NCBI GenBank assembly: GCA_030538415.1
Contig: JAUNTY010000032.1
Coordinates: 1-34,387 of the forward strand
Reading direction: 5' to 3'
From: Neisseria sp.
GTDB lineage: Bacteria > Pseudomonadota > Gammaproteobacteria > Burkholderiales > Neisseriaceae
DNA: 34,387 nt
The notes beneath the pieces are model-generated. The model ran no database searches and was not told the DNA's origin. It was given only the letters and a program-made list of their open reading frames with translations. The translations under genes were made by a program, and so were the position numbers. Positions 1-34,387 of the stretch are shown in pieces. Numbering within the stretch: the first letter of the stretch is position 1; every line of letters starts with the position of its first letter.

Positions 1-38
1 TAATGACGGATGTAATGGATATTTCCAAGAAAAAAGTA

Positions 39-55
39 TTTTGCAAAGGTCTCAG
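39..55 (+). repeat. Isolated IS5/IS1106-like terminal sequence
   Basis: The motif TTTTGCAAAGGTCTCAG matches the right-hand ends of the composite repeats near 15052 and 23520. No partner end or transposase is visible in positions 1-143, so this is either a solo remnant or the end of an element that begins outside the window. The relation to IS1106-type ends is from memory of neisserial IS termini and is not verified here. Confidence 0.4.
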
Positions 56-85
56 ATTGGCCGAAATGGGAATATGGCGCAGGGT

Positions 86-132
86 AAATAAACAGAGGCC
101 GTCTGAATGTTTCAGACGGCCTCTGTTTATTT
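86..132. terminator. DUS inverted-pair terminator downstream of first ybdD
   Basis: Two 22-base arms, AAATAAACAGAGGCCGTCTGAA and its reverse complement, are separated by three bases and contain one AG-DUS each. The hairpin lies 12 bases past the ybdD stop on the minus strand, and A/T runs flank both sides, so it could terminate transcription in either direction. Confidence 0.8.
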
Positions 133-143
133 AAAGCAATAAT

Positions 144-350
144 CTAGCAGCAACGCCCGCCGTTGGCACCGCAGCGGCGCCTGCGGCAGTAATCTTGAAA
201 CTGCAATTCAGTCATTACGGGCGCGTTGGGGTTATGTTTGCGTTGCTGGGCAACGTAGTTTTCATAATCGGGTACGCCTACCATCAGATTGGCGGTCAGG
301 CGGGCGGTTTTCCACGCGCGCTTGATGCGTTGCATTATTTTATTGCTCAT
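144..350 (-). CDS. ybdD: YbdD/YjiX family small protein (copy 1)
   Basis: This 68-residue protein belongs to the YbdD/YjiX family, which accompanies CstA/BtsT transporters in many proteobacteria. The family hallmark GVPDYENYVAQ lies near residues 25-35, followed by PVMTELQF and a basic, cysteine-bearing tail ending in GRCC. The same Arg-Cys-Cys end is present in the second copy (3202-3408). Its start overlaps the 3' end of cstA copy 1 by 11 bases, which implies translational coupling. The molecular role is not established; small accessory subunit or transport modulator is an inference from linkage. A strong hairpin follows the stop codon. Confidence 0.88.
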   Translation of the reverse strand: MSNKIMQRIKRAWKTARLTANLMVGVPDYENYVAQQRKHNPNAPVMTELQFQDYCRRRRCGANGGRCC

Positions 351-2409
351 TGGCTTTCACCTCGTTACGGTAAACCGCAGGTACTTCTTTGGCGGTCGGC
401 CAAGCCACTTTACGGGCTTTCAGCGCCACGCGCAAGCCGTAGAAGGCCACAATCACCACCACCGACAGGAAAAGAATGGTCAGACCGGAGTTGACGTAAT
501 CGTTGAACGCGATTTTGTGCATTTGGGCAATGTCTTTGGCCGGTGCCAGAATCTCACCACGGGCGGCCGCATCTTTGAATTTGGCCGCGTGTGCCAAAAA
601 GCCGATAGACGGATTGCTGTGGAAGAGTTTTTGCAGGCTGGCGTAGCAGGTGACGAAGAGCAGCAGCAGGGCGGGGGTGAGCGACACCCACACATAGCGT
701 TCTTTTTTCATCTTCACCAGAATCACGCTGACCATAATCAGCGCCACGCCCGCGAGCATCTGGTTGCCGATACCGAAGAGCGGCCACAGCGAATTGATGC
801 CGCCCAAGGGGTCGGTCACGCCGGTGTAGAGGAAGTAGCCCCACAGACCGACGGCGAAGAAGGTGGCAATGATGTTGGCGGGCAGCGAATCGGTGTTGCT
901 GAATGATTTCACGAAAATGCCGCCCAAATCCTGAATCATGAAGCGGGCGACGCGGGTGCCCGCATCGACGGCGGTGAGAATGAACAGGGCTTCGAACAGG
1001 AGCGCGAAGTGATACCAGAAAGCCATCATCGCTTCACCGGGAATCAGCTGGCTCATGATGTGCGCCATGCCGACGGCCAAGGTGGGCGCGCCGCCTGCGC
1101 GGGAGAGAATGGTGTTTTCGCCGACAGCGTCTGCGGTGTGCAACAGCGTGGCCGCATCAATGGGGAAGCCCATTTGGGTAACCACTTGGGCGGCTTGCGC
1201 GGCGTCGGTGCCGATGAGCGCGGCCGGGCTGTTCATGGCGAAATAGATGCCGGGGTCGAGCACGGCGGCGGCAGCCAGCGCCATAATCGCCACAAAGCTT
1301 TCCATCAGCATGCCGCCGTAGCCGATCATGCGCACGTGGGTTTCGTTTTCAATCATTTTCGGTGTGGTGCCGGAAGAAATCAGCGCGTGGAAGCCTGATA
1401 CCGCACCGCAGGCGATGGTGATGAAGAGGAAGGGGAAGAGGTTGCCTGAAAATACGGGGCCTGTGCCGTCGACAAATTTGGTGATGGCGGGCATTTCCAG
1501 CGCCGGGCTGACCACGATGATGCCGATGGCCAGGCCAATGATGGTGCCGATTTTCAGGAAAGTGGAGAGATAGTCGCGCGGAGTGAGCAACAGCCACACC
1601 GGCAACACCGCGGCGACAAAGCCGTAAATCATGATGGCCCAGGTGAGCTGCACGCCGGTGAGGTCAAACCAGTGCGCATACGAGCTTTGCGCCACGTTTT
1701 CACCATACACAATCGCCAGCATCAGCAAAATAAAGCCGACGATGGAAATCTCGCCGATTTTGCCGGGGCGGATGTAGCGGGTGTAGATACCCATGAAGAG
1801 CGCAATCGGCATGGTGGCGGCGATGGTGAACGTGCCCCACGGGCTGTGGGTCAGCGCTTTGACCACAATCAGCGCCAACACCGCCATGATGATGATCATA
1901 ATCATCAAAATGCCGATGGAGGCAATCACGCCGGCGGTGGTGCCCAGCTCCTGCTTGACGATGTCGCCCAGAGAACGGCCGTCGCGGCGCATGGAAACAA
2001 ACAACACCATCATATCCTGCACGGCGCCTGCGAAGACCACGCCGAAGATAATCCACAAGGTGCCCGGCAGATAGCCCATTTGCGCGGCCAGCACGGGGCC
2101 GACCAGGGGGCCTGCGCCTGCGATGGCGGCGAAGTGGTGGCCGAACAACACGCCTTTGTGCGTCGGCACGTAATCGAGGCCGTCGTTATGGCGCTCGGCG
2201 GGGGTGAGGCGGTTGGCATCGAGCTCCATCACTTGTTTGGCGATGAAGAGGCTGTAGAAGCGGTAGGCGATGCAGTATACGGAGATGGCAGCCACCACCA
2301 TCCATACCGCACTCACTTGCTCGCCTCTGCTCATGGCCAGCGTGGTGAAGGCGGCCAGGCCGACCAACACAACGATGCCCCAGATCAGAAACGTTTTTAT
2401 GTGTTTCAT
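340..2409 (-). CDS. cstA: CstA/BtsT family carbon starvation transporter (copy 1)
   Basis: This 689-residue polytopic inner-membrane protein has the usual CstA/BtsT length. The family imports pyruvate or peptides when carbon is scarce. Visible signatures are AERHNDGLDYVPT near residues 70-82, the GHHFAAIAGAGPLVGP segment, QDMMVLFVSMRRDG, SGTTPKMI and DPLGGINSLWPLFGIGNQ. Many hydrophobic helices fill the chain, consistent with 16-18 membrane segments. The start is preceded by AAGGATT at good spacing on the minus strand. It is transcribed with ybdD copy 1. A second, closely similar cstA-ybdD pair lies directly upstream. Substrate cannot be told from sequence; pyruvate is a reasonable guess. Confidence 0.95.
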   Translation of the reverse strand: MKHIKTFLIWGIVVLVGLAAFTTLAMSRGEQVSAVWMVVAAISVYCIAYRFYSLFIAKQVMELDANRLTPAERHNDGLDYVPTHKGVLFGHHFAAIAGAGPLVGPVLAAQMGYLPGTLWIIFGVVFAGAVQDMMVLFVSMRRDGRSLGDIVKQELGTTAGVIASIGILMIMIIIMAVLALIVVKALTHSPWGTFTIAATMPIALFMGIYTRYIRPGKIGEISIVGFILLMLAIVYGENVAQSSYAHWFDLTGVQLTWAIMIYGFVAAVLPVWLLLTPRDYLSTFLKIGTIIGLAIGIIVVSPALEMPAITKFVDGTGPVFSGNLFPFLFITIACGAVSGFHALISSGTTPKMIENETHVRMIGYGGMLMESFVAIMALAAAAVLDPGIYFAMNSPAALIGTDAAQAAQVVTQMGFPIDAATLLHTADAVGENTILSRAGGAPTLAVGMAHIMSQLIPGEAMMAFWYHFALLFEALFILTAVDAGTRVARFMIQDLGGIFVKSFSNTDSLPANIIATFFAVGLWGYFLYTGVTDPLGGINSLWPLFGIGNQMLAGVALIMVSVILVKMKKERYVWVSLTPALLLLFVTCYASLQKLFHSNPSIGFLAHAAKFKDAAARGEILAPAKDIAQMHKIAFNDYVNSGLTILFLSVVVIVAFYGLRVALKARKVAWPTAKEVPAVYRNEVKANEQ

Positions 2410-2834
2410 GGTTAATCCTTAATGGGTTGTTGAGGTTGATAAAAATACGGAAAATGCTGAATGCTTATAAGCTTGGTTGCTGTGTGTAAGCCGTATTCTT
2501 TTTATTAATGTTTTAATGTAGCAGGGTGTAACGTTTGCAAAATTCAGCGCAAGATTAACATATTTACACAATCAAGGGTAACGGCTCAATAAGGAGAATT
2601 GCAGCAGTTTTGAGTCAGGTCAAAAGATGAATACGGCTGTGGGAAGGCCGTCTGAAAGGAAAGCCGGGCAGGCTGTTGATTTTTTAATGTGATTATTGCA
2701 GTTTGTAAAAAACAGGCGGGTGCCGGCGGATGCGGCTTTATCGCAACACAGGCCGTCTGAAAGCGGGCGCGGGGCAAATCAAACATGTGCAATGCCCGTT
2801 CATCAGAATAAGCCGGCGGTGTCAATGTGTATGC
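2410..2834. other. Upstream region of cstA copy 1, no gene seen
   Basis: This region carries the long leader and promoter candidate of cstA copy 1 and two or three single DUS copies (for example near 2645 and 2750). Short open frames on both strands lack ribosome sites or family features. It ends where a Correia-type element begins at 2835. Confidence 0.6.
2561..2625 (-). promoter_or_regulatory. Candidate CRP/FNR-type box and promoter of cstA copy 1
   Basis: TTTTGA-GTCAGG-TCAAAA at 2608-2625 is an inverted repeat with the TTGA-N6-TCAA geometry of FNR/CRP sites. On the minus strand, TTGAGC and TAAATA (2566-2561) follow with a 17-base spacer, which would put the box centre roughly 60 bases upstream of transcription. 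Upstream of cstA copy 2 a related box sits at the same distance from a TTAACATAT block. Assignment to FNR or a CRP-like protein is inference. Confidence 0.4.
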
Positions 2835-2940
2835 TATAGAGGGAAAACTTAATTCCTACTGCGGCGTTGCTGCGTCTGGCCGTACTATCTGTACTGTCTG
2901 CGGCTTGCTGCCTTGTATTAGAGTAAGTTTTCCCTCTATA
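2835..2940 (+). repeat. Correia-type element 1 (CREE), 106 bp
   Basis: The terminal inverted repeats are TATAGAGGGAAAACTTA at both ends, starting and ending with TATA as expected for TA-targeted insertion. The core has the Correia hallmarks CGGCGTTGCTGC, CGTACTATCTGTACTGTC and GCGGCTTGCTGCCTTGTA. Length matches the short (about 104-108 bp) class. The arms differ from the canonical meningococcal TATAGTGGATTAAC. Confidence 0.85.
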
Positions 2941-2984
2941 TGAAAAAAATGCTGTTCGGTTATGGTTTGGCTTTTCTGAATGGA

Positions 2985-3056
2985 TATAGTCGGAGAAATG
3001 AGATTCTGATACAAGGCGAGCCAAGGCCGTAGCAGAAACTCATTTCTTCGACTATA
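2985..3056 (-). repeat. Correia-type element 2, 72 bp internal-deletion form
   Basis: The arms are TATAGTCGGAGAAATGAG and TATAGTCGAAGAAATGAG, as in the full-length elements at 9455 and 27807, but in reverse orientation. The core lacks exactly 36 bases relative to those 108-bp copies. The loss spans from one ACAAGGCG to the next, consistent with recombination or slippage between these 8-base direct repeats. Its last TATA is shared with element 3. Confidence 0.8.
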
Positions 3057-3160
3057 GTGGCTAAATTTAATATCTGCTACGGCGTTGCTGCACCTTGTCG
3101 TACTATCTGTACTGCCTGCGGCTTGCTGCCTTGTATCAAATATTAAGTTTAGCCACTATA
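3053..3160 (+). repeat. Correia-type element 3, 108 bp, abutting element 2
   Basis: The arms are TATAGTGGCTAAATTTAATA and TATAGTGGCTAAACTTAATA, around a standard core with CGTACTATCTGTACTG. The first TATA (3053-3056) is also the end of element 2, so one element inserted at the terminal TA of the other. It is nearly identical to element 9 at 27702. It stops four bases before the terminator of ybdD copy 2. Confidence 0.87.
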
Positions 3161-3163
3161 TAT

Positions 3164-3192
3164 AAAAACACCCTGCGCGGGGCAGGGTGTTG
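3164..3192 (-). terminator. Rho-independent terminator of cstA-ybdD copy 2
   Basis: On the minus strand, AACACCCTGC, a short CCGC-containing loop and GCAGGGTGTT form a strong stem followed by a run of T. It starts nine bases past the ybdD stop and is not built from DUS, unlike most terminators here. Confidence 0.85.
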
Positions 3193-3201
3193 TGTTGCCG
3201 C

Positions 3202-3408
3202 TCAGCAGCAGCGGCCGTTGCCGTTGCGGCGCTTGTGGCAGTAATCCAGAAATTCCAGCCGGGTCATCACCGGCGCACCGGCATTGTGTTTGCGCTGTTG
3301 CGCCACGTAATTGTCGTAATCCGGAATGCCTGCCAGATAGTAGGCAAAAATGCGGGCGTTTTTCAAAACGGCTTTCAGACGGCCTTTCCAATCATGATTT
3401 GGCTTCAT
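3202..3408 (-). CDS. ybdD: YbdD/YjiX family small protein (copy 2)
   Basis: This 68-residue protein is a paralogue of 144-350. It carries GIPDYDNYVAQQRKHN near residues 28-43, PVMTRLEF and a C-terminal GRCC. The shared core and identical tail show it arose with the adjacent transporter duplication, while the N-terminal 25 residues have diverged. It overlaps the end of cstA copy 2 by 17 bases, so the pair is probably translationally coupled. Function is unknown beyond association with CstA/BtsT transporters. Confidence 0.88.
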   Translation of the reverse strand: MKPNHDWKGRLKAVLKNARIFAYYLAGIPDYDNYVAQQRKHNAGAPVMTRLEFLDYCHKRRNGNGRCC

Positions 3409-5470
3409 GGGTTTGCACCTTGCTACGATAAACCGCAGGCACTTCTTTGGAAGTCGGCCAGGCGATTTTGCGCGCTTTCAATGCCACTTGCAGGCCGTAA
3501 ATCGCGATGAAAATCACCACGGCGAGGAAAGCCAGCGCCAAGCCCGAGTTGACATAATCATTCAGCACAATCTGGCTCATCTGCGCCAAATCCTTGGCCG
3601 GAGCCAGAATTTTGCCTGTGGCGGCGGCTTCGCGGTATTTGGCGGCGTGGGCAAGGAAACTCACGCGCTCGTCGGCATCAAACAGTTTTTGCAGGCAGGC
3701 CACGGTGGTGACTACCAAAAGACCCAGCGCGGGCACAAGCGGCACCCACACAAAACGCTCTTTTTTCATTTTCACGAGCACCACGCTGACCATAATCAGC
3801 GCAATGCCGGCGAGCATCTGGTTGCCGATGCCAAACAGCGGCCACAGCGAGTTGATGCCGCCCAAAGGGTCGGTGACGCCGGTGTAGAGGAAATAGCCCC
3901 ACGAGCCGACGGCCAATACGGTGGCCACCAGGTTGGCGGGAATGCTGCCCGAATTGCCCAGCGGTTTGATGAAGATACCGAGCAAATCCTGATACATAAA
4001 GCGCGATACGCGGGTGCCCGCATCGACGGCGGTGAGGATGAACAAGGCTTCAAACAACAGCGCGAAGTGATACCAGAAAGCCATCATCGCTTCGCCCGGA
4101 ATCAGACGGCTCATGATGTGCGCCATGCCGACGGCGAGGGTGGGCGCGCCGCCCGCACGGGAAAGAATGGTGTGTTCGCCCACTTCTTTGGCGGTGTTGG
4201 CCAGCGTGGCGGCGTCAACCGGGATTTGCAGGTGGGTGGTGATGGCTTGTGCGGCGGTGGCAGGGTCGGTGCCGATGAGCGCGGCGGGGCTGTTCATGGC
4301 GAAGTATACGCCGGGGTCGAGGCAGGCTGCGGCGGCCAACGCCATAATCGCCACGAAGCTTTCCATCAGCATGCCGCCGTAGCCTATCATGCGCACGTTC
4401 ACTTCATTGTCAATCATTTTCGGGGTGGTGCCCGAAGCAATCAGCGCGTGGAAGCCCGATACCGCGCCGCAGGCAATGGTGATAAACAGGAAGGGAAACA
4501 GCTTGCCGGAGAATACCGGCCCCGAGCCGTCGATAAAGTGGGTGACCGCAGGCATGCGCAATTCGGGGCCGACCACGATGATGCCGAAGGCCAGCGCCAT
4601 GATGGTGCCGATTTTCAGGAAAGTGGAGAGAAAATCGCGCGGCGTCATCAAAAGCCACACCGGCAAGAGGGAAGAGATGGTGCCGTAAGCCATGATAAAG
4701 ATGGCCAGCTGCACCCCGTTGAGGTCAAACCAGTGGCCGATGGGGCTTTGCGCCACCACGTCGCCGTAAATCACCGCCAGCATCAGCGCGATAAAGCCGA
4801 AAATGGCGATTTCGCCGATTCTGCCGGGGCGGATATAGCGGCTGTATACGCCCATGAAGAGCGCAATCGGCACGGTGACCACGATGGTAAACGTGCCCCA
4901 CGGGCTGTGGGTGAGCGCTTTGACCACAATCAATGCCAAGACAGAGGTGATGATGATCATAATCATCAGAATACCGATGGAGGCGATGATGCCGGCGGTG
5001 GTGCCCAGCTCTTGTTTGACAATATCGCCGAGCGATTTGCCGTCGCGGCGCATGGAAACAAACAGCACCATCATATCCTGCACGGCGCCTGCGAATACCA
5101 CGCCGAAGATAATCCACAAAGTGCCGGGCAGATAGCCCATCTGCGCGGCCAATACGGGGCCGACCAGCGGGCCCGCGCCCGCGATGGCGGCGAAGTGGTG
5201 GCCGAACAACACGCCTTTGCGGGTGGGCACGTAATCAACGCCGTTGTTGTGGCGCTCGGCGGGCGTCATGCGGTTGGCGTCGAGCTCGAGAATGGTTTTG
5301 GCGATGTAGAGGCTGTAGAAGCGGTAGGCGATGCAATACACGGACACGGCGGCCACAATCATCCAAACCGCGTTGACGTGCTCGCCACGGTGCAGAGCCA
5401 GGGTGGAAAAGGCGGCAACGCCGACCAATACCACTAGAGCCCAGAGCAGAAACGTTTTCAGCTGTTTCAT
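3392..5470 (-). CDS. cstA: CstA/BtsT family carbon starvation transporter (copy 2)
   Basis: This 692-residue inner-membrane transporter is closely similar along its whole length to copy 1. Shared blocks include AERHNNGVDYVPT, GHHFAAIAGAGPLVGP, SGTTPKMID and DPLGGINSLWPLFGIGNQ. Differences cluster in extramembrane stretches, notably DPATAAQAITTHLQIPVDAA around residue 400. The start is supported by AAGGAACC seven bases upstream on the minus strand. The two tandem copies may be differently regulated or have different affinities, like the CstA and BtsT paralogues of enterobacteria. That comparison is by analogy; this sequence does not show which copy is which. Confidence 0.95.
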   Translation of the reverse strand: MKQLKTFLLWALVVLVGVAAFSTLALHRGEHVNAVWMIVAAVSVYCIAYRFYSLYIAKTILELDANRMTPAERHNNGVDYVPTRKGVLFGHHFAAIAGAGPLVGPVLAAQMGYLPGTLWIIFGVVFAGAVQDMMVLFVSMRRDGKSLGDIVKQELGTTAGIIASIGILMIMIIITSVLALIVVKALTHSPWGTFTIVVTVPIALFMGVYSRYIRPGRIGEIAIFGFIALMLAVIYGDVVAQSPIGHWFDLNGVQLAIFIMAYGTISSLLPVWLLMTPRDFLSTFLKIGTIMALAFGIIVVGPELRMPAVTHFIDGSGPVFSGKLFPFLFITIACGAVSGFHALIASGTTPKMIDNEVNVRMIGYGGMLMESFVAIMALAAAACLDPGVYFAMNSPAALIGTDPATAAQAITTHLQIPVDAATLANTAKEVGEHTILSRAGGAPTLAVGMAHIMSRLIPGEAMMAFWYHFALLFEALFILTAVDAGTRVSRFMYQDLLGIFIKPLGNSGSIPANLVATVLAVGSWGYFLYTGVTDPLGGINSLWPLFGIGNQMLAGIALIMVSVVLVKMKKERFVWVPLVPALGLLVVTTVACLQKLFDADERVSFLAHAAKYREAAATGKILAPAKDLAQMSQIVLNDYVNSGLALAFLAVVIFIAIYGLQVALKARKIAWPTSKEVPAVYRSKVQTHEAKS

Positions 5471-5586
5471 AACGGTTCCTTAAAAGATTGAAAATATATA
5501 AATGAATAAGAATGGATACCAAATATTCTTTAACAGCAGTATAAAAATATCCATAAGGTTTGAAAATTTTGGAGAATGTTAACATA

Positions 5587-5646
5587 TGTATAAATAACGC
5601 GTGGCCGGATTTATGTGAAATATCGCTGCTTGTTGCGTCAGGTCAA
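5587..5646 (-). promoter_or_regulatory. Candidate CRP/FNR-type box and promoter of cstA copy 2
   Basis: TTGCGTCAGGTCAA at 5633-5646 differs from the TTGA-N6-TCAA pattern at one position and shares GTCAGGTCAAAA with the region upstream of copy 1. A TATACA hexamer (minus strand, 5592-5587) lies about 48 bases from the box centre; the -35 is poor, which would fit activator dependence. The TTAACATAT block is 58 bases from GTCAGG here and 59 bases upstream of copy 1. Confidence 0.4.
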
Positions 5647-5712
5647 AATATGTGTTGCGTTTGCTGTAGGGGCACCTTTTTCTGCAAATCGCGGCATCCG
5701 CTGCGCATTTGC

Positions 5713-5718
5713 TATAAT
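5713..5718 (+). promoter_or_regulatory. Extended -10 promoter of dusA
   Basis: TGCTATAAT gives a perfect -10 with an upstream TG extension, 36 bases before the dusA start codon. No convincing -35 is present, as is common for extended -10 promoters. Confidence 0.6.
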
Positions 5719-5753
5719 GCCGCCTGATTCACAAAGAAAGCCGAAACCCGACC

Positions 5754-6779
5754 ATGCCGTCTGAAACCCTGCCGCCGCGCCGCCTCTCCGTCGCGCCCAT
5801 GCTCGACTGGACCGACAGCCATTACCGCTACATGGCACGCCAAATTACCCGCCATACCTGGCTCTACACCGAAATGATCAACGCCGGAGCCATCGTTTAC
5901 GGCGACGTCGGGCGCTTTTTGCGGAAAGACGAATGCGAAAACCCGGTGGCGTTGCAATTGGGCGGCAGCGATCCCGCCGATTTGGCCAAAGCCGCCAAAG
6001 AGGTTGCAGAGTGGGGCTATGATGAAGTCAACCTCAATTGTGGCTGCCCGAGCCCGCGCGTGCAGAAAGGCGCGTTCGGCGCCTGTTTGATGAACGAAAC
6101 AAGCCTGGTGGCCGACTGCCTCAACGCTATGCAGGATGCGGTGCAGATTCCCGTCACCGTCAAACACCGCATCGGTGTCGACCGCCAAAGCGAATACGCC
6201 GTGGTGCGCGATTTCGTCGGTACATTGGCAGAAAAAACCCATTGCCAAACCTATATCGTACACGCGCGCAATGCCTGGCTCGACGGCTTGTCGCCGAAAG
6301 AAAACCGCGAAGTGCCGCCACTGAAATACGAATACGTTTACAAGCTGAAGCAAGATTTTCCCGCGCTGGAAATCATCATCAACGGCGGCATCACCACCAA
6401 CGCGCAAATCGCCGAACACCTGCAACACGTTGACGGCGTGATGGTGGGGCGCGAGGCTTATCACAATCCGATGATCATGCGCGATTGGGACCGCCTGTTT
6501 TACGGCGACGACCACGTGCCGATAGGCTATGCCGATTTGGTGCAGCGGCTTTACCATTACAGCCAAACGCAAATCCAGGCCGGGCGCGGCACCATTCTGC
6601 GCCACGCCGTGCGCCATTATCTCGGCCTGATGCACGGCCTTAAAAACGCCCGCGTGTGGCGGCGCATGCTTTCCGATGCGGCGCTCTTGAAAGACAACGA
6701 CGGCAGCCTGATTCTCGAAGCCTGGCGTGAAGTGGAAAAAGCCAATGTATGGGAAGAAGGCGTTTCAGACGGCTATTGA
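5754..6779 (+). CDS. dusA: tRNA-dihydrouridine synthase A
   Basis: This 341-residue FMN enzyme reduces specific uridines to dihydrouridine in the D-loop of tRNAs (DusA classically acts at U20/U20a). The FMN-barrel start SVAPMLDWTDSHYR is near residues 11-24. The catalytic-cysteine segment NLNCGCPSPRVQKGAFGACL is near residues 93-112. VKHRIGVD and IINGGITT follow, and the C-terminal helical RNA-binding domain is present. The start codon is the ATG of an AT-type DUS (ATGCCGTCTGAA), so residues 1-4 (MPSE) are encoded by uptake sequence. The C-terminal VSDGY is also read from a reverse DUS core. Transcription is probably independent, from the extended -10 element upstream. Confidence 0.95.
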   Translation: MPSETLPPRRLSVAPMLDWTDSHYRYMARQITRHTWLYTEMINAGAIVYGDVGRFLRKDECENPVALQLGGSDPADLAKAAKEVAEWGYDEVNLNCGCPSPRVQKGAFGACLMNETSLVADCLNAMQDAVQIPVTVKHRIGVDRQSEYAVVRDFVGTLAEKTHCQTYIVHARNAWLDGLSPKENREVPPLKYEYVYKLKQDFPALEIIINGGITTNAQIAEHLQHVDGVMVGREAYHNPMIMRDWDRLFYGDDHVPIGYADLVQRLYHYSQTQIQAGRGTILRHAVRHYLGLMHGLKNARVWRRMLSDAALLKDNDGSLILEAWREVEKANVWEEGVSDGY

Positions 6780-6815
6780 TGATTTTTTTACGGCTCCCGC
6801 AGGGGTGTAAATAAA

Positions 6816-6846
6816 TTGTCAGAAATGTTGGGAAAACTGCTAGAAT
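6816..6846 (+). promoter_or_regulatory. Probable pyrF promoter
   Basis: TGCTAGAAT (TAGAAT at 6841-6846) is an extended -10, with TTGTCA at 6816-6821 upstream at a long 19-base spacing. A DUS inverted pair lies between this and the pyrF start. Confidence 0.5.
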
Positions 6847-6862
6847 CAACGCATTCATATTG

Positions 6863-6899
6863 TTCAGACGGCCTGTTTTTACGTAAAAGGCCGTCTGAA
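6863..6899. repeat. DUS inverted pair between dusA and pyrF
   Basis: TTCAGACGGCC and GGCCGTCTGAA flank a 15-base loop that itself contains TTTTTACGTAAAA. It can terminate dusA transcripts. If the pyrF promoter above is right, it also sits in the pyrF leader. Confidence 0.6.
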
Positions 6900-6922
6900 A
6901 GAAATATCACGGAATCTCTTTT

Positions 6923-7660
6923 ATGAACCCCTTAATCACCGATTTTCAGACCAACGATACCCGCACGCCCGTGATTGTGGCGCTGGATTTTGCCAACGAA
7001 AAAGACACGTTGGCCTTTGTGCGCAGGCTTGATCCTTCGCTCTGCCAGCTTAAAATCGGCAAGGAGCTGTTTACCGCCACCGGCCGCAGCCTTGCTGAAA
7101 GCCTGATTCACCAAGGCTTCAAGCTCTTTCTCGATTTGAAATACCATGATATTCCCAATACCGTTGCCGCCGCCTGCAAAGTGGCCGCCGATATGGGCGT
7201 GTGGATGGTGGATATGCACGCTTCGGGCGGCCGCCGCATGATGGAAGCCGCCGCCGAAGCCGTCGCCAACCATGCGGCGAAGCCGCTGCTCATCGGCGTG
7301 ACCGTGCTTACCAGCATGGACGAGCAAGACTTCGCCGAAACCGGCGTTAACCGCAGCATTGCCGAACAGGTTTCCGCATTGGCGGCGCTGGCGCAGCAGA
7401 GCGGGCTTGACGGCGTGGTGTGTTCCGCCCATGAAGCGGCAGGGTTGCGCGCCGAGCGAGGCGAAGATTTTGTATTGGTAACGCCCGGCATCCGTTTGGA
7501 CGTGGCGGGCAACAGCGATGACCAACGCCGCATCATGACGCCCGCGCAGGCTTTGGCAGCCGGTGCCAGCTATCTGGTGATGGGGCGCCCGGTCACGCAG
7601 GCGGCCGACCCGGTGGCGGTGTTGCGCGAAGTGAATGCCGTGGCGGGGAAAACCGCCTGA
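6923..7660 (+). CDS. pyrF: Orotidine 5'-phosphate decarboxylase
   Basis: This 245-residue enzyme catalyses the last step of UMP synthesis, decarboxylating OMP. It is a TIM barrel with substrate Asp in VIVALDFAN (residues 13-21) and the Lys in LKIGKELF (residues 37-44). The catalytic DxKxxD segment appears as [12 protein letters not shown] near residues 70-81. The phosphate-binding VTPGIR is near residue 192 and the closing [11 protein letters not shown] near 216. Length is normal for the bacterial family. A single DUS follows the stop at 7662, then a Correia-type element. It is transcribed alone in this window. Confidence 0.96.
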
Positions 7661-7698
7661 TACAGGCCGTCTGAAAAACAGCCGGAACATTTTCTATC

Positions 7699-7802
7699 TA
7701 TAATCAGAGAGTAAGTTTTACTACGGCGTTGTCTCGCCTTGCCGTACTACCTGTACTGTCTGCGGCTCGCCGCCTTGTATTAAAACTTACTCTCCGACTA
7801 TA
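7699..7802 (+). repeat. Correia-type element 4, 104 bp
   Basis: The right arm reads inward TATAGTCGGAGAGTAAGTTT and the left arm TATAATCAGAGAGTAAGTTT, with a core containing CGGCGTTGTCTCGCCTTGC and CTGTACTGTCTGCGGC. It ends 36 bases before the first ybjQ start, so it forms part of that operon's leader or promoter region. Correia elements can carry outward promoters; none is proven here. Confidence 0.85.
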
Positions 7803-7838
7803 TATACCAATCAATATACCAATCATGCGGAGAACAGC

Positions 7839-8162
7839 ATGTTGATTTCCAATCTTGAATTTATTCCCGACCGCAAAGTGGTCAAACATCTGGGGCTGGT
7901 GCAGGGCTCGACCGTGCGTGCCAAGCATTTGGGGCGCGATTTCATGGCCGGTTTGAAAAACATGGTGGGCGGCGAGCTCAAAGGCTATACCGAGCTCTTG
8001 AACGAATCACGCGAAGAAGCGCTGGCGCGGATGACCGAGCAGGCGCGCCAGGCCGGTGCAAATGCGGTGTTGAACGTGCGTTTTTCCACCTCTTCGGTGG
8101 CCGCGGGCGCAGCGGAAATTTTTGCCTACGGCACCGCAGTGGTGCTGGAAAACGAAGTGTGA
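7839..8162 (+). CDS. YbjQ/UPF0145 family protein
   Basis: This 107-residue soluble protein belongs to the YbjQ/UPF0145 family, a small alpha-beta fold known to form pentamers in solved members and sometimes labelled a heavy-metal-binding domain. Family features are VQGSTVRAKHLGRDF near residues 26-40, GGELKGYTELL, then the helix SREEALARMTEQARQAGANAV and the strand FAYGTAVVLE. No signal peptide is seen and no certain metal ligands are visible. The start is preceded by GCGGAG. It begins a three-gene operon: the next start is 13 bases after its stop. Function is unknown; membrane or envelope stress is a guess from the neighbouring protease. Confidence 0.85.
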   Translation: MLISNLEFIPDRKVVKHLGLVQGSTVRAKHLGRDFMAGLKNMVGGELKGYTELLNESREEALARMTEQARQAGANAVLNVRFSTSSVAAGAAEIFAYGTAVVLENEV

Positions 8163-8175
8163 ACGGAGGCGCCTG

Positions 8176-8652
8176 ATGGATGCCGCGTGGATAGTTTTGC
8201 TGAAAACCGTCTGGCCGCTGTTGCTGCTGCCGGTGGCGTTTGTGGTCGGCAATATTCTGGAAAAGCGCCATTATGCCGATATTTTGCGGCGCGAGGCCGA
8301 GTTGCACCATATCGTGGTGGTGGCGTCGCGCTTCCCGCCGGATGAATTCGGCGGCCAGTTTCTGGTCAAAGGCAGTGCGGTGGTGTCGAGCGATTATTTC
8401 CGCCGCATGCTGGCCGCATTCCGGCAGATTTTCGGCGGCAATATCAGAAGCTACGAAAGCCTGCTCGACCGCGGCCGCCGCGAAGCCCTGCTGCGCATGA
8501 AGGCGCAGGCGGCGGCACAGGGGGCGAATGCGGTGTTTAATGTGAAAATCGACACTTCGTCGCTGTCGCAGGTCGACAAAGGCTCCGGCGCGGTGGGCAC
8601 GGTAGAGGTGCTGGCATACGGCACCGCCGGAACGCTGGCCGATGAAGTTTGA
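8176..8652 (+). CDS. Membrane-anchored YbjQ-like protein
   Basis: This 158-residue protein has an N-terminal membrane segment (about residues 5-25, WIVLLKTVWPLLLLPVAFVV) joined to a second YbjQ-type domain. That domain has VVASRFPPDEF, the helix RREALLRMKAQAAAQGANAV and the closing strand VLAYGTAGTLADEV. It parallels the soluble paralogue just upstream, so the pair may form mixed oligomers at the membrane (inference). I chose the ATG at 8176 because GGAGG sits seven bases upstream; an earlier in-frame ATG at 8122 lies inside the previous gene. Its stop overlaps the M48 protease start by 11 bases. Confidence 0.82.
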   Translation: MDAAWIVLLKTVWPLLLLPVAFVVGNILEKRHYADILRREAELHHIVVVASRFPPDEFGGQFLVKGSAVVSSDYFRRMLAAFRQIFGGNIRSYESLLDRGRREALLRMKAQAAAQGANAVFNVKIDTSSLSQVDKGSGAVGTVEVLAYGTAGTLADEV

Positions 8653-9454
8653 AAACCACCGCTTCGACGAGCGGCTCAACCCGAATATTACACACGAACA
8701 TCCCCTGAAAGAGCTGCTGCGCCTGGGCGTGTGGCTGGCGGTGTTGGCCGCCGCCGTCTGGCTGGCTGTGGGGCTGCTGGTGCGCATGCTGCCTCATGCC
8801 GTTTCGCTGCACAACGAAAACCGCTGGCTGGCGCCGCTGGCCGCGCCGCTGCTTGAACATGCACGCGAAGATGCGCCGATGCAGGCCTTGGCCGACAAAA
8901 TCGCCGCTTCGATGCAGTTGCCGCCGGGCAGCGTGCGCGTACACATCGCTGACGACGATACGGTGAACGCCTTTGCTACGTTTGGCGGTCATGTGGTCAT
9001 GATGCAGGGGCTGTTGGATGTGTTGCCCAGCGAAGAAGCCGTGGCGGCGGTGCTGGCGCATGAAATCGGCCACATCCGCGCCCGCGACCCTTTGCGCGGC
9101 ATGTCGCGCAGCCTGCTGATGGGCGCGGCGGTTTCGCTGGTGTTCGGCGGAGATTATTTCAACAACATGGGTTATCTGGAAAACCTGCGCTACAGCCGCA
9201 CACTGGAAGAAGCCGCCGATGCGGAGGCAGTACGTTTTTCCGCCATACATTACCGGCATATCGGCGGCGCGGTGCAGATGCTGGAAACCCTCGCTGAGCA
9301 GGAAAAGCAGATAGCGGCGCAAGACTGGCGCTGGTTTGCCAGCCATCCGCATCCGCAGATGAGAATCGCCGCGATTCGGCAGTTGGCACGGCAATCGGGC
9401 TATGCGGAAAAAGCGCCCGTGCTGCCCAACCGTTGGCGCAAACAGCCGGAATAA
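8642..9454 (+). CDS. M48 family membrane metalloprotease
   Basis: This 270-residue zinc protease has an N-terminal membrane helix (about residues 25-48) and an M48 peptidase domain. The zinc motif HEIGH is at residues 140-144, and the third ligand lies in TLEEAADAEAVRF near residues 190-202. The SHPHPQMRIAAIR segment near the C-terminus is typical of HtpX/Oma1-like relatives. The sequence lacks HtpX's two N-terminal hairpins and is shorter, so it is an M48 relative and not HtpX itself. Translational overlap with the membrane YbjQ-like gene suggests the three proteins work together, perhaps in membrane protein quality control. A Correia-type element starts at the base after the stop codon. Confidence 0.87.
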   Translation: MKFENHRFDERLNPNITHEHPLKELLRLGVWLAVLAAAVWLAVGLLVRMLPHAVSLHNENRWLAPLAAPLLEHAREDAPMQALADKIAASMQLPPGSVRVHIADDDTVNAFATFGGHVVMMQGLLDVLPSEEAVAAVLAHEIGHIRARDPLRGMSRSLLMGAAVSLVFGGDYFNNMGYLENLRYSRTLEEAADAEAVRFSAIHYRHIGGAVQMLETLAEQEKQIAAQDWRWFASHPHPQMRIAAIRQLARQSGYAEKAPVLPNRWRKQPE

Positions 9455-9562
9455 TATAGTCGAAGAAATGAGTTTCTGCTACGGCGTTGGCTCGCCTTGT
9501 CGTACTATCTGTACTGTCTGCGGCTCGCCGCCTTGTATCAGAATCTAATTTCTCCGACTATA
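9455..9562 (+). repeat. Correia-type element 5, 108 bp
   Basis: The arms are TATAGTCGAAGAAATGAG and TATAGTCGGAGAAATTAG. The core reads TACGGCGTTGGCTCGCC, CGTACTATCTGTACTGTC and GCGGCTCGCCGCCTTGTA. It begins immediately after the TAA of the M48 protease gene. It is the same subtype as elements 2 and 10. Confidence 0.87.
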
Positions 9563-9659
9563 TGGCGGCATCGAGTTAAAATGGAAACGGGTTTGCCTGT
9601 CGGCCAAAAAATTTGCAGCGGGCGCCCATCCCTCATCGACCGCATCCGCCTTGTCAAGC

Positions 9660-9698
9660 CTTTCAGACGGCCTCTGTTATTCAAGGCCGTCTGAAAGC
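9660..9698. repeat. DUS inverted pair upstream of hldA
   Basis: TTTCAGACGGCCT and AAGGCCGTCTGAAAG face each other with a short loop, 13 bases before the hldA start. It is either the terminator of an upstream transcript or a leader hairpin for hldA. No T-run follows. Confidence 0.55.
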
Positions 9699-9710
9699 AA
9701 ATAACCAACA

Positions 9711-10685
9711 ATGGAACAAACTATGGTTTTCAACAGCGATACCGAACAACTCAAACAACGTTTCGCCCAAGCCCGCGTGTTGGTGGTGGGCGATGTGATG
9801 CTTGACCGCTACTGGTTTGGCGATGTGTCGCGCATTTCGCCCGAAGCGCCGGTGCCGGTGGCAAAAATCGGCAAAGTCGACCAGCGCGCGGGCGGGGCGG
9901 CCAACGTGGCGCGCAATATCGCCTCTTTGGGCGGACAGGTTGCGCTGCTGTCGGTTACCGGCGACGATGAAGCCGCCGATGCGCTTGATGACTTGATGCG
10001 GCAAGACGGCGTGGCCTCGCATTTGTTGCGCGACGCCGAAATCGCCACCACGGTCAAACTGCGCGTGGTCGCCCGCAACCAGCAGCTGATTCGTCTCGAT
10101 TTCGAAGAAACGCCGCACCGCGAAATTCTCGACAGCGCCAAAGAAACCTACCGCCAATTGCTGGCCGATTACGACGTGGTGATTTTGTCCGACTACGGTA
10201 AAGGCGGGCTGCTGCATGTTTCCAGCATGATAGACTGGGCGCGTGAAGCCGGAAAAGCCGTGCTCATCGACCCCAAAGGCGACGATTACGAAAAATACAC
10301 CGGCGCGACCCTGCTCACGCCCAACCGCGCCGAATTGAAAGAAGTGGTCGGCAGCTGGAAAAACGAAGCCGAGCTCACCGAAAAAGCTCAATCGCTGCGC
10401 CGCCGCCTCGAAATGGACGCCTTGCTGCTGACCCGCAGCGAAGAGGGCATGAGCCTGTTCCGCCACGAACAAATCGACCACCAGCCCACGCGCGCGCAGG
10501 AAGTGTATGACGTATCCGGCGCGGGCGACACCGTCATCGCCAGCATGGGCTTAGCCTTGGCGGCAGGCTTCGGCATGACCGACGCCATGCACCTGGCCAA
10601 CACCGCCGCCGGCGTGGTGGTGGCGAAATTGGGTACGGCGGTGTGCCGTTTTGATGAATTGGATGCCGCATTGGCCGAACAATAA
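9711..10685 (+). CDS. hldA: D-glycero-beta-D-manno-heptose-7-phosphate kinase
   Basis: This 324-residue PfkB/ribokinase-family kinase phosphorylates heptose 7-phosphate at C1 in ADP-heptose synthesis for the LPS inner core. Visible motifs are VLVVGDVMLDRYWFGDVSRI near residues 24-43, QRAGGAANVARNIASLGG, ILSDYGKGGL, and the catalytic VSGAGDTVIA near residue 268. It corresponds to the N-terminal half of the bifunctional HldE of E. coli; the nucleotidyltransferase half is absent, as expected in Neisseria, where it is a separate gene. An alternative start at 9723 (MVFNSD) cannot be excluded because neither ATG has a strong ribosome site. The partner epimerase hldD lies downstream beyond an inserted cassette. 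Confidence 0.93.
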   Translation: MEQTMVFNSDTEQLKQRFAQARVLVVGDVMLDRYWFGDVSRISPEAPVPVAKIGKVDQRAGGAANVARNIASLGGQVALLSVTGDDEAADALDDLMRQDGVASHLLRDAEIATTVKLRVVARNQQLIRLDFEETPHREILDSAKETYRQLLADYDVVILSDYGKGGLLHVSSMIDWAREAGKAVLIDPKGDDYEKYTGATLLTPNRAELKEVVGSWKNEAELTEKAQSLRRRLEMDALLLTRSEEGMSLFRHEQIDHQPTRAQEVYDVSGAGDTVIASMGLALAAGFGMTDAMHLANTAAGVVVAKLGTAVCRFDELDAALAEQ

Positions 10686-10703
10686 TTCAAGGCCGTCTGA
10701 AAA

Positions 10704-10855
10704 TATAGTGAAAAAACTTACTCTACTACCGCGTTGCTGCGCCCTGCTCAAAGAGGGGGCTTGACTAAGCTACTGAAGCAGCAAGTCCGCCGCCCCGTAC
10801 TACTTGTACTGTCTTCGGCTTGCTGCCTTGTATTAAAGTAAGTTTTTCCACTATA
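10704..10855 (+). repeat. Correia-type element 6, 152 bp long form
   Basis: The arms are TATAGTGAAAAAACTTACT and TATAGTGGAAAAACTTACT. It carries the roughly 50-bp extra core of the long Correia class, with GCTCAAAGAG, CTGAAGCAGCAAGTC and then CGTACTACTTGTACTGTC. It is the only long-form copy in the window. In meningococcal long forms this segment holds an IHF site; I do not see a clear IHF match here. It lies between hldA and the kinase cassette. Confidence 0.85.
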
Positions 10856-10891
10856 TCGAATGGCTTTCAGACGGCCTCGGAGGGAAAAGCT

Positions 10892-11074
10892 ATGCAACAA
10901 CCCGATTTGGAACAAATCCGCCGCAAACAGGGTGAATTGGAAGCCGCTTACCGCGCATGGATTGCGGAAAAAGCGAAGTATGAAATCCTGGCTTTTGCAG
11001 ATGAAAAAGGCAATGTAGTGCGACATTATCCCGATGGGCATACGGAGATTGTGTATGAAGCCGAAGCAGGCTAG
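10892..11074 (+). CDS. Small protein upstream of zeta-like kinase, possible antitoxin
   Basis: This 60-residue acidic protein is not recognised by family. Residues 7-30 form a predicted helix rich in Glu, Gln and Ala (EQIRRKQGELEAAYRAWI), followed by a beta-rich part with VRHYPDGHTEIVYEAE. A strong GGAGGG ribosome site precedes the ATG at good distance. Its last 20 bases overlap the start of the zeta-like kinase gene, the arrangement usual for an antitoxin ahead of its toxin. The antitoxin role is inference from size, order and overlap. It could also be a small regulatory or scaffold partner. Confidence 0.6.
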   Translation: MQQPDLEQIRRKQGELEAAYRAWIAEKAKYEILAFADEKGNVVRHYPDGHTEIVYEAEAG

Positions 11075-11637
11075 GGCTGTGTTTTATTGCGGCACCAATG
11101 GCGCAGGCAAAACGACTTTGCGCGGCCTGAATCATGATGCGGTTTCTGTTGTAATTGATTCTGACCACATCGCAGTAGAAATCAACCCTCAAAATCCGCG
11201 TGGTGCGGACATGGAAGCAGGAAGACGGGCTTTGCAGCTTTTTCAGACGGCCATAAACAGCGGCATCTCGTTTTCGATGGAATCTGCACTGTCGGGCGTT
11301 TCTGTATTGAAGAGAATGGAAAAGGCCAGGGCAGCGGGTTTTCATATTATTTTGAATTATATCGGATTATTGTCTGCCGATTTGCACGTCGAACGGGTTC
11401 GCGCCCGCATCCGCAGCGGCGGCCATCCTGTTGGCGAGCAGGTCATCCGCAGGCGTTTTGTTGAGAGTCAGGCAAATTTGGCATCTGCGGTTGTTGGCTG
11501 ATGAAACTTACATTTATGATAATTCAAGCAATAGCCCGACATTGGTATTGTATATTGCCGCAGGCGCTATTTACCCGCAAGTTGATAAACTTCCAACTTG
11601 GGCGGCACAGGTAATCCAAACATTAAAGGCCGTCTGA
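11055..11637 (+). pseudogene. Zeta-toxin-like P-loop kinase, apparently frameshifted
   Basis: The intact part (11055-11501, 148 codons) begins with Walker A GTNGAGKTTL near residues 13-22. VVIDSDHIAVEINP, FSMESALSG and the family segment RARIRSGGHPVGEQVIRRRF follow. This matches zeta-type kinases, which in toxin systems phosphorylate UDP-amino sugars. After NLASAVVG a TGA stops the frame. The expected continuation LLADETYIYDNSS is in the +1 frame and runs to 11637, giving a family-sized protein of about 190 residues. A net +1 change between about 11470 and 11500 explains this. The stop of the second frame lies in a DUS, and another reverse DUS core is inside the gene near 11242. A sequencing error or programmed shift is possible. 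Confidence 0.75.
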
Positions 11638-11656
11638 AAGCCTTTCAGACGGCCTT
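11626..11656. terminator. DUS inverted pair ahead of hldD
   Basis: AAGGCCGTCTGAAAG and CTTTCAGACGGCCTT are separated by one base, so three or more pairs must open to form the loop. It follows the zeta-like gene and ends 22 bases before the hldD start. No T-run follows, so termination may be incomplete. Confidence 0.5.
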
Positions 11657-11678
11657 GGCAAGAAAAGGAAAAAAAATC

Positions 11679-12680
11679 ATGACCATCATCGTAACCGGCG
11701 CGGCCGGCTTTATCGGCAGCAACATCGTCAAAGGCCTCAACGAGCGCGGCATCACCGACATCGTGGCGGTGGACAACCTCACCCGCGGCGACAAGTTCCG
11801 CAATCTGGTGAATTGCGAAATCAGCCATTATCTCGACAAACACGAATTCATCCGCCAGGTGCGCGAGCATGTGCTGCCGTATGACAACATCCGCGCGGTG
11901 TTCCACGACGGCGCCTGCTCCGACACCATGGAGCACAACGGCCTCTATATGATGGACAACAACTATCAATACAGCCTCGATTTGCTCGATTGGTGCCAAG
12001 ATGAGCGCATTCCCTATCTTTATGCCTCCAGCGCGGCGGTGTACGGCAAGGGCGAGATTTTCCGCGAAGAGCGCGAGCTGGAAGCGCCGTTGAATGTGTA
12101 CGGCTATTCCAAATTCCTGTTTGACCAGGTGGTGCGCCGCCGCATGGAAAAAGGCCTCACCGCGCAAGTGGCCGGTTTCCGCTATTTCAACGTTTACGGC
12201 CCGCAAGAGCAGCACAAAGGCCGCATGGCTTCGGTGGCTTTCCATCATTTCAACCAGTATCGCGAAAACGGCTATGTGAATCTTTTCGGTGCCAACGACG
12301 GCTACGGCAACGGCGAGCAAACCCGCGATTTCGTCAGCGTCGAAGACGTGGTCAAAGTGAATCTGTTTTTCTTCGACCACCCCGAACAATCGGGCATCTT
12401 CAACCTCGGCACCGGCAAAAGCCAGCCGTTTAACGACCTGGCCGCCGCCACCGTCAACGCCTGCCGCGTGGCCGAAGGCAAATCGGCGATGACGCTGCAA
12501 GAATTGGTGAAAGAAGAGCTGATTCGCTACATTCCCTTCCCCGACGCGCTCAAGGGCAAATACCAGAGCTTCACCGAAGCCGATATCTCGCGCCTGCGTG
12601 CCGCCGGTTACGAAGGCCGTTTCTTTGATGTAGACGAAGGCGTGAGCCGTTATGTGCACTGGATGTTGAACAATCTTTAA
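11679..12680 (+). CDS. hldD: ADP-L-glycero-D-manno-heptose 6-epimerase
   Basis: This 333-residue short-chain dehydrogenase-type epimerase converts ADP-D,D-heptose to ADP-L,D-heptose for the LPS core. The NADP-binding motif [11 protein letters not shown] is at residues 7-17. FHDGACSDT and the catalytic [10 protein letters not shown] segment (YxxxK near residue 140) follow, then [18 protein letters not shown], a signature of HldD. The ATG at 11679 follows AAGGAAAAAAAATC. An earlier in-frame ATG at 11598 would add 27 residues read through the DUS hairpin and is unlikely. Together with hldA it supplies heptose; the kinase cassette interrupts the two. Confidence 0.95.
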
Positions 12681-12695
12681 ATGGCCTTATAATCG

Positions 12696-12730
12696 TTTCA
12701 GACGGCCTGATTGGTAAATGCCGTCTGAAA
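12696..12730. terminator. DUS inverted pair after hldD
   Basis: TTTCAGACGGC and GCCGTCTGAAA face each other around GGTAAAT. One arm is an AT-type DUS (ATGCCGTCTGAA). It begins 16 bases past the hldD stop. Confidence 0.65.
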
Positions 12731-12780
12731 ACACAATCATAAAATAAAAACATACGCTTCATCATCTTTGCTGTTTCCCG

Positions 12781-12814
12781 TTCAGACGGCCTGAAGTCCG
12801 AAAGGCCGTCTGAA
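12781..12814. repeat. DUS inverted pair in the rraA leader region
   Basis: TTCAGACGGCCT and AGGCCGTCTGAA enclose ten bases. The hairpin ends 26 bases before rraA and is the second DUS pair in the 160-bp hldD-rraA gap. Confidence 0.6.
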
Positions 12815-12840
12815 ACTCAAAACCAAAAAAGGAGCGCATC

Positions 12841-13338
12841 ATGAGTGAGAAATACGAATTTGCCACCGCCGATTTAATCGACATCGCCCCCGACACGCCT
12901 TCGTGCGAGGTGCAGTTCCGCCGCTTCGGCCGCCGCCAGCGGTTTTGCGGCAAAATCCGCACGGTGAAATGCGAGCGTGACAACGGCCTGATTAAACAAC
13001 TGATGAACAGCCATTCCGATGGCGAAGTGTTGGTCATCGACGGCGGCGGTTCGCTCTATAGCGCACTGATGGGCGATTTGATTGCGGGTGCAGGCGCGGC
13101 CAACGGCTGGGCAGGCGCGGTGATTTACGGCGTGATTCGCGACAGCGAAGCCATCAACAGCATGGATTTCGGCGTGAAAGCGCTCGGCAGCAATCCGCGC
13201 AAAAGCGGCAAAACCGGCGCGGGCGAAGTGGATGCGGTGGTAACCTTCGGCGGCGTCGATTTCGTGCCCGGCCATTATCTCTACAGCGATGCCGACGGCG
13301 TGTTGGTGTCGCCGCAACCGATTGAAAACAAGGATTAA
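12841..13338 (+). CDS. rraA: RraA family protein (RNase E regulator / aldolase fold)
   Basis: This 165-residue protein belongs to the RraA family. E. coli RraA binds RNase E and dampens its activity, while other members are divalent-metal hydroxymethylglutarate or oxaloacetate-type aldolases. The typical start YEFATADLIDIAPDTPSCEV, the central LVIDGGGSLYSALMGDLIA and GAVIYGVIRDSEAI are all present. GVIRDS holds the Arg-Asp pair used by the aldolase members for pyruvoyl substrates, so catalysis cannot be excluded. GGAGCG precedes the ATG. The OsmC-like gene starts two bases after its stop, so the two are an operon. Confidence 0.88.
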   Translation: MSEKYEFATADLIDIAPDTPSCEVQFRRFGRRQRFCGKIRTVKCERDNGLIKQLMNSHSDGEVLVIDGGGSLYSALMGDLIAGAGAANGWAGAVIYGVIRDSEAINSMDFGVKALGSNPRKSGKTGAGEVDAVVTFGGVDFVPGHYLYSDADGVLVSPQPIENKD

Positions 13339-13340
13339 AC

Positions 13341-13757
13341 ATGCAAGTTACTTCAAAATGGCTGGATAATATGTGTTTCGTGGCTACCACCGAATCCGGC
13401 CACAGCGTGGTGATGGAAGGCTCGGCGGTGGAGGGCAGTGTAAAGCGCGGCCCCAGCCCGATGGAAATGCTGCTGTTGGGCGTGGCGGGCTGCTCCAGCA
13501 TCGATGTGGTGCTGATTGCCGAGAAACAACGCCAAAAAGTGGTCGACTGCCAGGCCACGGTGACCGCCAAACGCGCCGACGAAACGCCGCGCGTGTTCAC
13601 CGAAATCCACATCCATTTCAAGGTTATCGGCCATGATTTGAAGGAAAGTGCGATTGAAAAAGCGGTGCAGATGTCGGCGGAAAAATACTGCTCGGCCTCG
13701 ATTATGCTCGGCAAGGCCGCCAAGGTGACGCACAGCTTTGAAGTGGCGGCGGCGTAA
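13341..13757 (+). CDS. OsmC/YhfA family protein
   Basis: This 138-residue OsmC-fold protein is likely to reduce organic hydroperoxides or act on a related thiol-reactive substrate. The two family cysteines appear in GVAGCSSIDV (near residue 51) and AEKYCSASIML (near residue 115). The GPSPMEMLLLGVAGC arrangement matches the YhfA branch more than Ohr, and the ILAVSSF-type features of true Ohr are not seen. Linkage to rraA two bases upstream suggests co-transcription. A weak stem followed by TTTTTGTTT lies at about 13782-13814. Confidence 0.88.
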   Translation: MQVTSKWLDNMCFVATTESGHSVVMEGSAVEGSVKRGPSPMEMLLLGVAGCSSIDVVLIAEKQRQKVVDCQATVTAKRADETPRVFTEIHIHFKVIGHDLKESAIEKAVQMSAEKYCSASIMLGKAAKVTHSFEVAAA

Positions 13758-13781
13758 AGCGCTGCTTGCGGCGAATCCGGA

Positions 13782-13814
13782 AGCGGTCTCTTGAGCGGGT
13801 GCCGCTTTTTGTTT
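13782..13814 (+). terminator. Weak candidate terminator after the osmC-like gene
   Basis: AGCGG and CCGCT can pair around a loop that contains the small CTCTTGAG hairpin, followed directly by TTTTTGTTT. The stem is short. Confidence 0.35.
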
Positions 13815-14038
13815 GACGGATAACCATCAGCGGCGAAATGTCGGCCACGGCGCGCATAATCGGCTATAATACGCGGGCAGGACAAGATGCGGCGGCTGGC
13901 ATGGTGCAAACGATGCGGCCGCGCTTTGATAACAAACCATGCCGATTCGAAAACGGCGGCCAAGGCGCGGTAGCGCGGCCGGGCGGTTTCGGAATGGGTG
14001 TAAATGACAAAGATGCCGTTCAGACGGCGATAGTGGCT

Positions 14039-14740
14039 ATGGAAAATATTGTAGACAACAGCTTGAGCGAAGCGCCGACCGCTTCTTCCATGATTGGCGA
14101 AGAGCGCCACGATTCCGAGCTGTTTCGCGTGTATGCCGCGATTTTGGATGCGATTACCGACCGCATCCTGCAGCCCGGCAAAAAATTGACCGAATCGGCG
14201 CTGTGCCGCCAGATGCACTGCTCGCGCAGCACCGTGCGCAGCGCCTTGTCGCTGCTGGCGCACGACAGGATTGTCGATTTGGAGCCCAACCGCGGCGCGT
14301 TTGTGCACGTGCCGGATGCGAAAGAAACCAAGGATGTGTATGAGCTGCGCATCGCTTTGGAAGAAATGGTGATGGACATGCTGCTGGCGCTGCCGGATTT
14401 GCCCGCGCGCCTGCAACCGCTGTATGAGATGATTGAGAAAGAAAAAACCGCTTTCGAGCAGGGCGACCGCGTGACTTGGGTGCGTTTGGTGAACGCGTTC
14501 CACGTCGAGCTGGTGCGCCTGCTGGATAACGCGGTGCTGCTGGAGCTGATGAACTCGCTGTGCGCGCGTTCGTCGTTGATGATTGCCGTGTTCGATAAGC
14601 CGGTGCGCAACAACGGCTCGTATGAAGAGCACAAGGAAATCCTCGATTTGCTCAGCGAAGGCAAACGGGCGCGTGTGTGCAAAATGATGCGCCGCCACCT
14701 CGGCGGCTGTCAGGAGCGTTTGAACCAGCAGTTCAGCTGA
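14039..14740 (+). CDS. GntR family regulator, FCD (FadR-like) subfamily
   Basis: This 233-residue transcription factor has an N-terminal winged helix-turn-helix with LQPGKKLTESALCRQMHCSRSTVRSAL near residues 43-69 and NRGAFVHVP closing the wing. An all-helical FCD ligand domain follows (VYELRIALEEMV, then NAFHVELVRLLDN and the C-terminal MRRHLGGCQERL). FCD members bind small carboxylic acids, and the His residues in FHVEL and RRHLG fit the usual metal site. The frame is open from 13838, but the region before 14039 reads like intergenic DNA with a DUS, so I start at MENIVDNS. It could be the neisserial GdhR-type regulator; that is not verified. A DUS terminator follows. Confidence 0.8.
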   Translation: MENIVDNSLSEAPTASSMIGEERHDSELFRVYAAILDAITDRILQPGKKLTESALCRQMHCSRSTVRSALSLLAHDRIVDLEPNRGAFVHVPDAKETKDVYELRIALEEMVMDMLLALPDLPARLQPLYEMIEKEKTAFEQGDRVTWVRLVNAFHVELVRLLDNAVLLELMNSLCARSSLMIAVFDKPVRNNGSYEEHKEILDLLSEGKRARVCKMMRRHLGGCQERLNQQFS

Positions 14741-14757
14741 TGCGGGATTACCGTCAT

Positions 14758-14788
14758 AAACGCCGTCTGAAACCTTCAGACGGCGTTT
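14758..14788 (+). terminator. DUS inverted-pair terminator after gntR gene
   Basis: AAACGCCGTCTGAA and TTCAGACGGCGTTT enclose three bases, 17 bases past the stop codon. The arms use CGCCGTCTGAA and not the AG form. Confidence 0.75.
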
Positions 14789-14850
14789 GCTTTGGGATGG
14801 TGTTGTGCAGAAGCTGATGGCCGAATGAAATAACGGAATCAACTCAGCCC

Positions 14851-15066
14851 GGGGCTTTTGCAAAATTCCCCTGCCCGTCGCACCCGCGCAGGCGGGTGCC
14901 CAGTCTGAAACGCAGCTTCAGCTTAAACTTGTCAGCCTTGGTAATATGCAACCCAGTGATTCATTTTGAGTTTTTGGAATCAGGAAGATGGGCGGACAAG
15001 CAAAGCCGCGCTTTGCACTGGGCACCCGCCTGCGCGGGTGCGACGGTTATTTTTGCAAAGGTCTCA
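14851..15066. repeat. dRS3-like / IS-end composite element 1, about 216 bp
   Basis: The outer ends GGGGCTTTTGCAAAA and (inverted) GAGACCTTTGCAAAA flank two inward-facing palindromes GCACCCGCGCAGGCGGGTGC (14880-14899 and 15022-15041). The latter have the size and context of neisserial dRS3 (ATTCCCGCGCAGGCGGGAAT), with both arms changed together. No open frame of note lies inside. It resembles a NIME or a non-autonomous element with roughly 45-bp inverted ends. Confidence 0.65.
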
Positions 15067-15358
15067 GCCCGTATAGCGTGGACTCCCGCTCACGTTTTTG
15101 CGTTGTATCAGCAGTGTTCAGACGGCCTGTTGTGTTTTCGTGGGCTTGACCTACGCTACAATTGCACCGAATCTCCGGTAATCGGGTTAACCCGCTTGCT
15201 GGCGAATGGCGTTATCGGGTGATTGAGTTGAATCGGTATTCTCCGCCGTTTTGGCAAACAGACCCTAACCGGATTTTATGTTTCAGACGGCCTTTCTCAA
15301 TCAAAAAGGAGTACACTCTGCTGCTTGGGATGAGAATCGTTTTTGAACAGGAAAGTTT

Positions 15359-15985
15359 ATGTATCAGGGTGAGCGTTTTAATGCTTACAGCCACTTGATT
15401 GGCGCGATATTGGCGGTGGCCGGCACGGTGTTGCTGCTGGTGAAGGCGGCGCAAACGCAGGAGGTGTATAAAATCATCAGTTCGGCGGCGTATGGCACAT
15501 GTTTGATTGTGCTGTATGTCGGCTCGACGATTTACCACAGCATCCGCCATCCGGGGGCGAAAGGGGTGCTGCAGAAGCTCGACCATTGCGCGATTTACCT
15601 CTTGATTGCGGGCAGCTATACGCCGTTTACGCTGGTAACGCTGCACGGCGCCTGGGGCTGGTCGCTGTTTGGCGTGTCGTGGGGATTGGCGGCGTTCGGG
15701 ATTGCGCAGGAGCTGACGATAGGCCGCAAAAGCGAGCGGCGGTTGTTGTCGATGATTTTATATGTGGTGATGGGCTGGCTGGTGGTGGTGGCGATTTACC
15801 CGCTGCTGAAAACGCTGCCGTTGTGGGGGCTTTTCTGGCTGGTGCTCGGCGGCGTGCTGTACAGCAGCGGTATTTACTGGTTTATCAATGACGAGAAAAT
15901 CAAACACGGCCACGGCATCTGGCATTTGTTTGTTTTGGGCGGCAGTCTGGCGCAATTTGTGTGCGTGTATTTTTATGTGGTGTAG
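15359..15985 (+). CDS. trhA: TrhA/hemolysin III family membrane protein
   Basis: This 208-residue seven-helix inner-membrane protein belongs to the PAQR/hemolysin III superfamily, whose bacterial members (TrhA, YqfA) influence membrane lipid homeostasis. The family's conserved residues are visible: ERFNAYSHLIGA near residues 5-16, STIYHSI near 57-63, KLDHCAIYLLIAGSYTPF near 74-91 and the final GHGIWHLFVLGGS near 187-199. The His and Asp residues in these segments form the presumed metal site. AGGAAAG precedes the ATG. It is flanked by repeats and a strong terminator, so it is a single-gene unit. Direct haemolytic activity should not be assumed. Confidence 0.9.
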   Translation: MYQGERFNAYSHLIGAILAVAGTVLLLVKAAQTQEVYKIISSAAYGTCLIVLYVGSTIYHSIRHPGAKGVLQKLDHCAIYLLIAGSYTPFTLVTLHGAWGWSLFGVSWGLAAFGIAQELTIGRKSERRLLSMILYVVMGWLVVVAIYPLLKTLPLWGLFWLVLGGVLYSSGIYWFINDEKIKHGHGIWHLFVLGGSLAQFVCVYFYVV

Positions 15986-16006
15986 TGTTTGATTTGATGT
16001 TGATAG

Positions 16007-16042
16007 AGAGGCCGTCTGAAACTTTTGCTTTCAGACGGCCTC
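16007..16042 (+). terminator. DUS inverted-pair terminator of trhA
   Basis: AGAGGCCGTCTGAA and TTCAGACGGCCTCT enclose eight bases and are followed by TTAATTTTAT, 22 bases after the trhA stop. Confidence 0.85.
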
Positions 16043-16091
16043 TTTAATTTTATCTGTTTGGTATATAACATTTGAAACGGAAGGTAATGAA

Positions 16092-16544
16092 ATGAGTTCA
16101 AAAAATCTGGAATACGCAATTAATCAACTGGAGATGCAGATTGTTTCTTATCATAGTGCACTCAATAAACAAGGCAGCTGGTTACTGCTGGCTACTATTG
16201 GTTGTGCGGGATTGCAAGGGCAACGGCCATTGCAGATATTGGCATATATAATGGTTTTTGTTTTTTATGTGCTTTTGTCATTAGATGTTTTTCGTGATGC
16301 CAATGGCAATAAAAAAATCTACTTTGATGCCTGGAATGTTACTATTTTGAAGGCCATTCAATTATTAAGAGAGGAAATTGAACAGGCGGCGGAAGGTGCT
16401 GAGAAAGAATTATTGCGGCAAAAGCTGAATAATCAGTGTATTGGCAAACTTCGGTTTTGGAAAATGCGTCAGTATAATTATCTCTGGTTAGCTTTCATTT
16501 TTTGGGGAGCGTGTGTTTTTTATTCAATCTTCTGTGCGCAGTAA
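16092..16544 (+). CDS. Hypothetical membrane protein, 150 residues
   Basis: I do not recognise this family. The chain has hydrophobic segments at about residues 29-44, 49-67 and 129-148. Between the second and third lies a charged, probably coiled-coil stretch (LLREEIEQAAEGAEKELLRQKL, about 92-113), presumably cytoplasmic. GGAAGG lies eight bases before the ATG, and TATATAAC just upstream could be a -10. Base composition is clearly more AT-rich than the neighbouring housekeeping genes and codon choice is less G/C-ending, suggesting later acquisition. It is followed by a 100-bp repeat block, with no partner gene on the same strand. Confidence 0.7.
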   Translation: MSSKNLEYAINQLEMQIVSYHSALNKQGSWLLLATIGCAGLQGQRPLQILAYIMVFVFYVLLSLDVFRDANGNKKIYFDAWNVTILKAIQLLREEIEQAAEGAEKELLRQKLNNQCIGKLRFWKMRQYNYLWLAFIFWGACVFYSIFCAQ

Positions 16545-16551
16545 ACGTAGT

Positions 16552-16645
16552 AAACGTAGCGTGGGCTCTGCCCACGTTTTTGCGTTGTATCCAGCGGCTT
16601 TCAGGCGGCCTGTGGTTTTTCGCAGGCAAAGCCCGCGCTACGCGG
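16552..16645. repeat. Short palindrome-bearing intergenic repeat
   Basis: It contains AGCGTGGGCTCTGCCCACG, TTTTTGCGTTGTATCCAGC, a mutated DUS and the stem CGCAGGCAAAGCCCGCGCTACGCGG. Versions recur at 15073-15170 and 17496-17550, and the stem portion at about 17778 and 30517. No coding capacity is seen. Confidence 0.55.
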
Positions 16646-16660
16646 GTTGAAATATCCGGC

Positions 16661-17128
16661 TTATATCATGTCGGCCACCATAATCATAATAGGCTCTTTG
16701 CCATCCAGGCGCCTAACGACGTAAGCGTTTGCATTGTACTTGCGATTAAATCCATAGGCCACCAGGTAATCCGACGGCGATGCGGCCAGACCGGCATCTG
16801 AATATAATCGGTCAAACCTGTCAACAGGCATCCCCTCGGGAACATTATCCAGTGGACCGAATGTTAAAGCAGACACATCGGTGTCGCCGCCAAAAACCAG
16901 AACGCCGGCGGTATCGACGCCCATTGCGCCGGGGTATTCGCAGAAGCTGCGCAGCGGTGTGCCAAACTGTGCCGAGGGGAAAATTGCGCTGAGTGCATTT
17001 TGCATTCGGGAAGCCTCACTCTCAATACACGGTTTGATTTCTAGTGCGTCTCCGGGAATACTCATTTTGAGTCCAATCCATATTGCGGTTGCGAGGGAGA
17101 GACCCGCTATCAGGCTTCGAATCTTCAT
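16661..17128 (-). CDS. Hypothetical exported or membrane-anchored protein, 155 residues
   Basis: The family is not recognised. Residues 1-25 (MKIRSLIAGLSLATAIWIGL...) form an uncleaved anchor or signal sequence, and the remainder is soluble with cysteines near residues 34 and 63 that could form a periplasmic disulfide. AGGAG precedes the start codon at good spacing on the minus strand. The C-terminal part, from DYLVAYGFNRKYNANAYVV to the end, is rich in beta-type sequence. It stands alone between repeat blocks, with a DUS hairpin just upstream. The start, signal-like N-terminus and ribosome site argue that it is a real gene. Confidence 0.7.
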   Translation of the reverse strand: MKIRSLIAGLSLATAIWIGLKMSIPGDALEIKPCIESEASRMQNALSAIFPSAQFGTPLRSFCEYPGAMGVDTAGVLVFGGDTDVSALTFGPLDNVPEGMPVDRFDRLYSDAGLAASPSDYLVAYGFNRKYNANAYVVRRLDGKEPIMIMVADMI

Positions 17129-17145
17129 CTTTCAGCTCCTGAATC

Positions 17146-17183
17146 AAGGCCGTCTGAACGCAGAATGCTTTTCAGACGGCCTT
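17146..17183. terminator. DUS inverted pair with T-run
   Basis: AAGGCCGTCTGAA and TTCAGACGGCCTT are followed on the plus strand by TTTTTATAC. It lies upstream of the minus-strand hypothetical gene, so it would stop plus-strand read-through. Confidence 0.6.
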
Positions 17184-17441
17184 TTTTTATACAGTTGGGT
17201 AACACAGGCAGAGGGCAATACAAGGTAAAGCTGATTGGCTGGGTGCGCCGACACGTTTAGATAACGATGTTATAGCCGAATCACACAATTCATGCAAGGC
17301 GGCAAACCTGCACGGCAGCCGTGGCGTTCTCCCTTTGCTTGTTTTGCTTGAAGGTTTTCGCGGGCGGATCCCACGCTGCATTGCTACGTCGCGTATCGGC
17401 AAAAATTGGTTTGCTGTTCGAGCTGTTTTGCTTGACGATAA

Positions 17442-17471
17442 AACGCCGTCTGAAATCTTTCAGACGGCGTT
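17442..17471. repeat. DUS inverted pair in the pre-norB gap
   Basis: AACGCCGTCTGAAA and TTTCAGACGGCGTT are separated by two bases. No gene ends nearby, so its role is unclear. Confidence 0.5.
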
Positions 17472-17556
17472 GTTGTGATATTGCGGTTTTCAGTAAACGT
17501 AGCGTGGGCTCTACCCACGTTTTTTGCGTTGTATCCAGCAGCTTTCAGATGGTCTG

Positions 17557-17770
17557 AAACCTTTGCAAAAAAATAACCGTCGCGCCCGCGCAGGCGGGTG
17601 CCCAGTCTGAAGCACGGCCTCAACTTAAAATTATCAACCTTGAGAATAAGCAACCCTTATGATTCAAATTGATTTTTTAGAATCAGAAAAATGGACAGGC
17701 AAGCAAAGCTACGCTTTGCACTGGGCACCCGCCTGCGCGGGTGCGACGAGCGGTGCATTTTGCAAAGCCT
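17557..17770. repeat. dRS3-like / IS-end composite element 2, about 214 bp
   Basis: The ends AACCTTTGCAAAAA and (inverted) GGCTTTGCAAAATGC flank palindromes at 17582-17601 (GCGCCCGCGCAGGCGGGTGC) and 17725-17744 (GCACCCGCCTGCGCGGGTGC). The interior is clearly homologous to element 1 (for example GGCAAGCAAAGCTACGCTTT near the right palindrome). Confidence 0.65.
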
Positions 17771-17868
17771 CGCCTGTGGTTTCTCGCGGGCAAAGCCCGT
17801 GCTACGCCGGAGTCGCAGCGAGTTGGCGGCAGCGTTTGTTTTCAGACGGCTTGAGCCAATCGGCAAAC

Positions 17869-17971
17869 TATAGTGGAAAAATTTACTTTAATACAAGGCA
17901 GCAAGCCGCAGACAGTACGGTAGTACGGTCAGGCGCAGCAACGCGGTAGCAGAGTAAGTTTTTTCACTATA
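17869..17971 (-). repeat. Correia-type element 7, 103 bp
   Basis: The arms are TATAGTGGAAAAATTTACTT and TATAGTGAAAAAACTTACTC, and the core contains AAGGCAGCAAGCCGCAGACAGTAC in reverse orientation. It is the same arm class as element 6. It directly abuts the norB terminator hairpin. Confidence 0.85.
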
Positions 17972-18001
17972 AAAGGCCGTCTGAAGTTTCAGACGGCCTT
18001 T
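17972..18001 (-). terminator. DUS inverted-pair terminator of norB
   Basis: AAAGGCCGTCTGAA and TTCAGACGGCCTTT enclose two bases, 20 bases past the norB stop on the minus strand. Confidence 0.75.
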
Positions 18002-18021
18002 GGTTTTAATCAATCAGCGCA

Positions 18022-20271
18022 TTATGCTTTCTTGCGGCTGAATACGATTTTGGTTGCCTGCCAGGCCACGCAGCAGGCGCCGCCGATGAAGACCAGGTCG
18101 GCTGCGGTGCGTACCCAACGCAGGGTGTCGAGCAGCTCTTGTTGCATGAAGCCTTCACTGCGGGCATACCACAGGCCTTCGGAAATGCTGGCGTGTGCCT
18201 GGATGATGCCGACGGGCAGCAGGCTGATGGCAATCATGCCGACGAGGCCGATGTTCAGCAGCCAGAAGCCCCAGGTCATCAGTTTGTCGTCAAACTGGGC
18301 TTCGGGTTTGATGTAGCGGGCAACCAGCAACACGAAACCGAGGGCGAGGAAGCCGTATACGCCGAAGAGGGCGGAGTGGGCGTGTACCGGAGTGGTGTTG
18401 AGGCCTTGCAGGTAGTAGAGCGAAATCGGCGGGTTGATCAGGAAGCCGAATACGCCGGCGCCGATCATGTTCCAGAAAGCCACGGCCACGAAGCACATCA
18501 GCGGCCAGCGCAGGCGTTTCGCCCACGGTGCGGCATTTTGGTAAGACCAGTGTTCGTAAGCTTCACGGCCGAGCAGGATCAGCGGCACCACTTCCAGCGC
18601 GGAGAACGATGCACCGATGGCCATCGAGCCTGAGGTCGAGCCTGCGAAATACAGGTGGTGCAGGGTGCCCGGCACGCCGCCGACCATGAAGAGGCTGGCA
18701 GAGACCAAGGTGGCGACGGTGGCGGTGCGGCGGCTGACCAAGCCCATGCTGAAGAAGATGAAGGCCAGCGATGCGGTGGCGAATACTTCGAAGAAGCCTT
18801 CCACCCACAGATGCACCACCCACCAGCGCCAGTATTCCATCACGGCAATCGGCGAATGCTCGGTGTAGAAGAGACCCGGGCCGTAGAAGAGACCCACGCC
18901 GACCATGGAGGCCACGAAGATGGCCAGCAGGTTTTTGTCGGTGCCTTTTTCTTTGAAGGCGCGGATGGTGCAGCGTACCATCAGATACAGCCACAATACC
19001 AGGCCGACGAAGAGCAACAGCTGCCAGAAGCGGCCGAGGTCGAGGTATTCGTAACCTTGGTGGCCGAACCAGAAGTTGTATTGCGGCGGAATGATGTGCG
19101 ACAGGGCAAAGAAGTTACCCGCGTATGAGCCCACCACCACAATCAGCAGCGCCACAAACAATGCGTTGACGCCCAAACGTTGGAACTTGGGATCTTCGCC
19201 GCCGTTGACAATCGGAGCGAGAAACAGACCCGCGGTGAGGAAGCCGGTGGCAATCCAGAAAATGGCCGACTGGATGTGCCAGGTGCGCGCCAGCGAGTAG
19301 GGCAGCCATTCGGAAAGGTTGAGGCCGTAGAAATTCTGGCCTTCCACGGTGTAGTGGGCAGTCAGGCCGCCCAGCAGCACTTGTGCCACAAACAGCGCTA
19401 CGGTCAGGAACACGTATTTACCCAGCGCGCGTTGCGAGGGGGTGAGCTTGACTTTGCTGATGGGGTCTTCTTTCGGGAAGGTAAGTTCTTCTTCGTCTTT
19501 TTTACGCAGGAAGGAGAAGCCCCAAACCAACAGGCCGATACCGGCAAGCAGAATCACCAGGCTGGCAAACGACCACATGTAGTTTTCGGTAGTCGGCACG
19601 TTGTTGATCAGCTTTTCGTGCGGCCAGTTGTTGGTGTAGGTGAAGTCTTCGCCGGGGCGGTTGGCCGAAGCAGACCAGGCTGTCCAGAAGAAGAAGTTGA
19701 GCATTTTCTGACGCGCTTCTTCGCTGGGCAGGGTGTTGTTTTTCATCGCGAAATGTTCGCGGGTGGTCTGGTAGGCCGGATCGTCGCCGTAAACGCCCAT
19801 GTAGTAGGGAGAAATTTCCTGAATCGCCTTGATACGGGTGTCGCTCAACACAACAGTCGTACCGTCTTCGGAAATGCGGCTCTTGTTGCGGTATTCTTCA
19901 ACCGCGCGGTCTTTCACAGCCGCTTTCTGATCCTGGTTCAGCTCTTCATATTTCTTGCCGAATTCCTGCTCGGCGGTGATGTCCATCCACGCCACCAGCT
20001 CGCGGTGCAGCCAATCGGCCGTCCAGTCGGGTGCCTGATAGGCGCCGTGACCCAGAATCGAGCCGACTTCCATGCCGCCGGTGCTTTGCCAGGCAGAAAG
20101 GCCGGAGAGGATGTCTTGTTTGCTGATGACCACTTCGCCGTTGCCGGAAACGAATTGCTCGGGATAGGGAGGGGCTTTTTTGTAAATCTCGCTGCCCATA
20201 TAGCCGAGAATGGAGAAGGTAACGATCAGCACGGCCACCAATGATAGCCAGAGCTTCTTATACTGTCCCAT
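18022..20271 (-). CDS. norB: Quinol-dependent nitric oxide reductase (qNOR)
   Basis: This 749-residue inner-membrane enzyme reduces 2 NO to N2O using quinol. It has the long qNOR form: an N-terminal membrane helix and periplasmic cytochrome-c-like domain without a CxxCH heme motif, fused to the 12-helix catalytic NorB core. Heme and non-heme iron ligand segments are visible: RTWHIQSAIFWIATG, WWVVHLWVEGFFEVFAT, GTLHHLYFAGS and TPVHAHSALFGVYGF. AGGAGC lies nine bases before the start. It diverges from aniA, the classical Neisseria layout, and a candidate NsrR operator overlaps its probable transcription start. It detoxifies the NO made by AniA or by host cells. It ends at a DUS terminator. Confidence 0.97.
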   Translation of the reverse strand: MGQYKKLWLSLVAVLIVTFSILGYMGSEIYKKAPPYPEQFVSGNGEVVISKQDILSGLSAWQSTGGMEVGSILGHGAYQAPDWTADWLHRELVAWMDITAEQEFGKKYEELNQDQKAAVKDRAVEEYRNKSRISEDGTTVVLSDTRIKAIQEISPYYMGVYGDDPAYQTTREHFAMKNNTLPSEEARQKMLNFFFWTAWSASANRPGEDFTYTNNWPHEKLINNVPTTENYMWSFASLVILLAGIGLLVWGFSFLRKKDEEELTFPKEDPISKVKLTPSQRALGKYVFLTVALFVAQVLLGGLTAHYTVEGQNFYGLNLSEWLPYSLARTWHIQSAIFWIATGFLTAGLFLAPIVNGGEDPKFQRLGVNALFVALLIVVVGSYAGNFFALSHIIPPQYNFWFGHQGYEYLDLGRFWQLLLFVGLVLWLYLMVRCTIRAFKEKGTDKNLLAIFVASMVGVGLFYGPGLFYTEHSPIAVMEYWRWWVVHLWVEGFFEVFATASLAFIFFSMGLVSRRTATVATLVSASLFMVGGVPGTLHHLYFAGSTSGSMAIGASFSALEVVPLILLGREAYEHWSYQNAAPWAKRLRWPLMCFVAVAFWNMIGAGVFGFLINPPISLYYLQGLNTTPVHAHSALFGVYGFLALGFVLLVARYIKPEAQFDDKLMTWGFWLLNIGLVGMIAISLLPVGIIQAHASISEGLWYARSEGFMQQELLDTLRWVRTAADLVFIGGACCVAWQATKIVFSRKKA

Positions 20272-20305
20272 TTTTGTGCTCCTGTTGGTTGATTTGTGTA
20301 AATTT

Positions 20306-20360
20306 AAAATTCATTAAATATGAATGTTAAAGATTGTAGCACGCCTTTTCAAAAAAGCAA
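20306..20360 (-). promoter_or_regulatory. norB promoter with candidate NsrR operator
   Basis: On the minus strand TTGCTT (20360-20355) and TACAAT (20338-20333) have a 16-base spacer. Just downstream is ATTCAT-TAAAT-ATGAAT (20309-20325), which has the ATGCAT-N5-ATGCAT spacing of NsrR sites. A site overlapping the start point fits NO-relieved repression. The factor assignment is inference. Confidence 0.5.
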
Positions 20361-20706
20361 CCGTTTCAGACGGCCTTTTACCCAAGGATATTCTTAATCA
20401 TTCGTGTCACAAAATTTGTTGGGGGAATTATTGCGGTGCGGCTTGGTTTTTGGCGGCTTGGGAGTATGTGTTTGCCGAATAAAACGGAAAATGTGGTACA
20501 AAACATCGAAAAGCATCAATTTTCGGTGTTTTTATCGGAATGGAGGGTGTTTATTTGGTGTGTGTCTAAATTGCAACACTAGCCACCGGAGCGGAAGCGT
20601 TGGCATTTACATTTTCTGACTCGGGCGCGTGGGGAAGTAAAAAACGGAAGAAATAATAGCTATTTGGTATGGGATTTCCTAGTTATTAAGAGTTAGCTTT
20701 TAACAA
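20361..20706. other. Gap between norB and aniA control sites, no gene seen
   Basis: A 71-codon plus-strand frame at 20404-20619 is cysteine-rich by chance composition and lacks a ribosome site, so it is not called. Apart from a reverse DUS at 20365-20376 I see no repeat. Further regulator sites (for example NarP) may lie here, but I cannot identify one. Confidence 0.5.
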
Positions 20707-20771
20707 AACATACATATTTTATGAATAAATTGACCTGCATCAAAAACGACAACACGCAGTTACACCATAAT
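20707..20771 (+). promoter_or_regulatory. aniA promoter with FNR box and candidate NsrR site
   Basis: TTGACCTGCATCAA at 20730-20743 is a good FNR box (one mismatch to TTGAT-N4-ATCAA). CATAAT at 20766-20771 is the -10, placing the box near -41.5, the class II activator position. Abutting it upstream, ATACAT-ATTTT-ATGAAT (20710-20726) has NsrR spacing and shares the ATGAAT half with the norB site. This fits anaerobic, NO/nitrite-responsive expression as known for gonococcal aniA. Confidence 0.7.
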
Positions 20772-20833
20772 TCGTAAAAAACAGTAAAACACTTTTTCGA
20801 ACGAGTCATAAACCCTAAAGCAAGGAACCCACC

Positions 20834-22327
20834 ATGAAACGCCAAACCTTAGCTGCACTCATCGCTTCCGCATTCGTCATGGCCGCCTGTGGCCAGCAAG
20901 CGGCCGAAAAACCCGCCGAATCTTCTGTGGCTCCGGCAGCCAGCCAGCCGTCGCAGGCGCAAGAACAACAAGGCGACTTGCCGGTGATTGATGCGGTGAT
21001 GACGCATGCCCCAGAAGTGCCGCCGCCGCTCGATCGCGACCATGCCGCCAAAGTGGTGGTGAAAATCGAGGTGGTGGAAAAAGTGATGCAGATGGCCGAC
21101 GGCGTCGACTATAAATATTGGACATTCGGCGGCGATGTGCCGGGTCAATTTATCCGTGTGCGCGAAGGCGACCAGGTGGAAGTGCAATTCTCCAACCGCC
21201 CCGACTCTACCGTGCCGCATAACATCGACTTCCACGCGGCCACCGGCCCCGGCGGCGGCGCAGCGGCATCGTTCACCGCGCCGGGCCACACGTCTACGTT
21301 CAGTTTCAAGGCGCTGCAACCCGGCCTCTATATCTACCATTGCGCCACCGCGCCCGTGGGCATGCACATTGCCAACGGTATGTACGGCCTGATTTTGGTC
21401 GAGCCGAAAGAAGGTTTGCCGAAAGTGGATAAAGAATTCTATGTGGTGCAGGGCGATTTCTACACCAGAGGCAATTATGGCGAACGCGGCCTGCAACCCT
21501 TTGATATGGAAAAAGCGATTAAAGAGCAGCCTGATTATGTGGTGTTCAACGGCCACGTAGGCGCCATCGCGGGTGACAATGCCCTGAAAGCCAACGTCGG
21601 TGAAAAAATACGCCTGTTTGTGGGTAACGGCGGCCCGAATCTTGTGTCTTCGTTCCACGTTATCGGTGAAATCTTCGATACCGTGCATGTGGAAGGCGGC
21701 GATTTGATTAATAAAAATGTTCAAACCACGTTGGTGCCGGCCGGCGGCGCTGCGATTGTCGACTTCAAGGTAGACGTTCCGGGCAGCTACACGCTGGTTG
21801 ACCACTCCATCTTCCGTGCCTTCAACAAAGGCGCCTTGGGTCAGCTCGTGGTGGAAGGCGCTGAAGACAAGGAAATCTTCTCGGGCAAAATCAGCGACAC
21901 CGTTTATCAGCCTGAAGGCGGCGCGATTCAAACCGTACCGCTGACCGCCAGCGAGGCGCAGCAGGTAGAGGCAGGCCCCGCCAAAGCCACCAATAAAGAA
22001 GAGCAGATCCAGCTCGGCAAAGCGGTGTATGACAGCAACTGCCTGGCCTGCCACCAAGCCAACGGCCAAGGTGTGGAAGGCGCGTTCCCGCCGCTGGCCA
22101 AATCTGACTACCTGGCGGCCGACACCAAGCGCGGTATCCACGCCGTGTTGCGCGGCGTAAGCGGCAAAATCACGGTAAACGGCAAGGAATATAACAGCGT
22201 GATGCCTGCGGTGGCGTTGAACGACGAACAAACCGCCAACGTGCTGACCTATATCCTCAACAGCTGGGGCAACAGCGGCGCCCAAGTGACGGCTGCCGAA
22301 GTGGCCGCAGAGCGCAATGCCAAGTAA
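20834..22327 (+). CDS. aniA: Copper nitrite reductase AniA with C-terminal cytochrome c domain
   Basis: This 497-residue lipoprotein reduces nitrite to NO at the cell envelope. A signal peptide ends in the lipobox MAAC (Cys19), followed by a low-complexity Ala/Gln/Ser linker. Two cupredoxin domains follow. [15 protein letters not shown] supplies type 1 and type 2 His and the active-site Asp; [16 protein letters not shown] supplies the type 1 Cys, His and Met. [11 protein letters not shown] and [10 protein letters not shown] provide the remaining His residues. After about residue 385 comes a class I cytochrome c domain with CLACH at 403-407 and a likely axial Met at 457 (SVMPAV). Gonococcal AniA lacks this domain and is about 390 residues. 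AAGGAA precedes the ATG. Confidence 0.96.
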
Positions 22328-22337
22328 TTGATATCAT

Positions 22338-22375
22338 AGGCCGTCTGAAAACTGCTCCCTGTGTTCAGACGGCCT
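22338..22375 (+). terminator. DUS inverted-pair terminator of aniA
   Basis: AGGCCGTCTGAA and TTCAGACGGCCT enclose 14 bases and begin 11 bases past the aniA stop. Only TTTC follows, so read-through into the nirV-like gene is possible. Confidence 0.65.
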
Positions 22376-22525
22376 TTCGATAAACCGTCAGTTTGCTTTT
22401 CAGACAGCCTTTATCCGAACGGAAGAGGGCGGTCTGCAAAGAAAACTGTATCAACATCACAAACAATAATAATGGGGTCAGGAAGCCCTAAGCTGCCATG
22501 ACAACGCCCCCGAGAGAGAGCTGCC

Positions 22526-23284
22526 ATGAATACCGACACCACCAAATTATTCGCATTCGCCCTGCTGGCCTGTATCAGCACGGGCGTCGGCGCGGCCGAA
22601 ATGGCCAAAATCAGCGGCGGCAGCTACCGCCCGCTGTATCTGAAAAAAGACACGCCGATGATTGCGGTGAAGCCGTTCCAGCTCGACAAACTGCCGGTGA
22701 CCAACCGCGAATTTGCCGAATTTGCAGCCAAAAACCCGCAATGGCAGCGCGGCAAAATCAGCAGCAAGCAGGCCGAAGAAAGCTATTTGCGCCATTGGGC
22801 GAAAAGCGGCAGCGGCTACGCGCCCAATGCGGCGGATGCAAACAAGCCGGTGACCAACGTATCCTGGTTTGCCGCCAACGCCTATTGCACCGCGCAAGGC
22901 AAGCGCCTGCCGACGATTGACGAATGGGAATATGCCGGCATGGCCTCCGCCACCCGGAAAAACGGCACCAACGAGCCCGGCTACACCCGCACCATTCTCG
23001 ACTGGTATGCCGAAGGCAGCAGCAAAGGGCTGCGCGACGTGGGCAAATCCCGCCCCAATTACTGGGGCGTGTCCGACATGCACGGCCTGATTTGGGAATG
23101 GACCGAAGATTTCAACAGCAGCCTGCTGGCATCCGGCAGCGCCGACGCCAACATGTTTTGCAGCGGCGCCGCCGTCGGTACCGCCGACCCGAGCGACTAC
23201 GCCGCCTTTATGCGCTACGGCATCCGCACCAGCCTGCAGTCGAAATTTGTGTTGAACAACCTGGGCTTCCGCTGCGCCAAATAA
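22526..23284 (+). CDS. nirV: NirV-like protein, formylglycine-generating-enzyme (SUMF1) fold
   Basis: This 252-residue protein has a cleavable signal peptide (about residues 1-24, ending GVGAAEM) and one FGE-sulfatase/SUMF1 domain. Family signatures are PVTNREFAEF, PVTNVSWFAANAYCTAQGKR, LPTIDEWEYAG, GVSDMHGLIWEWTEDF and the closing NNLGFRC. It matches the NirV proteins encoded next to copper nitrite reductases, which are proposed to help NirK maturation or function; the exact role is unproven. The classical FGE catalytic cysteine pair is not obvious. It lies 198 bases downstream of aniA on the same strand, and the periplasmic export signal fits a partner of the envelope AniA. Confidence 0.85.
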   Translation: MNTDTTKLFAFALLACISTGVGAAEMAKISGGSYRPLYLKKDTPMIAVKPFQLDKLPVTNREFAEFAAKNPQWQRGKISSKQAEESYLRHWAKSGSGYAPNAADANKPVTNVSWFAANAYCTAQGKRLPTIDEWEYAGMASATRKNGTNEPGYTRTILDWYAEGSSKGLRDVGKSRPNYWGVSDMHGLIWEWTEDFNSSLLASGSADANMFCSGAAVGTADPSDYAAFMRYGIRTSLQSKFVLNNLGFRCAK

Positions 23285-23391
23285 ATTGTGAATTTTTCCT
23301 GCTCTCTCCATTAACCAAAGCAGCTTCGGGCGGTACGGTAAAACGTATCGCCCCCTTTTTTTGCACCGGTTTACAGTCATTCATGCATAAA

Positions 23392-23534
23392 GGGGCCTTT
23401 GCAAAATCCCCCGCTCGTCGCACCCGCGCAGGCGGGTGCCCGGTGCAAAGCGTAGCTTTGCTTGTCTGTCCATTTTTCTGGAAGCTGCGCTTCAGTCTGC
23501 GCGGGCGCGACAGTTACTTTTTTGCAAAGGTTTC
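23392..23534. repeat. dRS3-like / IS-end composite element 3, shortened
   Basis: GGGGCCTTTGCAAAA at the left and (inverted) ACCTTTGCAAAAAAG at the right match the ends of elements 1 and 2. One intact palindrome GCACCCGCGCAGGCGGGTGC lies at 23420-23439; the right one is reduced to TGCGCGGGCGCGAC. The interior is about 70 bp shorter. Confidence 0.6.
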
Positions 23535-23574
23535 ATAAAGATGAGCCAACGCTGTTGGCTTATGGCGAAATCAC

Positions 23575-23667
23575 TATAAAACCGATACAGAGTTGCGACG
23601 CTTAGCGATACTGCCGTACTGCCTGCAGTCTGCTGCTTTGCTTCGGTTTGATGTTGATTTCGATATA
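23575..23667 (+). repeat. Decayed Correia-type element
   Basis: The GTACTGCCTGCAGTCTGCTGCTTTG portion and an upstream GAGTTGCGACGC align with the Correia core, and TATA stands near both ends, but the arms no longer match. It is probably an old inactive copy. Confidence 0.4.
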
Positions 23668-23867
23668 TTTTTATGAATGGATTGACTGGACTTTCAGACG
23701 GCCTGAAACCTTTCTGCCGTTTGCCGCCCGAGCAGGAGCAGATCGACACCGCCTTCTTCTGTGTTGATTGACTATATCTATATATTTCAAGGCCGTCTGA
23801 AACGCCTGTATCTGGCTGCGCAAACACGTTAAAATAGGCCTTCACCGATTTCAGACGGCCTCATAAT

Positions 23868-24071
23868 ATGTCCGAACTACTCAATCTCATGCAAACCGAA
23901 CCGGCAGGCGTGGTTGCCGAAACGCTGGATTTCTGGCTTTACGAATGCAGCATAGACGAAGCGCCGAGCGCTGCTGAAGTGGCGCACTGGCGCGATATTC
24001 TGGCCGCGCGCGGCGGCAAATTCGGGCGGCTGGCGCAAATCTGCCAAAGCTGGCTGGATGAAGAGGCATGA
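23868..24071 (+). CDS. Small hypothetical protein, 67 residues
   Basis: The family is unassigned. The protein is acidic and helical (LDFWLYECSIDEAPSAAEVAHW, then WRDILAARGGKFGRLAQICQSWLDEEA), without signal or membrane segment. Its stop overlaps the VanZ-like start by four bases (ATGA), so the two are translationally coupled. A reverse DUS lies just before the start, and the ribosome site is weak. The coupling and coding-like composition support a real gene. Confidence 0.65.
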   Translation: MSELLNLMQTEPAGVVAETLDFWLYECSIDEAPSAAEVAHWRDILAARGGKFGRLAQICQSWLDEEA

Positions 24072-24448
24072 ATATCCCGTTCAACAAATTTACCCTGCTT
24101 GCGCTGGCCTGGTTTGCGGGCGGCACATACGCGTTGCTGTTTCGCGAGGCCGACGGCGGTGTGCCGCCTTTTCCGCATTTCGACAAAGTGGCGCATTTTG
24201 CGCTTTTCTTCGGACAAATCTGGCTGATTGCCAAAGCGTATCTGGCGGAAAAACGGGCGATTCCTTACCGCAGCCTGCTGGTGTTGGCGCTGTTGGTGGC
24301 AGCAGGCAGCGAAGTGGCGCAAGCCGTGCTGACGCGCACCCGTGAGGGCAGTTGGCTGGATGGCGCCGCCGACCTGCTGGGCGCCTGCGCGGCCTTGTGG
24401 CTGGCACATCAGGTGGCGCAGGCCAGACGCCGTTCAGACGGCCTGTGA
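24068..24448 (+). CDS. VanZ-like family membrane protein
   Basis: This 126-residue protein has three or four membrane helices (about residues 8-25, 45-60, 70-92 and 102-116). The VanZ-like pattern is visible: PHFDKVAHFALFFGQIWL, with the conserved Asp-Lys-x-x-His-Phe, and later SEVAQAVL...GSWLDGAADLLGAC, with Glu and Asp/Asn-type polar residues. VanZ of enterococci gives low-level teicoplanin resistance by an unknown mechanism. Small chromosomal relatives like this one are not known to do so, and a role is not assigned. Its last codons (RRSDGL) are read from a reverse DUS core. It is coupled to the upstream 67-residue gene. Confidence 0.75.
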   Translation: MNIPFNKFTLLALAWFAGGTYALLFREADGGVPPFPHFDKVAHFALFFGQIWLIAKAYLAEKRAIPYRSLLVLALLVAAGSEVAQAVLTRTREGSWLDGAADLLGACAALWLAHQVAQARRRSDGL

Positions 24449-24476
24449 CCCGCATCCGTCAATCAAAGAGAAAAAC

Positions 24477-25784
24477 ATGAATCCCTATATCGAGCGCAGA
24501 GAAAAAGTGTTGCAGCAAATCGGCAACGACGGCCTTGCCGTCCTGTTTGCCGCGCCGGAACAGCGCCGCAGCAACGACACGGAATTTCCCTTCCGCCAAG
24601 ACAGCTATTTTCATTATCTGAGCGGCTTCCCCGAGCCTGAAGCCGTCATCGTGCTTGACGGTGCCAGCGGCAGCAGCACGCTCTATTGCCGCGACAAAGA
24701 CCCGCTGATGGAAGTGTGGAACGGCTTTCGCTACGGCCCGCAGGCCGCGCGGGAAGCCTTCGGTTTTGATGCCGCCCGCAGCATCAGCGAATGGCCGCAG
24801 CACATCGGCAAGGCCATTCTCAACAAGCGCCGCCTGTTTGCGCTTTGGGGGCAATATCCCGGGCATGACGCGCAGCTGATGCAGCATTGGCATCAAGTGC
24901 AGCAAAGCGCCGGACAGCGCATGCTTACGGAAAGCAGCCGCGCCCCCGACAGCCTGGCCGATTTGGCCGCCGTGCTCAATCCGATGCGCCTCGTCAAAGA
25001 CGCGCACGAAGCCGGCCTGATTCGGGAAGCAGGCCGCATCAGCGCGCTTGCCCATATCCGCGCCATGCAAAATACCCGCCCGGGCATGGGCGAATGGCAG
25101 GTGGAGGCCGAAATATTGCATGAATTCATGCGCCACAATGCCCGCTTTCCGGCCTACAACAGCATTGTTGCCGGCGGCCGCAACGCCTGCTGCCTGCATT
25201 ATGTGGAAAACAAAGATACGCTCTGCGACGGCGATTTGCTGCTGATTGATGCCGGAGCCGAATACCGGCTCTACGCAGGCGACATCACCCGCACGTTTCC
25301 GGTCAACGGCAGATTCAGCGCAGTGCAGAAAGACGTGTATGAAGTGGTGCTGGCGGCCAACGAAGCGGCCATCGGGGCGGTCAGACCCGGCGCGGACTGG
25401 GCGGATATCCACATGCTGGTGCTGGAAATTCTGACGCAGGGTCTGATTGATTTCAAATTGTTGCAGGGCAGCGTCGGAGGCAATATCGAATCGCAGGCCT
25501 ACAAACGCTTCTATATGCACGGCCTCGGGCATTGGGTCGGGTTGGACGTACACGATGTGGGCGGCCGCTGGCGCGACGGTAAGCCGGTGTTGCTGCAGCC
25601 GGGCATGTGTACCACTATCGAACCCGGTCTCTACATCAGCGCTGCCGACGATATTCCGGCCGCGTTTCACAACATCGGCATCCGGATTGAAGACAATGTG
25701 CTGGTCACCGAAAATGGTGGCGACAATTACACCGCCGCCGCGCCGAAAACCGTTGCCGCCATTGAAGCCGCGATGCAGGGCTGA
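24477..25784 (+). CDS. pepP: Xaa-Pro aminopeptidase
   Basis: This 435-residue cytoplasmic metallopeptidase releases N-terminal residues ahead of proline. The N-terminal creatinase-like domain has NDTEFPFRQDSYFHYLSGFPEPEAV near residues 36-60. The pitta-bread catalytic domain supplies the dimanganese ligands in LLLIDAGAEYRLYAGDITRTFP (two Asp), HGLGHWVGLDVHDVG (His), TTIEPGLYI (Glu) and GIRIEDNVLVT (Glu). I start at the ATG following AAAGAGAAAAAC; the open frame extends upstream through the VanZ-like gene but that part is a shadow. The gene follows vanZ by 28 bases after a reverse DUS and is closed by a DUS terminator. Confidence 0.95.
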   Translation: MNPYIERREKVLQQIGNDGLAVLFAAPEQRRSNDTEFPFRQDSYFHYLSGFPEPEAVIVLDGASGSSTLYCRDKDPLMEVWNGFRYGPQAAREAFGFDAARSISEWPQHIGKAILNKRRLFALWGQYPGHDAQLMQHWHQVQQSAGQRMLTESSRAPDSLADLAAVLNPMRLVKDAHEAGLIREAGRISALAHIRAMQNTRPGMGEWQVEAEILHEFMRHNARFPAYNSIVAGGRNACCLHYVENKDTLCDGDLLLIDAGAEYRLYAGDITRTFPVNGRFSAVQKDVYEVVLAANEAAIGAVRPGADWADIHMLVLEILTQGLIDFKLLQGSVGGNIESQAYKRFYMHGLGHWVGLDVHDVGGRWRDGKPVLLQPGMCTTIEPGLYISAADDIPAAFHNIGIRIEDNVLVTENGGDNYTAAAPKTVAAIEAAMQG

Positions 25785-25806
25785 GTGCCTGTGCCTGATT
25801 ATCAGA

Positions 25807-25837
25807 GAGGCCGTCTGAAAAGCATTCAGACGGCCTC
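25807..25837 (+). terminator. DUS inverted-pair terminator of pepP
   Basis: GAGGCCGTCTGAA and TTCAGACGGCCTC enclose five bases, 22 bases past the pepP stop. Confidence 0.7.
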
Positions 25838-25872
25838 GGTGCAAACATTTCCTGACCATGTGACAAATTCGT

Positions 25873-25923
25873 TATAATACAAAACCACCATCCGTTCAGA
25901 CGGCCTGCTACAGGCCGTCTGAA
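25873..25923 (+). promoter_or_regulatory. Probable pgsA promoter and DUS leader hairpin
   Basis: TATAAT at 25873-25878 is a perfect -10; the -35 is weak (CTGACC at 25852 with short spacing). Downstream, TTCAGACGGCCTG and CAGGCCGTCTGAA at about 25895-25923 form a stem with a small loop. No T-run follows, so it is probably a leader structure and not a terminator. Confidence 0.5.
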
Positions 25924-25953
25924 ACACAAACCCGCAAAAAAGGTCTGCTCCTT

Positions 25954-26520
25954 ATGCCGTGGAATTTTCCGATTTTCCTCACCTGGATGCGCGTCTTGCT
26001 GATTCCGGTGTTTACCGCCTTGTTTTATCTGCCCGACAACTGGCTGCATCCGCAAACCCTCAATTGGATTGCGGCCGCCATCTTTGCCGTTGCCGCCATA
26101 ACCGATTGGTTTGACGGCTTTCTGGCGCGGCGCTGGAAGCAGACTTCCGATTTCGGCGCGTTTCTGGATCCCGTGGCCGACAAGCTGATGGTGGCGGTGG
26201 CGCTGATTCTGCTGGTGAGTGTGGGGCGCACCTATGCCATCTTCGCCATGATTATCATCGGCCGCGAAATCACCATTTCCGCCCTGCGCGAATGGATGGC
26301 GCAAATGGGCAAGCGCAACAGCGTGGCCGTGGCCACCATCGGCAAATTCAAAACGGCGGCGCAAATGGCGGCCATTTTGCTGCTGCTTGCCGGTTTGCGC
26401 GATTTTCACGGTTTTGACCTGATTATGGTGGGTAACATCTTGATGTTTATCGCATCCGTGCTCACCATCTGGTCGATGTTCTATTATCTGAAAATGGCGT
26501 GGAAAGAATTCCAGCAATAA
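25954..26520 (+). CDS. pgsA: CDP-diacylglycerol-glycerol-3-phosphate phosphatidyltransferase
   Basis: This 188-residue inner-membrane enzyme makes phosphatidylglycerophosphate, the committed step to phosphatidylglycerol and cardiolipin. The CDP-alcohol phosphotransferase signature D-G-x2-A-R-x8-G-x3-D-x3-D is complete as DGFLARRWKQTSDFGAFLDP followed by VAD, near residues 53-75. Six membrane helices are evident, and the N-terminal NFPIFLTWMRVLLIPVF is typical. A moderate AAAAAAGG ribosome site lies 10 or more bases before the ATG. The downstream Gly-Cys-Leu tRNA cluster repeats the pgsA-glyW-cysT-leuZ order of E. coli, so this linkage is old. Confidence 0.95.
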   Translation: MPWNFPIFLTWMRVLLIPVFTALFYLPDNWLHPQTLNWIAAAIFAVAAITDWFDGFLARRWKQTSDFGAFLDPVADKLMVAVALILLVSVGRTYAIFAMIIIGREITISALREWMAQMGKRNSVAVATIGKFKTAAQMAAILLLLAGLRDFHGFDLIMVGNILMFIASVLTIWSMFYYLKMAWKEFQQ

Positions 26521-26537
26521 TTTTCCGATAAAAAGGC

Positions 26538-26565
26538 TTGACAGTAAATTTACAGGAACTATAAT
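26538..26565 (+). promoter_or_regulatory. Strong promoter of the tRNA operon
   Basis: Consensus TTGACA (26538-26543) and consensus TATAAT (26560-26565) are separated by 16 bases, 41 bases before the first tRNA-Gly. It is the best sigma-70 promoter in the window. Confidence 0.88.
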
Positions 26566-26606
26566 AGCGTTCTCTTGTTTGAACAGCAATGCGCAAACAA
26601 GCCCAA

Positions 26607-26682
26607 GCGGGAATAGCTCAGTTGGTAGAGCGCAACCTTGCCAAGGTTGAGGTCGCGAGTTCGAGACTCGTTTCCCGCTCCA
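26607..26682 (+). tRNA. tRNA-Gly (GCC), copy 1
   Basis: This 76-base cloverleaf has acceptor GCGGGAA/TTCCCGC, anticodon loop TTGCCAA (GCC), T-loop GTTCGAGAC and an encoded CCA end. It reads glycine GGC and GGU codons. It is the first of three identical genes. Confidence 0.97.
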
Positions 26683-26703
26683 TCCTCCTGCATTTGAGTC
26701 CAA

Positions 26704-26779
26704 GCGGGAATAGCTCAGTTGGTAGAGCGCAACCTTGCCAAGGTTGAGGTCGCGAGTTCGAGACTCGTTTCCCGCTCCA
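26704..26779 (+). tRNA. tRNA-Gly (GCC), copy 2
   Basis: This is identical to copy 1 and begins exactly 97 bases later, with the same 21-base spacer (TCCTCCTGCATTTGAGTCCAA). Confidence 0.97.
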
Positions 26780-26800
26780 TCCTCCTGCATTTGAGTCCAA

Positions 26801-26876
26801 GCGGGAATAGCTCAGTTGGTAGAGCGCAACCTTGCCAAGGTTGAGGTCGCGAGTTCGAGACTCGTTTCCCGCTCCA
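26801..26876 (+). tRNA. tRNA-Gly (GCC), copy 3
   Basis: This is identical to copies 1 and 2, again offset by 97 bases. The sequence after its CCA (GACACATC) differs from the spacer, marking the end of the tandem repeat. Confidence 0.97.
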
Positions 26877-26928
26877 GACACATCAAGCCGTTTACACCAC
26901 TGAAACGGCTTGTTTTACAGGTTCCAAA

Positions 26929-27002
26929 GGCGGAATGGCAGAGTGGTTATGCAGCGGCCTGCAAAGCCGTGTACGCCGGTTCGATTCCGACTTCCGCCTC
27001 CA
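26929..27002 (+). tRNA. tRNA-Cys (GCA)
   Basis: This 74-base cloverleaf has acceptor GGCGGAA/TTCCGCC, discriminator T, anticodon loop CTGCAAA (GCA), T-loop TTCGATT and an encoded CCA. U73 and the GCA anticodon are the cysteine identity elements. Confidence 0.96.
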
Positions 27003-27026
27003 TCATTTTTCAGAAAAGCCTTCCAC

Positions 27027-27104
27027 GGCGGGGTGGCAGAGTGTTTATGCGATAAGGGGTGCAACCCTTATACAGGCCGGTTGAAATCCGCGCCCCCGCC
27101 TCCA
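27027..27104 (+). tRNA. Aberrant tRNA-Cys-like gene
   Basis: This 78-base sequence is related to the preceding tRNA-Cys: GG-TGGCAGAGTG in the D region, TGCAA in the anticodon region and TCCA at the end. The acceptor GGCGGGG/CCCCGCC pairs perfectly with two base-pair changes compensated on both sides. The anticodon arm ATAAGGG/CCCTTAT is new, seven pairs long, and leaves a loop of six (GTGCAA) or eight bases. The D-loop GG has become GT, T-loop C56 has become G, and the T stem needs a bulged C. It may be a pseudogene, but the compensated stems suggest a structured RNA. Standard translation use is doubtful. Confidence 0.55.
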
Positions 27105-27140
27105 GTTTCATATCTTTTTCGGCATGCCGGCAAAGGTATC

Positions 27141-27230
27141 GCCCGAGTGGTGAAATAGGTAGACACAACGGACTTAAAATCCGTCGCCTCTAATACAGGC
27201 GTACCGGTTCGATTCCGGTCTCGGGCACCA
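27141..27230 (+). tRNA. tRNA-Leu (TAA)
   Basis: This 90-base class II tRNA has acceptor GCCCGAG/CTCGGGC, discriminator A, anticodon loop ACTTAAAA (TAA), a long variable arm (CGCCTCTAATACAGGCG) and an encoded CCA. It reads UUA and UUG codons. Confidence 0.95.
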
Positions 27231-27239
27231 CCATCACAA

Positions 27240-27262
27240 ACCACCTGAGGGTGGTATTTTTG
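27240..27262 (+). terminator. Terminator of the tRNA operon
   Basis: ACCACC and GGTGGT form a stem around TGAG, followed by ATTTTTGTG, ten bases after tRNA-Leu. Confidence 0.8.
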
Positions 27263-27466
27263 TGCCTGCGAGACCGACAGCCGGAATCATGTCCGTTCAA
27301 AATACCCGTCTATCGATGCCGGTTCAAAAGCAAACTATATATGACCGCGCCACTTCATTTTGCATACGGCGCTGCTGCGGCTTGCTGCCTTGAATGGGAC
27401 GCTCATTTTCTCGGTATTGGGTCACTTTTTTAGGCCACTTTTTGAATGGGTATCAACCGCCGTTCC

Positions 27467-27573
27467 TATAGTGGAAAAACTTAATTTTTAATACAAGGCA
27501 GCAAGCCGCAGACAGTACAAGTAGTACAGCCAGGCGCAGCAACGCCGTAGTAGAAATTAAGTTTTTTACTATA
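27467..27573 (-). repeat. Correia-type element 8, 107 bp
   Basis: The arms are TATAGTGGAAAAACTTAATT and TATAGTAAAAAACTTAATTT, with the core in reverse orientation (GCAAGCCGCAGACAGTACAAG). It is an arm variant between elements 1 and 6. Confidence 0.85.
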
Positions 27574-27701
27574 TCATTTTGGTTGTAAGTCGGCGGGCAA
27601 TGGTGCCTGACAACCCGAGGCCGTCTGAAAGCTTTCTCTGAGCAGAAGCCGGTCGGGCATCGCAATCCGGCCTACAGCGGAAGCTGTGTTCATTCAAAAA
27701 A

Positions 27702-27808
27702 TATAGTGGCTAACTTAATATCTGCTACGGCGTTGCTGCACCTTGTCGTACTATCTGTACTGCCTGCAGCTTGCTGCCTTGTATCAAATATTAAGTTTAG
27801 CCACTATA
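27702..27808 (+). repeat. Correia-type element 9, first of a tandem triplet
   Basis: The arms are TATAGTGGCTAACTTAATAT and TATAGTGGCTAAACTTAATA. It is almost identical to element 3 at 3053. Its terminal TA is shared with element 10. Confidence 0.87.
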
Positions 27809-27914
27809 TAGTCGAATAAATGAGTTTCTGCTACGGCGTTGGCTCGCCTTGTCGTACTATCTGTACTGCCTGCGGCTCGCCGCTTTGTATCAGAATCTCA
27901 TTTCTCCGACTATA
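27807..27914 (+). repeat. Correia-type element 10, middle of the triplet
   Basis: The arms are TATAGTCGAATAAATGAGTT and TATAGTCGGAGAAATGAGAT. It is the same class as elements 2 and 5. Its final TATA (27911-27914) is also the start of element 11. Confidence 0.87.
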
Positions 27915-28014
27915 GTCGTTCCGTTAGTTTGATACAGCGTTGTTGCGCCTAGCCGTACTATCTGTACTGTCTGCGGCTTGTTGCCTTGTCTCAATCTAAA
28001 TTGAAACGACTATA
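27911..28014 (+). repeat. Correia-type element 11, last of the triplet
   Basis: The left arm TATAGTCGTTCCGTTAGTTT and right arm TATAGTCGTTTCAATTTAGA match only partly, and the class occurs once here. The core CGTACTATCTGTACTGTCTG is intact. It ends 23 bases before the glcF stop and so may affect the 3' end of the glc transcript. Confidence 0.82.
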
Positions 28015-28036
28015 TAACTTGGCCAAGCGGCAGGTT

Positions 28037-29266
28037 TCAGACGGTCATCAATTCATCCAGATATTCAATCCAGTGCATTACCGGCGTGGCCGTGCCGCCC
28101 GCCAGATGGCCGATGCAGCCGATGTTGGCAGACAAAATCACATCGGGCTTGAGCGCCGCCAAGTTGCCGAGCTTATTGTCGCGCAATTGTTGCGACCATT
28201 CGGGCTGGAAAAATGAATACGTGCCCGCCGAGCCGCAACAGAGATGCGCGTCTTTCGGCAGTAAAACAGTCATGCCCAATTCGCTGAACAAGCCTTCTAC
28301 ACTGCCTTTGAGCTTTTGGCCGTGTTGCAGCGTGCAAGGCGGATGGTAGGCCAGCGTTTTTCCTGTATGAGCGGCATGTATTTTCACGCGGATGCGTGCG
28401 GTTTCGGCGGCGAGAATTTCCACAATATCCTTCGCCAATTCGCTGATTTGGGTAGCTTTTTCGGCATAATCGGCATCGTTTCGCAGGTAGTAGCCGTATT
28501 CCTTCACCATCGCACCGCAGCCCGATGCATTAATCAATATGGCTTCCGCTCCGGCTTCAAGCAGCGGCCACCAGGCATCGATGTTGCGGCGCATGTCGTT
28601 CAAACTTGCGGCTTCGGCACTCAAATGCAGATTCACCGCGCCGCAGCAACCTGCGCTTGGCGGGCGCTGCAATTCGATGCCCAAGCGGTCGAGCACGCGC
28701 AAGGTAGCGGCATTGATATTGGGCGACATGCCCGGCTGCACACAGCCTTCCAGCATCAGCATTTTGCGCCCGTGCACGGTTTGCGGAATCCGCCCCGCAT
28801 CACGGCGCGCCATCACTTTACCGTTGATTTTTTGCGGCAGCAGCGGGCGCAGCGTTTGCGCCGCGCGGTAAGTGGTTTCAAACAGCCTCCGGTTGAGCAT
28901 CAGCGTGCGCAAGGCGGTGCGCTTGAATTGCTCGACCGGCGGGCGGCCGATTTGCTTTTCGATTTCGTGGCGGCCGATGTCGAGCAGACGGCTGTATTGC
29001 ACGCCGGACGGGCAGGTGGTTTCGCAGCTGCGGCAGGTGAGGCAGCGGTCGAGATGCAGCTGCATCGCGGGCGTGGCGGGCATGCCTTCGAGCAGCTGCT
29101 TGATTTGGTAAATGCGCCCGCGCGGGCCGTCGAGCTCGTCGCCGCTGAGCTGGTAAGTCGGACAAGTGGCGGTGCAAAAGCCGCAATGCACGCAATTGCG
29201 CAAAATTTCGTCGGCGATTTTGCCCTCGGGCGTGTGTTTGATGAAATCGGCCAGATTGGTTTGCAT
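28037..29266 (-). CDS. glcF: Glycolate oxidase iron-sulfur subunit
   Basis: This 409-residue subunit passes electrons from the GlcD/GlcE flavoprotein to the quinone pool. Two 4Fe-4S motifs are intact: CVHCGFCTATCP near residues 25-36 and CLTCRSCETTCP near 74-85. Two CCG-type domains follow (CCGAVNLHLSAEA near 205 and CCGSAGTYSFFQPE near 345), typical of heterodisulfide reductase-like subunits. The protein is cytoplasmic and membrane-associated. It is the last gene of the glcD-glcE-glcF unit, 81 bases after glcE, with two DUS-like sequences in that gap. GlcDEF complexes may also use other 2-hydroxyacids, so glycolate is the likely but unproven substrate. Confidence 0.94.
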   Translation of the reverse strand: MQTNLADFIKHTPEGKIADEILRNCVHCGFCTATCPTYQLSGDELDGPRGRIYQIKQLLEGMPATPAMQLHLDRCLTCRSCETTCPSGVQYSRLLDIGRHEIEKQIGRPPVEQFKRTALRTLMLNRRLFETTYRAAQTLRPLLPQKINGKVMARRDAGRIPQTVHGRKMLMLEGCVQPGMSPNINAATLRVLDRLGIELQRPPSAGCCGAVNLHLSAEAASLNDMRRNIDAWWPLLEAGAEAILINASGCGAMVKEYGYYLRNDADYAEKATQISELAKDIVEILAAETARIRVKIHAAHTGKTLAYHPPCTLQHGQKLKGSVEGLFSELGMTVLLPKDAHLCCGSAGTYSFFQPEWSQQLRDNKLGNLAALKPDVILSANIGCIGHLAGGTATPVMHWIEYLDELMTV

Positions 29267-29347
29267 AATGATGGCTCTCGTTTTGTTTTTCAGACGGCTT
29301 AAAACGGCGTTCGTCTGACGGTTTGCGTAGTCGGGTTTCAGACGGCC

Positions 29348-30427
29348 TCAAATATCCGCATACATCCGCCCCGGATTGAAAATCCCGGCGGGATCGAAGC
29401 TTTGTTTCAAACGCTGGTTGATGGCGCGCACGGCATCGGGCAGCGGCGTGAACACCGTTTCACCCGCCGCTTCGCCGCGAAACAGCGTGGCGTGGCCGCC
29501 TGCGTTTTGCGCCAACGCCCGCATTTCGCGCGCGCTTTTATCGCTGAGATACCAGCGCAAACCGCCGCCCCATTCCATACCGATGAGGCCGTCTGAAACG
29601 CCCAAGGGCGCGGTATCGGGCACGGAAATACGCCACAAGCGTTTTTCAGACGGCCTCTCAAACAGCGGCAAGGTCTGCTCGCGCACCGCCAGCCAAAGCG
29701 CATCGGCGGCGGCTTGATCCAATTCCGCACCGCCGAGCAAGCCGACGGCGGTTTGCACGCCCGCTTCGGTGCCGCTCAAACGCAGGCTCAGGATGTCGTC
29801 TGCCCAAAAACTGGCCGACAGCGGCAAAGGCTGCCCCATCAGCGCATTCAGTTTCGGCACGGCTTCGGCGGCGCTACTCTCGAATTGCAGCGTGGTTTCG
29901 GCAAACGGTTTCGGCAATACTTTAAGCGACACATCGGTGATCAGGCCGAGCGTGCCGAGCGAACCGGCCAACAACCGCGCCACATCGTAGCCCGCCACGT
30001 TTTTCACCACCGTGCCGCCGAAAGCCAAGTGTTCGCCCTTGCCGTTGAGCATTTTCACGCCCAACACAAAATCTTTCACCGCCCCCGCATGCGCCCTGCG
30101 CGGCCCCGCCAAACCCGCCGCCACCGCACCGCCCAAAGTCGCGCCTTCGCCGAAATGCGGCGGCTCGAACGGCAGCATCTGGTTGCGTTCGGCCAGCGCC
30201 GCTTCGATTTGAGCCAACGGCGTGCCCGCGCGGGCGGAAATCACCAGCTCTTCGGGGTCGTAAGCGGTAATGCCGCTGTAGGCGCGGGTGTCGAGCGTGT
30301 CGGCATTTTGCGGCCGATGTGGTTCGCCGTAAAAATCTTTGGTGCCGCCGCCACGGATAATCAGCGGAATATGGCGGTGGGTGGCGTGCAGGATTTGCTC
30401 GCGCATTCGGATAAGGATTTGTTCCAT
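29348..30427 (-). CDS. glcE: Glycolate oxidase FAD-binding subunit
   Basis: This 359-residue subunit belongs to the FAD-linked oxidase (PCMH) family. The flavin-binding region includes LIIRGGGTKDFYG near residues 22-34, PEELVISARAGTPLAQIEAAL, LPFEPPHFGEGATLGGAVAAGLAGP near 84-108 and KNVAGYDVARLLAGS. The C-terminal FNPGRMY is typical of GlcD/GlcE-type proteins. It works with GlcD and GlcF. Several DUS cores lie inside the coding sequence (near 29590 and 29648), read as the tolerated peptides FQTASE or RPSE. An 811-bp gap with a broken gene separates it from glcD. Confidence 0.93.
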   Translation of the reverse strand: MEQILIRMREQILHATHRHIPLIIRGGGTKDFYGEPHRPQNADTLDTRAYSGITAYDPEELVISARAGTPLAQIEAALAERNQMLPFEPPHFGEGATLGGAVAAGLAGPRRAHAGAVKDFVLGVKMLNGKGEHLAFGGTVVKNVAGYDVARLLAGSLGTLGLITDVSLKVLPKPFAETTLQFESSAAEAVPKLNALMGQPLPLSASFWADDILSLRLSGTEAGVQTAVGLLGGAELDQAAADALWLAVREQTLPLFERPSEKRLWRISVPDTAPLGVSDGLIGMEWGGGLRWYLSDKSAREMRALAQNAGGHATLFRGEAAGETVFTPLPDAVRAINQRLKQSFDPAGIFNPGRMYADI

Positions 30428-30448
30428 ATTGATTCTTTATTTGATGTT

Positions 30449-30504
30449 TTTCTTTTCAGACGGCCTTTGGAAAATATGGCCGTAAGGCCGTCTGAAACCT
30501 TTTT
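30449..30504. repeat. 56-bp direct repeat, copy A (DUS pair)
   Basis: It begins TTTTCTTTTCAGACGGCC and contains an inverted DUS pair. Copy B at 31050-31105 matches at about 51 of 56 positions in the same orientation. The two copies flank the broken secreted-protein gene. Confidence 0.65.
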
Positions 30505-30585
30505 AAGCCGGATTTCGTGGGCGGAGCCCACGCTACAAAACTGATTTATTTTTGCTGCCAAACGGATTTGTCTTCATTCGTCATA

Positions 30586-30993
30586 TTATTCGGGGCAGGC
30601 AATAACGGCCCGTGCTGCACCGATGTGGCCTTCCAATCTCGGGTATTGCTGATGTAATATCTGGCGGTCAACCACCTGCCAATTTTTGCCGGCAGGTATT
30701 TTCTTGTTTTGGTGGTAAAAGCTTATGCGCGGCTTGCGGTTGCTGTGGAAACGGAACAGGCCGCGCATGGAGGCGGATAGGTGAAATTCGCTGTCGGCGG
30801 CCAATTCGGTGGGGATTTCGGCGTATTCGCTTCTCATCACCCGCCAAGGCCGCTTACTCGGTTGGCTGAAGCGGATTTCTACGGGATGGGTGCAGCGGTT
30901 GATGACGGTAAAACTTTCAAACGGCGGCTACGACATGGCGTATGCCGGTGCGGACAGCAAGCCAAGCACGGCAAAGAGCAATTTAAGTTTCAT
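30586..30993 (-). pseudogene. Secreted hypothetical protein broken by an amber codon
   Basis: The frame begins with a clear signal peptide, MKLKLLFAVLGLLSAPAYA, then Met-Ser and a TAG at codon 22 (plus-strand CTA at 30928-30930). Beyond it the same frame stays open for 113 more codons. It reads FTVINRCTHPVEIRFSQPS, then LAADSEFHLSASMRGLFRF, KPRISFYHQNKKIPAGKNW and a C-terminal ARAVIACPE. This looks like a small secreted beta-rich protein with two cysteines. I do not recognise the family. One base change would restore it. It lies inside the glc unit, flanked by direct repeats. An internal start at 30840 would lack export and is unlikely to be meaningful. Confidence 0.65.
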
Positions 30994-31049
30994 AATTCAA
31001 TCGCTTTCATACCTAAGACCATTCATTGAAACAACATCTGCATCAATAC

Positions 31050-31105
31050 TTTTCTTTTCAGACGGCCTTTGGTAAACATTGCCGCAAGGCCGTCTGAAAC
31101 CTCTT
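31050..31105. repeat. 56-bp direct repeat, copy B (DUS pair)
   Basis: This is the partner of 30449-30504. The inverted DUS arms are intact and the five differences are concentrated in the loop and edges. Between here and the glcD stop at 31239 are further DUS copies (31184, 31209) but no gene. Confidence 0.65.
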
Positions 31106-31238
31106 TGAAATATACGCCATCAAAAATACTGCTTGGCGGCAAACTATGCAAACGGCACGTTTGCTTCAGTCGCTCCTACTTTTTCAGACGGCCTCAATCC
31201 TCTCTGATGCCGTCTGAAAACCCATCGGCTCAATGCCG

Positions 31239-32723
31239 TCAAAACCGTTCCAACTCCGGAAACTTCATCACCCCGCGCGGCACGTGCATTCTGCCGTATT
31301 CGGCGCAGCGGTTTTTGGTGGGAATCGCTTTGTCGGCGTTCAACAGCCCTGCGGGGTCGAAGGCGAATTTCACGCCCCAAAAGGCGGCGCGTTCGGCTTC
31401 GGAAAACTGTACGCACATGCCGTTGATTTTTTCCACGCCCACGCCGTGTTCGCCGGTAATGGTACCACCGAGGCGCACGCATTCTTCGAGAATGTCCGCG
31501 CCGAAGGCTTCGGCGGCAGGCCATTCGCCGGCGGAAGAATCAAACAAAATCAACGGGTGCATATTGCCGTCGCCCGCGTGGAATACGTTGATGCATTTCA
31601 AGCCGTATTTTTCTTCCAGCGAGGCGGTGTAGGCCAACAGGCTGCTGATGTGGCGGCGCGGAATGGTGCCGTCCATGCAGTAATAGTCGGGTGCCATTTG
31701 CGCGGCGGCGGGAAAGGCATTTTTGCGCCCCGACCAAAATGCCAGCCGCTCGATTTCGTTGCGCGACACCTGAATCCGAATCGCGCCGCTTTGCTCGAAA
31801 ACGGCAATCATGCGGGCGATTTCTTCGGCCACTTCTTCGGGCGTGCCGTCGGATTCGCACAGCAAAATCGCTTCGGCGCGGGTGTCGTAGCCGATATTGA
31901 GATAACTGTCGATGGCGCGGGTGGCGGGGCCGTCCATCATTTCCAGTCCGGCGGGAATAATGCCCGCGGCAATCACCGCCGCCACCGCATCGCCCGCTTT
32001 GCCCATGTCGTCGAAGCTGGCCATAATCACCTGCGCCGCGCGCGGCTTGGGCACGAGCTTCACCACCACTTCGGTGACCACGCCGAACATCCCTTCGCTG
32101 CCGATAAACACAGTGAGCAAATCAAGGCCGGGCGCGTCGTAGCCCTCGCCGCCGAATTCGACGATGCTGCCGTCCATCGTCACCGCACGCACTTTCAACA
32201 CATTGTTCACGGTAAGGCCGTATTTCAAACAATGCACGCCGCCGGAATTTTCGCCGACATTGCCACCGATGCTGCAAGCAAGCTGGCTGGAAGGATCGGG
32301 CGCGTAGTACAAATCATGCGGCGCGGCGGCATCGGAAATCGCCAGATTGCGCACGCCCGGCTGCACGGTCGCCGTACGCGCCTGCACATCTATTTTCAGG
32401 ATTTGATTGAATTTGGCGGTAGAAAGCACTATGCCGTCGGGCGTCGGCATCGCACTGCCCGCCAGCCCCGTGCCCGCGCCGCGCGGCACCACCGGCACGC
32501 CTAAGCGCATACAGCTGCGCAATACGGTTTGCACTTCGGCTTCGTTTTCGGGCAACACCACGCCGAGCGGCAATTGGGTAAACGCCGCCAGCGCATCGCA
32601 TTCATACGGCGTGATTTCGGATAATTCGGTGAGAAAATGCAGCCCCTGCCATTCCTGCCGCAATTGCTGTTGTAGGGCTTCGCGCTGTTGTGTCGACAAA
32701 GGCGCGCGCGGGCGTGGTTCCAT
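31239..32723 (-). CDS. glcD: Glycolate oxidase FAD subunit GlcD
   Basis: This 494-residue catalytic flavoprotein oxidises glycolate or similar 2-hydroxyacids. The PCMH FAD-binding domain shows PVVPRGAGTGLAGSA near residues 76-90, YYAPDPSSQLACSIGGNVGENSGG near 138-161 and LLTVFIGSEGMFGVVTE near 203-219. The C-terminal domain contains INVFHAGDGNMHPLI near 380 and GGTITGEHGVGVEK near 419, with the His and Glu residues of the metal/active site. AAGGA precedes the ATG. It is divergent from tkt. The operon continues to glcE and glcF across an inserted segment; whether one transcript covers all is not visible. Confidence 0.95.
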   Translation of the reverse strand: MEPRPRAPLSTQQREALQQQLRQEWQGLHFLTELSEITPYECDALAAFTQLPLGVVLPENEAEVQTVLRSCMRLGVPVVPRGAGTGLAGSAMPTPDGIVLSTAKFNQILKIDVQARTATVQPGVRNLAISDAAAPHDLYYAPDPSSQLACSIGGNVGENSGGVHCLKYGLTVNNVLKVRAVTMDGSIVEFGGEGYDAPGLDLLTVFIGSEGMFGVVTEVVVKLVPKPRAAQVIMASFDDMGKAGDAVAAVIAAGIIPAGLEMMDGPATRAIDSYLNIGYDTRAEAILLCESDGTPEEVAEEIARMIAVFEQSGAIRIQVSRNEIERLAFWSGRKNAFPAAAQMAPDYYCMDGTIPRRHISSLLAYTASLEEKYGLKCINVFHAGDGNMHPLILFDSSAGEWPAAEAFGADILEECVRLGGTITGEHGVGVEKINGMCVQFSEAERAAFWGVKFAFDPAGLLNADKAIPTKNRCAEYGRMHVPRGVMKFPELERF

Positions 32724-32746
32724 AATATTCCTTTGTGTTTTTTATC

Positions 32747-32784
32747 AGGCCGTCTGAAACGCTTTCACAAGCCTTTCAGACGGC
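32747..32784. repeat. DUS inverted pair between glcD and tkt
   Basis: AGGCCGTCTGAAA and TTTCAGACGGC enclose 14 bases, upstream of glcD on one side and tkt on the other. It is in a divergent promoter region, so it is not an obvious terminator. Confidence 0.55.
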
Positions 32785-32851
32785 ATCTATAATGACTATC
32801 CCGCATATCGTAACATAATTTAACAAGCTGCTGAGAAAAAGCGTTTCCGCC

Positions 32852-32880
32852 TTGAAACCGCCTGCAAATCGGGCGATAAT
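32852..32880 (+). promoter_or_regulatory. Probable tkt promoter
   Basis: TTGAAA (32852-32857) and GATAAT (32875-32880) have the ideal 17-base spacer and place transcription about 30 bases before the start codon. A second TATAAT at 32788-32793 lacks a -35. Confidence 0.6.
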
Positions 32881-32916
32881 CGGCATTCTCTACCCCAACA
32901 ACAAAAGGTATTCCCA

Positions 32917-34387
32917 ATGGCCTCCCAACTGGCAAACGCCATCCGCTTCCTCTCCGCAGACGCAGTTCAAAAAGCCAATTCCGGCCACCCCGGTGCGCCG
33001 ATGGGCATGGCCGAAATGGCCGAAGTGTTGTGGACGCAATTCCTCAACCACAACCCCGCCAATCCGAAATTCTACAACCGCGACCGTTTTGTCTTGTCCA
33101 ACGGCCACGCTTCGATGATTCTCTACAGCCTGCTGCACCTCACCGGCTACAACGTTTCCATCGACGATTTGAAAAACTTCCGCCAGTTGCACAGCAAAAC
33201 CCCCGGCCACCCCGAATACGGCTACACCGACGGCGTGGAAACCACCACCGGCCCGTTGGGACAAGGCATCGCCAATGCGGTGGGCATGGCCTTGGCCGAG
33301 AAAAAACTCGCCGCCGAATTCAATAAAGACGGCCTCAATATCGTCGATCACCACACCTACGTTTTCCTCGGCGACGGCTGCCTGATGGAAGGCGTGTCGC
33401 ACGAAGCCTGCTCGCTGGCGGGCACCTTGGGCTTGGGCAAACTGGTGGTTTTGTATGACGACAACAATATTTCCATCGACGGCAAGGTCGACGGCTGGTT
33501 TACCGAAAACATCCCGCAGCGTTTCGAGAGCTACGGCTGGCATGTGGTGCCGAATGTCAACGGCCACGACACCGCCGCGCTGAAAGCCGCCATCGAAGCG
33601 GCCAAAGCCGAAACCGGCAAGCCCTCCATCATCTGCTGCAAAACCTTGATCGGCAAGGGCGCGGCCACCAAAGAAGGCAGCCACAAAACCCACGGCGCAC
33701 CCTTGGGCGCGGAAGAAATCGAAGCCACCCGCAAACATCTGGGCTGGAATTACGGCGCGTTTGAAGTGCCGCAAGAGGTTTACGCCGCTTGGGATGCCAA
33801 GGAAAAAGGCGCGAAACTGGAAGCCGCATGGAACGAGGTTTTCGCCCAATATCAAGCCAAATTCCCCGCCGAAGCCGCCGAATTCGTACGCCGGATGGAC
33901 GGCAAACTGCCCGAAAACTTCGAGCAACACGTTCAGACGGCCTTGAAAGCAGTTTGCGACAAAGCGGAAAAAATCGCCACCCGTAAAGCCAGCCAAAACA
34001 GCATCGAAGTTTTGGCGCAAGTGTTGCCCGAATTTGTCGGCGGCTCGGCCGACCTCACCCCCTCGAACCTCACCGACTGGTCAAACAGCGTTTCCATCAC
34101 CCGCGAGGGCGGCGGCAACTACATCCACTACGGCGTGCGCGAATTCGGCATGGCCGCCATCATGAACGGCATGGCGCTGCACGGTGGCGTGAAGCCTTTC
34201 GGCGCGACCTTTTTGATGTTCAGCGAATACGCCCGCAACGCCTTGCGTATGGCCGCCTTGATGAAAACCAACCCGATTTTCGTGTTTACCCACGATTCCA
34301 TCGGCCTCGGCGAAGACGGCCCGACCCACCAACCGGTCGAGCAAACCGCCACCCTGCGCCTGATTCCCAACATGGCCGTATGGCGCC
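32917..34387 (+). CDS. tkt: Transketolase, 3' end outside the window
   Basis: The 490 codons present cover the pyrophosphate domain and part of the pyrimidine domain of a thiamine-diphosphate transketolase of the pentose phosphate pathway. Seen are [20 protein letters not shown] near residues 19-38, [13 protein letters not shown]-type His, [14 protein letters not shown] near 110-123, and the thiamine-binding [16 protein letters not shown] near 152-167. [10 protein letters not shown] and, in the second domain, [11 protein letters not shown] and [17 protein letters not shown] follow. About 170 residues should lie beyond the edge. A reverse DUS core is inside the gene near 33932, read as VQTALK. 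The ATG follows the start of the mature-type [12 protein letters not shown]. Confidence 0.96.

Follow-up and report, generated by a model that had tools for sequence, protein, structure and literature searches.

The Escherichia coli tRNA operon glyW-cysT-leuZ is the source of the 3'ETS-leuZ sponge, a regulatory RNA cut from it as a 3' trailer fragment. The equivalent cluster in Neisseriaceae holds, between cysT and leuZ, a tRNA-like element (hereafter X) that is unlike that fragment. Three described systems come closest to it. The peptidoglycan tRNA-Gly of Staphylococcus aureus has the GG of positions 18-19 replaced by UU or CU and, in the passages cited, weak elements for EF-Tu binding (PMC4052509, PMC8007984). 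The non-canonical selC* tRNA-Cys is described in part of its source as having a GCA anticodon, U73, an 8/4 acceptor/T stem, a long variable arm, a T-stem bulge (51a) and a lengthened anticodon stem (PMC7609411). Bacillus cereus tRNA-Other, as portrayed in the sections cited, is a poorly charged pseudo-tRNA found off polysomes whose deletion alters gene expression (PMC3399842).

We analysed a 34,387-nt stretch of DNA from Neisseria sp. (GCA_030538415.1, contig JAUNTY010000032.1; hereafter the window), in which a reading made from the sequence alone (the sequence-only reading) had pointed to a 78-base tRNA-Cys relative between tRNA-Cys and tRNA-Leu. This element is indeed present, as a single copy in the window's genome, in the following setting:

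26538-26565, forward strand: sigma-70 promoter-like site (TTGACA-16-TATAAT) upstream of the tRNA cluster, matching the consensus at 12/12 positions
26607-26682, 26704-26779 and 26801-26876, forward strand: three tRNA-Gly(GCC) genes called by ARAGORN, tandem 97-nt copies
26929-27002, forward strand: ordinary tRNA-Cys(GCA), called by ARAGORN (59.7 bits in Rfam)
27027-27104, forward strand: element X, a tRNA-Cys-like RNA of 78 nt (106.2 bits, E 6.8e-23, with the covariance model R1)
27141-27230, forward strand: tRNA-Leu(UAA), called by ARAGORN
27240-27255, forward strand: terminator-like hairpin closing the cluster (6-pair stem, T tail)

The promoter-like site is the only one in 26450-27350, where shuffled sequences average 0.5. 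The hairpin is weak taken alone, because two such sites occur in the region against 1.1 in shuffles. X itself was left uncalled when ARAGORN was run on the window, and Rfam gave zero matches over it at E<=1 (2.2-kb stretch) or E<=10 (101-base stretch). A YrlA-like Rfam match at 26729-26853 was dismissed as chance, being below its gathering score and overlapping two of the tRNA-Gly genes in part. In the T stem of the ordinary tRNA-Cys, C50 and A64 are mismatched, as they are in the genus copies listed. Downstream of the cluster lie inverted repeats, 113 and 81 nt long, that resemble mobile elements (27467-27579, 27696-27808 and 27815-27895).

Within X the following parts can be distinguished:

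27027-27033, forward strand: 5' strand of the acceptor stem (GGCGGGG), pairing with 27094-27100; paired in 27/27 genus sequences
27036-27050, forward strand: D arm, with G18 present and U in the place of G19; this GT is invariant in the 27 genus sequences
27051-27072, forward strand: anticodon arm, a 7-pair stem plus position 26-44, with the loop GUGCAA
27073-27075, forward strand: end of the variable loop (CAG), its last base being G48, with G15:G48 possible
27076-27093, forward strand: T arm (GCCGG/CCGcGC), the 3' strand having one bulged base at 27091
27101-27104, forward strand: discriminator U73 and encoded CCA; UCCA in 42/42 distinct sequences

X shares with ordinary bacterial tRNA-Cys its acceptor and D-stem sequence, anticodon, U73, CCA and place in a Gly-Cys-Leu cluster, and the tRNA-Cys at 26929-27002 is its probable parent type. 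All of the anatomy claimed by the sequence-only reading was borne out in the window: the acceptor differs from that of tRNA-Cys by two pairs changed on both strands (GGCGGGG/CCCCGCC versus GGCGGAA/TTCCGCC), the anticodon arm has been replaced by a perfectly paired seven-pair stem (27052-27058 with 27065-27071), the TGCAA loop, discriminator U and CCA are kept, the D loop has GT for GG, and the T stem has a bulge. The anticodon loop has 6 rather than 7 nt. The claimed change of C56 to G is likewise present there but does not hold as a general trait, as G56 is unique to the window's genome among 42 distinct forms, the others having A, C or U. Position 26-44 is G and A in the window and is paired in some relatives. 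RNAalifold favours 6+6 over 7+5 pairs for acceptor and T stem, and the data are compatible with both; the single-sequence folding energy of X is not striking (z -1.3) and was not used as evidence.

To examine the genus, we used the stretch from tRNA-Cys to tRNA-Leu as a query against 46 genomes. Of the 43 that matched, 40 carry X, in 42 copies that are all 78 nt long and include 27 distinct sequences. In the alignment of these 40 genomes conservation drops at 27027 and 27104: compared pairwise, the copies of X average 93.0% identity, those of tRNA-Cys 93.5% (39 rows of 74 nt) and those of tRNA-Leu 93.4% (39 rows), but the 20 nt before X average 38.8% and the 20 nt after it 36.0%. The few bases preceding X are weakly conserved, and the base 5'-adjacent to it is a pyrimidine in all 40 genomes (C in 20, T in 20).

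The fold is preserved along with the sequence. In the genus alignment (27 distinct sequences), double-sided compensatory changes occur in 8/8 anticodon-helix pairs, and the 30 compensatory cells compare with 7.8 in shuffles, none of 500 of which scored as high; slid control structures paired far worse than the anticodon helix. The outermost pair, 26-44, is unpaired in 9/27 sequences, and pair types are no more numerous than by chance (355/500 shuffles reach the genus value). A second alignment, of 17 chosen forms with the full set of six 78-nt forms from other genera among them, likewise had no more pair types than shuffles (145/500); it adds a compensated acceptor pair in one sequence and, in two sequences from other genera, a compensated T-stem pair beside the bulge (C-G to U-A). 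The nine 75-nt forms found in three other genera (g5, g6, g10) combine a stem of 5 pairs with a 7-nt loop and add the 26-44 position; they hold three compensated pairs, a count equalled by 99/500 shuffles, and 9 compensated cells, equalled by no shuffle. Selection for a fold, which had been proposed from the single sequence, is thus supported by covariation genus-wide and, through a small number of pairs, in the T stem and acceptor elsewhere in the family.

The sequence-only reading had also offered a recently rearranged pseudogene. In one strain X does resemble a broken tRNA, uncalled by ARAGORN as it is, and a decaying tRNA-Cys gene would be expected to show neutral drift and broken pairing. 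We found 98.2% of cells paired, compensatory changes in homologues rather than random unpaired substitutions, a length held constant across the genus copies, a level of identity equal to that of the tRNA genes and far above that of the flanks, and homologues in other Neisseriaceae, across nine genera. These comparative data refute the pseudogene, to which we give next to no probability. Because X is preserved like real tRNA genes, it is probably a working RNA and not a decayed gene, with a job that probably lies outside ordinary protein synthesis.

We then built the covariance model R1 from the 27 distinct genus sequences and ran it on 83 genomes of the family. Matches were obtained in 72, of which 63 carry X (65 copies of 75-78 nt, 42 distinct sequences), representing 9 of 12 genera (g1, g2, g3, g5, g6, g7, g9, g10 and g12). 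The 78-nt form is found in Neisseria and five other genera. Two genera are without X (g4, g8) and one is uninformative (g11). Nine genomes have an ordinary tRNA-Cys only: G016, G042 and G043 of the window's genus (g1), G051 and G053 of g4, and G058, G061, G063 and G064 of g8. In the remaining 11, both X and a strong match to tRNA-Cys were missing even under laxer filters; the locus is therefore probably missing from these assemblies, and they, the sole g11 genome among them, were excluded from the counts either way. Synteny is preserved throughout, with tRNA-Cys before and tRNA-Leu after X in 23/23 X genomes outside g1 and the same order in the 40 g1 genomes (in G027 the sequence breaks into N inside tRNA-Leu). 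Tandem pairs of X, near-identical within each genome, lie between tRNA-Cys and tRNA-Leu in G006 and G026 (L040, L041).

This placement bears on the idea that X is a processing spacer, a structural punctuation that would aid cleavage of a long tRNA precursor. X does sit inside a cluster, and no promoter-like site of its own was found. A spacer would have no use for the invariant UGCAA, U73 and CCA, though, and the three genus genomes lacking X retain tRNA-Cys and tRNA-Leu across a gap of 31 nt; we regard a spacer as hardly plausible.

A tree of PgsA, sought in 55 loci, was obtained for 45 genomes (the other 10, namely G047, G048, G055, G056, G057, G058, G063, G064 and the two intended outgroups, had no match and were dropped). 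The three X-lacking g1 genomes group in a single clade (97/94), with X-bearing genomes around it. G051 and G053 fall apart from this clade, and the tree requires two changes. From this pattern, it is most likely that X was present early in the Neisseriaceae and was lost at least twice, with the fork that holds the g1 clade supported at 80/78, weak deep forks, a midpoint root and zero g8 genomes in the tree. In the X-lacking g4 and g8, the acceptor of tRNA-Cys equals that of X, for which ancestry and chance are both possible.

Outside the family X was not seen. Among 399 genomes of the order, searched with stricter filters, matches clearly above the level of tRNA-Cys (E ~1e-16 or better) came from Neisseriaceae alone, and among 369 genomes of the class a threshold of E 1e-11 was passed only by the genome of the window itself and by a single ordinary tRNA-Cys. 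A phage collection gave zero X matches, and a plasmid collection gave matches in two N. gonorrhoeae records only (NZ_CP119140.1 and NZ_CP119142.1). These two records are chromosome-sized, at 2.17 Mb, yet filed in the plasmid collection, whose tables carry no RNA genes and so do not bear on whether X is annotated. A scan of named records returned 16 contigs, 14 from Neisseria (including N. gonorrhoeae, N. polysaccharea, N. elongata and N. sicca), one from Bergeriella and one from Conchiformibius; we inspected the gonococcal copy in its genomic place.

We compared the 42 distinct X sequences of the family with what is required of a tRNA-Cys. Bacterial cysteine determinants are U73, G2-C71, C3-G70 and GCA, with a G15:G48 core in E. 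coli tRNA-Cys, in the passages cited (PMC9976931). The whole of this CysRS-substrate set is present in X: G2-C71, C3-G70, G15 and the UGCAA loop occur in 42/42, the GCA anticodon (G34 C35 A36), U33 and A37 are invariant, G48 is found in 41/42 (one has C48), and the acceptor is paired in 42/42, once with a G-U. In the control, 42 genus tRNA-Cys rows of 74 nt (one 75-nt row was left out), C48, the D-loop GG and TTCG each occur in 42/42. X therefore keeps an E. coli-like G15:G48 core that its neighbour lacks.

What X has lost concerns other parts of the molecule. Unlike ordinary tRNA-Cys, it is without G19 and a regular T stem in 42/42 sequences, the 3' strand of that stem having 6 nt with the bulge; C56 is lost in 32/42 (retained in 10/42), and the 7-nt anticodon loop has given way to one of 6 nt in 33/42. 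Thus the canonical G18G19 and C56 elbow contacts are broken, as the sequence-only reading had held, with regard to G19, but G18 is kept in 42/42, and a Watson-Crick 19-56 pair (A-U or U-A) is possible in 27/42 (9/9 of the 75-nt and 18/33 of the 78-nt forms, the window's not among them). The 75-nt form has the 5-pair, 7-nt anticodon arm of canonical elongator tRNAs, with a U-G closing pair; the 78-nt form, with 7 pairs and 6 nt, does not. Against the RF00005 gathering score of 29 bits, the X of the window fails, and the 75-nt form of G076, the sole other form scanned, reaches 21.2 bits. Nor does X have the architecture of selC* tRNA-Cys, as far as its source describes it: the two share a non-canonical shape, GCA, U73, a T-stem bulge and, in the 78-nt form, a lengthened anticodon stem, whereas X has a 7/5 or 6/6 rather than an 8/4 acceptor/T stem, no 8-pair acceptor, a short variable loop and its bulge in the 3' strand.

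These features allow us to weigh whether X, odd as its shape is, serves as an auxiliary tRNA-Cys and still reads UGC/UGU, perhaps in special conditions. Invariant GCA, U33 and A37, the regular anticodon arm of three other genera and the tolerance of odd tRNAs elsewhere, as reported in the passages cited (PMC7609411), would all suit a decoder. The shortened loop of most forms, the T-stem bulge of all of them, the scores below the tRNA threshold and the normal tRNA-Cys that adjoins X in the genomes read speak against one, and we consider this role improbable.

The retained and lost features can be set beside the aminoacylation machinery. CysRS matches numbered one per genome in 21/21 genomes, and no second CysRS was found in them, a point that separates X from selC* tRNA-Cys in the parts of that work cited. 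The part of the T stem around pairs 49-65 to 51-63 is a contact site for EF-Tu, and X shows, at the level of sequence, changes at 18-19 and in the T stem that may weaken EF-Tu binding. Taken together, the kept CysRS determinants, the single CysRS and the elbow and T-stem changes suggest a molecule visible to CysRS and not to EF-Tu or the ribosome.

We therefore propose, giving it somewhat less than an even chance, that X is a functional, CysRS-recognised tRNA-like RNA that works off the ribosome, donating or carrying cysteine for some non-ribosomal reaction. A duplicated tRNA-Cys gene would have given rise to it, in the ancestor of the Neisseriaceae or earlier. X would be transcribed inside the glycine-cysteine-X-leucine cluster, and would be trimmed to a molecule of 75-78 nt with its CCA end encoded. 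The cell's single CysRS probably binds and charges it through the kept cysteine identity set. Decoding would be blocked by the altered elbow and by the bulged T stem, a site of EF-Tu binding; a further bar, present in Neisseria and five other genera, would be the longer anticodon stem with its 6-nt loop. The dedicated task of X would then be to donate or carry cysteinyl groups. The full promoter match that precedes the cluster speaks for the donor reading; the 19-56 pair possible in 27/42 sequences and the fact that X is dispensable in some lineages speak against it, and the 7-pair anticodon stem, which would shift the anticodon relative to U73, may hinder CysRS.

A donor RNA calls for a partner enzyme, and we searched for four chosen Pfam families in 12 X-positive and 9 X-negative genomes, with 14 control genomes. 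FemAB (1/21 genomes; controls 3/14) and MprF-type proteins (0/21; controls 7/14) do not track X, which counts against the donor reading. For PEARL (Lant_dehydr_N) the only match was short and partial and lay in a genome with X (1/21), and for CDPS there was none (0/21); both searches say little because their controls matched in 0/14.

That FemAB and MprF-type searches gave no donor enzyme is in keeping with the main rival, a regulatory tRNA-like RNA that would serve as decoy, buffer or cysteine-status sensor via CysRS or another tRNA-binding protein, or would pair with targets through its UGCAA loop. The loop is invariant while the stem drifts in sequence with its pairing kept, the CysRS determinants are retained, X is absent in some lineages, and B. 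cereus tRNA-Other offers a precedent in the sections cited (PMC3399842). On the other hand, the constancy of U73, CCA and acceptor pairing exceeds the needs of a loop-pairing RNA, and any target or protein partner is hypothetical; we judge a regulatory role rather unlikely. The same loop could instead make X a bait for an anticodon nuclease or another tRNA-directed toxin, shielding tRNA-Cys. Such a bait would keep the UGCAA of tRNA-Cys and need not decode with the remainder, but it leaves the conservation of the acceptor end unexplained, and we hold it to be very unlikely.

With a cysteinyl donor as the preferred reading, the S. aureus non-proteinogenic tRNA-Gly, as its cited descriptions have it, is the nearest parallel: cognate identity is kept, the GG of 18-19 is replaced and the T stem is altered in the EF-Tu zone. 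X differs from it in being of cysteine type, in the bulge of its T stem, in its long anticodon stem closed by a loop of 6 nt, and in having no FemAB-type partner that tracks it. Like B. cereus tRNA-Other, it is a tRNA-like RNA with a presumed role outside translation, but tRNA-Other, in the sections of its source cited above, has a Trp anticodon, lies beside an island and occurs within longer RNAs that respond to iron, whereas X belongs to a tRNA cluster and is conserved family-wide.

No such RNA in Neisseriaceae was found in titles and abstract starts among the literature matches listed. X goes unmentioned in the main-text portions consulted of meningococcal and gonococcal RNA and ProQ studies (PMC4981724, PMC4423775, PMC4176332, PMC4148029, PMC7272453), where notice in a supplementary table is possible; in passages from the meningococcal RNA studies among the first four of these, tRNAs are stated to have been left out. 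A candidate stable RNA, conserved in a group as well studied as that of N. gonorrhoeae, appears to have escaped recognition, perhaps by lying below the acceptance level of tRNA finders. We tentatively suggest, as possible rather than probable, that Neisseriaceae, the gonococcus among them, possess a second, dedicated cysteine tRNA, charged by the ordinary CysRS but barred from the ribosome, which feeds an undiscovered cysteinyl transfer or cysteine-sensing circuit, lost with the RNA in a few lineages. If X is charged, one would ask what reaction off the ribosome requires cysteine; if uncharged, it would be a family-wide regulatory tRNA mimic. The matter is directly testable, with the natural X-lacking lineages as a control.

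Some individual features of X recur in tRNA-Cys genes elsewhere in the order. Three other families have a second tRNA-Cys with one D-loop G missing (G087:C16:57155-57227, G177:C67:28978-29050 and G210:C244:2661-2733), outside any Gly-Cys-Leu cluster; the pattern for such genes matched 3/399 order genomes. Two genomes of one genus (G237:C126:29343-29417 and G388:C1:524077-524151) have a tRNA-Cys whose T-stem 3' strand is one base longer, like that of X, with a normal D-loop GG. None of the five was counted as X, because the full set of X features is absent. No shared neighbour was seen when their open frames were compared by eye, and ARAGORN calls each of them tRNA-Cys, the sole tRNA in its 1-kb stretch.
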